A stretch of DNA of 64,000 nt from Bacteroidetes bacterium 43-16 (GCA_001897525.1 MKTB01000017.1:248001-312000), one strand, 5' to 3'; positions 1-64,000 are shown, counted from the stretch's first letter. The notes: generated from the sequence alone by a model not told the origin. Numbers and translations: made by a program.

Positions 1-109
1 CCAGCAAAGAAGGTAAACAGAACAATCTGCTGATAAAAAAGCAGACCGCTTACTTTTTATTATATTTGCTCCTCTATATTTATTCAATCTATTAATTTCA
101 TACGCATTT

Positions 110-700
110 ATGCCTGTTTTTAAGTTTAAAGTTTCCTGGGAAGACGACGATAACATCAATCGGAGTATAGCACTTACCAATGGTCAGTCTTTTTTACAAT
201 TTCACCAAGCCATTCTTACCGCTTTTGAATTTGATAAGAAAGAGGCTGCCGCAAACTTTTATGAGAGCAATGATAAGCATATGAAAGGCCGCGCCATTTC
301 TTCAGAAGTGCTGGTCAATAAAAAAGATGCACCGGCTTTATCCATGATGAAGACCCCGGTTTCTGCCTTGGTAGACAGCCCCGATAAGAAGTTTATTTAT
401 GAATATGACCCGGTGAAGAACTGGTCGTTTTTTGTAGAACTGGTGGGCATAGACAGGGACGAAAATGTAAAGATCAGCTACCCGCACTGCTTCTTTAAAG
501 AAGGCATTTCCCCGATCCTGACCGGGGCCAAGTCCCTGTCGGAAAACAAGATGGTAGAACTGGAAGAAAAGTATGACCTGGGTAAAGAAGAGATGGATGA
601 AGGCTATGGCAGCGAAGGAGAAGATGATGATAAGGAAACCGACAGTGACGAGGAAAGCTACGGTGAAGAAGAATATGGTGAGGAAGGAGAACAATTCTAA
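110..700 (+). CDS. pRiA4b ORF-3-like / IS1096 passenger-like protein with acidic C-terminal tail
   Basis: ORF; N-terminal 'FKVSWEDDDNINRSIALTNGQSFLQFHQAILTAFEFD' resembles the plasmid pRiA4b ORF-3-like fold; Glu/Asp-rich tail. Confidence 0.65.
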   Translation: MPVFKFKVSWEDDDNINRSIALTNGQSFLQFHQAILTAFEFDKKEAAANFYESNDKHMKGRAISSEVLVNKKDAPALSMMKTPVSALVDSPDKKFIYEYDPVKNWSFFVELVGIDRDENVKISYPHCFFKEGISPILTGAKSLSENKMVELEEKYDLGKEEMDEGYGSEGEDDDKETDSDEESYGEEEYGEEGEQF

Positions 701-702
701 TT

Positions 703-1614
703 GTGAGCATGCGAACGGTTATTGTGATAGCAGGACCGACCGCGATCGGCAAGACTGCGCTCAGTATACAGCTGGCGCAGCATTTTAATACAGCTATAGT
801 GTCCGCAGATTCCCGGCAATGCTACCGGGAAATGAACATCGGTACGGCAAAGCCCGATGCCTCAGAGCTGGCGGCAGTGCCCCATTACTTTATCAATTCC
901 CATTCCATACATGAGCCCATCAATGCGGCCGCTTATGAGCAATTGGCATTGGGCTATCTCGAAGAGATCTTCCAGTCTGCTGATGTAGCGATCGTATGTG
1001 GTGGCACCGGCTTGTACATTAAAGCCCTTTGTGAGGGTATTGATGAGATGCCAGGTGTAGACAAAGAGATAGAAGCCGTCATCAAACGCAATTTTGAAGC
1101 TAAAGGCTTATCCTGGTTGCAGGAAGAGCTGAAAGCCAAAGACCCTGTGTTCTTTGAACAGGCCGAGCAGCAGAACCCCGTAAGGCTCATCCGGGCCTTG
1201 TCCTTTTTAGAAACCAATAAACTATCTATTACTGCTTTTAAAAAGCAGACCGCTAAAGAAAGACCTTTCCGGGTGATCAAGATTGCCCTGGATATTCCGC
1301 GTGAGCAATTGTATGCGCGTATCAATCATAGGGTAGATATAATGATGCAGCAGGGCTTGTTGGAGGAAGTGAATACCCTATATCCTTTACGGGAGCTGAA
1401 AAACCTGCAAACAGTGGGTTATGCCGAGTTTTACGAAGCCGGTGATTTTCCTTTGTCCCAAGCGCAGATCACAGAGGCGGTAGATAAAGTAAAACAACAT
1501 ACCCGCAATTATGCCAAACGCCAACTGACCTGGTTTCGCAAAGACCCGGCATTTGCCTGGTTTGCTCCCGATGAGCTGCAAGCTGTCCTGGACTATATAC
1601 ATGCTAAAAACTAA
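703..1614 (+). CDS. miaA: tRNA dimethylallyltransferase
   Basis: P-loop 'IAGPTAIGKTALSIQLA', 'IVSADSRQCYREMNIGTAKP', C-terminal 'QHTRNYAKRQLTWFRKD'. Confidence 0.97.
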   Translation: MSMRTVIVIAGPTAIGKTALSIQLAQHFNTAIVSADSRQCYREMNIGTAKPDASELAAVPHYFINSHSIHEPINAAAYEQLALGYLEEIFQSADVAIVCGGTGLYIKALCEGIDEMPGVDKEIEAVIKRNFEAKGLSWLQEELKAKDPVFFEQAEQQNPVRLIRALSFLETNKLSITAFKKQTAKERPFRVIKIALDIPREQLYARINHRVDIMMQQGLLEEVNTLYPLRELKNLQTVGYAEFYEAGDFPLSQAQITEAVDKVKQHTRNYAKRQLTWFRKDPAFAWFAPDELQAVLDYIHAKN

Positions 1615-1620
1615 TGCCCT

Positions 1621-2760
1621 ATGTTTTGGTTTTTATTGTTCCTGTTCACCATGCAGCTTTGCTTTGCTTATGCTTACCGCTATCGTCCCGGTGCAGACCC
1701 GGCTTATATCCCCAAAGAGTGGCCGAAAGTGAGTGTCGTAATTTGTGGTAAAAACGAAGCTGAAAATATTCAGCGATTCCTGCCATTGGTATTAAGCCAA
1801 CAGTATGGGCATAATGACTGGGAACTTCTATACGTCAATGATGCTTCTACAGATGAGAGTGCAAGGCTGCTGCAGGCCTTAAGTCTGGAATACCCGCAAC
1901 TGCGCATCCTGGATATTGAACCGGGAGAGGCACGCATTTTTCCCGGCAAAAAACAGGCTCTTTTGCAAGGTTTGCAACAAGCTGAGCATGACCTTGTTTT
2001 ATTAACCGATGCAGATTGCTATCCTGCTGCTGCATTGTGGCTGGAAGGTATGGTGAGGGCTTATCAGCAATTAAAAGATAAAAATCATTTGGAGCAGAAC
2101 TTTGTGCTGGGCTATGGCGCTTATCAGAAAGAGCCGGGATTGCTCAATCGTTTTGTGCGCTGGGAAACCCTGCATACTTTTATTCAATATGCCTCCTGGG
2201 CCAGGATCTACCGGCCTTATATGGGCGTAGGCAGGAATATACTCTATCATAAGCGATCCGTAATTGATTTATTGGAACACGATTCAGCATTCAAAAATAC
2301 TTTTGCCGCAACGGCATCAGGAGATGATGACCTCATTATTTCGGCACTGGCTACTATAGAGAACACCATCATTGCTGATGATGCAGCTACACATACCATC
2401 TCTGCAGCACCTGCAGGCTGGCGGCAATGGTGGCGGCAAAAGACCAGGCATGTATCTTCGGGGAAGTATTATGCCCCTTGGATCAAAAAGGGCCTGGGAC
2501 TATATGCCCTGTCTGCATTTTTGTTCTGGGTACTCGCCCTTATTTTGTTAGTAAGTTCTGAAGGATTAATCCAAAAGCTTGTTTTATTTTTGATACTTTG
2601 CAGGCTGGCGGCCTATTGGGCAAATGCCTTTAAATGGCTGTCTGTTCTGGGGAGTAAGCGACAGGCCTGGTTTTATCCTTTGGGAGAGCTGATGTGGCTG
2701 GTCTATAATATGGCTGTGTCCCCTTTTATATTTTGGAAAAATAAACAACAATGGAAGTAG
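1621..2760 (+). CDS. glycosyltransferase family 2-like membrane protein
   Basis: 'PKVSVVICGKNEAENIQRFLPLVL', 'DASTDES', 'LTDADC', C-terminal TM helices. Confidence 0.88.
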   Translation: MFWFLLFLFTMQLCFAYAYRYRPGADPAYIPKEWPKVSVVICGKNEAENIQRFLPLVLSQQYGHNDWELLYVNDASTDESARLLQALSLEYPQLRILDIEPGEARIFPGKKQALLQGLQQAEHDLVLLTDADCYPAAALWLEGMVRAYQQLKDKNHLEQNFVLGYGAYQKEPGLLNRFVRWETLHTFIQYASWARIYRPYMGVGRNILYHKRSVIDLLEHDSAFKNTFAATASGDDDLIISALATIENTIIADDAATHTISAAPAGWRQWWRQKTRHVSSGKYYAPWIKKGLGLYALSAFLFWVLALILLVSSEGLIQKLVLFLILCRLAAYWANAFKWLSVLGSKRQAWFYPLGELMWLVYNMAVSPFIFWKNKQQWK

Positions 2761-3377
2761 TATTAAAATATTTTACAGATTTCACGGAAGAGCAGATCGC
2801 CCAGTTCAGGGCTTTGGAAGGACTTTATAAAGAATGGAATGAAAAGATCAATGTCATTTCCAGGAAAGATATTGACCAGTTATATACCAAGCATGTATTG
2901 CATTCCCTGGCTATAGCGGCTATATGTCCTTTCCTGCCGGGTATGAGGATCGTGGACATCGGCACCGGTGGCGGATTTCCCGGCATTCCGCTGGCGATCA
3001 TGTATCCTGAGGTAGATTTTCTTTTAGTAGATTCTATCGGTAAAAAACTTAAAGTGGTAGATGAGATCATCGCATCTATTGGCCTGAAGAACGTGCGTAC
3101 CCTGCATTCCAGGATAGAAGATATATCACAGAGGGATTTTGACTTTGCCGTTTCGAGGGCTGTAGCCCCGCTGAAGAGTTTATGGGAATGGGCCAAGCCG
3201 ATCATTAAAAAGAATAAATCTACCGAGCTGGCCAATGGCCTCATCTGCCTGAAAGGCGGTGACCTCAACCAGGAGATCGTGGAAAGTGAAGTGCGTCCTT
3301 CCCTGTGGGACCTGGAAGATATATTTGCCGGAGAGGGCTTTGAAGAAAAGTTTGTTGTTTGGGTGGGTAAAAAATAG
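2751..3377 (+). CDS. rsmG: 16S rRNA (guanine(527)-N(7))-methyltransferase
   Basis: 'RIVDIGTGGGFPGIPLAIMYPEVDFLLVDSIGKKLKVV'; overlaps upstream stop by 10 nt. Confidence 0.96.
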   Translation: MEVVLKYFTDFTEEQIAQFRALEGLYKEWNEKINVISRKDIDQLYTKHVLHSLAIAAICPFLPGMRIVDIGTGGGFPGIPLAIMYPEVDFLLVDSIGKKLKVVDEIIASIGLKNVRTLHSRIEDISQRDFDFAVSRAVAPLKSLWEWAKPIIKKNKSTELANGLICLKGGDLNQEIVESEVRPSLWDLEDIFAGEGFEEKFVVWVGKK

Positions 3378-3455
3378 TCAATATTATATTAATATTCAGA
3401 ATCCTCATACTAAAAACTTATTTTTGTTCATTCTACCAAAAAATCAATATCCCTG

Positions 3456-5225
3456 ATGCTGCAAAGAATCATAGGTATATATATATTCACGCTGTTTTTT
3501 ACAATTGCTGCATTTGCCCAGAAAGGGACAACTGTCAGTGGTACAAAATCGGAACTACAAAGCAAGAGAGAAGCCATTCTCCGGGAGATTGCGAATGCCC
3601 AGGCTTTACTGGACAATGCCAAGGCCAACCAGAAAGTAACACTTACAGAATTGAGTGCGCTGAATAAAAAACTGGCGCTGCGGCAGCAACTGATCAATAA
3701 TATCAATCTCGAAATCAAAACGATCGGTAAGGACATTGACCTCACCAATAAAGAAGTGGAGGTACTGAACCAGCGACTGGGCAAGTACAAAATGGAGTAT
3801 GCCCGCTCGATCCGTTATGCCTACCGCAACAAGGAATCTCAGAATATGATGGTGTTTGTGTTTTCGGCAAATACCTTTAACGAGATGACCCGCCGGATGG
3901 AGTACATGAAAAAGTACCGACAGTACCGTACGGTGCAGGCCGGCAGGATCAGGGAATTGCAGTCTTCTTTATCTGCTAAAGTAACCCATCTCAATAACCG
4001 CAAAGTACAGCGTAATACTTTACTGGGCGATGAGCAGAAGCATAAAGCGGCCATACAGGCCGATGCCGACCAGACCAACCAGGCCGCACAGGAGCTGAAA
4101 AGCCAGGTGACGGACCTTTCGGGACAGATCGCTAAGAACAAAGCGGCTGCGGCGCAACTGGATAATGCCATCCGCGCACAGATTCAAAGAGAAATTGCAG
4201 AAGCTAAGCGTAAGGCAGAAGAGGAAGCCCGGAGACTGGCTTTGGAAAATGCGCGCATCAAAGCGGAAGAAGATGCCAAGCGTAGGGCTATGGAGTCTCA
4301 GCGGCAGGATGAGATCGCCAGGCAAAGAGCTATAGACGAAGAGCAAAAGAGAGCGGTTGAACTGGCGAAGCAGGCAGAGAATGCCCGTAAGCGTGCTGCA
4401 GAAGAAGCGGAGCGCCAGCGCCTGAAAGATATAGAAGATGCAAAGAAGCGCCGGGAAGAAGCGGCTGCAGAAGAGAAGCGCATTGCTGATGCTAAATCCC
4501 GTGAAGACCAGAGAAGAAGAAATGAGGAGCGTAATAAGGAAATAGATAAGCGTAAGGAGGAAGAGCGCCAGAAAGAGATCGCCCGTCAGAAGAAAATTGC
4601 CGAGGACCTGGAAAAGCAAAAAGCGGCTTCCCAGAAGCAGGTGGAGCAATACAAGTCAGGAGCTACTGTAGTGACGATCAACAAGAACCCGGGTTCCGGC
4701 TCTAATCCGCCATCTTCCGGTACCAGGCCGGTAAGTCCGCCGGCACAGGAGCAAAAGAATTATAAAAATATGCTGCCGCAGGAAGTACAAAACCTGTCGG
4801 CCAGCTTCGAGGCCAACAGGGGATCTTTACCCTGGCCGGTAAGCCAGGGCGTGATCGTAGCGCCTTATGGTAAATACCAGCACCCTATAGAAAGGAGTGT
4901 AACGCTGAACAATGAAGGGATCGACATCGGTACCAATGCCAATGCGCCTGTAAAAGCAGTGTTTAAAGGGGTGGTAACCAAGATCTTTAATGTACCGGGT
5001 ATGGGCGTTTCTGTATTGGTCAATCACGGGCAGTACTATACTTTGTATGCCAAGCTTTCGGGTTCATCGGTAGCACAGGGTGCCACTGTGGGTGCCGGAC
5101 AGGTAGTAGGCTCTGCCGGTAAGAATGATGAAGGCGATAATGTGGTGCATTTTGAATTGTGGAAAGTAAACGACAACGGCTCCTTTAATACGGTTAACCC
5201 TACCGGCTGGATCGCTCCACGATAA
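3456..5225 (+). CDS. murein hydrolase activator EnvC-like, coiled coil plus M23 peptidase domain
   Basis: Signal peptide, long Arg/Glu/Lys coiled coil, C-terminal 'NNEGIDIGTNANAPVKAVFKGVVTKIF...VNHGQYYTLYAKL' LytM/M23 signature. Confidence 0.92.
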   Translation: MLQRIIGIYIFTLFFTIAAFAQKGTTVSGTKSELQSKREAILREIANAQALLDNAKANQKVTLTELSALNKKLALRQQLINNINLEIKTIGKDIDLTNKEVEVLNQRLGKYKMEYARSIRYAYRNKESQNMMVFVFSANTFNEMTRRMEYMKKYRQYRTVQAGRIRELQSSLSAKVTHLNNRKVQRNTLLGDEQKHKAAIQADADQTNQAAQELKSQVTDLSGQIAKNKAAAAQLDNAIRAQIQREIAEAKRKAEEEARRLALENARIKAEEDAKRRAMESQRQDEIARQRAIDEEQKRAVELAKQAENARKRAAEEAERQRLKDIEDAKKRREEAAAEEKRIADAKSREDQRRRNEERNKEIDKRKEEERQKEIARQKKIAEDLEKQKAASQKQVEQYKSGATVVTINKNPGSGSNPPSSGTRPVSPPAQEQKNYKNMLPQEVQNLSASFEANRGSLPWPVSQGVIVAPYGKYQHPIERSVTLNNEGIDIGTNANAPVKAVFKGVVTKIFNVPGMGVSVLVNHGQYYTLYAKLSGSSVAQGATVGAGQVVGSAGKNDEGDNVVHFELWKVNDNGSFNTVNPTGWIAPR

Positions 5226-5298
5226 ATATTTAACACCGGTTTCCTCAGAAATATCGGGTGAAACTATTAATATTGAAAAAAATAAATTTTAAAGCGCG

Positions 5299-6522
5299 AT
5301 GAGATTAGCTTTTTGGAAAAAGAAAGAGACCAATAAAAAGAAAAAACCGGCCTGGAGAGAGTGGCTGGATGCTGCCCTTTTTGCGGTGGTAGCGGCTACG
5401 ATTATCCGTATGTTTTTCATTGAGGCCTATACCATCCCTACGGGTTCTATGGAAGGTACGCTCAAGGTGAATGATTATCTTTTTGTGAGTAAACTGGCCT
5501 ATGGTCCTCGTTTGCCCAATACGCCTTTGTCTTTTCCTTTAGTCCATAATACGATGCCGGTCACAGGTGGTAAATCTTATTCAGAATCTGTACACTGGAA
5601 ATACAGGAGATTACCCGGCTTCGGTCATGTAAAAGTGGGCGATGTGGTGGTGTTTAACTTCCCGAACAATGATACGACCATCCTGGAAGATCCGAGCCAG
5701 GATTATTATAACTATGTGCGCCAGATGGGCGGCAGCCAGGCGGTGAAAGACCGTTTTACCGTGATCACAAGACCGGTAGATAAGAGAGAGAACTATATTA
5801 AAAGATGTGTGGCCGGCCCGGGCGATAAGGTAGTGATCAAGGAAGGTGTATTGTATGTGAATGACCAGGTAGCTCCGCAACATGCGCATCAACGCATCGA
5901 CTACTGGGTGGAAGGTGATGTGAAGCTTTCTGCTGATTTTATGGAAGAGAACTTTATCGTGTTTAAAAGTGTGGATGCCCGTAATAATATGCAGGTATAT
6001 GAAATGGAACATGGTACGGTAGAAAAGGTGAAAGCGATCCCGAATGTAAAAAGTGTCCTGCCTGCCAGCGTATTGATGCCGGGTGAGACGGGTAATATTG
6101 CCCAGTGGACTTTCCCTTTTGATACGGCAAATTTTAAATGGAACCAGGATAATTTCGGTGCTTTGATCGTTCCTAAGAAAGGTGCGACGATACAGTTAAG
6201 CCCTGAAAATGTGGCCTTATACCGCAGGATCATCAAGGATTATGAAGAGAACCCTAGTTTTGTTCAGAAAGACGGTGCTTTCTTTATAGAGGGTAAGCAA
6301 ATTACTTCTTATACCTTTAAAATGGATTATTACTGGATGATGGGTGATAACCGCCACAATTCTGCAGATTCCCGTTATTTCGGCTTCGTTCCGGAAGATC
6401 ATATTGTAGGTAAAGCATCTTTTGTATGGCTGAGCTACGGAAACGGTGATGGTACGGTGTACAATAAGAGCGGCATGAGATGGGGTCGTATTTTCAGAGG
6501 AGTAGGTGCTTTGCAGCAATAA
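5299..6522 (+). CDS. lepB: signal peptidase I
   Basis: 'FFIEAYTIPTGSMEGTLKVNDYLFVSKLAYGPR', 'YIKRCVAGPGD', 'YWMMGDNRHNSADSRYFGFVPEDHIVGKA'. Confidence 0.96.
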   Translation: MRLAFWKKKETNKKKKPAWREWLDAALFAVVAATIIRMFFIEAYTIPTGSMEGTLKVNDYLFVSKLAYGPRLPNTPLSFPLVHNTMPVTGGKSYSESVHWKYRRLPGFGHVKVGDVVVFNFPNNDTTILEDPSQDYYNYVRQMGGSQAVKDRFTVITRPVDKRENYIKRCVAGPGDKVVIKEGVLYVNDQVAPQHAHQRIDYWVEGDVKLSADFMEENFIVFKSVDARNNMQVYEMEHGTVEKVKAIPNVKSVLPASVLMPGETGNIAQWTFPFDTANFKWNQDNFGALIVPKKGATIQLSPENVALYRRIIKDYEENPSFVQKDGAFFIEGKQITSYTFKMDYYWMMGDNRHNSADSRYFGFVPEDHIVGKASFVWLSYGNGDGTVYNKSGMRWGRIFRGVGALQQ

Positions 6523-6552
6523 TCACAATAAACTATTTAATAACGTAGAAAG

Positions 6553-6582
6553 CAATCCCGGAAGGGATTGTTTTCTGTTTTT
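6553..6582 (+). terminator. Rho-independent terminator after lepB
   Basis: CAATCCCggaaGGGATTG followed by TTTTCTGTTTTTT. Confidence 0.8.
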
Positions 6583-6598
6583 TGACTAATTTTATAAC

Positions 6599-7162
6599 AT
6601 GAAGTTGTACGTAAAAAATATGGTGTGCAGGCGCTGTATCGCAGCGGTGGAGAAAGTGATGACGGACCATGATCTTCACCCGACCAATATTGTTTTGGGA
6701 GAAGTGCAGCTGGCAGAAGAGGATATAGACGATAAGAAAGAGCAGGTGATTGCCGCGCTGGAAGCTTTGGGCTTTGAATGGATCGACGACCGTAAAGAGC
6801 GCATGGTGGAGGCGATTAAGGCGCTCATCGTGGAATTGGTACAGGATAAGGACAATGAGCTGGAAGTAAATCTTTCCGACTATTTATCTAAGCATTTGCA
6901 TTATGAATATACCACCATCAGCAACCTTTTTTCGGAGCTGAATGGTATCACGATAGAGAAGTACTATATCGCGCAAAAGATAGAGAAAGTAAAAGAGTTA
7001 TTGTTTTATGATGAGCTTAGCCTGAGCGAGATCAGCGATCGCCTGCATTATTCCAGTGTGGCGCACCTGAGCAGCCAGTTTAAGAAAGTTACGGGTATGA
7101 CCCCCAGTGCCTATAAAAAATTAAAGATCACGAAAAGAAAACCTTTAGATGAAGTATCCTAA
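6599..7162 (+). CDS. AraC-type transcriptional regulator with N-terminal HMA-like domain
   Basis: N-terminal 'KNMVCRRCIAAVEKVM' CxxC HMA-like motif; C-terminal AraC HTH 'LSLSEISDRLHYSSVAHLSSQFKKVTGMTPSAYKKL'. Confidence 0.88.
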   Translation: MKLYVKNMVCRRCIAAVEKVMTDHDLHPTNIVLGEVQLAEEDIDDKKEQVIAALEALGFEWIDDRKERMVEAIKALIVELVQDKDNELEVNLSDYLSKHLHYEYTTISNLFSELNGITIEKYYIAQKIEKVKELLFYDELSLSEISDRLHYSSVAHLSSQFKKVTGMTPSAYKKLKITKRKPLDEVS

Positions 7163-8081
7163 ACACTTTGTTTTATGGGTGACCGGCCTGCTGTTGTGCG
7201 CCGGCAGCTCCTGCGCTCAAAAGCCTAAAGCATCTGCAGACAGCCTGCTGTATGCCGTGGTGAAAGAGTTGAGCGATGACCGTTATAAGGGCCGCAAATC
7301 CGGTACGGCAGAGAATGAACAGGCGGCACTCTACCTGGCCGGGGTCTTTAAAGCCGCCGGGCTTAAGCCCGCGGTGGGCAATAGTTTTTTAGTGCCTTTC
7401 GAGGTACGGGGTATGAAATTGTATAATGTTTGCGGGATATTAAAAGGGAAATCGGAGGGCATCTATGCTTTCGGGGCACACTTCGATCATATCGGTTTTG
7501 ATCAAAGAGGACCCGATACGGTGTTTAACGGAGCTGATGATAATGCGAGTGGGGTAGCGGCCATGATCGGTATTGCTACCTATTTTAAACAGCATCCACC
7601 GGAAAAGTCGGTATTGATCATGGCTTTTAATGCCGAGGAGATGGGGCTTTGGGGTTCAGAAGCTTTGGTGGCGCAGCCGGAGATGCAGTCCCTGTTAAAA
7701 AGGACACAGGTGCTGTTCAATATGGAGATGGTGGGTACGGTAGCTGCTTCGGGCAGGAACAGTATGTTCATGACCGGAGATGACCAGTCTAACTTATACG
7801 ACTTATTGAAGGCGAATGCCAAAGAGGGTTTTACCATAGTGAAAGATCCTTACCTGGAGCAGGAATTGTTCTTCCGCTCAGACAATGTGGGCTTTTACCA
7901 TAAAGGTATTGTAGCTCATTCCTTCTCGACCTGCGATATGGAAAACACGAATCATTACCACCAGAAAAACGATGAATTGAGTATTATAGATTTTGATAAT
8001 CTCGGTCAAATGGTTCAGAGTTTCTCGGCCACCATTGCCTCCATGATGCAGCAGCCGGGATTGACTTTTAAAAATAAATAG
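7149..8081 (+). CDS. M28 family metallopeptidase
   Basis: 'YAFGAHFDHIG', 'NGADDNASGVAAMIGIA', 'FNAEEMGLWGSEAL'; lipoprotein-like signal peptide. Confidence 0.93.
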   Translation: MKYPKHFVLWVTGLLLCAGSSCAQKPKASADSLLYAVVKELSDDRYKGRKSGTAENEQAALYLAGVFKAAGLKPAVGNSFLVPFEVRGMKLYNVCGILKGKSEGIYAFGAHFDHIGFDQRGPDTVFNGADDNASGVAAMIGIATYFKQHPPEKSVLIMAFNAEEMGLWGSEALVAQPEMQSLLKRTQVLFNMEMVGTVAASGRNSMFMTGDDQSNLYDLLKANAKEGFTIVKDPYLEQELFFRSDNVGFYHKGIVAHSFSTCDMENTNHYHQKNDELSIIDFDNLGQMVQSFSATIASMMQQPGLTFKNK

Positions 8082-8085
8082 TATT

Positions 8086-8154
8086 ATGAAAGGAATGGTA
8101 AAAGCCTTGAATTGGCTATATAGGAAGTTATTTAAGAAAAGGTGCTGTCAGTAG
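8086..8154 (+). CDS. possible 22-aa cationic microprotein MKGMVKALNWLYRKLFKKRCCQ
   Basis: ATG 4 nt after the M28 peptidase stop; too short for the ORF track; no independent evidence of translation. Confidence 0.3.
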   Translation: MKGMVKALNWLYRKLFKKRCCQ

Positions 8155-8197
8155 GGAGTCCCCGAATATTTAATATAAACTCCGTAATTGCTTTATT

Positions 8198-8977
8198 ATG
8201 ACCTGTCGTATTTTATTTAGTATTGCTTTCAGTGCATTTACTTTGTCTTCATCTGCACAAGAGGTAAGTGTAGCAAAACTATCCCTTTACTACCAAAAAT
8301 TTGTTGATTTTTCTGATCAAAGTCAGTCCGATTCGGCAACGCATTACCGGGCATTATTTAAGGAGCAGGTTATAAATGGTGTAAAGGTAAATCATACGGC
8401 GACCTTGTATGCTTTGTCTGAGCTGGCCAGGCAGGAAATCGGTTTCCAATTTCAAAAGACGACAGATACTAAATTGTACAGCGTTTGCTGGGATGACCAA
8501 ACGGGCGGTACCATGCGTAATTTTGAAGGGTTTTATATTTACCACAATGGATCTGTTTGTGTTACTGAAACGATCCATCCGGTCAGAGAAGAATTCTCGG
8601 CAGGCTCTAATGTCTATGCTTTGCACCAGGTGAATACAAGTAAAGGTAAGGCGATCTACCTGCAATTTGAATATGTAAAAGCGAGTACGTCTTTATTCCG
8701 TTATACTGTTAGCAGCTTGAGTATTGAGCGTGGCAAACTGAACCGGCAGGCGAAATATATTAAGACCGGCAGTGGTTTGCAGCACAGTATTAGTTATGGA
8801 CTGGATTGGTCAGAAAAGGTCAATCGGGATAGAGGGAATCTTAATATCAAGCAGGCGCTCACCTATGATGCTACTCTGAAACAATTTTCTTTCCCCCTGG
8901 TTCAGCAGGATGGTACCATCAGTACTAAAAGAATTAAGTACGGATTTAAAGGAAGTTATTTTGAATTGGTGCAGTAA
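8198..8977 (+). CDS. hypothetical secreted protein (possibly CpcT/CpeT-like)
   Basis: ORF with signal peptide 'MTCRILFSIAFSAFTLSSSAQE'; family guess is weak. Confidence 0.7.
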   Translation: MTCRILFSIAFSAFTLSSSAQEVSVAKLSLYYQKFVDFSDQSQSDSATHYRALFKEQVINGVKVNHTATLYALSELARQEIGFQFQKTTDTKLYSVCWDDQTGGTMRNFEGFYIYHNGSVCVTETIHPVREEFSAGSNVYALHQVNTSKGKAIYLQFEYVKASTSLFRYTVSSLSIERGKLNRQAKYIKTGSGLQHSISYGLDWSEKVNRDRGNLNIKQALTYDATLKQFSFPLVQQDGTISTKRIKYGFKGSYFELVQ

Positions 8978-9062
8978 GGAATTTTTACCTGTCTGAATGC
9001 CAAGGCCAATTCCCCAAACTTCATATAGCTAGTGTTATGTTTTTAAACTTCTGTACAATTTT

Positions 9063-9103
9063 AAATGCAAAAATCGGGGTTTTAAATCCCGATTTTTGCA
9101 TTT
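9063..9103. terminator. bidirectional terminator between convergent genes
   Basis: Perfect inverted repeat AAATGCAAAAATCGGGgttttaaatCCCGATTTTTGCATTT (spacer included). Confidence 0.85.
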
Positions 9104-9130
9104 ATACAGTATTGAAATAGTTGCTGTTTT

Positions 9131-9679
9131 TTAAAATTTCTCGTCCGGAGCTTTTTTAGTGGCGTTGTATTCGACTAAAGTAGCAAAAGCTTTTCTTAAT
9201 CTTTCTGTCAAAGCTTTATCTGTAGTAAAGCTAAATGCGTCTCTGTAGTTGTTGTAATTGGGACCACTGATGGAGAGGTTGTTATATGAATTCCCTTGAC
9301 CGGCCCTGTCATAGTCGCACTCCACATAGATCAACCCTCTTCCGGAGATGTATAGATCATCGGTGTATTCATCGCCCATCTTGGTGACCTTATTTAAGTC
9401 ATAAGTGTACTGACAAAATTTATTAATACCATAATTGTTTTTATAAATGAATAGACCGTCTTTATAGGAAACAAATTCATTTCCATTACGCAGGACTATA
9501 TTTTCTTTCATTTTCGAAGCAATCCAGTCCATGGTTTCTGCTTTGGTGGGTTGGGCTGTTTTACTTACTGCGGTGGTTTTTGCTTGCGGAGTTTTTACCG
9601 GGGCTTTTTTCTGTGCCTGCACGTTCATACTTACAACTGTTGCCATCAAAGCAATGGCCAGTTTCACTTTTGTTGTCAT
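9131..9679 (-). CDS. hypothetical secreted protein
   Basis: ORF with signal peptide 'MTTKVKLAIALMATVVSMNVQAQ'. Confidence 0.75.
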   Translation of the reverse strand: MTTKVKLAIALMATVVSMNVQAQKKAPVKTPQAKTTAVSKTAQPTKAETMDWIASKMKENIVLRNGNEFVSYKDGLFIYKNNYGINKFCQYTYDLNKVTKMGDEYTDDLYISGRGLIYVECDYDRAGQGNSYNNLSISGPNYNNYRDAFSFTTDKALTERLRKAFATLVEYNATKKAPDEKF

Positions 9680-10209
9680 TCTTTATTTGTTTAAATTAAG
9701 GTTTATTGTTTTGGGGGCTTTTCCGCCTATTTTTTGGGTAAAAAATGATACATTTTTAGTCAAAAAAAATCTTGTCCAAGTTAATGCAATTTGTTGTTAT
9801 TTAACTATTTAGATTATGTTCTTTGCCTTAACATTTTTCACCTGTACATCGTCCGTTGCAGTGACTTTATTTAAGTCTTAAGAATATTTACGAACTTATG
9901 TATGCTATAATTGTTGCTACTTATTGGTCTTCTTCAGGTCATTTAGAAAATCAATTACAGGAAAGGCATCCCCTTGATTGGTCGATGTAATTATCGTGTT
10001 GCCGTTTTTTAAATCTTTCCAGAACAGGCTTCTGAAACCTGTCAGCTAGTATGTCAGGCAATCATTCCACTATCAGATTTTTCAACAACCCAACCTGATC
10101 CATATTCAGAAAAGTTGCCATTTTTTTAAAGCGGAGTCTTGCATAAGAGTCGGGAACTTTTGTCCGAACACTCGCTTATTGCCGGAGCTGCAAAGCTCCC
10201 CTTATTCCA

Positions 10210-12219
10210 TTAATGTTTTACCAATCTTGTGCTCCCCTGTTTTCCGTTTTTTCCGGTAAAGTGTAGCAGGTAAATACCTTTAGCAAGCTTGCTTATATCG
10301 ACGATGTCCTTGTTACCCCTTAATGTTGCCTGCATGATATGCTTTCCTGTTGCATTATAGACATCCAGAATAGTTCCTGCTGCTGCATGGTCTATGTGTA
10401 TCATTTGTGTGGCGGGATTAGGATAGAAATTCATACGGGGAAACCCGGGTATACTACCGATGTTGCTGCTACCGCTGGCATTGACCAGCATGCAGTAGGT
10501 ATTGGTTCCGCAATCATTGGTAACGGTTACACATACCGTGTAGTTACTTCCAGCACTGTAAGTGTGCGTCGGGTTGGTTGTGGCGGAGGGAGCACTTCCA
10601 TCGCCGAAGTCCCAGCTGATAGCGGTAAAGGGCGAGGTTCCTGTATAGGTAAAGCTCAGCGTATTGGGGCCTGTCGCGGCATAGCTGAAATCTGGAACAG
10701 GGATCGCACAATTGCAGTTGGTAGCGCCGAATTTGGCTACGAACCAGTCATATGTTCCACCGGCAGAATTTAAAGGGGCGCTGCCGGGATAAAGCTGTTC
10801 ACTAAACCGGCCACCCACGTATACATTGCCGTTTCTATCATTTGCTACCGATGTACCTGTATTCCCGTTGCCGGTGGTGACCAGTGAGTCCAGGCTTACA
10901 ATTTCGCCTGAGAACGCATTGAATTTAGCTAAAAATATATCTGTGCCGGATGTTGACCCAATCCTGTTGGTGAGTTCTTTGCTGTCCCACTGCACTTCTC
11001 GTCCGTAGGAGCCGGTAAGGCTGACGGTATTGTTCGCATAAGAAATCCCAGATCCGAGTATTTCCCCGTCCGTATCTGCATTCGTTGTCCATCGCTGATT
11101 GCCGTTGCTGTCCAGGCTGGAGACAAAGGCAACCATACCGTCACCCATCGAATTTGTAAAAGTATAGCCGTTGAATACATTGGTGCCAAGGGGGAATGCA
11201 TCTCCGCCGATATAGATATTGCCCTGCTGGTCCAAAACCGGCTTGCAATTGCGGGTAAGAATGGCGTTAGCTGGCGTTGATTGTTTTACCCACAGGGGGG
11301 CACCTGTGGGGGCAAATGCGGCCAGGTACATAGGGCCGACACCGATCCCGGGGTTTGCCGGTTCCAGGTTGGAAGTACCAAACGCCAGTGATCCAAAGTC
11401 AGGGAGATATTGGCCATACAGGTAGCATTTTCCGTTGCGGTGATCTCTGTTGAACCGGGCAACCTGAAGGTTGTTTAAATCAGGTCCCCACGCTGTAGCG
11501 GAAACGGTGATATCCATCGGTGTACCACTGATAAAAAGACCATCCCTGTCATACGCCAGCAGATGGAAGCCATATTCTGAGACGATGTATGCTGCATTAT
11601 TGTAGCTGCCGGGAGACAGGTGACTAAACAGGTAGCTGTTACCGTTGGGTGCGACAGCGAGCCCGTAAGGTGCCGTAAAGCTCGTCGCAGTTACAGAGGC
11701 TGTATCTGGTTGTGGCCTTTTGAGCCACATGAAATTTCCGGAGGTGTCGTACTTAATCAGGAAAAAGCTTTTAGTGGAATATCCCAGCGCGGTGTCGGTG
11801 TCGAAATAAGCATAGCGTGCTGCATTCGTGGAGGTATTGATCCCAGCGACATACAGTCCCCCGAAGGTGTCGATGCCCAGATTTCTGGCAATGGTGCTTC
11901 CCGCGGTGCCAAACGTTTTCATCCACCGGAATCCGCCATCGCAGGTCCAGCTTGACAGTATGATATTATCGTACATACTGGTTCCTGAATGACCGTCCAC
12001 ATCCGGGACAGCTCCCTGGTTGTGTATAGACAGTACGTAAATATTGTTGTGCTTATCTGTAACCATATCCATTACCTCTTCATGGGCAAAGGCTCCGGAA
12101 GCAGAAGCAAAGCTTCCTCCCCGTTTACCCCATTGCCATTCAGGCTGTGCGAAGGCAAGGGATGATCCGCAGAAAAAGGCTAAGAACATTATAAAATAAG
12201 TAGGGTAAAACTTGTTCAT
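10210..12219 (-). CDS. secreted PKD-domain protein with T9SS C-terminal sorting domain
   Basis: Likely start MNKFYPTYFIMF (track start is 57 nt further upstream); PKD 'ISWDFGDGSAPSATTNPTHTYSAGSNYTVCVTVTN'; T9SS tail 'NFYPNPATQMIHIDHA...DISKLAKGIYLLHFTGKNGKQGSTRLVKH'. Confidence 0.93.
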   Translation of the reverse strand: MNKFYPTYFIMFLAFFCGSSLAFAQPEWQWGKRGGSFASASGAFAHEEVMDMVTDKHNNIYVLSIHNQGAVPDVDGHSGTSMYDNIILSSWTCDGGFRWMKTFGTAGSTIARNLGIDTFGGLYVAGINTSTNAARYAYFDTDTALGYSTKSFFLIKYDTSGNFMWLKRPQPDTASVTATSFTAPYGLAVAPNGNSYLFSHLSPGSYNNAAYIVSEYGFHLLAYDRDGLFISGTPMDITVSATAWGPDLNNLQVARFNRDHRNGKCYLYGQYLPDFGSLAFGTSNLEPANPGIGVGPMYLAAFAPTGAPLWVKQSTPANAILTRNCKPVLDQQGNIYIGGDAFPLGTNVFNGYTFTNSMGDGMVAFVSSLDSNGNQRWTTNADTDGEILGSGISYANNTVSLTGSYGREVQWDSKELTNRIGSTSGTDIFLAKFNAFSGEIVSLDSLVTTGNGNTGTSVANDRNGNVYVGGRFSEQLYPGSAPLNSAGGTYDWFVAKFGATNCNCAIPVPDFSYAATGPNTLSFTYTGTSPFTAISWDFGDGSAPSATTNPTHTYSAGSNYTVCVTVTNDCGTNTYCMLVNASGSSNIGSIPGFPRMNFYPNPATQMIHIDHAAAGTILDVYNATGKHIMQATLRGNKDIVDISKLAKGIYLLHFTGKNGKQGSTRLVKH

Positions 12220-12468
12220 AACGTTTTGTTTTTTTGAAAAATACAAAAAGATCAAGAGAATGTCTAAGAAGGGCACATAAAAAAGTAAAAGTCCCCGGTA
12301 AACAGTATCTCAAACATTTTTTTTGTACGGGTAAAATTTGTTTAATTTACAGATAATACAGGATCAATATATTGTTGTTTGAATTAAGTGATTAAAGAAT
12401 GGATAGATAAATAGCATCATAAAGCACATCAGGGAACTTTTTAGTACATGAAGGGCCTGAAAAGAAAA

Positions 12469-12491
12469 AAAACGAGGTAAGGCCTCGTTTT
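12469..12491 (-). terminator. terminator hairpin downstream of the HNH gene
   Basis: AAAACGAGGtaaggCCTCGTTTT; one of four similar hairpins in the window. Confidence 0.75.
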
Positions 12492-12505
12492 AGATTATTC
12501 ATAAC

Positions 12506-13261
12506 TTAATTAAATGGATTGTTATCAATTAAGATATCTATAAAATTATTTGAAAACACATTGTTTGATAATGTTAAAGATGGCTCCATTTTATTATTAT
12601 AGAATATCGTGCTCTTTCCTTTAGTTACTATTCTCAAATTACCATAATTAACATCAGATTGTTTTATTATTAGTATATTTGGCGGATCTACTATTAAGTG
12701 TAGGCAAATATGTTTACTTTTCTCTCTAATAACAATTGATTGGCCTTCGACATTAATATCCCAATTATCTAAATAACCAATCCATTCATTTTTTTCAATT
12801 ATTAAAGCTAATTCTCCTTTACTGTTATTGAATCGACCAGATAGTAACCATTTTTTAGATTCTTTACATACTTCAAATTTTAATACACCTTTCCCTTCAA
12901 TATTAATGATTTGATGTGACCCTGTAAAAGATGTGTCTCCCCAAATCACAGTTAATTCATTTTCTCCGATATCAAAAATATCTTTGACAGTGCTCGTAGA
13001 AAAGTTTTTAGGATTCATCATAGCTGCTCTGACTTTATCTTTTGTCCATTTTTTTGTGGTTACTTTTCCATGGCAATTTGGACATAAAAGTGTTATTTTA
13101 TATGGGTCATGCTCTTTTGTATCATTAAATTCTGGATCTACATGCTCATATTCATAAAAACCTAATCCACATATTACACAGCCAAATCCAGACCTGCGCC
13201 TTACTAATCTTTTAATCTCGGTAGGTATATATCTTCTTAATCCATGCTTATTTATTTTCAT
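12506..13261 (-). CDS. HNH endonuclease domain protein
   Basis: 'RSGFGCVICGLGFYEYEHVDPEFNDTKEHDPYKITLLCPNCHGKVTTKKW' zinc-binding HNH motif. Confidence 0.85.
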   Translation of the reverse strand: MKINKHGLRRYIPTEIKRLVRRRSGFGCVICGLGFYEYEHVDPEFNDTKEHDPYKITLLCPNCHGKVTTKKWTKDKVRAAMMNPKNFSTSTVKDIFDIGENELTVIWGDTSFTGSHQIINIEGKGVLKFEVCKESKKWLLSGRFNNSKGELALIIEKNEWIGYLDNWDINVEGQSIVIREKSKHICLHLIVDPPNILIIKQSDVNYGNLRIVTKGKSTIFYNNKMEPSLTLSNNVFSNNFIDILIDNNPFN

Positions 13262-13366
13262 ATGATTTGTAATTTAGATCATTAATAATCAAATCAAAAT
13301 AATAATTTTTAATTTAATAATACACCCCAAACCGTATTTTTTGCTTATAAAATACGCTAAAAGCAG

Positions 13367-13390
13367 AAAACGAGGCAACGCCTCGCTTTT
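13367..13390 (-). terminator. terminator hairpin associated with the duplicated desaturase 3' end
   Basis: AAAACGAGGcaacgCCTCGCTTTT. Confidence 0.7.
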
Positions 13391-13420
13391 CCTATTCAAG
13401 TTTTGATTAAGTTATATAAC

Positions 13421-13480
13421 TCAAAATGTCACCTTCTTCTCGATCTCCGGACAGGCGGCATCAATGCGCCGGGCCAACTT
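13421..13480 (-). pseudogene. duplicated 3'-terminal fragment of the fatty acid desaturase gene
   Basis: Minus-strand translation LARRIDAACPEIEKKVTF* versus LARRIDAACPEIEKKETF* at the end of the desaturase ORF (14878); 54/59 nt identical by hand alignment. Confidence 0.85.
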
Positions 13481-13510
13481 ACCTTTAGTGTCACCTTATT
13501 AATGGTCGAT

Positions 13511-14674
13511 TTATTTTTCTAAAGGTATATATCCATTTTTATATCTAATGTCAAATGCTTTTAATGTAGCTCTACAACTTGAACTCATTTTATTTTCATT
13601 ATTTTGAATAAACTCAGTAAGCTTATTTAATGGTACAAGCATTAATTCATTTGTTTCGAGCTCGCCGTCTTGCGCTATGGAGTATAACTCTTTTAACAGT
13701 GCAGGTGTAAATTTGGAGTCAAATTCAATTCGGGCAAAAGAAGAAATTCCCATTTCCATCCTATTAATATCAATTCCTAAATCTAAAAAACCGTAATCAG
13801 TTATCTTGGTTCTATACTTTTCATCTATTCCTAGCTCTTCTTTCAATCCTCTAAACAAACAGGAAATGAACGATGGATTTTTAAATTCATCTAAATCAAG
13901 CATACTAAATGCTTCATTCATGGAAAAATGTATGCGATTTTGATCAACAACTACATTATCAGACCTTCTAGCTAAAATGATACAGTCGCACATACCATTG
14001 TTTGCAATTACAAAAGTTCCTAATCCAAAGGAACAAAGAAAAGGAGTTATTTTATTTAAATAAACAACATTATTTGGCTTAAAAAGATGCTTATTATTAT
14101 TATATATTTCGGAAAATACCCTAAATGTAAAATAATCAGTCACATAAAAAGAAATGTCTAAAGAAGAATCTTCATTTTCTGTCAGTCTGTTAATTTTAAG
14201 ATTTTCGACTCCAAATAATTCCCCGTTAAATCTTGGAAGTCCTGACTCAAGGTCATTCAAAAATTTCTGAGCAACCACTTCTGAAGCTTGTTTAATTACA
14301 GATAAATAATTTTCAATTTCTAAAAAGTCAAATACTTCTTTGACTTTATGCTCAAAATTGTTTTTAGATGCTGAATTAAATTTAAAATTAAGTTCACTTA
14401 ATCTCTCCTTGTAATCCTCAGGAATTTCTATAATGAAGTGAGATTTTTTGTTTCTTAAAATTATGTTTTCCTCTTTGTACATAGGAATAGAATGATCTAT
14501 TGGTAAATAACCAAAATTTTCTGTAAATGTTAATACCGATAATTCCCCTGTGTCTTTTTTTCTCTTTTTATTTTTTAAATGTTTTTTTGTATATGATTTA
14601 ATCCCATCGAAAAAATTAGATATTATGTAACCTATAATGGCCCCTATTATTCCGCCAATTAAATATTCTTGCAT
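13511..14674 (-). CDS. membrane-anchored protein with Nudix-like C-terminal region
   Basis: Likely start MQEYLIGGIIGAIIGYIISNFFDG (TM anchor); C-terminal 'FRGLKEELGI' resembles a degenerate Nudix box. Confidence 0.6.
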   Translation of the reverse strand: MQEYLIGGIIGAIIGYIISNFFDGIKSYTKKHLKNKKRKKDTGELSVLTFTENFGYLPIDHSIPMYKEENIILRNKKSHFIIEIPEDYKERLSELNFKFNSASKNNFEHKVKEVFDFLEIENYLSVIKQASEVVAQKFLNDLESGLPRFNGELFGVENLKINRLTENEDSSLDISFYVTDYFTFRVFSEIYNNNKHLFKPNNVVYLNKITPFLCSFGLGTFVIANNGMCDCIILARRSDNVVVDQNRIHFSMNEAFSMLDLDEFKNPSFISCLFRGLKEELGIDEKYRTKITDYGFLDLGIDINRMEMGISSFARIEFDSKFTPALLKELYSIAQDGELETNELMLVPLNKLTEFIQNNENKMSSSCRATLKAFDIRYKNGYIPLEK

Positions 14675-14826
14675 AAAGATTAATGATTTAAATTTCGTAT
14701 AATTAATATTTTCAATTGTATGCAAGTTTGTTATGCTAAACTGTCTTAACAAAACTAATATTCCGCTTTCATTTCCACAATACTGGAAAACCCTAATTTT
14801 TGCACTTAAAACACGCTTAAAACAAG

Positions 14827-14850
14827 AAAACGAGGCATTACCTCGTTTTT
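14827..14850 (-). terminator. terminator hairpin downstream of the desaturase
   Basis: AAAACGAGGcattaCCTCGTTTTT. Confidence 0.75.
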
Positions 14851-14877
14851 GTTCAAACTTTTACTAAAACAGTAAAC

Positions 14878-15660
14878 TCAAAATGTCTCCTTCTTCTCGA
14901 TCTCCGGGCAGGCCGCATCAATACGCCGGGCCAGCTCGGGTAATTTGATGGTAGGCACGGCAGGGAATAAATGATGCTCGAGGTGGTAGAACATACTAAA
15001 AGTAATTTTATTCTTCCAGGCGGAACGCTGAGTACGCGCCAGTTCCGGGTGTTCATGCGTATCATGGTGCACCGTCCATACGGCAAAGAAAGCCGAGAGC
15101 ATTTCCCCTATGAACATAATGACTATATGGTATTTCAGGAAGCTAATATCGAAATAGAAGACGGTGGAGATAAACAAAGCGATCAGGAACAATTCCAAAA
15201 GCATATTGCGCCGGTATTTACGGTTGCCTTTCTGCCAGGTGATCTGATGTACCCGGAAGATATGTACGGGGCCATACAAAATAGCGCCATACCAACTCAT
15301 ATGTGCGGATTTACCTTCCTGGTCCTCTTCCTGCAGGCAATATTTATGGTGCCGCAGGTGATTGAATTTAACGGCATGTATAGATCCCAACATCAATACA
15401 CTATTGGACACCAGGCTGAACCAGGTCAGCCATTTATGTGTGCCCAGGGAATGATGAAAACCATTATGCACCTGCCTCAATGCGGTGAGGAAGAATACCG
15501 CGGAGAAGAGCAGGGCAAACACATAATATTCCATCCAAGCCAGTCCCAGCGAGATAAACAACCAGGGCAGGCTGATGTTGTTTTCGATCAGCATCTCTTT
15601 TACCGAGAGCTTTTTGAGGTCCTGCCATTGCACGGCTTTTACAATTTCCTGTTGGGTCAT
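14878..15660 (-). CDS. fatty acid desaturase
   Basis: Histidine boxes 'HNGFHH', 'HLRHHKY', 'HLEHHLFP'. Confidence 0.93.
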   Translation of the reverse strand: MTQQEIVKAVQWQDLKKLSVKEMLIENNISLPWLFISLGLAWMEYYVFALLFSAVFFLTALRQVHNGFHHSLGTHKWLTWFSLVSNSVLMLGSIHAVKFNHLRHHKYCLQEEDQEGKSAHMSWYGAILYGPVHIFRVHQITWQKGNRKYRRNMLLELFLIALFISTVFYFDISFLKYHIVIMFIGEMLSAFFAVWTVHHDTHEHPELARTQRSAWKNKITFSMFYHLEHHLFPAVPTIKLPELARRIDAACPEIEKKETF

Positions 15661-15689
15661 GGCTTTAAGTCTTTAAGGAAATGAAACAA

Positions 15690-16580
15690 TTAAAGGTTTT
15701 GAAGTGCAAGTTCGAGTTTTGGGTAATCGAAGCTAAAGCCTTGCAGGCTCAGCTTTTCGGGGAATACATTCCGGCTCTTCAATAATAGTTCGGCCTCTGT
15801 GCGCAGGAAGATTGCACCCAGTTCCAGCAATAACCTGTTTTGAGATAAACCAAAAGACCGCCGGTATTTATGGCGCATGGCTTGCATGAAATCCTTATTG
15901 GAGATGGGGTAGGGTGCTGTAACATTCACCGCCCCGTCTATCTCCTGGTCGCGGATGATGTGTGCAACAGCCCGGCAAAAATCATGAATATGGATCCAGC
16001 TCATCATCTGCCGGCCATCACCCTGGCTGCCGCCCATGTAGGCTTTGGTTAGTGCTTTCAGTTTGGGATAAGCACCGCCTTCATTACCCAGGACAATGGA
16101 AGTGCGCAGGGCTACTTTCCGTAATCCAGGCAGTTTTTCTTCGAAGAAAGTTGCTTCCCATTGTTTACATACATTCATAGAAAAGTCATCGCCGATGGTG
16201 CCGTTGTACTCGTCCATCTGCCGCGTTTCGGCATGGATATAGATGGTGGCGGAGCTGGCATTGATCCAGAGCGCAGGTTGATGTGATGCCCGGTTAACCG
16301 CTTCCTGTAAGGCTTTGGTACTGTCGATACGTGAAGCCAGGATAGCTTGTTTGTTCGCGGCTGTATAGCGGCAATCTACCGATTTGCCCGTAAGGTTGAT
16401 GAGTACATCAGTTCCTTCAATGGCGGCAGACCAATTGCCCTGGTTTTTACCGTCCCATGCTATGTGATTGGATTTATGGGCTGTGCGGCTGAGGATGAGT
16501 ACGGTATGTTGCTGTGCTTCGAAATATTGCTGTAAAGCTTTGCCCAGGAAACCGGAACCACCTGCGATGACTATTTTCAT
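15690..16580 (-). CDS. TIGR01777-type NAD-dependent epimerase/dehydratase
   Basis: Likely start MKIVIAGGSGFLGKALQQYF; 'INLTGKSVDCRY', 'SWIHIHDFCRAV'. Confidence 0.92.
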   Translation of the reverse strand: MKIVIAGGSGFLGKALQQYFEAQQHTVLILSRTAHKSNHIAWDGKNQGNWSAAIEGTDVLINLTGKSVDCRYTAANKQAILASRIDSTKALQEAVNRASHQPALWINASSATIYIHAETRQMDEYNGTIGDDFSMNVCKQWEATFFEEKLPGLRKVALRTSIVLGNEGGAYPKLKALTKAYMGGSQGDGRQMMSWIHIHDFCRAVAHIIRDQEIDGAVNVTAPYPISNKDFMQAMRHKYRRSFGLSQNRLLLELGAIFLRTEAELLLKSRNVFPEKLSLQGFSFDYPKLELALQNL

Positions 16581-16590
16581 GATGCAGTGT

Positions 16591-16986
16591 TTAAGCGATG
16601 TTTTCTGTGTTGTTGAAATGTTTGCGTTCCCATTCTTTCCTGCGGGCAGCTTTACGGCCACGCATGAAGAGTAAAAGGTTCAGGAGCATCATAGCGCCCA
16701 GGTAGATCATAAAACCACCGATCTTGGTGCTCAGGCGCACGATCATATCTGCTCTGCCCGTGATCTCGTTGAAGTAGATAATGGTGAGCGCAAAACCAAT
16801 ATTGAGCAGGTAAAAGCCGATCTTAAACAAAGAATTCGTCGCGATGGCGATGTCATGCTGCCCGGAGAAAATATCGAACATGAATATTTTACCGTTTTTG
16901 AACAATTGGTGGGCCACAAGAAGGGTAAGGCTGATCACCACTGGAAGGTAAATGTAATAAGCGGTCAATTGCATTGTGTTGTTCAT
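16591..16986 (-). CDS. small multi-TM membrane protein (paralogue of adjacent ORF)
   Basis: ORF with about four hydrophobic segments; start overlaps the upstream gene's stop by 4 nt. Confidence 0.75.
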   Translation of the reverse strand: MNNTMQLTAYYIYLPVVISLTLLVAHQLFKNGKIFMFDIFSGQHDIAIATNSLFKIGFYLLNIGFALTIIYFNEITGRADMIVRLSTKIGGFMIYLGAMMLLNLLLFMRGRKAARRKEWERKHFNNTENIA

Positions 16987-17342
16987 GATACTTGATGTTT
17001 TGAGTGAATAATCTTTTTATGAAAAAAATAAAGTGTAGCGATATTGATATAGTGCAGCAGGCAGAGTATAAGCGTTATGCCGCCGATCTTAAAGCCCAGT
17101 TCATTGATGAGTTCCCGGGCATGATGCACCTGCTTCCAGGTGCTGATGCTCCACACGATATAGCCGATATTGACCAGGTAATAGCAGAGTAATAATACGC
17201 GGTTGACGGCCTTGCTGATGGCCTCATCGTCAAACAAATGCCGGAGGAAGACCAGCCCATGGATGTAGCAGCGCCAACCTACATAAAAGGTGATGAAGCC
17301 ACTTAAAGTGAGGTAAATTGAATAGGCTAATATTTGATACAT
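16983..17342 (-). CDS. small multi-TM membrane protein
   Basis: ORF; shares 'YYLVNIGY'/'YLLNIGF' and 'LxxKIGG' blocks with the adjacent ORF. Confidence 0.75.
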   Translation of the reverse strand: MYQILAYSIYLTLSGFITFYVGWRCYIHGLVFLRHLFDDEAISKAVNRVLLLCYYLVNIGYIVWSISTWKQVHHARELINELGFKIGGITLILCLLHYINIATLYFFHKKIIHSKHQVS

Positions 17343-17408
17343 CTTTATAGTTTAGAACTTTCAGAAAATATTGAAATATAGAATTCAAAAAAAATGCAAT
17401 GAAGCATT

Positions 17409-17906
17409 TTATAATAGTTTAAGTAATTTACTCATGAGCCAGTTTTCATCACTTTTGATGGCCAGATCCAGTAATACATTAGCTTTAGAAGTCACCCCCG
17501 TTAAATTGTCGATCAGTTTAAGGAAATCCTTGCTGTCAGCTGTTTTTCCGTCTATCTGGCGCAGTTCTTCCAGGGAGCTGACCAAGGGCTCGAGCTCTCT
17601 TTTTCTTCTTTCTTTGACGATCTGTTTAAATACATTCCAGATATCTTTATCGGCCACGAAAAATTCTTTGCGTTCGCCCATTTTCAGCTCTTTCTTCACT
17701 ATGCCCCAATCCATCAGTTCGCGCACATTCATATTGGCATTACCCCTTGAGATAAGCAAAGCTTCCATGATCTCATCGGTAGACAAAGGCGCTTCACTCA
17801 CCAGCAGCAAGGCATGCACCATAGCCATGGTCCTGTTGATGCCCCAGCTAGTGGCCAGGCTACCCCAGGTCTGGATAAATTTATCTTTGGCTTCCTCTAA
17901 TTTCAT
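17409..17906 (-). CDS. GbsR/MarR family transcriptional regulator
   Basis: 'WGINRTMAMVHALLLVSEAPLSTDEIMEALLISRGNANMNVRELMDWGIV'. Confidence 0.92.
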   Translation of the reverse strand: MKLEEAKDKFIQTWGSLATSWGINRTMAMVHALLLVSEAPLSTDEIMEALLISRGNANMNVRELMDWGIVKKELKMGERKEFFVADKDIWNVFKQIVKERRKRELEPLVSSLEELRQIDGKTADSKDFLKLIDNLTGVTSKANVLLDLAIKSDENWLMSKLLKLL

Positions 17907-17987
17907 GATTCAAAGGTAACGGGTAATTTTTGTATTTTCAAGAAAAAATGAAAGTTTATTTTTTGTGCTCCTTTGTGCTCATCCTGT

Positions 17988-18030
17988 ACGTCATTCCGAG
18001 CGTAATGAAATGGAGTCGAGGAATCTCATA
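17988..18030. repeat. degraded half copy of a palindromic GTCATT..GAGGAATCT dispersed repeat
   Basis: ACGTCATTCCGAGCGTAATGAAATGGAGTCGAGGAATCTC; compare the intact palindrome at 47531-47632. Confidence 0.6.
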
Positions 18031-18209
18031 AATAGTAAATAGTGAGAAGTGATGGGTGATGGGTGACTAATTAATCATTCAGCAGAGAGGTCTCCGCGCA
18101 CTGATGCTTCGTCGATAGGAAGGCCTGGAATTGCATTAGGCTCATGCTTCGACAGGCTCAGCATGGCACTCATTTTCACGTAGAAGGACGTAGATGCAGG
18201 GTATAAAAA

Positions 18210-18240
18210 AACCTATAAGGTTTTTAAAACCTTATAGGTT
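18210..18240. repeat. palindrome AACCTATAAGGTTTTTAAAACCTTATAGGTT
   Basis: Near-perfect inverted repeat; second copy at 21552-21584. Confidence 0.8.
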
Positions 18241-18270
18241 GCTGTTTTCAGCTTATCATTTTAATTATCC

Positions 18271-18401
18271 TTCGACAGGCTCAGGATGACAATCAAGAGG
18301 CTCAGGATGACAAGCGACAGGCTCAGGATGACAAGCAACAGGCTCAGGATGACAAGCGACAGGCTCAGGATGACAAGCGACAGGCTCAGGATGACAAGCG
18401 A
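18271..18401. repeat. 21-bp tandem repeat array, about six copies
   Basis: Repeated CGACAGGCTCAGGATGACAAG unit, last copy degenerate. Confidence 0.92.
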
Positions 18402-18434
18402 GAAGCTTAGGGTTCAGCCACTATTATTTTAAAC

Positions 18435-18989
18435 TTATTTAGCCGTAGCCAGCATACAAGCCATAATAGACTTGAATTTCCTTGCATCCTTGCCATCTAC
18501 GTTCGGTGACAGAATCTTCTGGTTAGAAATTTCCACTTTCACATCGGTTACATTGCCTGATGCCAGTTTCTTCATTTCTTCGATCGTAGGCTCTAAAGTA
18601 AGCTGATAAGTTGTATATACAGTTAATGCTCCTCCGGAACCAAAAGCCTGTGTAACCGGTTTTGCAGGTATTACATTGGACAATTTAACTACTTCTCCAT
18701 TATCTAAAAGGAAATAGAAATAAGTGGATTCATCCAGTGTCTGGTTAAACTCACCCAAAGCAGCAATCGTGGTCTGGATCTGCGTTTTACCGGCATCCTG
18801 GTTAATGGTTAATGCCCATTTGGTGGATTGTTTAAATGATACCACTTTTATTTTACCAAATATAACGGTCCCCACTTTGGTTTCTTTTTTAGTGAACTTG
18901 TCCACCTCTTGTTTCACTTCTTTGCAATCCTGCGCCTGCGCCAGGCTGAAGCTGGCAATACTAAGCGCAGTAATAATTAATTTTTTCAT
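18435..18989 (-). CDS. hypothetical secreted protein
   Basis: ORF with signal peptide 'MKKLIITALSIASFSLAQAQ'. Confidence 0.75.
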   Translation of the reverse strand: MKKLIITALSIASFSLAQAQDCKEVKQEVDKFTKKETKVGTVIFGKIKVVSFKQSTKWALTINQDAGKTQIQTTIAALGEFNQTLDESTYFYFLLDNGEVVKLSNVIPAKPVTQAFGSGGALTVYTTYQLTLEPTIEEMKKLASGNVTDVKVEISNQKILSPNVDGKDARKFKSIMACMLATAK

Positions 18990-19025
18990 ACTATTAATTT
19001 TCCGGGTACAAGGAAAAGCAAGTGT

Positions 19026-19745
19026 TTATTTTACTTTTAATAATTCTACTTCAAACACCAATGTAGAACCTGGTTGGATGAATGGAGGTCTTTCCTGTGC
19101 GCCATAAGCCAAGGCTGCAGGGATGATGAATTTATATTTTGCTCCGGGACTCATCAGTTGCAAACCTTCGGTCCAGCCTTTGATCACCTGGTTTAAAGGG
19201 AATTCAACCGGTTGTCCTTTACTTTCGTCAAAAGTAGTCCCATCGATCAGGGTACCTTTATAGTTTACAGATACCAGTTGGCTGCCGGTTGGTTTAGCCC
19301 CGCTACCTTCTGTAATGGCTTCATATACCAGTCCGCTGGCGGTCTTTTGCAGCTTGGGATTGGCCTTCATCTGGTCTGCGATGTACTGAGCACCTTTTTG
19401 CTCATTTTCAGCGGCAGCAGCTTCATTGTTCTTGGTCTTTTTATCCATCATTCCTTTCTGCCAGTCCATCAATGTGGCTTGTAATGCAGCAGAATCCAGG
19501 TGGGCTTTTCCGGAACTTAAATAGTCGCTGATCGTAGCATAGATCAATTGGGTATCCAGGTCTTTATCCTGTGTAGCTACAGAAGATACATTGCGCTTGA
19601 TGTCCTGCGCCATAGCGAGGCCAATAGCATAGCTTGATTTTTTCTCAGCGTTTTGTGCCACTTTAGCATCTACTTTAGGGCCTTGCTGGCAAGCGATTAA
19701 GGAGCTCATACCGAGCGCTAATAAAGAAAGTTTTGTGATTTTCAT
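19026..19745 (-). CDS. FKBP-type peptidyl-prolyl cis-trans isomerase (lipoprotein)
   Basis: 'VSVNYKGTLIDGTTFDES...VIKGWTEGLQLMSPGAKYKFIIPAALAYGAQERPPFIQPGSTLVFEVELLKVK'. Confidence 0.95.
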   Translation of the reverse strand: MKITKLSLLALGMSSLIACQQGPKVDAKVAQNAEKKSSYAIGLAMAQDIKRNVSSVATQDKDLDTQLIYATISDYLSSGKAHLDSAALQATLMDWQKGMMDKKTKNNEAAAAENEQKGAQYIADQMKANPKLQKTASGLVYEAITEGSGAKPTGSQLVSVNYKGTLIDGTTFDESKGQPVEFPLNQVIKGWTEGLQLMSPGAKYKFIIPAALAYGAQERPPFIQPGSTLVFEVELLKVK

Positions 19746-19814
19746 TTTATGAATGCTTGTTGTAATGTTAAGTTAAAGCGCAAATATATAATTATGGCAG
19801 TAAAATACATATAA

Positions 19815-19844
19815 AAAGGTGCGATTAATTATAACCGCACCTTT
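19815..19844. terminator. inverted-repeat terminator
   Basis: AAAGGTGCG...CGCACCTTT. Confidence 0.65.
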
Positions 19845-19860
19845 GAGTATTTATGAAGGA

Positions 19861-20376
19861 CTATACAAAGAGTAATATGATGGTGAGTACCGCGCCTACC
19901 AGGGTATAGACCATGCCTTTTTTGAAGATCTTTGATTTGGGCTGGAACATCCAGAAGCTGGAGATGACATAGAACAGCAGTGATGTGCCGAAGAATACAT
20001 TCAAGGCAGATAATGGCTCGGCAGATTTGGATTTATGTAAGGACACCAGCTTGTTCAGCACAAAAGGGTATTCTTTCTTTTTATAATCCACCGCACCGTT
20101 TTTTACCGCATACCAGCCTTCTTTAAAATAGGCTGTATCATTGGACTCTTTAGTAAATTCCAGGTTGCGGATGCTGATCTCTTTACCTAAAGCTTTATCA
20201 GAGAGCCCTGGCTCGAGGGTTTTAGTGATATGCTTTTCTTGTTTCAATGCATCTTTATCCCGGAAGATGAGTACAATGCCGCTCAGGGAATAAATAGCCA
20301 TGATGCCGGCAAGGAAATAGCCTAAATAGCGGTGTACTACGCGCATAAAGGTTTTGGTGTCTCTGATCTCTGCCAT
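19861..20376 (-). CDS. PepSY-associated TM-like membrane protein
   Basis: 'VHRYLGYFLAGIMAIYSLSGIVLIFRD' characteristic N-terminal helix. Confidence 0.7.
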   Translation of the reverse strand: MAEIRDTKTFMRVVHRYLGYFLAGIMAIYSLSGIVLIFRDKDALKQEKHITKTLEPGLSDKALGKEISIRNLEFTKESNDTAYFKEGWYAVKNGAVDYKKKEYPFVLNKLVSLHKSKSAEPLSALNVFFGTSLLFYVISSFWMFQPKSKIFKKGMVYTLVGAVLTIILLFV

Positions 20377-20431
20377 ATTGTATATTGCTCAATAAGGGCG
20401 CAAATCTAGGGATTCTCTGCAGGATATTTTT

Positions 20432-20788
20432 TTAAAATTTCGGATTGTCTATAAATTTTACAATACTGTGAGATTGCGCTTCTGACCATTTCCGGCTCAT
20501 ATCGCCCATTTTAAAGCGGATAAAATCTTCATCATTCATATGCAATTCTACCGTTGCGATGCCAGGATCAATAAGGTCGACGAGTTTATTCAATTTTGTC
20601 TGTGCGGTTTTGTCCAGCATTTTATCCATCACCAGCATATCGAAACTGTGGGTATTGATGGCATCAATCGCTTTTTCTATATCGGTTTCAAAAGTTGTGC
20701 TGATGTGGTCAAATTCTTTGCTTACTTTTTGAAAGATATCTGTTGAAGTATGAGTATCGTAAACGACGTATGTGTTTAATGTTTTCAT
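20432..20788 (-). CDS. hypothetical receiver-like small protein
   Basis: ORF; start probably MKTLNTYVVYDT; family uncertain. Confidence 0.6.
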   Translation of the reverse strand: MKTLNTYVVYDTHTSTDIFQKVSKEFDHISTTFETDIEKAIDAINTHSFDMLVMDKMLDKTAQTKLNKLVDLIDPGIATVELHMNDEDFIRFKMGDMSRKWSEAQSHSIVKFIDNPKF

Positions 20789-21023
20789 AATTTTTTTATT
20801 TACAGACAAAGTTAGGCAGTTATTCCAATCCTGCCATTGATTTAGGTTAAGAAAGGTTATAAGATGTACTCATATCAAAGCAGCAAGCGAGTATTTTTCG
20901 ACGGGACTCGGGGGTACAGGTTGGCTGTAGATTTCCCGGCTTCATTTTATCGCGCTTGAAATACAAGGCTATGGTTGAAGCATTTTTCCTACCTTCAATG
21001 TTTCACTTAAATAAGCAAATTCA

Positions 21024-21518
21024 ATGGGACTTAAACAGGCTTTACTGATAGAAGTTGAGCGCGAAACGGAAAACACGAGAAAGATGATCAGCAGGATCGA
21101 GGATGGTCATCTGGCATTCAAGCCACATGAAAAATCTATGAGTATGCTGGCGCTGGCCAGGCATATTGTTGAATTGCATAGTTGGGTAGGGGAGATATTG
21201 AGTAAAGATGCATTAGATTTTCATAGTGGTTATACACCCTTGAGACCTGCTACGGTCAGTGAGCTATTGGAAGCTTTAAAGGTGGGTTATGAGCATAATA
21301 TTGCGCGTTTACAGGAAGTGAATGAGGAAGAATGGGAGCAGACCTGGTCTTTGAAGGCTGGTGCGCATACCATTGCCAGTATGCCCAGGAAAGCAGCGAT
21401 CCGCTATATTGTGCAGAATCACCTGATCCATCACCGCGGCCAGCTGAGCGTTTACCTGCGCCTGAATGATATCCCGGTGCCCGGCCTTTATGGCCCTTCT
21501 GCTGATGATCCGAGATAA
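21024..21518 (+). CDS. DinB family protein
   Basis: 'FKPHEKSMSMLALARHIVELHSW...NHLIHHRGQLSVYLRLNDIPVPGLYGPSADD'. Confidence 0.93.
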   Translation: MGLKQALLIEVERETENTRKMISRIEDGHLAFKPHEKSMSMLALARHIVELHSWVGEILSKDALDFHSGYTPLRPATVSELLEALKVGYEHNIARLQEVNEEEWEQTWSLKAGAHTIASMPRKAAIRYIVQNHLIHHRGQLSVYLRLNDIPVPGLYGPSADDPR

Positions 21519-21551
21519 GATAGTTTATTATTTGCCGAGAGGACTCTGATA

Positions 21552-21584
21552 AAACCTATAAGGTTTCAAAAACCTTATAGGTTT
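21552..21584. repeat. palindrome AAACCTATAAGGTTT...AAACCTTATAGGTTT
   Basis: Second copy of the family seen at 18210-18240; sits 3' of convergent genes. Confidence 0.8.
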
Positions 21585-21593
21585 CTGATCATT

Positions 21594-22739
21594 TTACCAA
21601 CTCAGGTGCTGCAGTTTCCTGTAAATATGATTCCCGGCATTATCATAAACCCTGATCACGTACATGCCCTGTGCAAAGGCGGCAGTGTTGATGGTATACG
21701 TTTGAAATTGTGGACGGTCAAAGCTTTGCTTAAATAATATTTTTCCCTCTACATTGCTTAATTGCACAAAGATCCTGGAGGAAGGTATATTCCCGATTGT
21801 CAATTTAATGTTTTGCTGACCGGTACCGATCTTCACATTTTCATCGTTAAAACCATTGTTGCCCGGAATAGAAGTGGGGTTCGCGTTCATTACAGAATCG
21901 ATCCAGGGCCTGAAGTAAGCGACATTGGTATAAATGCCCGGTTGCTCAAAAAGGGTTGTGGCATTACCGCCTCCGCTGACCACACCTATTATATATTTTG
22001 TCCCGTTATCTTCTACCCATAATGGCCCGCCACTGTCCCCGGCCGCCGCACCGGACTGGTCTTCATTACCTTCATAACCCACACAGGCCACTCTTTCGGT
22101 AATTGGCGATATGGAAGGGTCATTTTGATAAAAAGTATTACACTTTGTCCTGCCAATGATCTTCGAATTGGTCCATTTCATAATATCTGCAGATTGCATA
22201 CTGAAGGTATCCATGATGCCCCATCCAGCTGTCTTAACCGCCTGGTTATGGTTATAATAAAGAGCGGTATCCGCGCGCTGAGGCATGGCAATCGGAGCGA
22301 TTGTGTAAACCGGCTGTTTTAATTTGATCAGGCCTATATCATACCCGTTCCCCAGGTTTACGGAAAGATCAAAAGACCTGTGCCTGAAAAAAGTATCTAT
22401 TTCAGCTTCTATACCTCCATTAGGGTTTGTAGTCTGTGTATTGGTGCTTACTGTATTAAAACGGACATGGGTAGGAGCATCTATGCCCATATCTTCGGTC
22501 ATCACACAATGTGCCGCCGTAAGTACCCAATAAGGATGGATCAAAGCAGAGCCGCATAAATGGTAGCGAACGGAATCGTATGTGATCCGAATATCCCCGA
22601 GCCATGGAAATTGCCCTTCAATAACATTTTGGCCGCCCACGATCCAGTGACCGGATTGAGCGTTTGCAGGATTATTTTTAATAAGCGCTAAAGCACCTAA
22701 ACTTAAAGCCAGGACAATTTTTTTCATAGATATCGTCAT
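21594..22739 (-). CDS. secreted trypsin-like serine protease with T9SS tail
   Basis: 'WVLTAAHCV', 'YDIGLIKL', 'GAAAGDSGGPLWV'; C-terminal sorting-like domain. Confidence 0.94.
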   Translation of the reverse strand: MTISMKKIVLALSLGALALIKNNPANAQSGHWIVGGQNVIEGQFPWLGDIRITYDSVRYHLCGSALIHPYWVLTAAHCVMTEDMGIDAPTHVRFNTVSTNTQTTNPNGGIEAEIDTFFRHRSFDLSVNLGNGYDIGLIKLKQPVYTIAPIAMPQRADTALYYNHNQAVKTAGWGIMDTFSMQSADIMKWTNSKIIGRTKCNTFYQNDPSISPITERVACVGYEGNEDQSGAAAGDSGGPLWVEDNGTKYIIGVVSGGGNATTLFEQPGIYTNVAYFRPWIDSVMNANPTSIPGNNGFNDENVKIGTGQQNIKLTIGNIPSSRIFVQLSNVEGKILFKQSFDRPQFQTYTINTAAFAQGMYVIRVYDNAGNHIYRKLQHLSW

Positions 22740-22897
22740 TTAAAATATGATTCAAATTTATTAGAATTATGCTTCTGCCGGATCTCTACCGGTCGGTTTA
22801 AGCCGGAAATCTATTATTAAGACGTAATACAAGCGAAAATTCTTTACAAAAATTAAATAATTGTGCAGTAAATAGCGAAAGGGCGGGATTTGAGGCT

Positions 22898-22905
22898 TAA
22901 CTTTG
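22898..22905 (+). promoter_or_regulatory. Bacteroidota -7 box (TAnnTTTG) upstream of ctaA
   Basis: TAACTTTG 11 nt before the ORF-track start; no clear -33 TTTG. Confidence 0.4.
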
Positions 22906-22915
22906 GCAAATTTTT

Positions 22916-24007
22916 TTGTACAAAATGATTCAGGATTTTAACGATCAGGCACGCAAAAACCGTACGGTAGCCATTTGGCTGTTGATCGGTGTCGGTATGG
23001 TAATCGTGCAGACCTTACTGGGAGGTATCACCCGGCTTTCCGGCTCCGGATTATCCATTACAGAATGGAATATTGTAACCGGTACGCTGCCGCCTTTAAA
23101 TGAGCAGCAATGGGCAGAAGAGTTTGCAAAATATCAGGCATCTCCGCAGTTTAAATACCTGAATAGTGATTTCACCGTTTCCGATTTCAAATTTATTTTC
23201 TTCTGGGAATGGTTTCACCGCTTATGGGCCAGGTTGATCGGCCTTGTATTTGCCCTTCCTTTTATATACTTCCTGGTGAAGAAATACTTCACTAAGGATA
23301 TGGTTACGCCGATTGTAGGGATGTTTGTCCTCGGCGCTTTACAAGGTGCTATAGGCTGGATCATGGTAGCCAGCGGGCTTGTAGGCGATGCCATTTATGT
23401 GCGGCCGACCAGGCTGGCGATGCACTTTGTATTGGCCATGGTCTTAGGGGCCTATGTATTCTGGTTTGCCATAAAATTATTAATTCCCAATAATAAGAAG
23501 ATCGTTTCCGCTTCTTTGCATAGACTTGCCCTTATTATCCTGGTGGCTATAGGTATTCAATTTATTTATGGTGCCTTAATGGCCGGACATAAGGCGGCTA
23601 CGGTGGCTGCTACCTGGCCAACTATTAACGGGATGTGGATCCCGGAAAATATGGACCAGTCTCCCTCCGGGCATTATATGCTGGAAAATAAGATCACGAT
23701 TCATTTTATGCACCGCGGCCTGGCTTACCTGATATTACTGCTGACCATCTTATTTACGGTAAAAGCGGCTAAAATAAAGGTATCCGGTGTCTTCAATAAA
23801 TTTAAATACACACCAATAATACTGGTGCTGGTTCAGGTGACACTGGGCATTTTCACCTTATTGTCCAGCAATACGATACAAGCCAATAAATGGCTGACCT
23901 TCGAAACGATCGCGCTAAGTCACCAGATGATCGCCATGTTCCTGATGTTTAGTATGGTTTTGCAGGTTTACCTGATCAAAACAAAAACAGGAGTGGGCAA
24001 CAAATAA
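22916..24007 (+). CDS. ctaA: heme A synthase (COX15/CtaA)
   Basis: 'LGGITRLSGSGLSITEWNIVTGTLPPLNEQQWAEEFAKYQASPQFK', 'IFFWEWFHRLWARLIG'. Confidence 0.96.
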   Translation: MYKMIQDFNDQARKNRTVAIWLLIGVGMVIVQTLLGGITRLSGSGLSITEWNIVTGTLPPLNEQQWAEEFAKYQASPQFKYLNSDFTVSDFKFIFFWEWFHRLWARLIGLVFALPFIYFLVKKYFTKDMVTPIVGMFVLGALQGAIGWIMVASGLVGDAIYVRPTRLAMHFVLAMVLGAYVFWFAIKLLIPNNKKIVSASLHRLALIILVAIGIQFIYGALMAGHKAATVAATWPTINGMWIPENMDQSPSGHYMLENKITIHFMHRGLAYLILLLTILFTVKAAKIKVSGVFNKFKYTPIILVLVQVTLGIFTLLSSNTIQANKWLTFETIALSHQMIAMFLMFSMVLQVYLIKTKTGVGNK

Positions 24008-24009
24008 TT

Positions 24010-24038
24010 AAAAGCGGGAATCATTCCCGCTTTTTTTA
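24010..24038 (+). terminator. terminator after ctaA
   Basis: AAAGCGGGAATCATTCCCGCTTTTTTT. Confidence 0.88.
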
Positions 24039-24216
24039 TTTAGAAGTTTTCCCGGAATTAAGCTCCAATGAGTAGAATGCTGTAAGGACTTATATTATCC
24101 GCAACTGCCGTTTTTAGTATTAATTATTCTTTTATATAGTTTGCGTAAACTATCTGTGAATGCTAAATTTCTTCAAAATTCAACGGTAAATTTGTAAACA
24201 TTAAGCTATCTGAACA

Positions 24217-24897
24217 ATGAAGATCCTGGTCATAGAAGACGAAAAAGAGCTGGCAAAAAGCATCGTCGAATATCTTGCTGAAGAGCAATACTTATGTGAG
24301 GTGGCGGCCACTTTCAGGGAAGCGATGGATAAAATAGATATATTCAATTATGACTGTATCCTATTAGATATAACGCTTCCCGACGGGAATGGACTGAAAA
24401 TATTAGAAGAACTGAAGAACGATAATAAACAAGATGGGGTGATCATCATCTCAGCGAAGCATGCGCTCGATGATAAGATAAAAGGCCTGCAGCTGGGGGC
24501 CGATGATTACCTGACCAAACCCTTTCACTTATCGGAGCTTACCGCCCGTATCTATTCCATTATCCGCAGGAAGCAATTCAATAATGCTAACATTATAAAG
24601 CAGGAAGAACTGGAAATTGACCTGCTGGCAAAAACCGTTACTGTGAATAATGCAGTCCTTAATCTGACTAAAAAGGAATTTGATCTGTTGATCTACTTTA
24701 TCGGGAATAAAAACCGGGTACTTTCCAAAAGCACGCTGGCGGAGCATCTTTCCGGCGATTTTGCTGATATGCTCGACAACCACGATTTCGTATATGCTCA
24801 TGTGAAAAACCTGAAGAAAAAACTAAGTGATGCTGGCTGCGCTCCATATATAAAAACTATTTATGGTACGGGGTATATATGGAAGGGGAAGGGTTAA
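24217..24897 (+). CDS. OmpR-family response regulator
   Basis: Receiver 'MKILVIEDEKELAKSI...DYLTKPF'; winged-helix C-terminus. Confidence 0.95.
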   Translation: MKILVIEDEKELAKSIVEYLAEEQYLCEVAATFREAMDKIDIFNYDCILLDITLPDGNGLKILEELKNDNKQDGVIIISAKHALDDKIKGLQLGADDYLTKPFHLSELTARIYSIIRRKQFNNANIIKQEELEIDLLAKTVTVNNAVLNLTKKEFDLLIYFIGNKNRVLSKSTLAEHLSGDFADMLDNHDFVYAHVKNLKKKLSDAGCAPYIKTIYGTGYIWKGKG

Positions 24898-24940
24898 TTG
24901 TGAATGGTGGGTGGTGAGTGATGGGTGATTAGTGATATAT
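24896..24940. repeat. heptamer-type GTGRTRR repeat cluster
   Basis: GTGAATGGTGGGTGGTGAGTGATGGGTGATTAGTGAT. Confidence 0.75.
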
Positions 24941-26259
24941 CAGTCAATTATAAGCGCTATAATAATATACAATTGAAAAAAAACTTATTACAAAAATCGC
25001 TGAAACAGCTTACGGTCTTTGCATTTATTGTATTTGCATTGAGCATTCCATCCTATTTCCTGCTGGTGGACTGGATCTGGCTGAAAGAACTGGACGAAAA
25101 CAATCACCTTACCGCTGAGCGTATAGAAAATGAATTTAATGAACAACATATCAGCGAAGAAAAATTAGCGGAAAGCATTACTTTCTGGAATGAAATACAG
25201 CCGGTAAGCAAAATAGAATCCGCCCGGCAACCCTTATCGCAGGATAGCCTGTACACCATCAGGCGGCAAAATACTTATGCCAAAAAAGAAGCGATAGACC
25301 GCTTTCGCGGCTTAAAGACCAATATCAGGATCAATAACCGGAACTATGTATTGGTAGTAGAAACTAACGTAGAAGAGACCGAGGAAACGGTTGCCTATAT
25401 TGCGCTGGTGACACTGGGCTTTTTCCTGATCCTTGTTATTGGATTCTGGATACTGAACAGGAGGCTTTCTCAAAAATTATGGCGACCCTTCCGGGATACT
25501 TTACAGCAATTAAAATCCTTCCAATTGCACAGCCAGGAAAAAATCCGTTTCCAGGAGACCGATATCATAGAGTTTACGGAACTGAATGCAACGCTCGACA
25601 AGCTGCTGCAACATAATATTGCCACCTATCAAAGCCAGAAAGAGTTTACCGAAAACGCTTCGCACGAACTGCAGACACCCCTGGCGGTACTCAAAAACCA
25701 ACTCGACCTGCTGCTGCAAAGTGCTGACCTCACCGAAAAGCAATACCATATTGCAGAGGCCATGAACAAAGCCCTGATCAGGAGTTCAAGGATCAACAAA
25801 AACCTGCTCCTGCTGGCCAAGATTGAAAACAGCCAGTTTGATCATTCAACCCTTATCCGGTTTGACAACTTAGTGCTGCATAGTGTTGATGCGCTGCAGG
25901 CACATTTCAAAGAAAAAAACATAAGTCTCCATACAGATATTCAACAGGAGGTGGAAGTGAAAGCAAATGCCGGCCTGGCAGAAGTGCTGATCAATAACCT
26001 GATCGTGAACGCCATCCGGCATACTGCACCGGGATGCGATTGTACCATCGTCTTATCAGCAACCGGTTTTGAACTCAGCAATTCCGGGCAAAAGGCGCTT
26101 GATCCAGATCTGCTGTTTAAAAGATTTTCCAGGATGTCTGCCGACAATAGCGGTAGTGGCTTAGGCTTATCAATCGTTTGGGAAATATGCCGCCTGCACC
26201 ATTGGAGCATTAAATATAAATTTGAAAATAAGCAACACATTTTCTCTGTGCAGCTTTGA
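24925..26259 (+). CDS. sensor histidine kinase
   Basis: 'ENASHELQTPLAVLKNQLDLLL', 'LLINNLIVNAIRHT'-like N box, 'GSGLGLSIVWEIC'; true start may be TTG at 24973. Confidence 0.93.
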   Translation: MISDISVNYKRYNNIQLKKNLLQKSLKQLTVFAFIVFALSIPSYFLLVDWIWLKELDENNHLTAERIENEFNEQHISEEKLAESITFWNEIQPVSKIESARQPLSQDSLYTIRRQNTYAKKEAIDRFRGLKTNIRINNRNYVLVVETNVEETEETVAYIALVTLGFFLILVIGFWILNRRLSQKLWRPFRDTLQQLKSFQLHSQEKIRFQETDIIEFTELNATLDKLLQHNIATYQSQKEFTENASHELQTPLAVLKNQLDLLLQSADLTEKQYHIAEAMNKALIRSSRINKNLLLLAKIENSQFDHSTLIRFDNLVLHSVDALQAHFKEKNISLHTDIQQEVEVKANAGLAEVLINNLIVNAIRHTAPGCDCTIVLSATGFELSNSGQKALDPDLLFKRFSRMSADNSGSGLGLSIVWEICRLHHWSIKYKFENKQHIFSVQL

Positions 26260-26323
26260 TCCTGCTAAATTTCTTCTAAATCGCTACTGAACTTTGCTCT
26301 TGTAAATATAAAATATCAAGGCT

Positions 26324-28738
26324 ATGAGTTTAAGTAAAAAAGTATGGACCAGTTTGCTCTTCTTGTTCTTGCACACGGTGGTTGTCGCACAGACCAATGC
26401 AGTCACTATTTCCGGTATCGTAAAAAGCAAGGCAGATAAGTCGACCGTACCTTATGCAAATATTGTTATCAAAAATGAAAAAGACAGTGCTTTTGTCTCC
26501 GGTACACTGACCGATGAGGAAGGCCGGTTTTCCCTTGCCGGGATTAAGCCTGGTAACTATATAATGGAAACTTCTTCTGCAGGATTTGAAGCCAAAGAAC
26601 AAACTTTATTTATAGGCAGCCTTTCTGCTTTCCTGGATATCCCGGTGATCGATCTGGAGGAGCAGTCCACTGCCCTGGAAGGTATAACCGTTATGGGAAA
26701 AGCAGATGAGCTCAGCAGCAGGCTGGACAAAAAGACCTATTCCCTCGCTGATAACATCAGCCAGACCGGAGGATCGGTGCTGCAAAGTATGCAAAACCTT
26801 CCCGGGATTACGGTGCAGGACGGTAAAGTACAGTTGCGTGGTAATGAGAAAGTGACGGTTTTAATTGATGGCAAGCAGACTGCTTTGACTGGTTTCGGCA
26901 GCCAGACCGGCTTAGACAACATCCCGGCATCTGCCATTGAGAAAATAGAGATCATCAACAATCCCTCTTCAAAGTATGATGCCAATGGTAATGCAGGTAT
27001 CATCAACATCATCATGAAGAAAAACAAGCAGAACGGCTTTAACGGCAAGCTGGGCCTCACTTCTGGTATGGGTTCACTATGGGTGTGCAAAGAGAACCTT
27101 CCGGGCATAAGACCTCAATATACCTTTACACCAAAGATCAATCCGTCTGTATCGCTGAATTACCGGAAGAATAAGGTAAACCTCTTTTTACAGGCAGATA
27201 ACCTCTACACAGAAACCCTCAACAAAAATGAATTTGTAACCCGTAATTATGAGGACGGGACTGTGATCCATTCACAACTGAAACGCAACAGGAATACCAA
27301 TTTCCTGACGACCAGGGCAGGGATGGACTGGAATATAGATGAACGCAATACGCTTACAGTTTCGGGAATGTACGGCAGTGAAAAGATCATTGACCGCGGC
27401 GACCAGCCCTTTTTCAACAGCGACCAATCACAGCGTTTGCGCCTCTGGCAGTTCCTGGAAGATGAGCTGAAAACAACAGCAATGGGCACTGCAGCCTATC
27501 AGCACAAATTCAAAGAAGCCGGGCACTTGCTGAACATTGGTTTTAACTACACCTTTCACCGGGAAAACGAACAATATTTTTACGATAACTACCTGCCATC
27601 TTCCACCGGAACAGATGCATTTAAATTATTGTCGGACGAGCAGGTCTATGACTTCAATATAGACTACATCAAACCCTTAAAATATGGGCGTATCGAAACC
27701 GGGATCAAATTCCGTAACCGCAGCATTCCCACCAATATGGACTTCAGGCCGGGCAACAACTCCGTGCTGGATACAAATGCCGGTGGCTGGGCTACCTATA
27801 AAGAACTGATACCCGCAGTTTATGGTAACTATGTTTTTGAAAATAAAAAATGGGAAGCCGAGCTGGGCCTGCGTGTAGAGTATGTCAATATACAATATGA
27901 TGTAAATCCCGGCCACAGCACCTACAAAAGCGACGGCTACAACTATACGCAACCTTTCCCCAACCTGAGATTAGGCTATAAACTGGATGACAACAATAAA
28001 CTTAGCCTATTCTATAACCGCAGGGTAGACCGGCCTAATGAAGTAGATATTCGTATCTTCCCCAAGTATGATGATGCAGAAATCATTAAAGTCGGCAACC
28101 CTGCTTTACGGCCGCAGTTTACCAATTCCATAGAACTGGGCTATAAAAACACCTGGGATAAGGGCTATTTCTATACCGCTTTGTACCACCGTTTTGCTGA
28201 TGGGACCATTACAAGAATTTCGAGCACAGCTCCCGGCAGTAACCTGATCTACGCCATATTTCAGAATGCAGGTAAAAGCTACAACACAGGCCTGGAGGCT
28301 ATTTTAGATCAGAAGATTTCCGGTGCTTACTCCATCAACCTTAACGGGAATATTTACCGCAACCAGATAAATGCGTTTACCGTACAGAACCTGTACCCGG
28401 TGCCCAACACCTTCTCCGCAGACCGTCAATCGGCAATATCGGGCAACCTGAAGCTGAACAATATCTTCCGCTTTGCAGCAGGATGGAATGCGCAGGTAGC
28501 AGCCGTGTACCTCGCCCCCGATATTATACCGCAAGGGCAGATCCTTTCCCGCTTCTCTATCGATGCCGGACTCAAAAAATCTGTACAGAAAGGCAAAGGA
28601 GAACTCTTCTTTAATGCCACCGACTTGCTGAATACCATGGTCATCAGAAGGAAGATAAATGGAACAGGCTTTAACTATACCAGCGATGACTATTACGAAA
28701 CACAGGTCATCAGGCTGGGCTATAACTATAAATTTTAA
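26324..28738 (+). CDS. TonB-dependent receptor / outer membrane beta-barrel protein with CarboxypepD-regulatory-like domain
   Basis: N-terminal 'ISGIVKSKADKSTVPYANIVI', plug 'GNEKVTVLIDGKQTAL', C-terminal beta-barrel ending in YNYKF. Confidence 0.93.
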   Translation: MSLSKKVWTSLLFLFLHTVVVAQTNAVTISGIVKSKADKSTVPYANIVIKNEKDSAFVSGTLTDEEGRFSLAGIKPGNYIMETSSAGFEAKEQTLFIGSLSAFLDIPVIDLEEQSTALEGITVMGKADELSSRLDKKTYSLADNISQTGGSVLQSMQNLPGITVQDGKVQLRGNEKVTVLIDGKQTALTGFGSQTGLDNIPASAIEKIEIINNPSSKYDANGNAGIINIIMKKNKQNGFNGKLGLTSGMGSLWVCKENLPGIRPQYTFTPKINPSVSLNYRKNKVNLFLQADNLYTETLNKNEFVTRNYEDGTVIHSQLKRNRNTNFLTTRAGMDWNIDERNTLTVSGMYGSEKIIDRGDQPFFNSDQSQRLRLWQFLEDELKTTAMGTAAYQHKFKEAGHLLNIGFNYTFHRENEQYFYDNYLPSSTGTDAFKLLSDEQVYDFNIDYIKPLKYGRIETGIKFRNRSIPTNMDFRPGNNSVLDTNAGGWATYKELIPAVYGNYVFENKKWEAELGLRVEYVNIQYDVNPGHSTYKSDGYNYTQPFPNLRLGYKLDDNNKLSLFYNRRVDRPNEVDIRIFPKYDDAEIIKVGNPALRPQFTNSIELGYKNTWDKGYFYTALYHRFADGTITRISSTAPGSNLIYAIFQNAGKSYNTGLEAILDQKISGAYSINLNGNIYRNQINAFTVQNLYPVPNTFSADRQSAISGNLKLNNIFRFAAGWNAQVAAVYLAPDIIPQGQILSRFSIDAGLKKSVQKGKGELFFNATDLLNTMVIRRKINGTGFNYTSDDYYETQVIRLGYNYKF

Positions 28739-28744
28739 ATGAAT

Positions 28745-28777
28745 AGTAAGCCCCTGCATACACTGCAGGGGCTTACT
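28745..28777 (+). terminator. inverted repeat terminator
   Basis: AGTAAGCCCCTGCAtacacTGCAGGGGCTTACT. Confidence 0.75.
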
Positions 28778-28844
28778 AATTTATATAGATACTTCATCCC
28801 TGGATATATTGAGCAGTCCTGAAGGGTTCAGTTAAGATCACAAT

Positions 28845-29375
28845 TTATTCAAAGAATGCAGCCGGGTATATGACTTTACCTGCCTTGTTCTTCAAAGCAT
28901 CCGGTACAAGTTCGAGCGCCATACAGTTTTCCGGAGGAGCCTCAAAAGGAAGCGAAATGCCGAATTCATACAGGGGCCGGTATCCGAATCTGGGATAATA
29001 CCGTTCGTGTCCCAATAAAATAACCGATTGGTAGCCCAAATCTCTGGCCACAGTATGTGCTTTTTCGATCAAAGCAGCACCGATTCCTTTCCCTTGAAAT
29101 GCAGGTAAAACAGCCACCGGGGCCAATGCCAGTGCCGTAACTTCATCCCGGGCAGTAGCTATTTTAACCTCTGTGAGCAACACGTAACCTACTACCTGCC
29201 GGTCCATTTCAGCAAGCAGTGATAAGTCCGGAATAAATCCATCCGTGCTTCTTAAGCGCTCTACCAGGAACTGCTCTTTTTTATCACTATACTTCTCTTG
29301 GCGAAAGGCAGCTTCAATTAAATGGAAGACCTGCGGGTAATCAGATGGCCTTTCCTGCCGGATATGAATAGACAT
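28845..29375 (-). CDS. GNAT family N-acetyltransferase
   Basis: 'LALAPVAVLPAFQGKGIGAALIEKAHTVARDLGYQSVILLGHERYYPRFGYRP'. Confidence 0.94.
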   Translation of the reverse strand: MSIHIRQERPSDYPQVFHLIEAAFRQEKYSDKKEQFLVERLRSTDGFIPDLSLLAEMDRQVVGYVLLTEVKIATARDEVTALALAPVAVLPAFQGKGIGAALIEKAHTVARDLGYQSVILLGHERYYPRFGYRPLYEFGISLPFEAPPENCMALELVPDALKNKAGKVIYPAAFFE

Positions 29376-29378
29376 AGG

Positions 29379-30068
29379 CTATAAATAATTTAAAATTTCA
29401 TTGATCTGTTTTAATGCTACAAAATTAGGGTGTTTAAACTCTTGCTCATGCTGCTCGTGTGTCCATGTGATGTGGTAAGGAATATGACCGCCAAAACCGC
29501 CCAGCTCCAGGACAGGCAAGATATCCGATTTAATGGAATTACCTAACATCAGGAATTGCCCGGGCACACAGTCCAGGTGTTGCAATAGCTTTTGATAATC
29601 ACCCGCTCTTTTATCACTCATTATTTCGATATGATGAAAATAACTTTCCAATCCCGATTTTTTCAATTTACGTTCCTGGTCCAACAAATCTCCCTTCGTG
29701 GCAAGGATCAATTTATAATTACCTTTCAGTTGCTCCAAAGTTTCCGTTACACCCTCTAATAATTCCACAGGCTTTTGTAATAGATCATGACCAAGCGCTA
29801 TGATCTTATCCGTTAAATCAAGAGATGCTGCAGGTCCGCAAATCCTGCCCGCCGTTTCTATCATACACAATACAAAACCTTTTACCCCGTAACCGTAAAG
29901 AGGCAGGTTGTTCATTTCAGTTTTAAACAATTCCTGTGACACCAGGTCTGCACTCAGGTAGTTGTCCAGCAATAGACAGAACCGTTGTTCCGCTTCCTGG
30001 AAATAAGGCTCGTTGATCCATAAAGTATCATCTGCATCAAAGGCTATTGTTTTTATCTCCTTTTTCAT
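29379..30068 (-). CDS. HAD family hydrolase
   Basis: 'IKTIAFDADDTLW', 'LILATKGD', 'MLGNSIKSDILP'; start set at MKKEIKT. Confidence 0.92.
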   Translation of the reverse strand: MKKEIKTIAFDADDTLWINEPYFQEAEQRFCLLLDNYLSADLVSQELFKTEMNNLPLYGYGVKGFVLCMIETAGRICGPAASLDLTDKIIALGHDLLQKPVELLEGVTETLEQLKGNYKLILATKGDLLDQERKLKKSGLESYFHHIEIMSDKRAGDYQKLLQHLDCVPGQFLMLGNSIKSDILPVLELGGFGGHIPYHITWTHEQHEQEFKHPNFVALKQINEILNYL

Positions 30069-30354
30069 TGTTTCCCTTTTGTAATTTTGACGACAAAAAT
30101 GCAGTAAGGAGACTTTTGAAAAAAGGACATTTGTCCCGGCAGGCAGCGCTGAAGCATTGCTCATAAGCCCGACCAGGCTGCTTTCTGATGCATTTCCTAA
30201 ACCCGTAGTGTCCTTTCATCAATATAATTTCCTCTAAGCTTCCGGCAAGACAATACTAATAATAGGAGGCAGGAAAAGTAGTAAGCAAATTATTAAATAA
30301 AAAAATATTCATTCATTTTGTAACTTTTTCTTTTGTTGTACGATTAACTATTAA

Positions 30355-30837
30355 ATGACCAGGGCTGAATATAACAATATCGTAAAAGAGTGGGCTAATA
30401 ATGTCTTTCGGTTTGCTTTAAAGACCATCAATGATGCGGAAGAAGCGAAAGATGTGGTACAGCAGGCATTCGAAGTCTTATGGACCAGGCATGAGTCCAT
30501 AGCCTTCGAAAAAGGAAAAAGCTACCTGTTCACGATTGCACACCGACGATGTATGGACTACTACCGGAGAGATAAACCAAAAGAAATGGAACATATCCCG
30601 GAAGTGATCACCAGCAACGAACAAAGCAAAAACGAATGGAAAGCGTATTTACAAGAAGCCTTAAAAATATTGGACCAGCAAAGCAAACAGTTAATTCTAT
30701 TAAAAGACTATGAAGGATATAACTACAACGAAATCGGGCAGATCACCGGACTCAACGAAAGCCAGGTAAAAGTATACCTGCACAGAGCGAGGAAACTATT
30801 AAAAAATTATTTAATCCAAAAAAAGCAATTGTTGTGA
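30355..30837 (+). CDS. RNA polymerase sigma-70 (ECF-type) factor
   Basis: 'AEEAKDVVQQAFEVLWTRHESI', 'YNYNEIGQITGLNESQVKVYLHRARKLLKNYL'. Confidence 0.94.
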   Translation: MTRAEYNNIVKEWANNVFRFALKTINDAEEAKDVVQQAFEVLWTRHESIAFEKGKSYLFTIAHRRCMDYYRRDKPKEMEHIPEVITSNEQSKNEWKAYLQEALKILDQQSKQLILLKDYEGYNYNEIGQITGLNESQVKVYLHRARKLLKNYLIQKKQLL

Positions 30838-31649
30838 TGGAGCAGTTTGAGCAAGCATATATGGAAGAGCAGATCTTACTCTTGCTGGATGGGGAATTAA
30901 ACACGGAGCAAGCCGATCAGGTCTGGGCACAGATCGAGGCCTTCCCGGAATATAAAGCATTATACGAAGAATACGCTTCTGTATACTTCGAACAAGAAGA
31001 GGCAATACCAAACATTGATTTTTCCTATCTCGAAAAAGGCAGTGCTGCAGAGCTGCCTCCCATGAAAGTCAAAAGATCCTTGAAACCCGTATGGGGGATA
31101 GCAGCCGGACTGGCCCTGGTCTTAACTACCGGTATATTGATCAGGATGAACAATACTGAAATAGCCGCAACAGATCATGGCCTGGCTAAGTCTGATAAAA
31201 TTCACCAGACCGTACAAGGCCCCATACAGCAACTGGCCATAGACTCCCTGGAGCGGAAACTCGACCTTAAAAAAGCGCCACAGATGAATAAATCAAAGCA
31301 GGCACCTAAAAGGTATAAAGATGCGGAACTAAGGCTGGCCTTACAGGACAATGCAAGTACACCAAGTCAAAGAGTCGCTATATCCAGTATCTATAAGGAT
31401 CAAGTCTCTGGAATAGCCCAAGTTCAGAGTGGGGCTCTACAGGAGGTTCCCGGCAGGAACAGCGACTATTATGCCAGTTTACCGCAACCCCTGAAAGCCT
31501 CGGAGGAACTGGACCTGAAGGAATCAGGCGGTTTGCTGCCCGATATGATCAAAGCCGGACAATGGATCTTCGGAGAAAGGAAAAATACCACTACAGTAGA
31601 AATAGCAATCGGTAACAACGAAAAAAGAAGTATAAAATTCAAATTATAA
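30834..31649 (+). CDS. putative anti-sigma factor
   Basis: 4-nt overlap with sigma gene; N-terminal 'LLLDGELNTEQADQVWAQIEAFPEYKALYEEY', single TM. Confidence 0.82.
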   Translation: MMEQFEQAYMEEQILLLLDGELNTEQADQVWAQIEAFPEYKALYEEYASVYFEQEEAIPNIDFSYLEKGSAAELPPMKVKRSLKPVWGIAAGLALVLTTGILIRMNNTEIAATDHGLAKSDKIHQTVQGPIQQLAIDSLERKLDLKKAPQMNKSKQAPKRYKDAELRLALQDNASTPSQRVAISSIYKDQVSGIAQVQSGALQEVPGRNSDYYASLPQPLKASEELDLKESGGLLPDMIKAGQWIFGERKNTTTVEIAIGNNEKRSIKFKL

Positions 31650-31671
31650 CAACAGATAAAAACAGATAAAG

Positions 31672-32523
31672 ATGAAAAGTATTCAATTAACCAAAAGTGT
31701 CATTTTTGCCCTCACCATGAGCTGTGCTTTAAATATGAATGCACAAGATAAAGCAGCTCCGGCCACAGATACCACAGTCAATGGAAAAGACGGAGAAAAC
31801 GGTGGTTATAGTTTAAACGTAAGTACCCATGGCGTAAAAGTAAGCAACAAGAAAGACGTATATGGCGATAAATCTCCAAGGATACAAACTTATTGGGGAT
31901 TAGTAGACCTGGGACTGAATTTTATACACGATCAATCGGTATATGGTGCAGGAAATCCTTTAAGCAACCAGTATGGCGTACAGGAAGATTGGTTTGACCT
32001 GCGCAATGGCCGCTCCTGGAATGTGAACATCTACCCGGTAATGGTCAATTACAAATTAATACGCCAGAAAAAATTCCGCATGAACCTATACACCGGTATC
32101 GGCTTGCAGATCTATAACTTCCGTTATAAAACAAACCTGACCCACCATTCAGACCCTAAAGACAGGCTGAGCAATGATCCCGGTGTTAAGTTTACCAAGA
32201 ATAAATTGTCCCAGAACTTTTTAACCGTTCCTTTAATGGTCAATTTCAACCATAAAATTGATAAAAAGAACTGGCTGACCTATGGCTTTGGTGCCAGCGC
32301 AGGTTACAACCTGAACACCTGGACCAAACAGCAATCAGCCGACTTTGGTACACAAAAAAATCATGATCTCTACAACTTCAACGAGTTCAACGTTAATGTA
32401 ATCGGAGAGATCGGTATCAATAGCTTAAGGTTCTTTGCCAGCTACCAGTTAACCAATATGTATAAAGGTTCCAACCTGAAACAACAACCTATCAGTTTCG
32501 GTATCCGCTTTGGCCATATCTAG
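31672..32523 (+). CDS. outer membrane beta-barrel protein
   Basis: Signal peptide and alternating beta-strand pattern; downstream of sigma/anti-sigma. Confidence 0.78.
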   Translation: MKSIQLTKSVIFALTMSCALNMNAQDKAAPATDTTVNGKDGENGGYSLNVSTHGVKVSNKKDVYGDKSPRIQTYWGLVDLGLNFIHDQSVYGAGNPLSNQYGVQEDWFDLRNGRSWNVNIYPVMVNYKLIRQKKFRMNLYTGIGLQIYNFRYKTNLTHHSDPKDRLSNDPGVKFTKNKLSQNFLTVPLMVNFNHKIDKKNWLTYGFGASAGYNLNTWTKQQSADFGTQKNHDLYNFNEFNVNVIGEIGINSLRFFASYQLTNMYKGSNLKQQPISFGIRFGHI

Positions 32524-32551
32524 TTTTTCAGCCCTATATTTAATATAAATT

Positions 32552-32575
32552 GGCCTGTAGTGTCTACTACGGGCC
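32552..32575 (+). terminator. inverted-repeat terminator
   Basis: GGCCtGTAGTgtctACTACgGGCC. Confidence 0.6.
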
Positions 32576-32604
32576 ATTATTATTTTTCAAGCTATTTTTG
32601 TCCC

Positions 32605-33054
32605 ATGAAATTAGTCATTCAACGAGTAAAAAAAGCATCCGTCAGTATAGGCGGGAAAGTACATTCCTCCATAGAACAAGGTTTGCTGGTATTGGCCGGC
32701 ATCAGCCATGATGATACCAGCCGGGACCTGGAATATGCCGCCAATAAACTGGTGCAGCTGCGTATATGTGCAGATGAAAATGGTGTAATGAACCGATCAG
32801 TAAAAGATGTAGACGGGGCTATTCTGGTAGTGAGCCAGTTTACTTTACTGGCCCAGACCAGGAAAGGCAACCGGCCTTCTTATATAGCAGCCGCAAGACC
32901 AGAAGTAGCTATTCCCCTGTACGAACAGTTCTGCCAGCTGGTTACCGTGCTTTCCGGCAAAGCCGTTGCTACCGGAGTCTTTGGCGCAGATATGGAAGTA
33001 GCCTTAATCAATGACGGACCCGTAACCATAGTTTTAGATTCCCGTGAAAAGTAA
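32605..33054 (+). CDS. dtd: D-aminoacyl-tRNA deacylase
   Basis: MKLVIQRVKKASVSIGG..., 'VSQFTLLAQTRKGNRPSY', 'GVFGADMEVALINDGPVTIVLDS'. Confidence 0.96.
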   Translation: MKLVIQRVKKASVSIGGKVHSSIEQGLLVLAGISHDDTSRDLEYAANKLVQLRICADENGVMNRSVKDVDGAILVVSQFTLLAQTRKGNRPSYIAAARPEVAIPLYEQFCQLVTVLSGKAVATGVFGADMEVALINDGPVTIVLDSREK

Positions 33055-33055
33055 A

Positions 33056-33112
33056 AATCACCCATCACCCATCACTTATCACTTATCACTTATCACTTAT
33101 CACTCATCATTA
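33056..33112. repeat. heptamer repeat (TCACCCA/TCACTTA)n
   Basis: ATCACCCATCACCCATCACTTATCACTTATCACTTATCACTTATCACTCATCATT; overlaps the bshC stop codon. Confidence 0.85.
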
Positions 33113-34728
33113 TTCTGATACTTCAGCACCAGGAATTGCTTCCCGAAAGGATCCGTATGTTGGTATAAATCCTCAAAGAAACTTTGGCCGTAGTTTAAGT
33201 AATGCGGTAGAAACGTTTCGTAACGCTCCTGCAGGCTGTCATTAGGGAAAGCATGATCTTTAAAATTCTGGATGCGGTCTACCCGCAGCTCCAAACCCTT
33301 TTTAATAGACCTGTTGATCTTTTTATCCAAGATGTTGAATTGCGCTTCCGCCTTAGCTAAAGCAGACAAAACACTTCCCTGTAAATTTTTATCCAATTTA
33401 GCATACTTATCAGCAAGCTCCGACTTCCAGTTTTCCAGGGTCGCAAAATAGTCCGAAAGACTCCATGCTGCATCCTTTTCGGCGCTTACCAGTTCCTGCA
33501 CCAGCTCAGCCGTATGCGTAAACATAGTACGGTCATCCAGGCCCGCCTTCTCCTGTGTCTCTATCGTCTTCTGGTCCAGCACTACAGCAGACTGCCGCAA
33601 TACTACCGCAGGGTAAAACACCTGGTAATGCTGAAACAAGCCTTTTAGCTGCATCCAGTAAGCCACCTCACTGCCACCACCTATAAAAGCAATATCTGGT
33701 AAAATACTTTCCTGGTATAGTCCCCTTAAAATCACATTAGGACTAAAACGTTCCGGATGATCTTCAATCTCCGCAGCCATTTCCGCAGGCGAAAACCGGA
33801 TCTCCGAATTCAGAACAACATATTCATCATGCACCAGTTCGATCCTTTCACGCAGGCCATCCTTAAGATAGAAAAAGTTGATCGGCCTGAAAAATGCCTG
33901 TGCCTTATAGACCTCGTTCAATCGATCCGAGTCTTGCTTTACAATTTCAAAAGCCTTTGGGCGCAACACCTCTTCCCTGATCACCGGGAGAAATTGCCGC
34001 TTCAGCCGTGCATCATTAGCATCCAGTACAAGTACACCCAGGAAGCCCAGCAGATCATTGATCAGGATCCGGGTAGCCCTGGCAATACTATTCCCGGCCT
34101 GGTAAGCCTTTGCAATAGTACTTCTGAGCTGTTTTTCAGACACTCCGGAAGGGCCTAGTAAAGCCGACAATTCTTTGATCAGCCGCGCCAGTGGCTCATC
34201 TACAGTCATCATGCCTACCGCGCCCCTTTGGTCCGTCTTCCAGTCAAAAACTTTTCCTGCAAAGCGGAAATGCCCCAATTCATCAAAGTCATTGTCCTCT
34301 GAACCAATATAAAAAACAGGTACAAAATCGGAAGCAGTATCCAAAGCTTTTAAGTGCTTTGCCAGCTTTACCGAATGAATAATTTTGTAGATAAAATACA
34401 GGTAACCCGTCATCAGGTTAGGCTGATGTGCCGAACATACCGTAAAGGTATTTGCGGTACGTAAGCGTTCCAGGTTTTCTGTAACTGCCTCACTCAGCTC
34501 CAGCCCTTCATACTGTTCCTTGATTACGCTATGCAGTAAATCGCGGTCAGTCTTAAATTCCTTTCTTGCAGCAATTGCCTTTTTCAGACCAGCATCATTG
34601 ATCTCAAACGCATAAAAAGAACTTAAGTCCCGGTCTTCCCGGACATAATCATTTACAAGTTTGGAAAAATAACCTGTTTCCTGCACCGGAACATAAGAAA
34701 CCTGACAAGCAATTTCTTTAGCTGACAT
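33100..34728 (-). CDS. bshC: bacillithiol biosynthesis cysteine-adding enzyme
   Basis: 'TVCSAHQPNLMTGYLYFIYKIIHSVKLAKHL', 'PVFYIGSEDNDFDELGHF', 'FIGGGSEVAYWMQLKGLFQHY'; start set at MSAKEIACQVSY. Confidence 0.95.
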   Translation of the reverse strand: MSAKEIACQVSYVPVQETGYFSKLVNDYVREDRDLSSFYAFEINDAGLKKAIAARKEFKTDRDLLHSVIKEQYEGLELSEAVTENLERLRTANTFTVCSAHQPNLMTGYLYFIYKIIHSVKLAKHLKALDTASDFVPVFYIGSEDNDFDELGHFRFAGKVFDWKTDQRGAVGMMTVDEPLARLIKELSALLGPSGVSEKQLRSTIAKAYQAGNSIARATRILINDLLGFLGVLVLDANDARLKRQFLPVIREEVLRPKAFEIVKQDSDRLNEVYKAQAFFRPINFFYLKDGLRERIELVHDEYVVLNSEIRFSPAEMAAEIEDHPERFSPNVILRGLYQESILPDIAFIGGGSEVAYWMQLKGLFQHYQVFYPAVVLRQSAVVLDQKTIETQEKAGLDDRTMFTHTAELVQELVSAEKDAAWSLSDYFATLENWKSELADKYAKLDKNLQGSVLSALAKAEAQFNILDKKINRSIKKGLELRVDRIQNFKDHAFPNDSLQERYETFLPHYLNYGQSFFEDLYQHTDPFGKQFLVLKYQNNDE

Positions 34729-34863
34729 AATTTTAGGGCTGAATTTCTGCAAATGTAACCATAATTGACTGAGCTTAAGAGACCCCTTAAATGATTTTAA
34801 CAATTCTGATTTTCACACGACAGCATTCGATTCCCACAGGTTTTTTTATTGCTTCAAAAAAAA

Positions 34864-34896
34864 TTTGGATAATAAAATTTTTCATCTATATCTTTG
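34864..34896 (+). promoter_or_regulatory. Bacteroidota sigma-ABfr-type promoter of the his operon
   Basis: TTTG (34864-34867), 21-nt spacer, TATCTTTG (34889-34896) matching TAnnTTTG; predicted TSS just before the leader ATG. Confidence 0.7.
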
Positions 34897-34918
34897 TCGG
34901 GTAAAAGAAAAAAAAATC

Positions 34919-34972
34919 ATGTTCACAAATCAATTACATCATCATCATCATATTTTCGCTCAAGCGAGATGA
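34919..34972 (+). CDS. histidine operon leader peptide MFTNQLHHHHHIFAQAR
   Basis: ATG TTC ACA AAT CAA TTA CAT x5 ATT TTC GCT CAA GCG AGA TGA; five consecutive His codons upstream of hisG. Confidence 0.93.
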   Translation: MFTNQLHHHHHIFAQAR

Positions 34973-35006
34973 GATGATTATGTAAATTGATACACAATAT
35001 ATCTAC

Positions 35007-35039
35007 AACCCCGTTTGAGTAAATCGAACGGGGTTTTTT
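35007..35039 (+). terminator. his attenuator terminator
   Basis: AACCCCGTTTGAGTAAATCGAACGGGGTTTTTT; strong GC stem plus T-run directly upstream of hisG. Confidence 0.92.
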
Positions 35040-35098
35040 CTTTTTCTTCCGGGAATTCCTTTACCGTCTTCGGTTTGCTCAGACCCCAAACACAACTT

Positions 35099-35956
35099 AT
35101 GAGCAGACTAAAGATCGCCATCCAGAAAAAAGGCCGGCTAAACGAATCCTCCCTTTCCATACTCAGAGAATGCGGTATTGAGATCCCTAACGGGGCAGGG
35201 AAGCTGATTGCAGAATCATCCAACTTCCCGATCGATATCCTGTTCCTGCGCGACGATGATATCCCTCAATATGTACATCAGAAAGTAGCGGACCTGGGCA
35301 TAGTGGGCGAAAACGTGCTCATCGAATCGCGCAAAAAAGTGTCTATGCTTAAAAAACTGGGCATCGCCAAATGCAGGCTCAGCTTAGCCATTCCCAAAGA
35401 CATTCCCTATGAAGGCATCCGCTTTTTTCAGGATAAAACGATCGCCACCTCCTATCCTCAATTGCTGCAATCCTACCTGGACCGGCAAGCGATCCGGGCA
35501 CAGATCGAAGAGATCTCCGGGAGTGTGGAGATCGTTCCCGGCCTGGGTCTTGCAGCAGGCATTTGCGATATCGTCAGCAGCGGTTCCACCCTCTTCTCCA
35601 ATGGACTTAAAGAAGTAGAACTGGTCATGAAAAGCGAGGCCGTATTGATCGGTAGCGAACACCTGGAAGGGGAGAAAGCATTACTGCTGCAACAATTGCT
35701 CTTCCGCATCGATGCAGTCCTGTCCTCAAAAGGGAAGAAATACATCCTGCTCAATGCACCTAATGATAAGATCGATGCCATCGTCCGGATACTGCCCGGG
35801 ATGAAAAGCCCCACCATACTCCCCCTTGCCGCAAAAGGCTGGAGCAGCCTGCATTCCGTGATCGATGAAGACCAGTTTTGGGAACATATTGATGAATTGA
35901 AAAAAGCAGGTGCAGAAGGCATTTTAGTCGTCCCTATTGAAAAAATGATCCAATAA
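35099..35956 (+). CDS. hisG: ATP phosphoribosyltransferase (long form)
   Basis: Start MSRLKIAIQKKGRLNES; 'VADLGIVGENVLIE', 'EISGSVEIVPGLGLAAGICDIVSSGSTL'; track start at 35015 lies inside the terminator. Confidence 0.96.
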   Translation: MSRLKIAIQKKGRLNESSLSILRECGIEIPNGAGKLIAESSNFPIDILFLRDDDIPQYVHQKVADLGIVGENVLIESRKKVSMLKKLGIAKCRLSLAIPKDIPYEGIRFFQDKTIATSYPQLLQSYLDRQAIRAQIEEISGSVEIVPGLGLAAGICDIVSSGSTLFSNGLKEVELVMKSEAVLIGSEHLEGEKALLLQQLLFRIDAVLSSKGKKYILLNAPNDKIDAIVRILPGMKSPTILPLAAKGWSSLHSVIDEDQFWEHIDELKKAGAEGILVVPIEKMIQ

Positions 35957-35961
35957 AAACT

Positions 35962-37248
35962 ATGAAAACATACAACTCCCCCGATCGGGCAACCTTGAAA
36001 AGACTCTGTCAAAGGCCCGCGATCAAAACCGAAGACCTGGAACAGGCCGTCCGGAAGATCATGGACCGGGTAAAGTCCGGAGGCGACAAAGCCCTGAACG
36101 CATTAACCCTCGAATTGGACCAGGCAGATATTAAGGACCTGGAAGTTAAAGAAGCAGAAATAGCTGCCGCATTGGTGCAGGTGGTACCGGCACTGGCCTA
36201 TGCCATACAGGTAGCTGCGGCAAACATTGAAAAATTTCACCGTAGCCAGATAGTAACAGAAGCGCGTATAGAGACCAGCCCCGGAGTTTTCTGCTGGCGC
36301 AAGTCTGTACCGGTAGAAAAAGTAGGGATCTATATCCCCGGCGGATCAGCCCCCTTATTCTCTACCATACTCATGCTGGGCATCCCGGCACAACTGGCAG
36401 GATGCAACACGATCATTTTATGTACACCGCCCGATAAACAGGGCAATATAGACCCGGCGATCCTGTACACCGCTCATCTTTTAGGCATTAAAAACATCTA
36501 TAAAGCAGGCGGTGCGCAAGCTATAGCCGCTATGGCCTATGGCACCGAGACCATCCCTAAGGTGTATAAAATATTCGGTCCCGGCAATCAATATGTCACC
36601 AAAGCCAAAACCCTTTTACAAATAGAAGGCATGGCCATAGATATGCCTGCAGGCCCCAGCGAGCTGCTGATCATTGCCGATCAATATGCCGATCCCGATT
36701 TTGTAGCCGCCGATCTTCTATCACAGGCCGAGCACGGAGCAGACAGCCAGGTCGTGCTCTTGAGCAATAGCAGCCAGCTGATCCATAAAACCCTGGAAGC
36801 CCTGGTACAGCAACTGGAAAATCTTCCCCGGAAAGACATTGCAATTGCTGCCCTGGCCAACAGTATGGCCATACAATTGGACTCCATTGCGGCCTGTTTT
36901 GATTTCAGCAATGAGTATGCCCCCGAGCACCTGATCCTTGCACTGGAAAAACCGGAATTCTATACCGGGCAGATCATAAATGCAGGCTCTGTCTTTTTAG
37001 GAAAATATGCCTGCGAATCAGCCGGAGACTATGCCAGTGGTACCAATCATACACTACCTACCAATGGATTTGCCAAAAGCTACAGCGGCGTATCCTTAGA
37101 TAGCTTTTATAAAAAAATAACCTTTCAGAGCATCAGCGAAAAAGGCATTCAAAACATAGGCCCGGTCATAGAAACAATGGCCGAAGCCGAAGCATTATAT
37201 GCACATAAAAACGCAGTAAGCATCCGCTTAAAAAAACTACAAGCATGA
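35962..37248 (+). CDS. hisD: histidinol dehydrogenase
   Basis: 'VGIYIPGGSAPLFSTILMLGIPAQLAG', 'KIFGPGNQYVTKAK', 'DMPAGPSELLIIAD'. Confidence 0.97.
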   Translation: MKTYNSPDRATLKRLCQRPAIKTEDLEQAVRKIMDRVKSGGDKALNALTLELDQADIKDLEVKEAEIAAALVQVVPALAYAIQVAAANIEKFHRSQIVTEARIETSPGVFCWRKSVPVEKVGIYIPGGSAPLFSTILMLGIPAQLAGCNTIILCTPPDKQGNIDPAILYTAHLLGIKNIYKAGGAQAIAAMAYGTETIPKVYKIFGPGNQYVTKAKTLLQIEGMAIDMPAGPSELLIIADQYADPDFVAADLLSQAEHGADSQVVLLSNSSQLIHKTLEALVQQLENLPRKDIAIAALANSMAIQLDSIAACFDFSNEYAPEHLILALEKPEFYTGQIINAGSVFLGKYACESAGDYASGTNHTLPTNGFAKSYSGVSLDSFYKKITFQSISEKGIQNIGPVIETMAEAEALYAHKNAVSIRLKKLQA

Positions 37249-38273
37249 ATATAACAGCACTCATCCGGCCCAATATCCTCGCGCTGAAGCCCTATTCCAG
37301 TGCGCGAGACGAATACACAGGAGCAGAAGCACTCTTCCTCGATGCCAACGAAAATCCCTTTGGCCAATGGAACCGCTACCCGGATCCTTATCAAAAACAA
37401 CTAAAGCAAAAAATAGCCGCTTTAAAAAACCTGGATGCAAATGCCTTGTTTTTAGGCAATGGCAGTGATGAGATCATAGACCTCAGCTACCGGATATTTT
37501 GCGAACCGGGAAAGGATAAAGCCATTTGCCTGGGACCCACCTATGGCATGTATGAAGTGGCGGCACAGATCAATAATGTCACCCTCATCCAGGTGCCCCT
37601 TGATGCCGCATTTGATATTGACCTGCCTGCCTTGGAAGAGTATTGGGAAAGGACCGATATCAAACTGATGTTCCTTTGCTCCCCAAACAACCCCAGCGGG
37701 AATATATTGAGCGAAGAGCGCATCAGCACTATACTGGACCGTTTTAAAGGTATTGTCATCATTGACGAAGCCTATATCGATTTCTCCGGCACACTTTCCC
37801 GGGCTACACAGATAGGCAACTATCCCAAGCTGGTGGTAGTGCAAACCCTGTCCAAGGCCTGGGGTATGGCCGCATTAAGGATCGGCCTGGCCTGGATGAG
37901 CCCTGAGCTCCTGCAGTATTACAATAAAGTGAAGCCACCCTACAACATTAGCGCGGCCAACCAGCAGCTCGCCTTATCCATACTGGAGCAGGGCAATTTT
38001 GAACAAGAAATAAAGCTGCTTAAAACAGAGCAGGCCTGGCTGAGCCGGGAACTGAGCGCTATTACACAGATCAAAAAGGTGTATCCCTCTTCGGCCAATT
38101 TCATCCTGCTGGAGGTGGAAGATGCCCCTGCCTTGTATGATCAGTTGAGCGCACACAAAATAGTGGTCCGCAACCGGCATGGCATCATCCCCAATACCCT
38201 CCGCATCACCGTGGGCAGCCCCGGGCAAAATAAACAATTGATACAAACCCTTAAAACCATTTTCCATGCCTAA
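37245..38273 (+). CDS. hisC: histidinol-phosphate aminotransferase
   Basis: '[17 protein letters not shown]', '[10 protein letters not shown]', '[18 protein letters not shown]'. Confidence 0.97.
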
Positions 38274-39357
38274 AAAAGTTTTATTCATAGACCGTGACGG
38301 CACCATTATAGCAGAGCCCGAAGACTTCCAGATCGATGCCTTTGAGAAATTGAAGTTCCTGCCCCGGGCCATCAGCAGCCTGGCCAGGATTGTCCGGGAG
38401 CTGGATTTCGACCTGGTGATGGTGAGCAACCAGGATGGTCTGGGCACCGCATCCTTCCCTGAACCCACCTTCTGGCCCGTCCAGGATTTTATCCTCAATA
38501 CCTTAAAAGAAGAAGGCGTGGTATTCAAAGATATTTATATCGACCGCAGCTTTGAGGAAGAGCAGGCAGCCACCCGCAAACCCGGAACAGGTATGCTTTC
38601 CAAATACATTTACGGCGACTATGACCTGCAGGGATCTTTCGTGATCGGTGACCGCATGACCGATGTACAATTGGCCCAAAACCTGGGCGCGCAGTCTATC
38701 CTGATCAGTAGCCGGCCCAGTCCTGCTGCCGGTTTCACGACAACAAGCTGGGACGCTATTTACCGTTTCCTGAAAGGGCAGGATAGAACAGCCTATATAG
38801 AAAGAGCTACTGCAGAGACACAGATCAGCATCCGCTTAAACTTAGACCAGCCGGATGAAACCTATATAGATACCGGCTTAGCCTTCTTCGATCATATGCT
38901 GCACCAGGTAGCAAAACATGGAAATTTTGGCTTAAACATCTCCGTGAAAGGCGACCTGCAGGTAGATGAGCACCATACCATCGAAGATACCGCCCTGGCT
39001 TTGGGTAGCGCCTTTGCCCAGGCTTTAGGAGCTAAAAAAGGCATTGCCCGCTATGGCTTCCTCTTGCCCATGGACGATTGCCTGGCGCAGGTCGCTATAG
39101 ATTTCGGCGGCCGTCCCTGGCTGGTATGGGACCTGACTTTCCAAAGAGAAAAGATCGGAGCAGTGCCTACGGAAATGTTTGTACACTTTTTTAAATCCTT
39201 TAGCGATGCCGCACAATGCAACCTGAACATAAAGGCAGAGGGCAGCAACGAGCACCATAAAATAGAATCCGTATTTAAAGCCTTTGCCCGGGCACTGCAG
39301 ATGGCCTGCAGCCCCAACGGGCAATACAGCATTCCCAGCACAAAAGGTATATTATGA
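38266..39357 (+). CDS. hisB: bifunctional histidinol-phosphatase / imidazoleglycerol-phosphate dehydratase
   Basis: N-terminal HAD '[15 protein letters not shown]', C-terminal '[22 protein letters not shown]', '[16 protein letters not shown]'. Confidence 0.97.
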
Positions 39358-39932
39358 TAGCGATCTTAAAATACAATGCAGGCAATACCCGCTCCGTCCT
39401 TAATGCCCTCAATAGCTTGGGCTATGAGGCCTGCATCAGCGATGACCCGGTGCAGCTGCAAGCGGCCGATAAAGTCATCTTTCCCGGGGTGGGCGAGGCA
39501 GGTACTGCTATGGCTTACTTAAAAGCCCGCCAGCTCGACCAGGTGATAAGGGCATTAAAGCAGCCCGTACTCGGCATTTGCCTGGGGATGCAATTATTGT
39601 GCGCGCACTCAGAAGAAGGAGATACGGCAGGCATCGGCATTTTCGACAACCAGGTGAAAAGATTTCCACCGGGACTATTAGTGCCTCATATGGGCTGGAA
39701 CAACCTGGAAAATACAAGCGGTGCATTATTCAAAGACCTCGGGCAATCGGCCGACTTCTACTTTGTACATACATATTATGCTACCCAAGGTGTGGCAACG
39801 GTAGCGACCACAGATTATATACTACCCTTTAGCGCGGCACTGCAAAAAGACAATTTTTATGCCGTACAATTTCACCCGGAAAAGTCTGCCCAAACCGGGC
39901 TTACCTTACTTGAAAACTTTTTAGACCTATGA
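39354..39932 (+). CDS. hisH: imidazole glycerol phosphate synthase, glutaminase subunit
   Basis: '[13 protein letters not shown]', 'GICLGMQLL', 'QFHPEKS'. Confidence 0.96.
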
Positions 39933-40642
39933 GAATTATTCCTGCAATCGACCTCATCGAAGGTAAATGTGTGCGCTTGTCCAAAGGTGACTATAACACT
40001 AAAAAAATATACAATGAAGATCCCCTGGAAGTCGCTAAAGCTTTTGAAGCAGCAGGCATCAGGTACCTGCACCTTGTAGACCTGGATGCGGCAAAAACAA
40101 AAGTACTCACTCATGTCAATATACTGGAACGTATTGCCGCCAAAACCGGGCTGAACATTGACTTTGGCGGTGGAGTACAGACCAAAGCTGATGTAAAGAC
40201 CCTCCTGGATGCCGGTGCCGGTCAAGTCACACTGGGCAGTATAGCCGTCCGTAAACCCGTCATACTGTATGATTGTCTCCAGACCTTCGGTACAGATAAG
40301 ATCATACTGGGTGCCGACTGCCTGAACCGGAAAATAGCCACCAATGCCTGGGACCGGATAGAGGATATAGACATTATCAGCTTTATGAAGGAGAAAGTGA
40401 CCCAAGGCGTACTGTACGCCATCGTCACCGAGATCTCCAGGGATGGTATGCTGCAAGGTCCTGATGATACATTATACAATGACATACTCGACCAGGTGCC
40501 GCTTCGCCTTATCGCCAGCGGTGGCATCAGCAAGATGAGTGACCTGGATCAATTGCAAAGAACAGGATGCGAAGCTGCCATTATCGGGAAAGCCATCTAT
40601 GAACAGCGCATCACCTTAAAACAACTGGAAAGCTATGCTTAA
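39929..40642 (+). CDS. hisA: ProFAR isomerase
   Basis: '[22 protein letters not shown]', 'DFGGGVQT', '[13 protein letters not shown]'. Confidence 0.97.
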
Positions 40643-41387
40643 GAAAAGGATCATTCCCTGCCTGGACATCAACAATGGCAGGACCGTGAAAGGGATCAGG
40701 TTTGAAAACCTGGTGGATGCAGGCGACCCCGTTGCCCTGGCCAAAAGGTATATGGAAGAAGGAGCCGATGAACTGGTCTTCCTGGATATTACCGCTACCC
40801 ACGAGCGCAGGACAACCCTTACAGAATGGGTAAGCCTGGTAGCCGCTGCCATCAATATCCCCTTTACCGTTGGCGGCGGCATTCACTCCCTGGCTACCGC
40901 AGCCCGGGTGATTGAGGCCGGTGCAGACAAGCTCAGCATTAATTCCGCAGCCTTAGCAAACCCTGATTTGATCAGCAATATTGCCGCGCAGTTCGGCACA
41001 CAATGTGTCACCGTGGCCATAGATACCGATTATATAGACGGAACATGGAAAGTCTTTAGCCATGGCGGCAGGAAAGCCACCAAATGGAGCGCAGTAGACT
41101 GGGCAAAGGCAGCCGAGCAATGCGGGGCAGGGGAGATCCTGCTCACCTCCATGCAGGGCGATGGCACCCGCTTCGGTTTCTCCCTGGAGATTACCGAGGC
41201 AGTAGCCGCAGCCATCAATATCCCCGTCATAGCATCAGGTGGCGCAGGCCGCCCCGAAGACTTTGCACAGGTTTTTACACAAACCCGGGCTACGGGCGCT
41301 TTAGCCGCATCGGTCTTTCACTTTGGCAGCATAGCTATACCCGATCTCAAACAATACCTCAAATCAAAAAACATTTCCATAAGATGA
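40635..41387 (+). CDS. hisF: imidazole glycerol phosphate synthase, cyclase subunit
   Basis: '[55 protein letters not shown]'. Confidence 0.97.
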
Positions 41388-42001
41388 ACCCCATAAATTT
41401 CAGGATAGAAGACCTCAATTTTCAACCATCAGACGGGCTGGTACCGGTCATCGTGCAGGATGCCGTAAGCCTCCGGGTACTGATGCTGGGCTATATGAAC
41501 CGGGAAGCCTTGGCGCTAACCCTGGCAGGCGATAAAGTCGTCTTTTACAGTAGGAGCAGGCAAAGGCTCTGGATGAAAGGCGAAAGCTCGGGCCATTTCC
41601 TGTACTGGAAAAAGATACACCTGGACTGTGACCGCGACACCCTGCTGATACAAGCCCTGCCTCAAGGGCCTACCTGCCATACCGGGACCGATTCCTGCTT
41701 TGGCATGGATAATGCCGATGGCTTTATCTACCGGCTGGGCCAAACCATCGCTGAAAAGATCGATAGTAATGAGGTAGGCTCTTATACCAATGCACTTTAC
41801 CGGAAAGGCATCAATAAAGTGGCCCAGAAAGTAGGCGAGGAAGCCGTAGAGCTGGTCATAGAGGCCAAAGACAATAACGAATCATTGTTCCTGGGCGAAG
41901 CAGCCGACCTGCTGTACCACTACCTGGTGTTGCTCAAAGCTAAGGGTTATGCACTATCAGATGTGGAAGAAGTGCTCCGGTCGCGGAATGTGAGCCAGTA
42001 G
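41384..42001 (+). CDS. hisIE: bifunctional phosphoribosyl-AMP cyclohydrolase / phosphoribosyl-ATP diphosphatase
   Basis: Start [13 protein letters not shown] at ATGA overlap with hisF; 'GESSGHFLYWKKIHLDCDRDTLLIQALPQGPTCHTG', 'KVGEEAVELVIEAK'. Confidence 0.96.
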   Translation: MNPINFRIEDLNFQPSDGLVPVIVQDAVSLRVLMLGYMNREALALTLAGDKVVFYSRSRQRLWMKGESSGHFLYWKKIHLDCDRDTLLIQALPQGPTCHTGTDSCFGMDNADGFIYRLGQTIAEKIDSNEVGSYTNALYRKGINKVAQKVGEEAVELVIEAKDNNESLFLGEAADLLYHYLVLLKAKGYALSDVEEVLRSRNVSQ

Positions 42002-42256
42002 GTGATAAGTGATGAGTGGTGGGTGGTAGGTGATGAGTGATGAGTGGTAGGTGATAAGTGATAAGTGATAAGTGGTAGGTGATAAGTGATAAGTGAGAAG
42101 TGAGAAGGAGCTATGAAAAATTATTGCCATGCCCATCGCCCATCACTAATCACCAATTAACAATTAACAATTAACAATCAACAATTCACCATCACCCATC
42201 ACCCATCACTCATCAACAATCACTCATCACCCATAAACAATTCACCATTAATCATT
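42002..42256. repeat. inverted pair of heptamer repeat arrays (GTGATRR)n ... (TYATCAC/ATTAACA)n
   Basis: 42002-42107 GTGATAAGTGATGAGTGGTGGGTGG...; 42130-42256 CCCATCGCCCATCACTAATCACC(AATTAAC)n...CATCACCCATCAC. Confidence 0.92.
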
Positions 42257-42264
42257 AAAAATAT

Positions 42265-42272
42265 TACCTTTG
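42265..42272 (+). promoter_or_regulatory. -7 box TACCTTTG upstream of the GtrA gene
   Basis: TAnnTTTG match 23 nt before the ORF; no clear -33. Confidence 0.4.
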
Positions 42273-42294
42273 CGAACAATTTTTTTGTTTTTTA

Positions 42295-42783
42295 ATGCTA
42301 GGCAGGTCAAAGAATCTAATCATTCAGCTTATTGATTTTTTTTATTTCCCGGTCTTCCACAAACTCATACCCGTGCAAACGTTCCGGTATGCAGCTTGCG
42401 GGGGCGGTAACGCCTTACTCAACCTGGTCTTGTTTTACCTCAGTTACAATTATATGTTTACAGAGGAGATCATTCACCTGGGCGGCATTACCATGAACCG
42501 TTATATCGCGGCCTTTGTATTTTCCCTGGCCATCACTTTTCCATTGGGTTTTGTCATGAACAAATTTGTTGTTTTCCAATCCTCTCATCTGAAGGGTAGG
42601 GTACAACTGTTTCGCTATGCCCTCATCGCTGCTTTAAATATTCTCTTCAACTACCTTTTACTCCACTTCTTTGCCGGATTCTGTGGTTTCTGGGCCACCC
42701 CTTCACAGGCGCTTACCACCATAATCCTGGCCGTAGTGAGTTATTTTGCCCAAAACTATTTTACCTTTAGGTCTAAATCCTAA
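42295..42783 (+). CDS. GtrA family protein
   Basis: 'TFRYAACGGGNALLNLVLFYLSYNY', four TM helices, 'NYFTFRSKS'. Confidence 0.88.
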   Translation: MLGRSKNLIIQLIDFFYFPVFHKLIPVQTFRYAACGGGNALLNLVLFYLSYNYMFTEEIIHLGGITMNRYIAAFVFSLAITFPLGFVMNKFVVFQSSHLKGRVQLFRYALIAALNILFNYLLLHFFAGFCGFWATPSQALTTIILAVVSYFAQNYFTFRSKS

Positions 42784-42788
42784 AGACT

Positions 42789-43712
42789 ATGATTACGGGC
42801 AAAAAAATTTTGCTTTTCTTATTACTGTTTTTATTTGCCTATGCCCTTCATGCCCAGGAAAAGACCTTGCTCTGGCGCATATCGGGTAATGGCTTAAGTA
42901 AAGATTCCTACCTCTTCGGCACCATGCACAAGATCTGTGAAAAAGATTATTTCTGGACCGATACCATGAAGAAGTATTTCCACCGCTCAGAGCAGGTATG
43001 CTTTGAAATAGACCTGGATAATCCCTTCCTGCTGTTCAGCACCATAAAAGGCATCAGGAGCAGTAATGGTCGCACCCTCAAAGATCTCTTTACCCCGCAG
43101 GACTTCACCAAGCTTGCCCGTTATTTTAAGCGCGCCAATGGTTTGGACATCATGCTGTTCAATGAAGTGAAGCCCTCTGTACTCATGCTTTTACTGGAAA
43201 CCGATTATGTCAACTGCGCCACTTTCAAATCCTATGAAGAAGAGATCAAAAAAGAAGCCCGTAAGTTCCATAAACCCATATCAGGTTTAGAGACCGTAGA
43301 AGAGCAGTTTGCCGCGGTGGCCGATGCTACTGACAAAGAAGTAGTGTCCTATGTGATGAACATTGTCAATGGTAAATATTTAAGGGACAAATCGCATTTG
43401 ATGATCTATGCCCGGATCACGTCTTTGTATAAAAAACAGGATATACGGGAACTCTACGACATCATCAGCCTGGACACAACAGTCCTGTTCGACAAAAAGG
43501 AAATGATCCTCGATTTCCGGAACAAGAACTGGATCCCCAAATTCAATACCTATTCTAAAGACAAAAGCGTGTTCTATGCCGTAGGTGCCGGGCACCTGGC
43601 CGGGGAGACAGGCCTCATCAATCTCTTGCGTAAAGAAGGCTATACCCTTAGCCCTATCTTCAGCGAAACGGTAGATTTTGATGAAATCCTAACAGATGAG
43701 CTGAGCGATTGA
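42789..43712 (+). CDS. TraB/GumN family protein
   Basis: 'LLWRISGNGLSKDSYLFGTMHKICEKDYFW', 'FYAVGAGHLAGETGLINLLRKEGYTL'. Confidence 0.92.
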   Translation: MITGKKILLFLLLFLFAYALHAQEKTLLWRISGNGLSKDSYLFGTMHKICEKDYFWTDTMKKYFHRSEQVCFEIDLDNPFLLFSTIKGIRSSNGRTLKDLFTPQDFTKLARYFKRANGLDIMLFNEVKPSVLMLLLETDYVNCATFKSYEEEIKKEARKFHKPISGLETVEEQFAAVADATDKEVVSYVMNIVNGKYLRDKSHLMIYARITSLYKKQDIRELYDIISLDTTVLFDKKEMILDFRNKNWIPKFNTYSKDKSVFYAVGAGHLAGETGLINLLRKEGYTLSPIFSETVDFDEILTDELSD

Positions 43713-43757
43713 TGTTTTAAAACATTATTTTTAATCCTGAACCAATATCTTTCCTGA

Positions 43758-44492
43758 ATGAATCGCATCGCATCGCTCTACTACCTGGCTTTTGATACGG
43801 GGCTGAATGCAGCGATCACGTTTTTCATTTTCTTCCTCCTGTTATACTTTGGCGGCATTGCCCTTTACCGGGCAGCGCTTTACTTTTTGAAGCAATATTA
43901 TGGCTTCCATGCCATCCAGCACAACCTAAGAAAAGGACAGGTCGCTTTCGAGATCCGGCATTCACTGCTATCGATCCTGGTATTCAGCCTGCAGGCCATT
44001 CCTTTGCAATACCTGGTAGCGCAGGGCTATGCAGCCGTCAGTTTTAGCAATGCCTGGGTCTTGCTCTGGCAAATCCCCCTTCTGTTCCTCTGGAATGAGA
44101 TACATTTTTACCTCGTCCATGCACTGCTGCACCGCAAATGGCTGATGAAGCGCGTACACTTCCTGCACCATCGTTCCAAAGAGCCGACCCTGTTTTCGGT
44201 GTACAGTTTTCATTGGTTTGAGGCCTTCCTCCTGGGCACGGTCATTTTCCTGCCCATAACCCTGTATTCCTTTCACATTTTTGCGATCCTGAGCCTGCCC
44301 GTGCTGAGCATTGTATTGAACTTAATGGGGCATTCCAATCATGAAGGCCCTTCCGCTAAAGACCCGGAGCACATCAGCCGCTTTATCTTCCGGCACAGTA
44401 TGCACCACAAATGGAGCAATGGCAATTACGGGTTCATGCTGCCTTACCTGGACCGCTTATTCAACACCAAACTACCTAAAAACAAACATTAA
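43758..44492 (+). CDS. sterol desaturase / fatty acid hydroxylase family protein
   Basis: His clusters 'HFYLVHALLHRKW', 'HFLHHRSKEPT', 'FRHSMHHKWSNGNYGF'. Confidence 0.93.
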   Translation: MNRIASLYYLAFDTGLNAAITFFIFFLLLYFGGIALYRAALYFLKQYYGFHAIQHNLRKGQVAFEIRHSLLSILVFSLQAIPLQYLVAQGYAAVSFSNAWVLLWQIPLLFLWNEIHFYLVHALLHRKWLMKRVHFLHHRSKEPTLFSVYSFHWFEAFLLGTVIFLPITLYSFHIFAILSLPVLSIVLNLMGHSNHEGPSAKDPEHISRFIFRHSMHHKWSNGNYGFMLPYLDRLFNTKLPKNKH

Positions 44493-46369
44493 TGAGCCAT
44501 AAAGTATATATCAATGCCATCGGCAAACACTTACCCGGCGAGCCGGTGCCCAACGAAGCCATGGAAGATTACCTGGGCCTGATCAACGGTCAGCCCTCCA
44601 GAACCAAATCCAGGATGCTGCAGCAAAACGGGATCACTTCCCGGTACTATGCCATCAATAAAGAGCAGGCCTCTACCGACTCCGTTGCGGGCATGGCCGC
44701 CAAAGCCATCAAAGACACTCTGGCAAAAGCCAATGTGGCCGCAAAGCATATTGAACTACTGGCCGCAGGCACTACCCAGAACGATCTGCCCATACCCGGC
44801 TTTGCCAGTATGGTGCATGCCGGGACGGAGATCCCCGTTTGTGCGATCTCCAGCTTCCAGTCCGTATGTGCTGCCGGTATGATGGCCGTGAACCATGTGT
44901 TCCAGACCATCAAAAACGGGGAGGTGCAAAAGGCCGTTGCCTGTGCCGCAGATTTTCCCAGCCGCCTGTTTAAAGCCAAAAGATTTGCCCACCAGCAAGC
45001 CGTAGTGGCCCATGGCCTGGACCTGGAAACCGACTTCCTGCGCTGGATGCTCTCCGATGGTGCCGGGGCCTTCTACATGAGCCATCAGCCCAATGCTGAG
45101 CGCTTCAGCTTTGAGGTAGAATGGATCGATATACGTTCTCATGCCCACCTCTTTGAGCCCTGTATGTACACCGGTATGCGCAAAAATGCTGATGGCAGCA
45201 TGGGCACCAGTTGGATCGACTACGACAGCTTTACCGATGCAGATGCCGATGCGGCCCTCAACCTGCGCCAGGACATCCGCCTGGTCAACAACATCATTGC
45301 CCTGGGCGTACAGCATTTCTTCAACCTGGTAGATGCCGGGAAGATCGATCCCAAGCGTATGGACTGGCTGGTCGCACACTACTCCTCCGAGTATTTCAAA
45401 AATCCCATTGTCTCCCTGCTGGAAAAAGGCGGCCTGGTGATCCCGGAAGAAAAATGGTTTACCAACCTCCATACCAAAGGCAATACAGGGGCCGCTTCCA
45501 TATTCATTATGCTGGAAGAGCTGCTGAACGAGAAAGAACTGGTAGCCGGGCAGGAGATCCTCTGCATGGTGCCCGAAAGCGGGCGCTTCATCACCACATT
45601 CATGAAACTGAAAGTTATCGCCCCTACGGCAGAAAAAAGACAAGCCTCCATTGATGAGTCAGACGAGATCCTGGCACCGGATATCCGCATTGAGGGCAAT
45701 CCTACACAGGAGTGGCTCGTGCGCCAGCTCGTAGACACCTGGGTAGATTTTGAAACCCATTTAAGAAAAGTGCCTATTATACAAAAGATCTATAAGGGCA
45801 CCATCACCCTGGAAGATTATAAATTACTCTTACTGAACTTACGCCAGCAGGTGATCGACGGCTCGCAATGGATCGCCCGTGCGGCCTCTAATGTGAGCAT
45901 GGAGTATTTCGACATTCGTTCCTCCTTCATCTCTCATTCCAGGGATGAGCACCGCGACTACCAGATCCTGGAAAAGAACTATATCAATTGTGGGGGTAAT
46001 AAAGAAGACCTGTATACCGGGGAGAAAAATATAGGCAGTGAGGCCTTGAGCGCCTTTATGTTTCAAAGAGCCAGCCAGCCCAATCCTTTTGACCTCCTGG
46101 GCGGTATGTTCATCATCGAAGGGCTGGGCAACCGCATTGCAGGTAACTGGGGCAGGGCCATACAAGGACTGCTCAACCTGGACAATGACCAGGTATCCTT
46201 CTTTACCTATCACGAGACCAGCGACAGCAACGACAATCATTTCGAAAGATTTGAAAATGCCTTAAATTCAGACCTGCTGGACATGAATATGGCCAGGCGC
46301 ATTGCCAAGACCGCAAAAGTAGTGGCCAGCCTGTACCGGATGCAGTTAGCAGAAATCGGGAATTATTAA
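44492..46369 (+). CDS. 3-oxoacyl-ACP synthase III-like domain fused to a heme-oxygenase-like (iron-containing redox) domain
   Basis: N-terminal KAS III with active-site 'QSVCAAGMMAVNHVFQ', 'DWLVAHYSSEYF', 'GNTGAAS'; C-terminal about 225 aa 'HSRDEHRDYQ...HETSDSNDNHFERF' resembling HDO/TenA-like enzymes. Confidence 0.85.
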   Translation: MSHKVYINAIGKHLPGEPVPNEAMEDYLGLINGQPSRTKSRMLQQNGITSRYYAINKEQASTDSVAGMAAKAIKDTLAKANVAAKHIELLAAGTTQNDLPIPGFASMVHAGTEIPVCAISSFQSVCAAGMMAVNHVFQTIKNGEVQKAVACAADFPSRLFKAKRFAHQQAVVAHGLDLETDFLRWMLSDGAGAFYMSHQPNAERFSFEVEWIDIRSHAHLFEPCMYTGMRKNADGSMGTSWIDYDSFTDADADAALNLRQDIRLVNNIIALGVQHFFNLVDAGKIDPKRMDWLVAHYSSEYFKNPIVSLLEKGGLVIPEEKWFTNLHTKGNTGAASIFIMLEELLNEKELVAGQEILCMVPESGRFITTFMKLKVIAPTAEKRQASIDESDEILAPDIRIEGNPTQEWLVRQLVDTWVDFETHLRKVPIIQKIYKGTITLEDYKLLLLNLRQQVIDGSQWIARAASNVSMEYFDIRSSFISHSRDEHRDYQILEKNYINCGGNKEDLYTGEKNIGSEALSAFMFQRASQPNPFDLLGGMFIIEGLGNRIAGNWGRAIQGLLNLDNDQVSFFTYHETSDSNDNHFERFENALNSDLLDMNMARRIAKTAKVVASLYRMQLAEIGNY

Positions 46370-46381
46370 ACCAAAAACATC

Positions 46382-47269
46382 ATGTTGCACGATAAAGCCT
46401 ATTTTGAACAATTAGAGAACAATCCCCGCGATCCCAGCCACTGGCATGCCCTGTTCTGGGACAACAGTGTGCCCTTCGACCCCGATGCCAAAGCCGCCTT
46501 CCTGTACGATTCCGGGAGGAAGTCAAAGCAATACCTGTTGCCCGTAGTGCGGGTATTGGGGCGCTTCTCCATCATCCTGTTCCAGTTGTTGAAATTCATT
46601 ATTCCCAATGTGATCAATGCACCCAGGACCCTGCATAAATGCCTGTACTGGGGTATGAAATACTGGGTGTCGCCCGAAGCCAATTTTTTGATTCTCCGGC
46701 ATTTCTACCTGGGATCAGAAGTATTGCGCTTTATCAAAGACAATGTAAAAGGGGCGGAGCATATCCCCATGAATCCATTGAAACCCTTGTCGCTGAAAGA
46801 TATCAAAGACAATATGTTCCTGGAGCATGACCTTAACCTGTACAATTTTATCATTAACCTGAACAAGGCGATACAGGACCAGGGACTGAAGATAGAGAAA
46901 GCCGAACAGCCGAACTTTGATGCGATAGGTACGGGTAAGATTCCCTTCGAGGAGTTTCCCAACCGATGGACCAATTTCCTGGACCTGTCCAGCGCCATAG
47001 AGATCTTTACGCCCGTGTACCAGTTTTTCCTAACCGATAATGATTTCTGGCGCGCCTCCAATTCTTTGCAACTGGATGAGGTAATCGGCGTATACGCCGC
47101 CACGATCATGGATTGCCCCGAGAAGCTGGTGGCTTTGAACAATAAGCATCCCATGATACCTTTACCTACATACGGGGCGGGATTCCGGCTTACTTTACAC
47201 GGACTGTCTACAGAAGTATTGCATTACCTGATCAAATCGGCTAAAGTGGGGCAGGCGAAGCCTGATTAA
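46382..47269 (+). CDS. uncharacterised protein (DUF6999-like)
   Basis: ORF 13 nt after the KAS III fusion; no recognisable catalytic motif. Confidence 0.78.
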   Translation: MLHDKAYFEQLENNPRDPSHWHALFWDNSVPFDPDAKAAFLYDSGRKSKQYLLPVVRVLGRFSIILFQLLKFIIPNVINAPRTLHKCLYWGMKYWVSPEANFLILRHFYLGSEVLRFIKDNVKGAEHIPMNPLKPLSLKDIKDNMFLEHDLNLYNFIINLNKAIQDQGLKIEKAEQPNFDAIGTGKIPFEEFPNRWTNFLDLSSAIEIFTPVYQFFLTDNDFWRASNSLQLDEVIGVYAATIMDCPEKLVALNNKHPMIPLPTYGAGFRLTLHGLSTEVLHYLIKSAKVGQAKPD

Positions 47270-47434
47270 GCGCCTCAAATTTGTCCTATTGAGCTTGGAA
47301 TTTGTCCTATTGAGCTCCGTCGAAATATGGACAAATTGAAACAAAGACGAGTGTCTAAAACGGCAACCAAATTTGTAATATTGAGTTCCGTCGATCCTTC
47401 GACATGCTCAGGATGACACATTTGAGGCTCCATT

Positions 47435-47469
47435 CTTGCCGCCCTTGAGTTTATCGAAGGGGCGGCAAG
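47435..47469. repeat. hairpin CTTGCCGCCCTT...AAGGGGCGGCAAG
   Basis: Long inverted repeat in a repeat-rich intergenic region. Confidence 0.7.
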
Positions 47470-47530
47470 CTCACTGTGACAAGAATCTTGATTTTTAAAT
47501 AAGCTTAAGGAGATATCTAAAAGTACTATT

Positions 47531-47632
47531 TCGTCATTTCGACTGTAGCGTAGCGAAATGGAGAAATCTAAATATCAAGTGTTTATATTTGTTAGATTTC
47601 TCGACTACACTAGTTTTCGCTCGACATGACGA
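47531..47632. repeat. 102-bp composite palindromic dispersed repeat
   Basis: Outer arms TCGTCATTTCGA/TCGACATGACGA and inner arms GAGAAATCTA/TAGATTTCTC. Confidence 0.85.
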
Positions 47633-47726
47633 CCATTTTAAACAGCCCTATCTATTAATGGTGATGCTTAAGCACAGCTTGATCTTTTAACTGGTTTGGG
47701 AGTTTTTCAGTTAATGTTTCACTGCT

Positions 47727-47806
47727 TGCCGAAGGGCGGAATTTTAGCACAAAAGCTCAATAGAAGCAATCAGCCCCGATTTTGGTAATACCTTGTTGTA
47801 TGCAGT
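47727..47806 (-). repeat. attC-like cassette-end repeat A
   Basis: TTGCCGAAGGGCGGAATTTTAGCACAAAAGCTCAATAGAAGCAATCAGCCCCGATTTTGGTAATACCTTGTTGTATGCAG. Confidence 0.65.
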
Positions 47807-47811
47807 TTTGT

Positions 47812-48261
47812 CTATTTCGATGTTACATACCTGCCTTGAATAACTCCTTCAACAAATAAGTCCAAATTACTTTGCATCATAGAATTTGTCAAAACCATTG
47901 TCATGTGATTTTTTGAGTCCTTATTTATTAAAGTTAATGCGTCTAGCAATGATTTGAGTTGGTCGATTGAATAAAAAGCATATGAATTGTAAATTGTCGA
48001 GTTGTAATATTTAAACTTAATACTTTCCAAAATCAGATTTGTCCTTTCTGGTGACCAATTATTTTCTATGGAGTATTTTTTTACTTTTTTCGTGCAGTAG
48101 TCAATAAAATACTCTTCGTGTTTTGTCACTTCAATTATTTTGTCAACTAGAATCACATTACTGTCCGTAGGCATTGCCATTGGTGGCGGGTCTGTTTGCC
48201 CAAATACAGTCGTGGCAAAAAAGAAAAATACAATTAAAAGGCACTGTGTTTTTATAGTCAT
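47812..48261 (-). CDS. hypothetical secreted protein (cassette 1)
   Basis: ORF with signal peptide 'MTIKTQCLLIVFFFFATTVFGQ'. Confidence 0.75.
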   Translation of the reverse strand: MTIKTQCLLIVFFFFATTVFGQTDPPPMAMPTDSNVILVDKIIEVTKHEEYFIDYCTKKVKKYSIENNWSPERTNLILESIKFKYYNSTIYNSYAFYSIDQLKSLLDALTLINKDSKNHMTMVLTNSMMQSNLDLFVEGVIQGRYVTSK

Positions 48262-48337
48262 TGCGGTTTGTTATTTATACTTGTTTTAGTTATTAATAGT
48301 CAATTTTTTTGTTTGGAGAATGGTGCTGTAAAATTAC

Positions 48338-48433
48338 CGCTAACGGAAAAAGTATTGCCGAAGGCGGGGACCTTTAGCACAAACATTCAATCGAAGCCAT
48401 GCTTTTGGCAAACCTTCGTTACCTGCATGCCCT
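48338..48433 (-). repeat. attC-like cassette-end repeat B
   Basis: CCGCTAACGGAAAAAGTATTGCCGAAGGCGGGG...TAGCACAAACATTCAATCGAAGCCATGCTTTTGGCAAACCTTCGTTACCTGCATG; outer TAACG/CGTTA arms. Confidence 0.72.
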
Positions 48434-48440
48434 TTTGTTT

Positions 48441-49103
48441 TCAATTTTCAAGACCTTCAATTTGTCCTTTGTCCTGATGTTCTCCAAGTTTGTTAAGTGG
48501 TTCAATTACCATTTTTATTACTAATTCTCGAATTTGTACTTCACTATAACCTAATCCACGAAGTATTTCAATTCTCTGACTTAAAACATTATTCTTTTCT
48601 TTCATTATGTTTAAGTCCCCCAACTCTTCCTCTTGTCTGCTTCTATACCTATTATCCTTTTTTCGTTCGTGTCTGTCTTTAATATATTCTCTAATTTGTT
48701 GAAGTGGATTTAACGAACCTAAAAACTCCCAAAATCCGGGTGATTGAATATTCACTCTTGATATTGATAGTCTTTCAGTTGGTAAGATAATTTTTTCAAT
48801 GTCAATTTTGTTTAGAATTTCTAAAAGATTAGTTGAATTTTCATAATTTCTAAATAGATATCTGTTGTCTAAAAAATCAAACCAATAAGGTTCTGGTCTT
48901 TCCAATTTTTTTTCTATGTAGCGAAATTCTTCCTTTATTAATTTACGTCTTCTTTCTCTGTCTTCTGAAAGAGTGTCTACAAGAAATTCAAAAGCATAAA
49001 TACTGTTATAAGCATTTTCAAAGTCTGTCAGTAACTCCTTAATTTCTTTGATTGTTCCAAGCCTTTCAGCTGTTACTTTTAATGTTGAAGTTTCATTCTC
49101 CAT
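48441..49103 (-). CDS. hypothetical coiled-coil protein (cassette 2)
   Basis: Charged, helical ORF. Confidence 0.72.
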   Translation of the reverse strand: MENETSTLKVTAERLGTIKEIKELLTDFENAYNSIYAFEFLVDTLSEDRERRRKLIKEEFRYIEKKLERPEPYWFDFLDNRYLFRNYENSTNLLEILNKIDIEKIILPTERLSISRVNIQSPGFWEFLGSLNPLQQIREYIKDRHERKKDNRYRSRQEEELGDLNIMKEKNNVLSQRIEILRGLGYSEVQIRELVIKMVIEPLNKLGEHQDKGQIEGLEN

Positions 49104-49136
49104 ACTTATAGTTTATTTTGATCGGTCTTTTTAGGG

Positions 49137-49175
49137 TTGCAGATAACGTTTTGGCAATACCTTGTTGGCGGCAGC
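49137..49175 (-). repeat. short attC-like cassette-end repeat C
   Basis: TTGCAGATAACGTTTTGGCAATACCTTGTTGGCGGCAGC; both ends conserved, central region missing. Confidence 0.6.
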
Positions 49176-49179
49176 TTTT

Positions 49180-49584
49180 TTAGAATTGGTTTGTCAAACT
49201 TGGCAATGGCAGTTCCCAAAGCCCTGTTCTATTTTCTTCAACTGACATTACAATTCTTTCTCTAAGTTTATATTCAAAATTAAATATTTCCATCAATTCT
49301 TTTTGCGGATCTTTATTGTGGGCTGTACGTCCTAGAATGAAATTTCCAATTGAGTTTTCAAACTCTTCAACATCTTTCCAAATTCCAACATTGATGAACG
49401 TATTATAATGCTTGCTTTCAATATCAAGTGTATGATGTTTCTCTACAACATTATCAATAGGTTTGCTAAAAAATTCACGGAATAACCCATCTTTAATTTT
49501 TGGCTCCATTGTTTTAATCCAAGTTTCTTTAAAAACTTCTTCATATCCTGCTTTTATGTACCACCTTACAATAACAATTACCAT
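49180..49584 (-). CDS. hypothetical protein, ABM-like fold possible (cassette 3a)
   Basis: ORF 'MVIVIVRWYIKAGYEEVFKETW...'. Confidence 0.68.
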   Translation of the reverse strand: MVIVIVRWYIKAGYEEVFKETWIKTMEPKIKDGLFREFFSKPIDNVVEKHHTLDIESKHYNTFINVGIWKDVEEFENSIGNFILGRTAHNKDPQKELMEIFNFEYKLRERIVMSVEENRTGLWELPLPSLTNQF

Positions 49585-49594
49585 AATCTTATTC

Positions 49595-50071
49595 TTATTT
49601 TTCGTAATATTCTAAATTAGTATTGTACTTTCCTTTAAATGATTGTCCTTTTTTTGAAAAACCTTTTGACAATAAATATTTTCTCATTGTATCATTATCA
49701 GTTGTGGCAAATATTTTTTCACCGCCTAAATTGTCAAGTAGTTGATTGTTAAGTAAACGATTAATTCCTTTGACTCGATGTTCTGCTTTTGTAACTGAAT
49801 AGCCTAACTCTTGTGTTGGAATTTCTTTATCTGAGAAATTTGCTTTTTTTCTTACTAACTTGACAGAATTAATGTTCTTATTCTTTACTGCAGAAACTCC
49901 TATGAGTTCTTCATTTTCAGAATAGCAAAATGCCAAAAGGTTGCAATTCAATATCCTATTTTCTAACCCATTTGAATCTACTTGTCCTCCTAAGAGTACA
50001 AGTTCTTTAAATGAATCAAGTTCTTCTTTCGTACAATTTTCGGGACTTGAAATTTTGATGTTTTGAGTCAT
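49595..50071 (-). CDS. GNAT-like acetyltransferase (cassette 3b)
   Basis: 'LLAFCYSENEELIGVSAVKN', 'ELGYSVTKAEHRVKGINRLLNNQLL', 'KYLLSKGFSKKG'. Confidence 0.75.
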   Translation of the reverse strand: MTQNIKISSPENCTKEELDSFKELVLLGGQVDSNGLENRILNCNLLAFCYSENEELIGVSAVKNKNINSVKLVRKKANFSDKEIPTQELGYSVTKAEHRVKGINRLLNNQLLDNLGGEKIFATTDNDTMRKYLLSKGFSKKGQSFKGKYNTNLEYYEK

Positions 50072-50090
50072 AATACGGTGTTTTTAAAGT

Positions 50091-50190
50091 TGCAGCCAAC
50101 TTTTCGGGGCTTGCCGAAGGTGGGAATTTTTAGCACAAATGCTCAATCGAATCAATCAGCCCCTCTTTTGGTAATAACCTGTTACCTGCA
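50091..50190 (-). repeat. attC-like cassette-end repeat D
   Basis: Starts TGCAGCCAAC and ends GTTACCTGCA (inverted), internal TTGCCGAAGGTGGG...TAGCACAAATGCTCAATCGAATCAATCAGCCCCTCTTTTGGTAA. Confidence 0.72.
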
Positions 50191-50195
50191 GTACT

Positions 50196-51557
50196 TTATC
50201 TTTTTTGTTTAGCTTTCTTTATTATTGGTCCTAAAACGATTGACTTCTCAAAAACCCTTTGATTTAGCTTGCGATAACGCCTATTACTAAGTCTGATTAT
50301 ATTTTTAAGAATTATGATTTTAAAACCACTGACTTTCAGTCTTTTTTGAACGTTGATTTCTACCTTTTTTTGATTATCTGATATTCTTCTAATTTGTTTA
50401 TGAATATCATCAATCCAAAGTTCTCTTTTTTTATTTAATAAAGCTTTTTCCTTTTCACTTAAGTTATTGAACTGAGTTGCAAAAGAATCGTCTAATTCTT
50501 GTATAATGTTTTTGTTGAATCTAAAAATTAATTCGTTATAAAAATTATAGACTTTCTGTAGTTTGAAATATTTCTTTTCATCTAAGCAATCAGTTATGAG
50601 GGCTTCGATAATTTCCAAACATTCATATAAGAAACTATGAAAAGTTAATATGTAATTCGCATAAGCGGTTGCTAATAATTCATAATTGTGATTTTGTAAA
50701 TACGTTAATACGATATTAGTACTCGCTTTGTTTCTATACAGTTCATAATATTCTTTTTCTGCATCGTTGAATGTTGAAAAGGATTTAATATTAGGTGTAT
50801 TGTTGTCAACTTCAATTAAAAAGTATCTATGATTTGTTTTAGTTTCTAGTTTTAGCCATTGTTTTCTAACAATAAGGTAGTTTTTTGAAAAGACTTCACT
50901 TAAATTTTCAAAATAATTTCTTTCTCGTAGTATCTGAAAAATCTTGTATTTATTTTCTATTGATAAGTTTGATGTATCTGATAAGAGTTTATGGAATTCA
51001 AGTAAGGTTTTGTCATCACCTATTTCCTTTAATCGAGTATTATATAAAAGGTCTGTAATCTCTACCAAAGTAGCCCAATTGTGGTTACTTAAAGTTCTGA
51101 GTTGAACTTCAACAATAATATTACTTGAGCTGTGTTTTAGATATAAATGAATTGATTTATAACCATCTTGCTGTGGTGCAATGATATAATCATTAGTTTT
51201 TATAATTTCAATATCAGGGTTTGATTCTATTTTAGATATTGTTTTATAGACCTCTTTTTCATTTTTTAAAATGATTCTACATCCTGCTATATCCCACATT
51301 CTACTGAAACGCATTTCAGGATACCTATCTAGTTTATTTATTATAGATTCAAATCTTTTAATTCTATATGTAGCTATCGAAGAATGGTGAATGTTTTTTG
51401 CTATTTTACAAATGAGCTTGAAAACATTTGCTAGGGGGACTTGATGGGAAGTTCTGTAATCCTGTAATGAATTAATTGTATTATCTGAAATTTCAAAAAC
51501 CTCATCTCTTATATTTTTTCCTAATCTATCAATTTCTCCTTTTGTAAAGTTTGTCAT
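50196..51557 (-). CDS. RelA/SpoT nucleotidyltransferase-domain protein (cassette 4)
   Basis: 'RFSRMWDIAGCRIIL', 'DGYKSIHLYLK', 'IVEVQLRTLSNHNWATLVE'. Confidence 0.87.
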   Translation of the reverse strand: MTNFTKGEIDRLGKNIRDEVFEISDNTINSLQDYRTSHQVPLANVFKLICKIAKNIHHSSIATYRIKRFESIINKLDRYPEMRFSRMWDIAGCRIILKNEKEVYKTISKIESNPDIEIIKTNDYIIAPQQDGYKSIHLYLKHSSSNIIVEVQLRTLSNHNWATLVEITDLLYNTRLKEIGDDKTLLEFHKLLSDTSNLSIENKYKIFQILRERNYFENLSEVFSKNYLIVRKQWLKLETKTNHRYFLIEVDNNTPNIKSFSTFNDAEKEYYELYRNKASTNIVLTYLQNHNYELLATAYANYILTFHSFLYECLEIIEALITDCLDEKKYFKLQKVYNFYNELIFRFNKNIIQELDDSFATQFNNLSEKEKALLNKKRELWIDDIHKQIRRISDNQKKVEINVQKRLKVSGFKIIILKNIIRLSNRRYRKLNQRVFEKSIVLGPIIKKAKQKR

Positions 51558-51590
51558 TCGTCAAAAATTGTGTTCGTTTTTTCGAGCGTA

Positions 51591-51789
51591 TTGCCGCTAA
51601 CGGTTCAGGTATTGCCAAAGGCGGGGAGAAGGAAGCACAAAAGTTCGTTTCAGCACCACAGTTAGCAAAGCCATTCTTTTGTTTGCTAATTAACATTTTT
51701 CAAAGCAAATAAAAAATGGTTTTTGCGGATTAGAAGCAAAAAAGTTGAAATTGGACTTTCTGCCCGCTTTTAATAATACCATGTTATAG
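51591..51789 (-). repeat. long attC-like cassette-end repeat E
   Basis: Left arm TTGCCGCTAACGGTTCAGGTATTGCCAAAGGCGGGG, right arm GCCCGCTTTTAATAATACCATGTTATAGG; arms complementary with a loop over 100 nt. Confidence 0.65.
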
Positions 51790-51797
51790 GTATTTTT

Positions 51798-52229
51798 TTA
51801 TTTAGGAAATAGCTGTAGTTCTAAGAAAATCTTTTCAGTTCTAATTAGTGCTTCCGTAATTTTAGAGAGGTTTGGAGAAATTAGTAAAACTTCAACGTCT
51901 TCTAGTTCTTTGTATTGTTCATCAGTTAATTTGCTTCCATAATCTTTTTTTACTTTGTCAATAGCTGTTTTGATATATCCATTAACTTCTCCACAAGAAA
52001 GCATATAATCGGCTAACATATCTTGTTCACTTTTCAATGATATTCGCTGTTTTTTATTTTTTATAGCCTCTGTTTCATAATAATATGTACCAGCATTTCG
52101 TATTAAACGTCTATATGTATCGGCGTCAGCGCCAGCAACGCCATATCTTCCACATTGATGAGCACGTCTTATTAAATATTCATAACTCATTGCATTGTCA
52201 TCGGAAAAATTATTTTTTGTATCTATCAT
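51798..52229 (-). CDS. hypothetical protein (cassette 5b)
   Basis: ORF; 4-nt gap to upstream ORF. Confidence 0.7.
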   Translation of the reverse strand: MIDTKNNFSDDNAMSYEYLIRRAHQCGRYGVAGADADTYRRLIRNAGTYYYETEAIKNKKQRISLKSEQDMLADYMLSCGEVNGYIKTAIDKVKKDYGSKLTDEQYKELEDVEVLLISPNLSKITEALIRTEKIFLELQLFPK

Positions 52230-52233
52230 AATT

Positions 52234-52545
52234 TTATAATTTTAAAAAACAATCACCATAAATATCAAATCCAAATTTTTGCGATGCTTTTTCGTTTTTA
52301 GGAATAGCTCCTCCAGTTCTTAGATTTGGTATCAATAATTCAAATGGATTTTCTTTATATGCCCAATCATACACTCCCATATATAATCTTCCAAAATTGG
52401 TAAGTTCATCTTCCCATTGTTGTGAAATTTCGTTCATTTTTTTAAAAGCTTCTTCTTTTGAAAGTTCAGAGATACTTCCGTCAATTGAATAGTGTTCAAA
52501 CATAATCTTGTGTTTTTTGAATTTGTTTGGTTTTAAAATTGCCAC
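52234..52545 (-). CDS. hypothetical protein (cassette 5a)
   Basis: ORF; possibly starts at MFEHYSIDGSISELSK. Confidence 0.6.
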   Translation of the reverse strand: MAILKPNKFKKHKIMFEHYSIDGSISELSKEEAFKKMNEISQQWEDELTNFGRLYMGVYDWAYKENPFELLIPNLRTGGAIPKNEKASQKFGFDIYGDCFLKL

Positions 52546-52657
52546 TAACGTCTTTCTTGACGCAAGTTATTATTATTTAAATCTTGTAATTGGTTACAAG
52601 TATTTGTTGAAATCTTATTACAGCTGTCGCAACAAAAATAATATCTCTCACATAATC

Positions 52658-52739
52658 CCACAATACTGGAAAACCCTACTTTTTTAGGATAAAAAGCAGG
52701 GTTCTTATAAAAACAAAAAACGAGGAGACCCTCGTTTTT
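52658..52739. repeat. dispersed terminator-associated module, copy at KilA-N gene end
   Basis: CCACAATACTGGAAAACCCTACTTTTTT...AAAACGAGGAGACCCTCGTTTTT; matches 14775-14850. Confidence 0.8.
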
Positions 52740-52752
52740 CAATAATTACTTA

Positions 52753-53577
52753 TTACTTCAGCCTTTTGATGGCTTTGTTTTGTAGGAGCGATTTCATTTG
52801 TGTGATCGCCACCTGGTTAAGTTGCAGCAGCCTTTCGCTTTGGGGCAATCCTTGTTTGATCAACAAGGCATTGATGCTCTCTACATTGCTCAATACCACC
52901 AGCTGCTCCAGGGTAGCATGATCCCTGATATTTCCGGCTTTGTCCGGATTGGCATCGCGCCACTCCTTGGCTGTAATGCCGAAAAGAGCAACGTTCAGCA
53001 GATCAGCCTCATTGGCATATACATAACCGGCTTGCTGGCTGGTAATGGCCTTGGGCACCAGGTTTTCTTTAATAGCATCAGTGTGTATGTGGTAATTGAT
53101 CTTTGAAAGTGTGCGTTGCAGGCTCCAATCGAGCTTCAGGCGATTGTTTTCATCGTCTTTTAAGCGTTGGAACTCTTTAATCAGGTATAATTTGAAACTT
53201 GCAGAAACCCACGATGCAAATTCAAAAGCAATATCTTTATGAGCAAAGGTTCCTCCATTTTTCCCCTGCCGCGATACCACTCCTTTGGCGTTGGTAGCTT
53301 CAATCCATTTTGAAGGAGATAATGTGAAAGAGTTACTACCTGCCTCGTACAAAAAGGAGTCGAATTCGACCCCTTTAAAATCGGGATTGTTGAGTTGCTC
53401 CCATAAACCGAGAAATTCAATAGTAGTTCGGGAGCGCATCCAATTTTTGACCACATCTTTAGGTTCGGCAGGATTTTTAAACCTTGCTATATCCGTCAGG
53501 GAAATAAAGTCCTGCTGATTGTCTTCATACAAAACAATCTCAAGTCCTTCAACCTGTATCTTCTTATTTTTTGCCAT
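52753..53577 (-). CDS. KilA-N domain-containing protein
   Basis: 'QQDFISLTDIARFKNPAEPKDVVKNWMRSRTTIEFLGLWEQLNNPDFKGVEFDSF', 'SKWIEATNAKGVVSRQGKNGGTFAHKDIAFEFASWVSASFKLYLIKEFQRLK'. Confidence 0.95.
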   Translation of the reverse strand: MAKNKKIQVEGLEIVLYEDNQQDFISLTDIARFKNPAEPKDVVKNWMRSRTTIEFLGLWEQLNNPDFKGVEFDSFLYEAGSNSFTLSPSKWIEATNAKGVVSRQGKNGGTFAHKDIAFEFASWVSASFKLYLIKEFQRLKDDENNRLKLDWSLQRTLSKINYHIHTDAIKENLVPKAITSQQAGYVYANEADLLNVALFGITAKEWRDANPDKAGNIRDHATLEQLVVLSNVESINALLIKQGLPQSERLLQLNQVAITQMKSLLQNKAIKRLK

Positions 53578-53618
53578 AGGTTTTGGTGTAAGGTTAGTGT
53601 TACGGCATTTTACTTCCC

Positions 53619-54029
53619 CTACATCAGCTTTTCCAACTTCGCAATCATCTCATCCTTCTCCTTCAGCATACGCTCATACAGGGCAATCTTTTCTTCATGA
53701 ACTTTGATTAATTGTTCGACAGGATGAAACGTAGGATAATTATTGAGCATGGCGTAATCTGAAAAATTGCACGCAATATTATTTATTGCCTGCTGCTCAT
53801 CAAAATTCTGAAAAGCCTCTACCGGTATTTTCAATACAGCAGAAATTTGTTGCAGCAAGGGAGTGTCAATCGTTTCCTTCTGTTCCAGGATGGAGATTTT
53901 CTTTTGGCTCCAGTCGTCGCCCAGCTCAAAGGCCAGCGAGTCTTGCTTTATACCCAGCATTTCGCGGAAGCGCTTTACGTTGCGGCCTTGATGTACCTTC
54001 TTGTTTGGATGAGTTGCTTCTGTTGTCAT
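53619..54029 (-). CDS. XRE-type helix-turn-helix transcriptional regulator
   Basis: 'VKRFREMLGIKQDSLAFELGDDWSQKKISILEQKETID'. Confidence 0.88.
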   Translation of the reverse strand: MTTEATHPNKKVHQGRNVKRFREMLGIKQDSLAFELGDDWSQKKISILEQKETIDTPLLQQISAVLKIPVEAFQNFDEQQAINNIACNFSDYAMLNNYPTFHPVEQLIKVHEEKIALYERMLKEKDEMIAKLEKLM

Positions 54030-54248
54030 AGGTGCAAATTTATATATTTTAGTGGCATAAAGTTAAGGAAAAAACCGGCTTATTGCGGTAAACAACAACC
54101 AGATTCTATAGTAAACAAAACCGGGGCCTTGCAAGAGCTGTTTCAAAGAAAAAAGATAAGGATTGTATAGCCGGCTTATCCGGCAGGAGGTTTTTTGCCG
54201 TTTTTGGTAATTGCATATAATCCGTACCTTTACAGCAGTGATTAGGAA

Positions 54249-54888
54249 ATGAAACACATTAAACATGAACTACAAAATATCATTTACACAGATGAACCTT
54301 CTGGCACAAAAAGCCAACTCAAAAAAGTCCAAAATTTCCTTAGAAGATATGCGTAAACAGGTTCAGGCGCTCAAAAACAGCAGCAGCTCAAAAGTGAAGA
54401 AGCAGCAGCACTCGTAGCCTTTGCCCATACCGAATCCCTTTTTTACCCGGGCGATATTTTTGAGGAAAACTTTATAGCTGCGGGGGCTGAGCAGCGGGTC
54501 TTCCGGTATGACGATTATAGGGTACTCAAAACCCAACGACAGCATTTTCTACGCTTTCTGGCTCGATTATTTTAACAGCCTGCTTATTCATAATTATTTT
54601 TTCCCTGCTACCGCCTATGATTTTTTAGGGTTCAAAATCATAAAGGAAGATTTACATGCCGTGGTAAAGCAAGACTTTATTATAGCTACCGAACCCACTA
54701 ACCTTGCCCTTGTAAAAGACTTTTTGGCCTACAACGGCTTTGTCAACACCCGCAATAACGACTACATAAACCATGAGAACGGGCTTATTTTTGAAGACCT
54801 GCATGATGAAAATGTGTTGTCAAAAGACGGTATTCTATTTTTCATAGATACCGTGTCTTATCTTACCTATAACTTCAACAATAAATAA
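54249..54888 (+). pseudogene. decayed polyvalent protein kinase-like gene
   Basis: MKHIKHELQNIIYTDEPSGTKSQLKKVQNFLRRYA, in-frame TAA at 54354, then TGSGAQKQQQLKSEEAAALVAFAHTESLFYPGDIFEENFIAAGAEQRVFRYDDYRVLKT, frameshift near 54530, then NDSIFYAFWLDYFNSLLIHNYFFPATAYDFLGF...EDLHDENVLSKDGILFFIDTVSYL. Confidence 0.82.
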
Positions 54889-54906
54889 TGCATCAATAAA
54901 AAAGCA

Positions 54907-54960
54907 GGAAGGTCATTAATTCAAGCCATGCTTGTCTTGCCTTGAACTAATGACCTTTCC
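54907..54960. terminator. long inverted repeat between convergent genes
   Basis: GGAAGGTCATTAATTCAAG...CTTGAACTAATGACCTTTCC. Confidence 0.65.
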
Positions 54961-54977
54961 GCGAGAGCCGGTTCCAC

Positions 54978-55655
54978 TTACACTACCGGTACACTTTGCT
55001 CCTCTTCACCCCTTTTTCCCAGATCCACAATGATCCGCGCATCCTTATACTCCCGCCTGAATTCCCTGTCGTTAAATATATTCATTAAGCTGTCCAGCTT
55101 GTATAGCACAGTTCTTAACTGGGCCAGCAGGCCAGGTATAGCCTCCTGGTTAAACCCTTTACGTTCTACGATAACCGTTCTGGGCCGCACTATCAAACGA
55201 TCAAAGTCGTCCGTTGCACTTACCAGTTGATTAATGTCTGCCGTAGACACACCATAATCACCCAGATCTGCCACCACAGTAGACAAAGTAGCAATAATAT
55301 TCCTGAGTTTGGCAAGCGTTAATTCATCCGGTCGGCGCAGCAGCGCACTTTTACTCACACGTAGCTGGTTGTGCAGTTCCATATTGTTGACCTCCAGGGC
55401 ATAGATACTGGCTCGTTTCGCCAAATTTACCGCCATTGTCACCGCATCTGATTCAGCAGTAGCTTTATCCACCGTTGCACCCGTAGACACCAGCTCGGCA
55501 CCCTCTGTAGCCTCAGAGAGACTATCCATTATGCCCAGAAAGCTTGCCGCCAGTTGACTGTAAGCTACCTGGCTATTCCATGTGGAATTATGCCTGGTCA
55601 ATACCCTTTGTACCGTCTTGCACATAGCAATGAAGTTGTTTTCAGACTGTCTCAT
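54978..55655 (-). CDS. hypothetical protein
   Basis: ORF with normal coding composition; family not recognised. Confidence 0.72.
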   Translation of the reverse strand: MRQSENNFIAMCKTVQRVLTRHNSTWNSQVAYSQLAASFLGIMDSLSEATEGAELVSTGATVDKATAESDAVTMAVNLAKRASIYALEVNNMELHNQLRVSKSALLRRPDELTLAKLRNIIATLSTVVADLGDYGVSTADINQLVSATDDFDRLIVRPRTVIVERKGFNQEAIPGLLAQLRTVLYKLDSLMNIFNDREFRREYKDARIIVDLGKRGEEEQSVPVV

Positions 55656-55795
55656 TTTTTCAATTAAATTTTAAGTGTTAAAGAATTAGTTTTCAGTTCA
55701 AATATATTATTTGTTTCTAATGTTTTATTAAAAAATATAATATGCTTGATATTCAATGTTTTGTCCCGGTTTTCTATTAATCTTCCCTGGTCTTC

Positions 55796-56200
55796 AGGCG
55801 ATGTTCCGGGCCTTACAAAGGGTTTTCCTGACCTTACAAGTGATGTTCCGGGCCTTACAAAGGGTTTTCCTGACCTTACAAGTGATGTTCCGGGCCTTAC
55901 AAAGGGTTTTCCTGACCTTACAAGCGATGTTCCGGACCTTACAAATGGTTTTCCTGACCTTACAAGTGATGTTCCGGACCTTACAAAGGGTTTTCCTGAC
56001 CTTACAAGCGATGTTCCGGGCCTTACAAAGGGTTTTCCTGGCCTTACAAGTGATGTTCCGGGCCTTACAAAGGATTTTCCTGGCCTTACAAGTGATGTTC
56101 CGGACCTTACAAAGGGTTTTCCTGACCTTACAAGTGATGTTCCGGACCTTACAAGCGATGTTCCGGACTCTACAAAGCGTTTTCCTAACCATACAAAAGA
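55796..56200. repeat. 21-bp/42-bp tandem repeat (minisatellite), about 18 half-units
   Basis: Alternating GATGTTCCGGRCCTTACAAAG and GGTTTTCCTGRCCTTACAAGT units; encodes DVPGLT/GFPDLT heptads in one frame. Confidence 0.95.
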
Positions 56201-56283
56201 ACTTTCTCCTATACATTAAATCATCCATACCTCATTGTGGATAACCTGTTCATTTTCTCAAAGACATTCCGTGCAGATATGAG

Positions 56284-56291
56284 TATATTTG
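56284..56291 (+). promoter_or_regulatory. -7 box TATATTTG upstream of tex
   Basis: TAnnTTTG match 27 nt before ATG; no clear -33. Confidence 0.45.
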
Positions 56292-56317
56292 CCCTCCTTA
56301 AAAATGGAGATTAGATT

Positions 56318-58558
56318 ATGGCAAATGTGTTTGCAAGTACGATTGCTCAAAAATTGAATATTGCAGAAAAGAGCATCAATTCAGTTTTGGATTTATTAGC
56401 CGAAGGCGCTACCATTCCCTTCATAGCCCGTTACCGTAAAGACGTGACCGGGGCCATGGATGAGGTGCAGATCCAACAGATACAAGAAGAAGCTAAATTC
56501 CGCCAGGAATTCTCTGACCGGAAAACCTTTATAGAAAAAACCATTGCCGAGCAGGGTAAGATGACGGAAGAGCTGCAGGCGAGCCTCGACAAAGCCATCA
56601 CCCTTAACGAGCTGGAAGACATTTACCTGCCCTACAAGCCCAAGCGTAAAACCAAGGCCCAGACAGCCCGTGAAAACGGCCTCGAACCCCTGGCCCTATG
56701 GCTGCTGGCACAAAACGAAGGCAGCCCCGAGAGCGAGGCAGCAGCCTTCATCACAGAAAATGTAGCAGATACCACAGCCGCATTACAAGGCGCGCGCGAC
56801 ATCATAGCAGAGACCATCAACGAAGATGCCGGCGTAAGAGCACAGATGCGTAAACTATTTGAATCACAAGCCACCGTACAAAGCAAAGTACTCACCGGGC
56901 AGGAAGAAGCCGGGGCAAAATATAAAGACTATTTCGAGTTCTCAGAACCCGTAAGCAAGATCCCTTCCCACAGGATGCTGGCCATCATGCGCGGCTTCAT
57001 GGAAGGCATTTTAAGAATGACCATTTCCCCCGAAGAAGAAGTAGCCCTGGAAATGGTGGGCGAAAACTTCATCAAAGCCGGCAATGAGGCCGGCGAGCAG
57101 GTGAAGAAAGCCGTACGCGATGCCTACCGCAGGTTACTCCAGCCGAGCCTGGAATCTGAATTCCGTATGGAATTAAAAATAAAATCAGATGAAGAAGCCA
57201 TCACCGTTTTTGCCGAGAACTTAAGACAGCTTTTACTGTCCTCACCACTTGGCTCCAAAAGGATACTGGCCATCGACCCGGGTTACCGTACAGGCTGTAA
57301 AGTAGTGGTGATCGATGAAAAAGGCGACCTCAAGCACAACGACCTCATCTACGTGCACGAAAACAATTTCAAGCTAAACGATGCAGAACATAAAGTGCGC
57401 TCATTAGTGAAACAATATGACGTGCAGGCCTTCGCCATCGGCGATGGCACTGCAGGCCGCGAGACCGAGCAATTTATCAAAAAACTGAAACTGGAATTAC
57501 CCATCTTCCTGGTCAACGAAGATGGCGCTTCCGTCTACTCCGCCTCCACCACCGCCCGTGAAGAGTTCCCCGATTACGATGTCACCGTTCGTGGTGCCGT
57601 AAGCATTGGCCGTCGCCTGATGGACCCCCTGGCAGAGCTGGTGAAGATCGATCCCAAAAGCATTGGGGTGGGGCAATACCAGCATGATGTCAACCAGACC
57701 CGCTTAAAAGAAAAACTGGACCAGACCGTAGAGAGCTGCGTAAATGCCGTAGGAGTCAACCTGAATACAGCCGGGAAACACCTCTTATCCTACGTTTCCG
57801 GTATCGGGGCCAGCGTAGCCGATAATATTGTGAAATACCGCTCAGAGAACGGACAGTTCACCGATCGTAAACAATTATTGAAAGTGCCGCGCCTGGGCAA
57901 TAAAGCATTTGAACAATGCGCCGGCTTCCTGAGGATCAAAGAAGCCAGCCATCCCCTCGATGCCTCCGGCGTACACCCCGAAGCCTATGCCGTAGTAGAG
58001 CAAATGGCCAAAGATGTCAACATTTCCGTAAAAGAGCTGGTAGGTAATGAAGAAGCCATCAAAACCATAAAGATCTCCAGCTACGTGAGCGATACCATCG
58101 GTAAGCACACCCTGGAAGATATCCTGAAAGAATTAAGAAAACCAGGATTAGATCCCCGTAGCGAACTCGAGCAATTTGAATACGCCAATATCTATTCCAT
58201 AGAAGACGTACAAGTAGGCATGGAAGTGCCCGGCATCGTGACCAACCTCACCCGCTTCGGTGCATTTGTAGATATCGGTGTAAAACAAGACGGCCTCGTC
58301 CACGTTTCAGAAATATCACATACCTATATCAGCGATCCCTCCGAAGCCCTGAAGCTGAACGATAAAGTGAAAGTCGTGGTGACCGAGGTAGACCTGGGCA
58401 GGAAGCGCATTGCCCTGTCCATCAAGCAGGCATTACCCAATCCCGGGAATACCGGTGGTGGCAAACGCCCGGCACAACAAAAACGTCAACAGGCAGAGCC
58501 AGAGCATACCAATATCAACGATGCCCTGAGCTTCCTGAAAAGCAAGTTTAAGAAATAA
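56318..58558 (+). CDS. tex: Tex family RNA-binding transcription accessory protein
   Basis: 'LLAEGATIPFIARYRKDVTGAMDEVQ', 'ILAIDPGYRTGCKVVVID', S1 domain 'GIVTNLTRFGAFVDIGVKQDGLVHVSEIS'. Confidence 0.97.
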   Translation: MANVFASTIAQKLNIAEKSINSVLDLLAEGATIPFIARYRKDVTGAMDEVQIQQIQEEAKFRQEFSDRKTFIEKTIAEQGKMTEELQASLDKAITLNELEDIYLPYKPKRKTKAQTARENGLEPLALWLLAQNEGSPESEAAAFITENVADTTAALQGARDIIAETINEDAGVRAQMRKLFESQATVQSKVLTGQEEAGAKYKDYFEFSEPVSKIPSHRMLAIMRGFMEGILRMTISPEEEVALEMVGENFIKAGNEAGEQVKKAVRDAYRRLLQPSLESEFRMELKIKSDEEAITVFAENLRQLLLSSPLGSKRILAIDPGYRTGCKVVVIDEKGDLKHNDLIYVHENNFKLNDAEHKVRSLVKQYDVQAFAIGDGTAGRETEQFIKKLKLELPIFLVNEDGASVYSASTTAREEFPDYDVTVRGAVSIGRRLMDPLAELVKIDPKSIGVGQYQHDVNQTRLKEKLDQTVESCVNAVGVNLNTAGKHLLSYVSGIGASVADNIVKYRSENGQFTDRKQLLKVPRLGNKAFEQCAGFLRIKEASHPLDASGVHPEAYAVVEQMAKDVNISVKELVGNEEAIKTIKISSYVSDTIGKHTLEDILKELRKPGLDPRSELEQFEYANIYSIEDVQVGMEVPGIVTNLTRFGAFVDIGVKQDGLVHVSEISHTYISDPSEALKLNDKVKVVVTEVDLGRKRIALSIKQALPNPGNTGGGKRPAQQKRQQAEPEHTNINDALSFLKSKFKK

Positions 58559-58571
58559 GCTTCAGACACAT

Positions 58572-58606
58572 AAAAAATCCGGTAGTCAGCGACTACCGGA
58601 TTTTTT
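58572..58606. terminator. bidirectional terminator
   Basis: AAAAAATCCGGTAGTCagcGACTACCGGATTTTTT. Confidence 0.93.
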
Positions 58607-58623
58607 ATTACACCTATATTGTA

Positions 58624-60531
58624 TTACCTAAGTAAAGTTACATTGCCCGATTGCTTAAACGGCTTCCCTTCAATCGTAGTCGCCTGTATAGAATAGACAT
58701 AAACACCCACCGGCTGCGGCGTACCCTTAAAGTTACCATCCCAGCCATCATTCAATTCCTTAGTCTCATAGATCTTCTGGCCCCAACGGTTATAGATCGC
58801 AAAAGACTCCAAAGAAGCCACCCCCCTGATACTAGCTTTAAAACGCTCACTGTTCGGGTTAAACGCATTAGGCATACCCAAAACCGTTTCCTTCACATAC
58901 ACATCCACAGAGTCAGAAACCGTACAGCCATACTCCGTTTGAGCACTTACAAAATACCGCGTATTAACCGTGGGGTTCATTTTAGGATTAGCAATTTTCG
59001 TGTCATTCAGGCCCGCATCTGGAAACCAGCTGAAATAAACCGCATTCGTAGCCGGTTGCATAAAATAAGTTTCACCCGCATAAAGATGCACATAGTCCGG
59101 CAGCTCCAGTACCGCATTCGGATGAACCGTAACATGCACCATTTGCGTATCCGTACAGTTTTTATCACTCGTACCCACCAGTACATAATCAATGCTCGTT
59201 TCCGGTTTAGCCACCGGGTTACCAATCGTAGTACTACTGAGATACAGCCCGCTCGTCCATTTATAAGCCTGGGCACCCGATGCCATTAAAGGTATAGAAT
59301 CACCGGGACAAATGCTGAAATCCGTCTTTGCCAGCTGCAGGAAATTGCCCGGGTTCACGATCACATCCAGCGTATCCCTCAGGCTACAGGGGATCACACC
59401 AGTATAAGTTACCGTAAGCGTATACCTGCGGCTCTCATCTGCCGAGAACCATACATTAGGCTGATCCGTCGCATTCAGGTTATTAGAAGGAGACCAGCTA
59501 TACGTATAACTATTATTATGAGGCAAAGTATAAGATTCAAAAGCCACAGAATCATACTGGCATACGATCAGCGAATCCGGCATCATGATTTTTACCGGCT
59601 TCGGTACTACCGTAACCACAGTAGTGAGTATACTGTCACACCCGTTGATAGATTTAAGCGTAGTATCATAGATACCCGCCACCTTAATAAAAGTATCAAA
59701 ATAAGGGATAGAATCCCCGTCACAGATATAATGGAAAGAAGAATCACTGGTCGGGTTCACCACCAGGTTAAAGGTTGCCTTCACCCTCAGGCAAGGAGTA
59801 TTCATGTTAAACTCACAAGTATAAGTACCATTATGATTAGCCGGGTTTGCATTCACAATATCCACAAAACTATCCGTCGTCACCAGCGTATTAGGATGCG
59901 TCCACTGGAAATTAAAAAAAGTATTATTCGGGTTCTGCAAAGGAAGACTCATCCTGAAATTATTACCCTGGCATACCACACCATTGATATGTACCGGCAC
60001 ATATTCCGGAACAATCGTAATATTATCCACCAGCGTGCCCAGGGTACTGCTCGTATTAGTATTGGTAAATTCTATAGTTACCGTATTGCCCGTAGCAGTG
60101 AAAGAGTCCAGCGCACAGAGCCAGGTAAAGGCAGCATTGGCAGAAGTATCCGTCCGGTTCACATATACCGTAGCCCCGTCATAAATTTTCACATTGATAT
60201 AATTAGGATTAGGCGCAGCACCATTGCCCGTCCTCCTGCTCCTTAAATAAGAAAAATAATACTTCACACCCGGAGCTACCGCGATATTAGTTTGCCTTAA
60301 GTTGGAAGCCGCATCGATCTCCGCTACAATATTAGTCGTGGAAGTGCCGCCATAAGTACTTTCCGGGTAGTTGGCCTCAATAGAAGTAGCCGGTGCTACA
60401 AAAGTCCATTGATTAGCCGGCTGGACACTAAAGTCCCCGTTCTGGATAAGATTTTGTGCCATTGCTTTACCAAAAGGTAAAAAGAGGACAAGAGCAGCAA
60501 GGCAGGCTGTAAGTTTGATTGCTTTTATCAT
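58624..60531 (-). CDS. secreted protein with gliding-motility-associated (CHU_C / T9SS type B) C-terminal domain
   Basis: Signal peptide; C-terminal 'LGMPNAFNPNSERFKASIRGVASLESFAIYNRWGQKIYETKELNDGWDGNFKGTPQPVGVYVYSIQATTIEGKPFKQSGNVTLLR'. Confidence 0.95.
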   Translation of the reverse strand: MIKAIKLTACLAALVLFLPFGKAMAQNLIQNGDFSVQPANQWTFVAPATSIEANYPESTYGGTSTTNIVAEIDAASNLRQTNIAVAPGVKYYFSYLRSRRTGNGAAPNPNYINVKIYDGATVYVNRTDTSANAAFTWLCALDSFTATGNTVTIEFTNTNTSSTLGTLVDNITIVPEYVPVHINGVVCQGNNFRMSLPLQNPNNTFFNFQWTHPNTLVTTDSFVDIVNANPANHNGTYTCEFNMNTPCLRVKATFNLVVNPTSDSSFHYICDGDSIPYFDTFIKVAGIYDTTLKSINGCDSILTTVVTVVPKPVKIMMPDSLIVCQYDSVAFESYTLPHNNSYTYSWSPSNNLNATDQPNVWFSADESRRYTLTVTYTGVIPCSLRDTLDVIVNPGNFLQLAKTDFSICPGDSIPLMASGAQAYKWTSGLYLSSTTIGNPVAKPETSIDYVLVGTSDKNCTDTQMVHVTVHPNAVLELPDYVHLYAGETYFMQPATNAVYFSWFPDAGLNDTKIANPKMNPTVNTRYFVSAQTEYGCTVSDSVDVYVKETVLGMPNAFNPNSERFKASIRGVASLESFAIYNRWGQKIYETKELNDGWDGNFKGTPQPVGVYVYSIQATTIEGKPFKQSGNVTLLR

Positions 60532-60694
60532 TTGATTTATATTCAGGATAAAAAAAGGGATTACATCAGATCAAGGTTCACATGAAGAATAGACAGTATA
60601 AATAGTGCTTTTAGTTGGTGCTGAACGCAGCATGGCCAACAATATAAAGCCTGTTGAGATATTTAAATAAACAATCATATTATCAAGTATAAAA

Positions 60695-60729
60695 AAAGCT
60701 GCCGGAATATTTAATATTCCGGCAGCTTT
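60695..60729 (-). terminator. terminator hairpin downstream of 60748 gene
   Basis: AAAGCTGCCGGAATATTtaATATTCCGGCAGCTTT (perfect). Confidence 0.85.
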
Positions 60730-60747
60730 CTATTCGATAAATTTTTA

Positions 60748-62751
60748 TTACCTGATCAAGGTCACATTCCCCGTTTTTTGGAAAGGTTTACCTTCAACCG
60801 TAGTAGCATTTATTTTATACACATATACACCTGCAGGTTGAGCCGTGCCTTTGAAGAGACCATCCCATCCCTGGTTCAGCGCTTTCGTTTCATAAACCAG
60901 TTGACCCCATCTGTTGTATATTTCGAACGATTCGATAGATGCCAGGCCCCTGATGCTTACTTTAAATTGCTCATAATTAGGATTAAAAGCATTCGGCATA
61001 TCCAGTACAGTTTCTTTTACATAAACATCTACAGAGTCAGTAACCGAACAACCGAATTCCGTTTTCGCCGTTACAAAATAACGGGTGTTTACAGTCGGGT
61101 TCATAATCGGATTAGCGATCAGGTGATTGTTCAAGCCGGCAACAGGGAACCAGTTAAAATAAACCGCATTAGTACCCGGTTGCATAAAGTACGATTCACC
61201 AGGATAAATATTCACATAATCCGGCAGTTGCAATACCGCATTCGGGTGCACCGTAACCAGTACTTTCTGCGTATCCGTACAGTTTTTAAGGCTGGTACCG
61301 ATCAAAGTATATTCAGTAGTCGTTTCCACTTTCGCTATAGGATTAGCGATATTAGGATTGTTCAGGTATAAAGCAGGAGACCATTTGTAAGTATTAGCCC
61401 CGCTTGCATTCAGCTGAACAGAATCTCCCGAGCAAATGGCAAACTGCGTGATAGGTACTTCCAGGAAATCTCCCGGGTTAACAATAATATCTATCGTATC
61501 CCTGAGACTACATGGGATCACATCCGTCTTAGTCACCGTTAAAGTATACCTTCTGCTCTGATCTGCAAAAAACCATACATTAGGCTGATCTGTAGTATTC
61601 AGGTTTGTAGAAGGATTCCAGCTATACGTATACCCGGCATTATAAGGCAAAGTATTTGATTCCAATGCTACCGAATCATATTGGCAGACAATCAGAGAAT
61701 CCAGCATTTCAATTTTTACCGGCCTGGTTACCACATGCAATGTTGTCGTGATCAAGCTGTCACACCCGTTTATGGTCGTATACATAGAATCATAGTCACC
61801 GGCAATTTTGCGGTAAGTACCATATATATCTATAGAATCACCTTCACAGATATATTCAGTCAGTTCAGTATGATAAGTCGGGTTAATAACCACCTCTATC
61901 TGTTCTGTACAAGTATCAAAATTACCATTCGCCAAAGTAGCGATCGCATCTACAGAATAAGTGTAAGTACCCTGAGTGAGTCCTGTAATCACCAGGTTCT
62001 TCTGAGTAGAAGTAAATCCTGCAGGTCCGGTCCATACATAATTATATACATAAGAAGTATCGTTAGAGTTAGCCAGGTTAATTTTCAGCGTATCATTATC
62101 ACACACCGGGGAATTGCTGGTCAGCGTTACCCCGCAAGTAATGATAGAACAGTCCGTAGTTGCCGTACCTGCCGTCTGAGAGAACACGATATTACCCGCC
62201 TGGTTACTGAAGTTCGTCATGAGCAATATGTAGTACTCACCCGTTTGGGCCGGAGGAGGAGTAGTTGCACAACCCGTACCAGTTCCGGTACCGCCGGGAA
62301 GTCCGATACCAATGATCTCCTGCACACCACCGCCTGCATAAGAGCTTTGTATCGCCATCTGTCCGCCACTGATAGCAGAACAGCCGGCCGCAAGACTGTT
62401 AAAAGGTCCCCAGAAGGCAAAATCCACATCCGTGCCGCCACCAGCTCCGTTATATTGGTTCAGGCTGATCTGCATCGTTCCCGGGTTAGCTATTTTCATA
62501 TAATACCATACCGCATTAGGCTGCGTAGACAAGCATGCATAGCCTAGTCCCGGAGGAGCCGCAGCTCCGTTGGTAATATTAGGGAAGTTATAAGTTGTTC
62601 CCGTACAGAAGGGAATAGCATCTGCACAACTGGTACCCGTAGGAGTCGGCTGAGCAAAAGCTTCGGTAGTCGCCAGGGTTCCAAACAGGGAAACAAGCGC
62701 AAAACAACTGGCCTTAATTGTTGAGATTATATTTTTCAAATCGGTTATCAT
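60748..62751 (-). CDS. secreted protein with gliding-motility-associated C-terminal domain, paralogue of the preceding gene
   Basis: C-terminal half closely resembles that of 58624-60531; divergent N-terminal domain. Confidence 0.95.
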   Translation of the reverse strand: MITDLKNIISTIKASCFALVSLFGTLATTEAFAQPTPTGTSCADAIPFCTGTTYNFPNITNGAAAPPGLGYACLSTQPNAVWYYMKIANPGTMQISLNQYNGAGGGTDVDFAFWGPFNSLAAGCSAISGGQMAIQSSYAGGGVQEIIGIGLPGGTGTGTGCATTPPPAQTGEYYILLMTNFSNQAGNIVFSQTAGTATTDCSIITCGVTLTSNSPVCDNDTLKINLANSNDTSYVYNYVWTGPAGFTSTQKNLVITGLTQGTYTYSVDAIATLANGNFDTCTEQIEVVINPTYHTELTEYICEGDSIDIYGTYRKIAGDYDSMYTTINGCDSLITTTLHVVTRPVKIEMLDSLIVCQYDSVALESNTLPYNAGYTYSWNPSTNLNTTDQPNVWFFADQSRRYTLTVTKTDVIPCSLRDTIDIIVNPGDFLEVPITQFAICSGDSVQLNASGANTYKWSPALYLNNPNIANPIAKVETTTEYTLIGTSLKNCTDTQKVLVTVHPNAVLQLPDYVNIYPGESYFMQPGTNAVYFNWFPVAGLNNHLIANPIMNPTVNTRYFVTAKTEFGCSVTDSVDVYVKETVLDMPNAFNPNYEQFKVSIRGLASIESFEIYNRWGQLVYETKALNQGWDGLFKGTAQPAGVYVYKINATTVEGKPFQKTGNVTLIR

Positions 62752-62802
62752 TTTTTAAAGACTAATTTTGGAATAATTAAAATGCTCAATACATTTGAAG
62801 CC

Positions 62803-63234
62803 CTAAGGGTGAATAACAATAATATAGCTGCTATTATCTACCCGGTAAGTAGTACTCGTTCCCGGAGTGAAATTTAAAAAATACTTTAAAGGATTAAAAG
62901 TATCCGGGTTAAAGTTAGCCTCATCCCGCTGCAAGGCAGGATTACACTTATTCGCTAATATTGCATTAGATAAAACAGGCAATCCTTCATTGGGAACAAT
63001 TGGCTGACTTTTGATCTCAACACGGGACAAAAGTTGTGCATTCGTTTGGATATATGTAGCAGGCGGTGTCCAGCATCCACCCTCAACTTCCATCGTAAAC
63101 GGACCCGCCTTTGAGGCAAGCACCGTATTGTTGAACTGTTGAGCGTTCAGATCTGCACTCGCAAAAAATGCCAAACTTAAACAGCTAAAAATAATTCTCT
63201 TTTTCATAATTTTATAAAAAGCACTTTGATACAA
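62803..63234 (-). CDS. hypothetical secreted protein
   Basis: ORF with signal peptide 'MKKRIIFSCLSLAFFASADLNAQ'; probably operonic with the T9SS proteins. Confidence 0.72.
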   Translation of the reverse strand: MYQSAFYKIMKKRIIFSCLSLAFFASADLNAQQFNNTVLASKAGPFTMEVEGGCWTPPATYIQTNAQLLSRVEIKSQPIVPNEGLPVLSNAILANKCNPALQRDEANFNPDTFNPLKYFLNFTPGTSTTYRVDNSSYIIVIHP

Positions 63235-63327
63235 TGGGTTACTAAGTGGTAAGACAGGCTAAAAATACCAAAAGTTGGTGAATTTGATAATAAAATAATA
63301 ATTTACTTTGCCAAAATTAAAATAAAC

Positions 63328-64000
63328 ATGCTGACCCTCATTTCCAACATCAAATCTTTAATCCAAACCAGGAGCGAAAATGTACTCAGAGTAAATGGTC
63401 TGAACATGAAATATCTGCCACAAATAGATGATGCTTACCTGATTGTGGAAAATGGGCTGATTCATTCTTTTGGTAAAATGAGTGAACTGCCGATGTTGCA
63501 ATTTGCAGAAACATTTGATGCCTCTGACCGCCTGATCCTACCTACCTGGATCGATTCACATACCCACCTGGTATATGCCGCATCCCGGGAACAGGAATTT
63601 GTAGATCGCATCAATGGCTTAAGCTATGCAGAGATCGCAGCAAAAGGCGGGGGTATATTGAATTCCGCACGCAAAATGGCCGATGCCGATGAGCAACAAC
63701 TCTACGAAGCCGCTGCTGCCCGCCTGGAACAATTAATAGCATTGGGTACCGGTGCGATTGAGATAAAAAGCGGCTACGGCCTAAGTACCGCAGCAGAGCT
63801 GAAGATGCTTCGCGTTATTCGCAGCCTGAAAGAAAACTATCCGCGCATACCCATTAAGGCAAGCTTCTTAGCCGCGCATGCCTTCCCCCTGGAATATAGA
63901 GAAAATCACCAGGGATATATCGACCTCATCATTAACGAGATGCTGCCACAGGTAGCCGGAGAAGGCCTGGCAGATTATATGGATGCCTTCTGCGAAGAAG
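63328..64000 (+). CDS. hutI: imidazolonepropionase, truncated by the window edge
   Basis: MLTLISNIKSLIQTRSENVLRVNGLNMKYLPQIDDAYLIVENG...ILPTWIDSHTHLVYAASREQEFVDRINGLSYAEIAAKGGGILNSARKM...GTGAIEIKSGYGLS; open to the last base, so absent from the ORF track. Confidence 0.93.
   Translation, partial: MLTLISNIKSLIQTRSENVLRVNGLNMKYLPQIDDAYLIVENGLIHSFGKMSELPMLQFAETFDASDRLILPTWIDSHTHLVYAASREQEFVDRINGLSYAEIAAKGGGILNSARKMADADEQQLYEAAAARLEQLIALGTGAIEIKSGYGLSTAAELKMLRVIRSLKENYPRIPIKASFLAAHAFPLEYRENHQGYIDLIINEMLPQVAGEGLADYMDAFCEE

Follow-up and report, generated by a model that had tools for sequence, protein, structure and literature searches.

In the genome of Bacteroidetes bacterium 43-16, we found a compact operon in which one polypeptide couples a C–C-bond-forming enzyme of the cyclohexanedione/resorcinol type with a domain of the O2-activating type. 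Three ORFs on the same (+) strand of the window (the whole stretch of 64,000 nucleotides that was analysed), at positions 43758-47269, encode a fatty acid hydroxylase-like protein, a ketosynthase (KS) fused to a heme-oxygenase-like (HDO) domain, and a DUF6999 protein (Table 1). We propose, with a probability of roughly 0.4, that this is a horizontally spread lipid-biosynthesis operon the product of which would be, by analogy with related systems, a hydroxylated dialkylresorcinol- or cyclohexanedione-type lipid. It forms a minimal two- to three-gene unit that is widely conserved, occurring in at least several hundred genomes, yet apparently undescribed. An initial examination of the DNA made without database searches (the sequence-only reading) had noted that no characterised pathway with this fusion is known to it; in agreement, the open-licence literature yielded neither a paper on DUF6999 or on a ketosynthase fused to a heme-oxygenase-like domain nor an assignment of the operon to a known product.

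Table 1 Features of the operon in the window
Feature	Position	Strand	Description
Fatty-acid hydroxylase / sterol-desaturase family membrane protein	43758..44492	+	244 aa; PF04116; optional operon gene 1
Ketosynthase domain of the fusion	44492..45619	+	about residues 1-376; C126-H296-N331; by sequence, StlD/DarB sister clade
Heme-oxygenase-like metal-oxidase-type domain of the fusion	45647..46369	+	residues 386-625; predicted fold, putative ligands
DUF6999 protein	46382..47269	+	295 aa; PF22523; all-helical (predicted); obligatory fusion partner

Re-derived coordinates confirm that the operon is coupled: the hydroxylase and fusion ORFs overlap at TAATG (44490-44494), the hydroxylase TAA occupying 44490-44492 and the fusion ATG 44492-44494, and the third gene lies close behind the fusion, its start codon being separated from the fusion's stop by 12 nt. 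That gene, unnamed at first, is Pfam DUF6999 (PF22523). The fusion ORF (44492-46369) is one intact frame of 625 codons, in which all motifs picked out by the sequence-only reading were found, namely QSVCAAG (C126), AHYSSE (H296), GNTGAAS (N331), SHSRDEHRDY, and HETSDSNDNHFERF. A scan for promoters and terminators gave nothing better than shuffled sequences. The fusion architecture is real, because 83 of the 84 loci described below keep it in a single frame and because dN/dS, calculated for close pairs, is about 0.01-0.10 in the KS and HDO domains alike; a frameshift, an assembly artefact, or a chance fusion is thus ruled out. Purifying selection acts strongly on both domains, which are, therefore, functional proteins.

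The KS part had been taken for KAS III. It is indeed a ketosynthase with an intact C-H-N triad (C126, H296, and N331 are invariant in all 83 intact fusions), but not a generic KAS III. Residues 5-376 are closest to the NCBIfam StlD/DarB model NF005293 (395.6 bits, under the cut-off of 450); they score 352.9 bits with the DarB model NF053539 (cut-off 550, likewise not reached) and only 79.4 and 63.4 bits with KAS III models (cut-offs 249 and 292.1, neither reached), which rules out a housekeeping KAS III (FabH). The only strong PDB match is StlD (5gk0, E=7e-76), with the whole domain aligned, and residues R184, S188, C224, S298, S299, and E362 are common to DarB and absent from FabH. Residue E154 of StlD was dropped as a diagnostic of cyclisation, as FabH is also acidic at that position. 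In a maximum-likelihood tree, a 100/100 branch of length 0.76 splits the fused ketosynthases, which form a clade with unfused or plasmid relatives of Pseudoalteromonas and Nostoc, from DarB and StlD. Because of this branch we place the KS domain, by its sequence, as a sister clade of StlD/DarB and not as a DarB. It has in common with StlD/DarB the fold, the catalytic triad, family-specific residues and, probably, fatty-acid-derived substrates, but it stands outside their clade and below both curated cut-offs, is fused to an oxygenase domain, and has no DarA at its locus. Whereas the kinship favours cyclised diketone/resorcinol chemistry over linear ketones or alkenes, the scores and the long branch mean that the ring-closing chemistry may differ.

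StlD/DarB make 1,3-cyclohexanediones, which DarA then aromatises to dialkylresorcinols (PMC3992019, PMC3949708, PMC4414361), a chemistry credited to Fuchs 2013 as cited in PMC3992019 and PMC4414361. The DarA/DarB dialkylresorcinol (flexirubin) pathway, which is also typical of Bacteroidota (PMC3992019), resembles the operon in combining a ketosynthase relative with an oxidising partner. DarA, however, is a separate flavodoxin-like aromatase, while the oxidising partner in the operon is a fused metal-type domain accompanied by DUF6999 and an optional hydroxylase. The window's genome carries a true DarB beside a DarA-like gene on another contig (L040 9495-11562, C33), where inspection of 20 kb by eye revealed no aryl-polyene genes; the fusion is, therefore, not simply the resorcinol route of this organism. 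Furthermore, no DarA was found at any fusion locus, and DarA is absent genome-wide from two of four fusion-bearing genomes, which rules out aromatisation by a clustered DarA and fits the fused domain as the aromatising partner.

AlphaFold2, run on an alignment with 80 homologues, modelled the C-terminal 240 residues as a confident helical bundle (pLDDT 90.3) with 3dde, CADD, TenA, UndA, and heme oxygenases as the top PDB fold matches (E 4e-6 to 6e-4; Foldseek TMq 0.79 for 3dde, 0.75 for CtCADD, and 0.64 for UndA). The score with PF14518 is 27.3 bits, just below the gathering cut-off of 28.9. As had been proposed from its motifs, the domain is thus predicted to have the seven-helix heme-oxygenase fold. 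In the alignment, the putative ligands E486, D489, E543, H574, D578, and H583, plus H482, are invariant (81/81), and all seven are kept in sequences down to 40% identity. The α2 residue E543 and the α3 triplet H574-D578-H583 are present as in O2-activating HDOs; α3 reads H-x3-D-x2-H in most homologues and H-x3-D-x4-H, owing to a two-residue insertion, in the window and its near relatives. It is α1 that deviates. Over a stretch aligned gap-free between conserved anchors, it reads H482-x3-E486-x2-D489, so that the position of the canonical His, found as E-x2-H in canonical relatives from Vibrio and Pseudoalteromonas and in 3dde, is Asp in 81 of 81 sequences, and an invariant His lies one turn earlier, four residues before E486.

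The fusion consequently falls short, by the α1 His, of the full HDO motif (E-H in α1, E in α2, H-D/E-H in α3). In a survey of HDO groups, ~85% of the groups have the motif E-H-X-H-D/E-H, and its authors argue that HDOs with deviating motifs possibly have new chemistry (PMC11363339); given the Asp in α1, metal content and reaction may, therefore, differ from those of UndA. The sequence-only reading had likened the His/Glu/Asp clusters to HDO metal ligands, which holds for α2 and α3, but not for α1, where the domain is unlike UndA/CADD; this deviation apart, structure prediction and the ligand check turned up neither another fold nor a missing site. In comparison with UndA, CADD, SznF, and BesC, the domain has the predicted fold, the α2 Glu, and the α3 H/D/H pattern in common, but differs in α1 and in being tethered to a ketosynthase, a fusion absent from the HDO review PMC13108848. 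As a separate observation, two gammaproteobacterial plasmid loci (L124 5834-9437 and L125 5838-9406) contain a cluster of a thermostable hemolysin, an AMP-binding protein, an HDO, and an SDR that adjoins a two-component system; 3dde is the nearest solved HDO.

The first gene of the operon belongs to the fatty acid hydroxylase superfamily PF04116 (79.3 bits, cut-off 31), as the sequence-only reading had suggested, and has its full histidine boxes (H121/H125, H134/H137/H138, H192, and H213/H216/H217), which are invariant in 61 of 61 homologues at the loci. Its score with the model of the ornithine-lipid hydroxylase OlsE, a member of the same superfamily, is only 18.7 bits (cut-off 475). The hydroxylase is present in 57 of the 76 loci that have enough upstream sequence, and a second hydroxylase is found at two Sinomicrobium loci. 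Two lineages have a P450 instead, which directly precedes the fusion in a Neomarinimicrobiota MAG and is located upstream of it in a Nostoc plasmid; the slot, therefore, looks like an oxygenation step.

DUF6999 matches PF22523 with 397.9 bits (cut-off 27). Its model is confident (pLDDT 89.2), but its fold has no PDB match better than E=2.5, its sequence has no PDB match, and hhalign gave a probability of 0.2% for a relationship to the HDO domain, which rules out a second, degenerate HDO. Conservation of H85, R106-H107, H149-D150, E207, D221, H256, and H273 suggests an active site. DUF6999 lies downstream of the fusion in 82 of 84 loci, sometimes with one gene between; the contigs of the other two end. 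It is thus the constant, obligatory partner of the fusion, and the hydroxylase can be absent or replaced. The operon gives a testable functional context to this family, which is without an assigned function or a PDB structural relative.

The sample behind these counts was drawn as follows. Screening 85,462 species genomes yielded at least 375 relatives; the 80 that were kept, together with the loci of the window and of three further genomes, make up 84 loci. As these were gathered by HDO similarity, the sample is biased towards fused forms. The 80 relatives are mostly from Bacteroidota, with single Neomarinimicrobiota, Chlorobiales, and Kapaibacterium MAGs. Among 249 genomes searched in the taxonomic order of the window's genome, only that of the window gave a match spanning the fusion, all other strong matches covering the ketosynthase part only. 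The oxygenase domain occurs in 4 of 398 Bacteroidota genomes, each time within a fusion-length frame, and a DUF6999 search in a draw of equal size returned the same four genomes and one weak match. The neighbourhood survey shows that the fusion and DUF6999 are conserved together, and every neighbour apart from DUF6999 and the hydroxylase is limited to at most 10 of the 84 loci, which rules out GtrA, TraB/GumN, and the his operon as parts of the pathway. The window's gene groups closely with those of Sphingobacterium and Croceitalea, which, together with the patchy presence, points to horizontal spread of the operon. In four loci (L083, L084, L094, L117), the fusion is immediately followed by a gene for a fatty-acid-desaturase-like protein, which precedes DUF6999 where the latter is visible. 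In a Nostoc flagelliforme plasmid (L123 8605-11317), the KS-HDO gene appears frameshifted and the DUF6999 ORF is shortened, so this copy is probably decaying.

Unfused relatives place the two domains in one pathway. In Pseudoalteromonas sp. THAF3, three separate genes in a row encode a ketosynthase (366 aa), an HDO protein (226 aa, 40-42% identical), and DUF6999, behind a 188-aa membrane-type protein without a Pfam match; from this order it follows that both domains act in the same pathway and that they have been fused. A more distant Bacteroidota locus (G460, L130 1404-5132) lacks an HDO but has a related, distant ketosynthase beside a divergent DUF6999, together with a flavin monooxygenase of the FMO type. 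Because this one locus has both proteins, ketosynthase and DUF6999 may be the older core.

Combining these findings, we propose a mechanism in four steps that are deduced from the enzyme families, the direct observation being the anatomy of the operon. In the first step, C126 would take an acyl or enoyl thioester and condense it with a β-ketoacyl-ACP of normal fatty-acid synthesis, and a Michael and Claisen closure of the StlD/DarB type would give a 2,5-dialkyl-cyclohexane-1,3-dione with a 4-carboxyl. In the second, the tethered HDO-like domain, using two metal ions (or one) and O2, would oxidise the KS product before it escapes. As first formed by DarB, the ring has its carboxyl beside a ketone, and the adjacent carbon, which bears an alkyl group, holds a hydrogen. 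Fatty acids oxidised by UndA lose their carboxyl, and one of the two candidate mechanisms is abstraction of the β-hydrogen (PMC13108848); applied to a cyclohexanedione acid, this chemistry would give a resorcinol in one step. Of the possible roles of the fused domain, the likeliest is, by this analogy, to decarboxylate and aromatise the cyclohexanedione acid without DarA: an UndA-like removal of the hydrogen β to the carboxylate, accompanied by release of CO2, would yield the resorcinol directly. In the third step, the membrane hydroxylase where present, or the P450 instead, would hydroxylate the ring or an alkyl chain. In the fourth, DUF6999 would perform an essential step of the same pathway, e.g. 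off-loading, binding, or further conversion. The different α1 ligands leave room for other outcomes, and our confidence in this mechanism is, therefore, tempered. If it is correct, a single protein would lead to oxidised aromatic lipids without the need for a flavin, and HDO chemistry would be extended to an altered metal site. Somewhat tentatively, (i) the bifunctional KS-oxygenase, (ii) the altered HDO site H482-x3-E486-x2-D489, and (iii) the new fold predicted for DUF6999 could together define an undescribed class of lipid pathway, with a scaffold not yet known.

The same α1 ligand set can be read differently. The HDO domain might hydroxylate or cleave the cyclohexanedione ring with no aromatisation, and DUF6999 might then complete a quinone, tropone, or ring-contracted lipid scaffold. 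The unusual ligands, which suggest chemistry unlike that of known HDOs (cf. PMC11363339), and the obligatory presence of DUF6999 without a known fold are consistent with such a route, but the argument proceeds from a deviation from known motifs, and we consider the route rather unlikely. Also unlikely is the proposal of the sequence-only reading, according to which the KS would make a linear β-keto acid or β-diketone, the HDO domain would decarboxylate it oxidatively to a ketone, enone, or alkene in the manner of UndA, and the hydroxylase would modify the chain. The intact KS triad, the predicted resemblance to the fatty acid-decarboxylating UndA (PMC13108848), and the lack of a cyclase or aromatase gene alongside the fusion agree with a linear product; however, the KS is specifically related to the ring-forming StlD/DarB and not to linear condensing enzymes, and an OleBCD-type partner set was not seen at the 84 loci, since only the hydroxylase and DUF6999 recur widely. 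That the C-terminal domain is non-catalytic, i.e. structural, redox-sensing, or peroxide-handling and shielding the ketosynthase, as suggested for the HDO-like stress-protective protein DtpC (PMC13232832), would accord with the lost α1 His and the PF14518 score just under its cut-off, but is improbable given the invariance of all seven candidate ligands at such low identity and dN/dS, and given that DtpC itself needs canonical ligands and adjoins a catalase rather than a ketosynthase.

Three other features of the window were recorded. Upstream of the operon, at 35015-42001, lies a complete-looking histidine biosynthesis operon that includes fused HisB-like and HisIE-like ORFs, the names being given from reading of the sequence only. 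At 55798-56197, a 42-bp unit is repeated in tandem 8.5 times (95% matches); several frames across the array are open and repeat VPGLTKGFPDLTSD-like units. Finally, positions 58624-62751 encode two adjacent, similar large secreted proteins of 635 and 667 aa with gliding-associated-type C-termini, which are probably the result of a duplication.
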